A DNA stretch of 5,323 bases from Chloroflexi bacterium UBA6265 (lineage in GTDB: Bacteria > Chloroflexota > Chloroflexia > Thermomicrobiales > UBA6265), in assembly GCA_002440805.1 (NCBI GenBank), contig DJVD01000097.1, positions 1 through 5,323 of the forward strand. Direction: 5' to 3'. Under the pieces are notes generated by a model that did not search any database, was not told where the DNA came from, and saw only the letters and a program-made list of their open reading frames with translations. The position numbers and the translations under genes are program-made. Numbering within the stretch: position 1 is the stretch's first letter; each line of letters begins with the position of its first letter. Shown piece by piece: positions 1 to 5,323 of the stretch.

Positions 1-1
1 C

Positions 2-238
2 TGCCAGCAGATTTTTGGTCCCGGCAAGGGATCGGTGGTGTATGGCTGGGTGTTTACCGCCCACCAGGTGGGGGCAGCAACCATTGCCTGGCTGGCGGGC
101 GTCACCCGCACGATCACGGGAGATTACCTGATGGCGTTCTACACCGCCGGGGCAATGGCGATCATCGCCGGCTTCATGATCATGCTCATTCGGCCGCCCG
201 TTCCCGCCCCGCTGGCCCATATTCCCGCGGGCGATTGA
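2..238 (+). CDS. MFS transporter, C-terminal end (partial)
   Basis: Only the last 78 residues are present; the gene starts left of the window. The open frame runs from base 2 to the TGA at 236-238. The visible part begins with an IFGPGKGSVVYGWVF stretch, followed by HQVGAA, a GDYLMAFY loop and a last hydrophobic helix (roughly AGAMAIIAGFMIMLI) before a short proline-rich cytoplasmic tail. This FG-x-G-(V)YGW-x-F-xxHQ-GAA pattern is typical of the last third of 12-helix major facilitator superfamily permeases, so this should cover about helices 10-12. Substrate cannot be told from the tail. It converges on the CDF gene with a 40-nt gap and is unlikely to belong to the metal operon. The family call is fairly safe; any finer assignment is not. 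Confidence 0.8.
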   Translation, partial: CQQIFGPGKGSVVYGWVFTAHQVGAATIAWLAGVTRTITGDYLMAFYTAGAMAIIAGFMIMLIRPPVPAPLAHIPAGD

Positions 239-245
239 ACACTGC

Positions 246-272
246 CGGCACCGGCGTAGTTCGCGCGTGCCG
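246..272. terminator. Possible stem-loop between convergent genes
   Basis: CGGCAC at 246-251 is complementary to GTGCCG at 267-272. Inside it a second 3-bp GCG/CGC stem (254-256 with 262-264) closes a 5-nt loop after a 2x2 internal loop. It sits in the 40-nt gap between the stops of two convergent genes, where a shared terminator is expected. There is no T-run on either side, so it is not a classic intrinsic terminator. A second 6-bp repeat (CGTCCC 271-276 with GGGACG 293-298) overlaps it and spans the CDF stop codon. Confidence 0.3.
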
Positions 273-278
273 TCCCTG

Positions 279-1358
279 CTAGCGATCGGGCCGGGACGAT
301 GCAGCCGGCGAAAGCGAAATCACCGCATCCCCGAACGCGGGCACATGATCGGCCAGGGCTTCGCGTACGCGCGAGGTGATCGCCGTGGCATCCTGAACCG
401 ACAGTTCGGCATCAACCTCCACCTCAAGATCCGTAAACACCTTGTGTCCAGACCAGCGGGCGCGAGCATTCTTCACGGCAACCACGCCATCCACATGCAT
501 GGGGGCATGCTCGATTTCCTCGAGGATGGATGGCTCGATGCCATCGAGGGTGCGGCGGAATATCGACTTGCTCGATTGCCACAGGATACCGACGATCGTG
601 ATGGTAATGAGCAGGCCGATGATGGGATCGATAATGGGCGCGCCCAGCAGCGTGCCAAACACGGCTATGAGCACGGCCAGGGAGGTGAACCCATCGATCC
701 GCGCGTGTTGACCATCGGCGATCAAGGCCGCCGAACCTATCTGCCTGCCGGTACGAATCTGGAGGATGGCGACGAGTTCGTTGCCGATAAAGCCCACGAT
801 AGCCGCAGCGGCCACCCAACCGAGATAGTCCATGGGTTCGGGATTGATGAGCTTGCGTATGGATTCCACGCCGGCCACGATTGCCGATGCCGCAATCGAA
901 ATCAGGATGACCATTCCGGCCAGGTCTTCGGAGCGACCGTATCCATAGGTATAGGTGCGGCTTGCCACCCGGCGCTGGAGCCAGAAGGCGATGAGCAGCG
1001 GAATGGAGTTGGCACCATCGCCCAGGTTATGCACGGTATCGGCAAAGAGTGCCGTCGATCCCGAAAAGTAGAAAATGATGATCTGGATAATGGTCGTGAC
1101 GCCGAGGCTGACAAGCGCCCATTTGGTGGCCCAGAACCCGCGCTCGTTCGATTCCATGACGCTATCCACCTTTTCGTGGACATCGTGACTATGGAAGAAG
1201 GTTTGCTGGGCCCAACCAAGCACACCCGGAAGGTGTGTATGGGAATGGTTACCGTGATCGTGGCCGTGCGCGTGATCATGATCATGGCCGTGGTCGTGGT
1301 CGTGGTCGTGCGCCGTGGCATCTTCTCGCTGTTCCAATCGTTGAGCGTGGTCCGACAT
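279..1358 (-). CDS. Cation diffusion facilitator (CDF) metal efflux transporter, His-rich N-terminus
   Basis: A 359-residue inner-membrane divalent-metal/proton antiporter of the CDF family, exporting metal from the cytoplasm. Residues 17-42 hold 13 histidines alternating mostly with Asp/Gly, a likely cytoplasmic metal-binding leader; H56, H58 and H61 follow. The transmembrane domain covers about 78-260. Both intramembrane metal-site motifs are intact: HxxxD at H110/D114 in TM2 (ADTVHNLGD) and HxxxD at H218/D222 in TM5 (ADGQHARID). The C-terminal 80-90 residues form the usual cytoplasmic ferredoxin-like domain. From memory it strongly resembles Mycobacterium tuberculosis Rv2025c (shared FADTxHN, YTYGxGRxEDLAG, VGFIGNE, GSAALIADG-HAR-DGFTSLAV), which is controlled by the Ni/Co sensor KmtR. 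Family knowledge allows Zn, Co, Ni or Cd; the neighbouring repressor's ligands favour Ni/Co. The start at 1358 follows a GGGGGG tract (1364-1369) acting as ribosome site, 13 nt after the repressor stop, so it is the second gene of an operon. Confidence 0.93.
   Translation of the reverse strand: MSDHAQRLEQREDATAHDHDHDHGHDHDHAHGHDHGNHSHTHLPGVLGWAQQTFFHSHDVHEKVDSVMESNERGFWATKWALVSLGVTTIIQIIIFYFSGSTALFADTVHNLGDGANSIPLLIAFWLQRRVASRTYTYGYGRSEDLAGMVILISIAASAIVAGVESIRKLINPEPMDYLGWVAAAAIVGFIGNELVAILQIRTGRQIGSAALIADGQHARIDGFTSLAVLIAVFGTLLGAPIIDPIIGLLITITIVGILWQSSKSIFRRTLDGIEPSILEEIEHAPMHVDGVVAVKNARARWSGHKVFTDLEVEVDAELSVQDATAITSRVREALADHVPAFGDAVISLSPAASSRPDR
1291..1308. repeat. Three tandem TGGTCG hexamers encoding the His/Asp leader
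   Basis: TGGTCG is repeated three times without change; on the minus strand it reads CGACCA and encodes alternating His and Asp codons. It is the most regular part of the His-rich segment of the CDF gene (codons spread over 1233-1310). Such short in-frame repeats can change copy number by slippage, altering leader length without breaking the frame. Confidence 0.7.
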
Positions 1359-1363
1359 CTCTA

Positions 1364-1369
1364 CCCCCC
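1364..1369 (-). promoter_or_regulatory. G6 tract before CDF start: ribosome site, possible second repressor contact
   Basis: On the minus strand the sequence between the two genes reads TAACCGGGGGGTAGAG and then ATG. The G-run is the only purine-rich stretch at ribosome-site distance from the CDF start. It also partly resembles single-G-tract operators of RcnR-type regulators (consensus as I recall it TACT-G6-N-AGTA), matching the G6 core, one flank base pair and the following AG. The ribosome-site role is likely; the operator role is speculative. Confidence 0.45.
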
Positions 1370-1371
1370 GG

Positions 1372-1662
1372 TTACTTCAGATAGCGATTGAGCGCGTGCT
1401 TGAGGCGATCCCACTCCTCGTCGGCGGTGCCATTGCTGGCGGCCTCACGCAGGCAGGATTCGATATGGTCTTCCAGCACGATCCGGGCGGCGCGATCAAC
1501 TGCAGATCGCACCGCTGCCAATTGCACCAGCACATCCGTGCAATCGCGACCTTCTTCCACCATGCGTTTAATCGAACTGACATGTCCCGCGGTGCGGGCA
1601 AGCTGATCAATCACCGCCTTGGTTTGGCTGTGGTGGTGGGTTGTGTAGTGATCGTCTTCCAT
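1372..1662 (-). CDS. CsoR/RcnR-family metal-sensing transcriptional repressor
   Basis: A 96-residue all-alpha DUF156-type repressor; the family forms tetramers that bind G/C-tract operators and let go when loaded with metal. The GRDCTDVLVQLAAVRSAV stretch and VLEDHIESCL are family hallmarks. Ligand positions C41, H66 and C70 have the exact 25- and 4-residue spacings of CsoR (C36, H61, C65). Aligning without gaps to RcnR places H9 at the position of RcnR H3 (32 residues before the cysteine). The result is an H-C-H-C fingerprint like that of the nickel sensor InrS, unlike the H-C-H-H of RcnR. Extra His residues (H5, H10, H11) flank H9. I chose the ATG at 1662; reading further upstream is possible only from a TTG at 1710, which would run through the operator and promoter. 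It is the first gene of an operon with the CDF transporter and is probably autoregulated. Exact metal remains an inference: Ni/Co favoured, Cu or Zn possible. Confidence 0.92.
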   Translation of the reverse strand: MEDDHYTTHHHSQTKAVIDQLARTAGHVSSIKRMVEEGRDCTDVLVQLAAVRSAVDRAARIVLEDHIESCLREAASNGTADEEWDRLKHALNRYLK

Positions 1663-1666
1663 GTTT

Positions 1667-1683
1667 ATCCCCCCTGGGGGGAT
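1667..1683. promoter_or_regulatory. CsoR-class operator palindrome
   Basis: ATCCCCCCTGGGGGGAT is a perfect dyad of 8-bp arms around one central base. It matches the two-G-tract class of CsoR/CstR operators (AT-rich ends around facing C and G tracts, such as ATACCCC-TGGGGTAT-like sites). It lies 4 nt upstream of the repressor ATG and overlaps the -10 box by two bases, so bound repressor would cover the transcription start. Its G6 half on the minus strand also serves as the Shine-Dalgarno-like tract of the repressor gene. Confidence 0.85.
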
Positions 1684-1710
1684 GATACGGTACAGGCATT
1701 GTGTACGCAA
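1682..1710 (-). promoter_or_regulatory. Sigma-70-type promoter of the repressor-CDF operon
   Basis: Read on the minus strand: -35 TTGCGT (1705-1710), a spacer of exactly 17 nt, and -10 TATCAT (1682-1687). The expected start of transcription, about 7 nt past the -10, falls near 1675 in the centre of the operator palindrome. That leaves a leader of only about 12-14 nt before the ATG at 1662. The arrangement is what a repressor that blocks polymerase directly would need. Confidence 0.75.
1690..1706. repeat. Inverted repeat GTACA-N7-TGTAC in the promoter spacer
   Basis: GTACA at 1690-1694 and TGTAC at 1702-1706 form a perfect 5-bp dyad separated by 7 nt, nearly filling the gap between -10 and -35. 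Its centre (1698) is 23 bp from the centre of the G/C-tract operator, about two helical turns. It could be a second regulator's site or chance. Confidence 0.35.
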
Positions 1711-1727
1711 GCGTGCCGAACCAGTAG

Positions 1728-1762
1728 GCCTTCATGCGAGCCGAGTCGCAACAGGTGAAGGC
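1728..1762. other. Bulged 12-bp stem-loop in intergenic spacer
   Basis: GCCTTCA (1728-1734) pairs with TGAAGGC (1756-1762). Directly inside it TGCGA (1735-1739) pairs with TCGCA (1746-1750), leaving a 6-nt loop (1740-1745) and a 5-nt bulge (1751-1755) on one side only. It lies between the stop of the small membrane protein gene (1838) and the -35 box of the metal operon. A terminator or transcript-end stabiliser for the upstream gene is plausible by position, but no T-run follows on either strand. The rest of the 1711-1837 spacer shows nothing I can assign. Confidence 0.5.
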
Positions 1763-1837
1763 GATGATAAGGAAACTTGTTCTCAGGACAAAGGGGTCGA
1801 CAACGAGGGATTGCTTGCACCAGCCGGGCGGTGAAGC

Positions 1838-2290
1838 CTAGGGCGTATCGAAGTCGATCTGCGGGGATGTACACGCCGGATCGCCGGTACCATACAACGT
1901 CAGCCTGTACTTCAGCGTCTGCCCGGGATCGATGCCGACGATGAGCTGGCTATTGCTGGCATTACCACCATCGAGGCACTGCACCAGCATCATCGAATTG
2001 GTGAGGCGTTCGGTACCGGTATTGGTGACCGCTACCGTAACATCGATCTCCTTTTTGCCGTCCACATCGCGGGAAGCCAGCACACCAAAGCCGCTGGCCT
2101 GCAGCATCTGGCCGGGAACACCTACCGTAGGCACAGGGACCTCATCGTCCCAGGGGAGATCGACCACACCAAACGCGATCAGCCCCACGGCCAGCGAAAA
2201 CAGCAGCAATAACACCGAGAACGCAGCCAACACCACGATGTAGCCGGGAACGGAACTGCGATTGGGATCGGAAGGCGGTTGGGCGGACAT
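1838..2290 (-). CDS. Small single-pass membrane protein, unknown function
   Basis: A 150-residue protein that I do not recognise. Residues 1-15 are polar and proline-rich. Residues about 17-43 form one long hydrophobic helix (GYIVVLAAFSVLLLLFSLAVGL and on) without a lipobox cysteine, so it is an uncleaved anchor rather than a lipoprotein. The remaining 105 residues look like a small beta-rich domain: GKKEIDVTVAVTNTG, then SQLIVGIDPGQTLKYRLTLYG, the alternating pattern seen in immunoglobulin-like or FxLYD-like folds. C105 and C140 are the only cysteines and could form a disulfide outside the cytoplasm. I chose the ATG at 2290 because a GGAG ribosome site lies 6 nt before it; upstream in-frame extension to 2401 has no protein-like character. 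It has no close partner: 128 nt or more separate it from the next starts on either side. The gene itself is credible; function is unknown. Confidence 0.75.
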   Translation of the reverse strand: MSAQPPSDPNRSSVPGYIVVLAAFSVLLLLFSLAVGLIAFGVVDLPWDDEVPVPTVGVPGQMLQASGFGVLASRDVDGKKEIDVTVAVTNTGTERLTNSMMLVQCLDGGNASNSQLIVGIDPGQTLKYRLTLYGTGDPACTSPQIDFDTP

Positions 2291-2324
2291 GAACGACTCC
2301 AGGTAACTGCAACGAACGATGGGT

Positions 2325-2330
2325 ATTGTA
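2325..2330 (-). promoter_or_regulatory. Possible -10 box for the small membrane protein gene
   Basis: On the minus strand TACAAT lies 34 nt before the ATG, one base off the TATAAT consensus. The hexamer 17 nt upstream of it (GTATCC, 2348-2353) is a poor -35, and there is no TG extension. The position suits a gene that appears to be transcribed alone, but the evidence is weak. Confidence 0.35.
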
Positions 2331-2428
2331 GCCGCCTTCGGTGTCATGGATACCCTCGCGACGGACCCTGGTCGTGCAGTTTGACGTGGCAGCGACCGCA
2401 CAGGAGACGACGGTCATCACCAATGGCA

Positions 2429-2460
2429 ACCGTAGCGGCAAGGGCGCACTCCGCTATGGT
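2429..2460. terminator. Imperfect inverted repeat after the phosphatase gene
   Basis: ACCGTAGCGG (2429-2438) and CCGCTATGGT (2451-2460) pair over 10 positions with one G-T wobble, enclosing a 12-nt loop. It lies 53 nt past the phosphatase stop in the direction of transcription, at the end of the four-gene cluster, which suits a terminator or 3'-end stabiliser. No T-run follows on the minus strand, so it would not be a standard intrinsic terminator. Nothing else is recognisable in 2402-2512. Confidence 0.4.
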
Positions 2461-2512
2461 GCTGAACGATTATAAGGGCTCCCCAACGGCCATGTTGTTC
2501 GGTATCTTACGG

Positions 2513-3703
2513 TTAACCCGTATCCGGGGCAGCGATGAGTTGACGAAGGGTGGCAAAGTCAGCGTGATGCTCTGCCAGCCGGTCCTCGCGCATTTTCGGA
2601 GGAATTGCGATGAGCTTCTCCAAATCGGCGATGGCGGCATTTCCCACCTTCACGGCCTGGTCCGCCGAAATCACGCCTCGCTCCCAGGCAGCAGCCGCGG
2701 CGGCGATATACGTATCGAAGTAGTTAATCCCAAACTCGTAATGCAATTTTGGCTGGTTGAGGCTGGTTTCGTTGACATCGTGGATGAAGACTCCGCGAAC
2801 AACCTCACCCAGCTCCTGCACCATTTCCCGACCTACCTGCACATCGCCCTGGCCGCTATCGCCCACAAACACCAGGCCGTACTCCGGGAACAACTGATGA
2901 TACCGGCGGATATTCCGCAGCTTGCGTTTCGCCATCTCTGCGTGTGATCGCAGCGCAAACAAGCTGCCGGTGAGAATGGTGTGCTGGTGAATGCCGGCGT
3001 TACGCAGGGTTCGCCGGGTCCACATTGCGATCAGGCCGGTCAGCAAACCCGGTCGGGCGGTGACGAACGTAAGGTCGCCATCCTCGCCCTGACCATCGGG
3101 GGCGTGATCAAGCACATTGAAGAACGCCAGTACTCCGGGGTAGCGGGTTTTACCGGGATAGCGGCGATCGTGCAATCGCGCAAACACCGTATCGTCGATA
3201 TCCGAAAGCACCTTCAATTCGTCTGTTGGCGACTGGTGCGCGGCGATATGATCGAGGATCTCAGTGCGGATATCGTCATCATCAACATCAACAAAGATCA
3301 ACCGGGAGAGATCGCGGTGGCTATCCGATGTATTGATCGTGTTACGAAGTTGCCGTAATTCCTCACCCGTGGAGGCGAGGATGATGTTGCGGATGCCGAT
3401 CTGCAGGGATCGCCGGGTGGAGCCCTTCTGCAGCCCGCGCACAATTTCGGCCCGGGTCTCAAGGGAGAGATCGTGAATACGATCAACCGTGAGCAGTTGC
3501 ACCAGGTCAGATCGATACTTGGCCCCCCGCCAGCGGTTGTGCAGGTTGCGAATCAGGGCGCGTTGATTCAGTTGCATTAACACCATATCAAGGGACGGTC
3601 CCTCGCACATCGCCAGCAATTCAAGGATCCGCTGTTCATCGCTCCGGTTGGTCCAGCCCCGAATCAGGCGTTTGATCTCATCAACGATTTGCTGCTGGTT
3701 CAT
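2513..3703 (-). CDS. App1-type phosphatidate phosphatase (HAD fold, DUF2183) with helical N-terminal domain
   Basis: A 396-residue protein. Residues about 165-325 match the App1 catalytic domain, a Mg-dependent HAD phosphatase that in yeast App1 removes phosphate from phosphatidate to give diacylglycerol. Visible motifs: D168-I-D-D-T172 (SDIDDTV, motif I nucleophile and acid/base), FVTAR with T215 (motif II), K259/K261 (motif III region), GDSGQGD with D282 and D287 (motif IV), then the family's FIHDV at 306-310. Residues 1-160 are helical and not part of the HAD core; segments near 25-47 and 103-125 look alike (hydrophobic helix, G-x-x-L, then LN/IN), suggesting a duplicated helical repeat. 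The C-terminal 85 residues include an alanine run. No signal peptide, so it is cytoplasmic. The ATG at 3703 overlaps the kinase gene by 23 nt, with a GAGGAAAGG ribosome site 12 nt upstream, a rather long spacing; the only upstream option is a TTG at 3748. Substrate is inferred from family and from the lipid kinase partner. Confidence 0.85.
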   Translation of the reverse strand: MNQQQIVDEIKRLIRGWTNRSDEQRILELLAMCEGPSLDMVLMQLNQRALIRNLHNRWRGAKYRSDLVQLLTVDRIHDLSLETRAEIVRGLQKGSTRRSLQIGIRNIILASTGEELRQLRNTINTSDSHRDLSRLIFVDVDDDDIRTEILDHIAAHQSPTDELKVLSDIDDTVFARLHDRRYPGKTRYPGVLAFFNVLDHAPDGQGEDGDLTFVTARPGLLTGLIAMWTRRTLRNAGIHQHTILTGSLFALRSHAEMAKRKLRNIRRYHQLFPEYGLVFVGDSGQGDVQVGREMVQELGEVVRGVFIHDVNETSLNQPKLHYEFGINYFDTYIAAAAAAWERGVISADQAVKVGNAAIADLEKLIAIPPKMREDRLAEHHADFATLRQLIAAPDTG

Positions 3704-4628
3704 GTACAGTGGGTGCCTTTCCTCGGATGATGAGTGCGGCCGGATCAACAGCGATCGTGATGCGACTCACATCGCTCCACACATCGCCATCAATCTGCGC
3801 TGCTGCTGGTATTTCCGGGATAATCGTAACGCGTTCAATATGGTGATCTATCATGCCGCGGGTGGTACGGTTGCTGCCGCGAAGTCCACGCCAGGCCACC
3901 GGCAACCAGCCGATGAGTGACTGCGGCGCGACGTGCAGCAGGTTGAGCTTGCCATCCTGCAGGTTGGCCTCAGGCAAAATCGTGATGCCACCAGGCACGA
4001 CGCCGCAGTTGCCCACAAGCACGCTCCATGCCGCGTCGATCTCGAGTCGCTGGCCATCCACCTCCACCTGCATTGCCAGGGGCGAACGCATCAGGTGCGG
4101 CATACCGGAGGCGAAGTAGGCTCCGGGGCCAATCGCCCGCTTTAGTCGCGGTGAAACGCCACCCAGGCTAAGCGCATCGCGACCTACGCCGACGACGACC
4201 AGGAAGCGATCATCCAGTACCTGACCGGAAGCGAACTCCAGTTGCACCTTGCCCATATCAATGGGAGTATCCGTGCCCATCAGGGCCGTGCGAACGGAAT
4301 GATCGAGCCGTCGTTCCTTACCAATGGCGTTGAGGTGGAAGATGTTGGCCGTGCCGATGGGAACAATGCCCAGCGCCACGCCGGAATGCGCGAGCACGGT
4401 ACCAACATTGCGCACCGTGCCATCGCCGCCGGCCACGATCACGATATCGGCACCAGCATGCAGCGCCTGTTCTGCCTGTAATCCGCCCGGATGCTCAACT
4501 GTGGTGTGGAATCGGGTTGGTGGTGGATAACCAAGGGCGGCGCAATGATGCTGCACCAGCTCCCATACCCTGAGGTGATGCTTGCGGGCGGGATTGATCA
4601 CGCAATAGACGCGGCTGTTCCGGGTCAT
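3681..4628 (-). CDS. Diacylglycerol kinase-family lipid kinase
   Basis: A 315-residue soluble enzyme of the DAGK catalytic (DgkB/YegS/BmrU) family, which phosphorylates diacylglycerol or a related lipid with ATP at the membrane surface. Domain 1 starts with VYCVINPARKHH (6-18; the family's NPxSG-like opening with Lys/His in place of the Ser/Gly), then the nucleotide-binding G67-G-D-G-T71, and P90-I-G-T-A-N-I-F97, a variant of the common PLGTGNDFA. Domain 2 carries LPEANLQDGKLNLLHV, the counterpart of the P-x-A-x-x-DGxLD motif, and Q278-I-D-G-D282 near the end, the usual QxDGE. Length is normal for the family (about 290-320). It starts 3 nt after the nitroreductase stop and its end overlaps the phosphatase start by 23 nt, so translation is probably coupled on both sides. 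Family is secure; the actual lipid substrate is not, since relatives also act on sphingoid, phosphatidylglycerol or ceramide-like lipids. Confidence 0.93.
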   Translation of the reverse strand: MTRNSRVYCVINPARKHHLRVWELVQHHCAALGYPPPTRFHTTVEHPGGLQAEQALHAGADIVIVAGGDGTVRNVGTVLAHSGVALGIVPIGTANIFHLNAIGKERRLDHSVRTALMGTDTPIDMGKVQLEFASGQVLDDRFLVVVGVGRDALSLGGVSPRLKRAIGPGAYFASGMPHLMRSPLAMQVEVDGQRLEIDAAWSVLVGNCGVVPGGITILPEANLQDGKLNLLHVAPQSLIGWLPVAWRGLRGSNRTTRGMIDHHIERVTIIPEIPAAAQIDGDVWSDVSRITIAVDPAALIIRGKAPTVHEPAANR

Positions 4629-4631
4629 GCG

Positions 4632-5231
4632 TTACCACCGCTCGCGGTGAAGCACCGTCTCGAGAGGACGGCGACCACGCTGAAGCGATCCGCTGCGCTT
4701 GTCAGGTGCCGGGTGACCAATAAACACGACCCCAATCGGCAGGTGATCCGCCGGGATACCCAGTTCCTGCTGCAATTCGGCGGGATCCCTGACGCCGACA
4801 AACGCCGTGCCCAGGCCTTCATCCACGGCGGCAAGCAGCACCAGCATCATCGCGGCGCCGGCATCGGTATGCCAATAGGGAATCGGCCACCCGATCTCTT
4901 CCTGGCCCCCGGCTTTCTTGTCCGGCTCGTTATAGCGCTGGTGATAGAGAGCCTCGCTGGTAGTGATGACGATATGCACCGGTGCCCGACTCATGAACGG
5001 CTCGTGTCCCTGGCGGACATACCATTCCTCGCCCGCGATGGCGGCGATACGGCCGCGTGTATCGGCATTGGTAATTGCGACAAAAGCCATACCCTGGCTA
5101 AACCCCGCGCTGGGCCCACGTCGACCGGCATCGACAATGCGTTCAATCACGTCCCACGCAACCGGTTCTTCCGTAAAGTTCCGGATCATGCGGCGTTTAC
5201 GGACTAAATCATGTAAGGGAGAATTGGTCAT
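4632..5231 (-). CDS. Nitroreductase-family FMN oxidoreductase
   Basis: A 199-residue flavoprotein of the nitroreductase superfamily, which binds FMN as a homodimer and transfers electrons from NAD(P)H to nitro compounds, quinones or other acceptors. The N-terminal KRRMIRNFTEEPV (12-24) is the family's RRS/M-xRxF phosphate-contact motif. AGRRGPSAGFSQ (35-46) is the variant of the common A-x-x-APSaxNxQ segment. PYWHTDAGAAMMLVLLAAVDEGLGTAFVGV (118-147 in all) contains the dimer helix and the GLG loop near the isoalloxazine. Length is normal. The ATG at 5231 follows directly on the TAG stop of the upstream VOC gene with only a weak GAG-type ribosome site, so re-initiation by the same ribosomes is likely. 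Physiological substrate cannot be told; the VOC neighbour hints at detoxification or redox chemistry. No Cys or Fe-S motif and no extra domain is seen. Confidence 0.92.
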   Translation of the reverse strand: MTNSPLHDLVRKRRMIRNFTEEPVAWDVIERIVDAGRRGPSAGFSQGMAFVAITNADTRGRIAAIAGEEWYVRQGHEPFMSRAPVHIVITTSEALYHQRYNEPDKKAGGQEEIGWPIPYWHTDAGAAMMLVLLAAVDEGLGTAFVGVRDPAELQQELGIPADHLPIGVVFIGHPAPDKRSGSLQRGRRPLETVLHRERW

Positions 5232-5323
5232 CTAGTGCTGCTCGTTAATCTGCACGCGCACCCCATTCGGGTCAGTCACGGTGAAGTAGCGACCAGCGCC
5301 TTCGAGGGTGGAGATTTCGGATG
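5232..5323 (-). CDS. VOC-family (glyoxalase/bleomycin-resistance fold) protein, C-terminal end (partial)
   Basis: The frame is open from the right edge of the window to a TAG at 5232-5234, giving 30 complete codons. The peptide ends with GRYFTVTDPNGVRVQINEQH. The aromatic-x-V/D-x-DPxGxxxxI pattern is the last beta-strand hairpin of the vicinal-oxygen-chelate fold. The position that is usually the metal-binding Glu (DPDGNxIEL) is Gln here (VRVQI), as in several VOC proteins that do not use the standard metal site; a caveat is that only this end is visible. The stop is immediately followed by the nitroreductase ATG (TAGATG), which makes it the first visible gene of the cluster. Its start and promoter lie outside the window. 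Confidence 0.75.
   Translation of the reverse strand, partial: SEISTLEGAGRYFTVTDPNGVRVQINEQH

What the first reader, a model, noticed from the sequence alone, without database searches (positions are those of the whole stretch)
2513..4628. Overlapping genes encode opposed lipid enzymes: a DAG kinase and an App1-type phosphatidate phosphatase
The kinase family makes phosphatidate from diacylglycerol; the App1 family does the reverse. Their genes overlap by 23 nt and are presumably made together. App1 has been studied mainly in yeast actin patches and endocytosis; bacterial DUF2183 proteins are little studied. A coupled pair would form a closed cycle setting the DAG/phosphatidate ratio, or act in sequence on an unusual lipid (one enzyme loading, the other removing phosphate). 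I regard this as the best candidate here for an undescribed system.
Basis: partly seen in the sequence, partly recalled or inferred. Interest (0 to 1): 0.72.

Follow-up and report, generated by a model that had tools for sequence, protein, structure and literature searches.

The report
Fused lipid kinase and lipid-phosphate phosphatase
Two overlapping bacterial genes encode a DAG-kinase-family protein and an App1-family phosphatase that would likely put a phosphate on a membrane lipid and take it off again; the same two genes sit side by side in many actinobacteria and are joined into one protein in several of their genera, which shows that the pairing is no accident, though neither activity has yet been tested.

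Summary
In detail: on the minus strand a YegS/DAG-kinase-family gene (4628-3681) overlaps by 23 nt an App1_cat (DUF2183) phosphatase gene (3703-2513). Of 78 loci with App1 relatives, 35 form an actinobacterial set; in 26 of these the kinase lies directly upstream on the same strand (15) or in the same open frame (11). The other 43 loci, mostly Myxococcota, have no kinase in the held DNA. A protein search lists 120 proteins, 55 with both domains, in Knoellia, Kytococcus and Ornithinimicrobium among others; all 55 keep GGDGT and DxDDT. In the window's own genus the pair is accessory: two of three congeners keep both flanking genes but carry another small gene at that site. Best explanation: a coupled kinase/phosphatase on one membrane lipid pool, most likely DAG and phosphatidate; activities, substrate and coupling mechanism are inferred. 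PAP2-DAGK fusions are a known analogue with an unrelated phosphatase. Four literature searches (listings, open-licence papers) showed no description of the App1-DAGK pair. New variant of a known kind.

The parts
3681..4628 (-). YegS/DAG-kinase-family lipid kinase gene, 315 aa
   Evidence: ORF; Pfam DAGK_cat and YegS_C above cut-off; PDB relatives 4wer, DgkB 2qv7, YegS 2jgr
4416..4430 (-). kinase GGDGT motif (residues 67-71)
   Evidence: sequence; GGDGT in all 32 kinase frames found near App1 relatives
2513..3703 (-). App1-type (DUF2183, APP1_cat) HAD phosphatase gene, 396 aa, overlapping the kinase by 23 nt
   Evidence: ORF; Pfam APP1_cat 47.5 bits; overlap
3233..3703 (-). N-terminal all-helical domain of the phosphatase (residues 1-157), two sets of five helices; all or most of the first set is missing in most fused proteins
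   Evidence: AF2 models, mean pLDDT 84.6 (whole) and 92.6 (domain alone); fusion boundaries
2669..3226 (-). HAD catalytic domain of the phosphatase (about residues 160-345)
3188..3202 (-). DIDDT, HAD motif I (residues 168-172)
   Evidence: invariant in the 15-sequence alignment
2843..2863 (-). GDSGQGD, HAD motif IV region (residues 281-287)
   Evidence: G281, D282, G284-D287 invariant in the 15-sequence alignment
4632..5231 (-). nitroreductase-family gene whose stop lies 3 nt before the kinase ATG; conserved flank of the site
   Evidence: Pfam Nitroreductase; 77% (G003) and 78% (G001) identical copies
1838..2290 (-). small protein, probably membrane-anchored, the other conserved flank
   Evidence: 61% (G003) and 56% (G001, residues 40-150) identical copies

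Best explanation
The two genes encode what is likely a coupled enzyme pair, a DAG-kinase-family protein and an App1-family HAD phosphatase, predicted to phosphorylate and dephosphorylate the same membrane lipid (likely diacylglycerol and phosphatidate) and so to set the ratio of the two forms. Shown here: the gene pair, its order (kinase upstream), its conservation in many actinobacteria, its fusion into single proteins, and intact catalytic motifs in both halves. Inferred: that both halves are active, that the substrate is DAG/phosphatidate rather than another lipid phosphate, that they work on one pool, and that something switches the balance between them so that the cycle does not merely burn ATP. 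The helical N-terminal domain of the phosphatase could dock it to the membrane or to the kinase; that is a guess. In the fused proteins the kinase would bring the phosphatase to the membrane surface, which could explain why the first set of N-terminal helices is dispensable there.
Against: No activity is tested. The YegS family is not tied to DAG: a bacterial ceramide kinase paper appears in the YegS search (PMC10331486, title and start of abstract). The kinase falls below NCBI's cut-off for the YegS/Rv2252/BmrU subfamily (97.4 against 118.65 bits). The phosphatase subfamily also exists without a kinase next to it (43 of 78 loci and, among the actinobacteria, L011, L032, L041), and the kinase is near but apart in 6 of 35, so it can be uncoupled at gene level. 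Foldseek itself gave no match below E 1e-3 and a profile search of PDB sequences gave nothing meaningful for the phosphatase. The genomes have further kinases of this family (two to four genes in each of 13 searched, pair kinase included) and PAP2 phosphatases (12 of 13), so the pair is not the only route. Correlated divergence would also arise from shared species history.
Confidence: 0.52

Rival explanations
1. Sequential action on an uncommon lipid: the kinase and the phosphatase handle different phosphates of one pathway (for example loading a phosphate on a glycolipid, ceramide or phosphatidylglycerol headgroup and later removing one), so there is no closed DAG/phosphatidate cycle.
For: A YegS-related bacterial kinase acts on ceramide (PMC10331486, title and start of abstract); HAD phosphatases have diverse substrates (PMC12357310, passage); the pair is patchy and accessory in the window's genus, as a speciality pathway would be.
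Against: No further lipid-pathway gene was seen to recur beside the pair: of nine representatives of recurrent neighbour families scanned, five matched Pfam (an ABC ATPase, IMP dehydrogenase twice, transketolase, a histidine kinase) and four matched nothing.
Confidence: 0.2
2. Guard phosphatase: the kinase has the physiological role and the App1 protein removes side products or excess lipid phosphate, or a soluble phosphate, made by the kinase or accumulating with it.
For: The kinase is upstream in all 26 adjacent or fused loci; the phosphatase subfamily exists without a neighbouring kinase in Myxococcota; HAD phosphatases often clear damaged metabolites (recalled).
Against: The fold match to a phosphatidate-binding domain and the App1 family point to phosphatidate itself; one-to-one fusion gives equal amounts, which fits antagonism or channelling as well as guarding.
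Confidence: 0.15
3. Supply of DAG for triacylglycerol storage, with the kinase returning surplus DAG to phospholipid synthesis.
For: WS/DGAT genes (PF03007) are present in 8 of 13 pair-bearing genomes searched; phosphatidate phosphatases feed triacylglycerol synthesis in Streptomyces (PMC3599759, passages).
Against: 5 of 13 have no WS/DGAT match, the window's own genome among them (73% complete), and PAP2 phosphatases are there anyway (12 of 13).
Confidence: 0.08
4. Chance or hitch-hiking neighbourhood without a functional link.
For: None of the 40 other near relatives searched has the window's App1 subfamily or an orthologue of its kinase.
Against: 26 of 35 actinobacterial loci adjacent or fused, 55 fusion proteins among 120 listed.
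Confidence: 0.02

Closest known systems
[quoted passage not shown]
   Same: A YegS-type kinase and a lipid-phosphate phosphatase in one chain; an example with PF01569+PF00781+PF19279 is P0207; such a protein is named in a Streptomyces albulus paper (PMC12016549, passages).
   Different: PAP2 is an unrelated integral-membrane phosphatase and stands before the kinase; here a HAD phosphatase with a helical domain follows the kinase. Both kinds may occur in one genome: in G432, which has an App1-kinase pair (L010), a PAP2 match and a kinase match lie 39 nt apart in one frame, with one stop inside the kinase match.
Yeast App1 phosphatidate phosphatase
   Same: Same Pfam catalytic family and DxDxT motif.
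   Different: No kinase partner is mentioned for it in the passages I saw; the bacterial subfamily has its own N-terminal helical domain and scores only 28-48 bits to the Pfam model in the ten proteins scanned, against 170 bits for the distant DUF2183 of G031.
Lipin/Pah and Nir LNS2 domains
   Different: Nir LNS2 lacks the catalytic Asp; no sequence match to it in a profile search of the PDB.
DgkB and YegS lipid kinases
   Same: Sequence relatives with solved structures (E 4e-14 and 4e-11); same domains and GGDGT motif. DgkB recycles DAG to phosphatidate (PMC7864038, passages).
   Different: Those are stand-alone kinases (recalled); the window kinase is below NCBI's subfamily cut-off.

Membership tests
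APP1_cat (PF09949, DUF2183) phosphatases | Pfam profile score above the gathering cut-off | tested here: met
   47.5 bits against 27.1; 15 of 15 aligned relatives match the family
APP1_cat (PF09949, DUF2183) phosphatases | HAD motifs: DxDx(T/V), Ser/Thr of motif II, Lys of motif III, acidic motif IV | tested here: met
   D168xD170xT172, T212, K261, D282 and D287 invariant in 15 sequences; motif definitions from PMC12357310 (passages); giving T212 and K261 to motifs II and III is by order and position, not by superposition
APP1_cat (PF09949, DUF2183) phosphatases | Phosphatidate phosphatase activity | not testable with these tools
   no assay
YegS/DAG-kinase (PF00781 + PF19279) lipid kinases | Both Pfam domains above cut-off and GGDGT | tested here: met
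NCBIfam TIGR00147 (YegS/Rv2252/BmrU family lipid kinase) | Score above NCBI's curated cut-off | tested here: not met
   97.4 bits against 118.65; so not filed as a member of that NCBI subfamily
PAP2-DAGK fusion proteins | PAP2 domain (PF01569) with the kinase | tested here: not met
   no PF01569 match in the window proteins (E up to 0.1) or in the four fused proteins scanned (E up to 0.01)
App1-DAGK pair as a conserved unit | Kinase and App1 gene adjacent, same strand, kinase upstream, or one frame | tested here: met
   the window, 26 of 35 actinobacterial loci, 55 of 120 listed proteins
Annexin-type or Tse3 N-terminal-type domain (phosphatase residues 1-157) | Fold or profile match that stands out | tested here: inconclusive

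The most novel reading that the evidence does not exclude
A bidirectional lipid-phosphate switch: one polypeptide (or one tightly coupled pair) that both makes and destroys the same lipid phosphate and is flipped by a signal, a membrane-lipid counterpart of bifunctional kinase/phosphatase switches such as PFK-2/FBPase-2 (recalled), present in actinobacteria and apparently shared with another phylum.
Probability: 0.3. Interest if true: 0.78.

Novelty: new variant of a known kind. Interest (0 to 1): 0.58.

Why it matters
If the two activities are confirmed, it gives a genetically simple bacterial system, one gene in Knoellia, Kytococcus and some Ornithinimicrobium, in which the ratio of DAG to phosphatidate (or of another lipid to its phosphate) is set by a single protein. 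It would also give this subfamily of bacterial DUF2183 proteins a function; a 2013 paper states that the soluble PAP1 phosphatases have no homologues in bacterial genomes (PMC3599759, passage), and the App1 type, though not Pah1, is a soluble HAD candidate for that role. The fusions make the question testable with one purified protein.

Tried and rejected
Chance adjacency: rejected. Contamination or a chimeric contig as the source of the pair: judged unlikely, because both flanks have 56-78% identical copies, in the same order and close together, in two congeners. Viral carriage: no relative confirmed in viral contigs (one scan). Link of the more distant DUF2183 proteins with kinases: none of the held flanks (about 1.5 kb a side, some shorter) of L118-L144, L005 and L006 holds a kinase. 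Annexin identity of the N-terminal domain: suggested by the whole-model comparison, but the domain modelled alone did not single out annexins, so I dropped it. The number of fusion events: the tree of 58 rows (a selection of the loci and of the fused proteins) needs two changes of the label 'fused'; one fusion and one split explain it as well as several fusions. Boundaries differ (both sets of N-terminal helices kept in six fusions, P0285-P0290, of which three are named Ornithinimicrobium; App1 matches start at profile positions 58-97 in the other 49), which fits repeated fusion but does not prove it. Direction of transfer between the window's phylum and Actinomycetota: not resolved. A first neighbour clustering was spoilt by long antisense frames and is replaced, which still includes antisense frames of neighbours. 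A first Mantel run gave no number because of undefined values; one search was run without the partial row L063.

Full report
WHAT IS THERE. The window is the whole contig C15 (5323 bases) of an unnamed, 73% complete genome, G000. It carries, all on the minus strand, a nitroreductase-family gene (4632-5231), a kinase gene (3681-4628), an App1-type phosphatase gene (2513-3703), a small protein (1838-2290), and a CsoR-like repressor (1372-1662) with a CDF cation exporter (279-1358); the end of a transporter gene lies on the plus strand at 1-238. The kinase has DAGK_cat and YegS_C above Pfam's cut-offs, the phosphatase has APP1_cat above its cut-off. The overlap of 23 nt is real for the ATG at 3703. 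The kinase ATG is 3 nt behind the nitroreductase stop.

IS THE PAIR LIMITED TO ONE LINEAGE? An alignment of 15 App1 relatives found 78 loci in named genome records. With kinase and phosphatase models built from the hits of the two protein searches I looked for the kinase in the DNA held around each (two more loci, L005 and L006, with distant DUF2183 proteins, were also looked at and have none). 35 loci form an actinobacterial set: 34 labelled Actinomycetota plus L061, labelled Acidobacteria but nested among Ornithinimicrobium in the trees. Of these 35, 15 have the kinase directly upstream on the same strand (matched domain ends 12-89 nt apart), 11 have both in one open frame (Knoellia, Janibacter, Piscicoccus, Agilicoccus, Mobilicoccus, Kineosphaera), 6 have it nearby but apart (453-6034 nt, one of them on the opposite strand), and 3 (L011, L032, L041) have none in the held DNA. 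The other 43 loci, mostly Myxococcota (one distant Acidimicrobiales match, L084, and one partial match, L083, included), have none; some hold less than 2 kb on one side. Among the 15 separate pairs, taking the Met nearest the expected start, the genes overlap by 4 nt in three and by 17 nt in one, are 23-85 nt apart in eight, and no Met was found in three.

FUSION PROTEINS. A search with the Janibacter fusion found 201 proteins and lists 120, 55 of which carry PF09949 and PF00781 together. Named sources are Knoellia, Kytococcus, Ornithinimicrobium (faecis, cryptoxanthini, murale) and one labelled Rothia; the names given are 'diacylglycerol kinase family protein', 'hypothetical protein' or similar. 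GGDGT and DxDDT are kept in 55 of 55, GD[SN]GxxD in 54 of 55. In the six proteins P0285-P0290 the whole phosphatase, both sets of N-terminal helices included, follows the kinase; in the other 49 the match starts at profile position 58-97, so all or most of the first set is missing, as in the 11 fused loci (start 63-97). On a 58-row tree of the catalytic part the label 'fused' needs two changes, so one fusion with a later split, or repeated fusions, are both possible.

CONTROLS. In the same 35 loci the next most recurrent neighbour family within 6 kb is in 7 of 21 genus labels (11 loci; an ABC ATPase), against 18 of 21 with the kinase in the held DNA and 16 with it adjacent or fused. Partners diverge together: correlation 0.88 over 38 pairs, reached in 0 of 2000 permutations; shared species history would also raise this, six of the pairs are the 'nearby but apart' ones, and six others rest on equal contig lengths, not on seen DNA. 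In a spread of 396 actinobacterial genomes 42 match the profile, but only three (G431, G433, G735) over most of its length; the rest are distant matches to the catalytic part, and none of the 27 of those whose DNA was held (L118-L144) has a kinase in its short flanks. G735 (L116) has none in its flank either, G431 is fused, G433 is L011's genome, where the kinase lies elsewhere. So the link belongs to one subfamily of DUF2183 and is confined to some lineages.

THE WINDOW'S OWN COPY. It is accessory. None of 24 other genomes of its family, 3 congeners included (several of them incomplete), has an APP1_cat match; two genomes elsewhere in the order have a different, canonical one. In 400 genomes of its phylum only the window's genome and one weak partial match appear. 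The kinase has no orthologue among the 40 relatives either: the best match by E-value is 33% identical, and those above 36% are short pieces. Two congeners, G003 and G001, keep the small protein (61%, 56%) and the nitroreductase (77%, 78%), but between them lies a different gene of 149-155 codons on the other strand; that gene was not found in G000 (73% complete), apart from a doubtful remnant at 2356-2484 (30% over 43 residues, E 0.003). In the third congener, G002, only the nitroreductase was found in the 7 kb taken. So both genes came or went together, as far as two congeners show. Close relatives of both proteins exist in contigs without names: seven 'longest contig' lengths are shared between the two search lists among the 18 best phosphatase hits, which suggests, but does not show, that they are neighbours there too. 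None of the 62 handles listed (phylum of G431) is one of G001-G430 seen in searches round G000, which argues that the window's genome is not an actinobacterium; its phylum is not named to me.

HOW IT LIKELY WORKS. Taken together: a kinase of a family that makes lipid phosphates and a phosphatase of a family that removes them, encoded together and in some genera as one protein, both with intact motifs. The simplest mechanism is antagonism on one lipid pool, most likely DAG/phosphatidate, with a still unknown signal setting the balance. The pair does not replace the usual enzymes: PAP2 proteins are in 12 of 13 pair-bearing genomes searched, and the 13 genomes (9 of them actinobacterial by their loci, L061 included) have two to four kinase genes each. 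It is not tied to storage lipid: WS/DGAT is in 8 of 13.

KNOWN OR NEW. Kinase-phosphatase fusions with PAP2 are known by annotation (P0207; PMC12016549, passages). For the App1 type I found no description: searches for DUF2183 with bacteri* (2 papers), 'phosphatidate phosphatase App1' with bacterial (5 papers, 4 listed), diacylglycerol kinase, phosphatase, gene fusion, APP1, actinobacteria (3 papers with four of the five terms) and diacylglycerol kinase, phosphatidic acid phosphatase, bifunctional, domain fusion, bacteria (12 papers with four of the five terms, 8 listed) showed nothing on it in titles and abstract starts. The library holds open-licence papers only. Hence 'new variant of a known kind'.

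Noticed in passing
window 279-1662: A CsoR-like metal-sensing repressor directly beside a CDF cation exporter with a His-rich N-terminus; probably accessory too, since similar DNA lies in other family members (G023, G024, G010, G006) but not at this site in the congeners G001 and G003.
   Followed up: partly
window 2356-2484, + strand: Possible remnant of the 149-155-codon gene that two congeners carry at the site of the pair (30% over 43 residues, E 0.003).
   Followed up: partly
L061: A locus labelled Acidobacteria (isolate ATN4) whose kinase and phosphatase nest among Ornithinimicrobium: probably a mislabelled or mixed genome.
   Followed up: partly
L052 (Marihabitans): Separate genes with a 4-nt overlap in which the phosphatase match starts at profile position 83, as in the fusions: perhaps a state close to fusion, or a frameshift.
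   Followed up: no
G432 contig C136, 14266-15558: A PAP2 match and a kinase match lie 39 nt apart in one frame with one stop inside the kinase match, in a genome that also has the App1-kinase pair: both kinds of phosphatase-kinase pairing side by side.
   Followed up: no
L007, L008, L009, L013 and other Myxococcota loci: Myxococcota carry the same phosphatase subfamily widely but without a kinase in the held DNA; its partner there, if any, is unknown.
   Followed up: no
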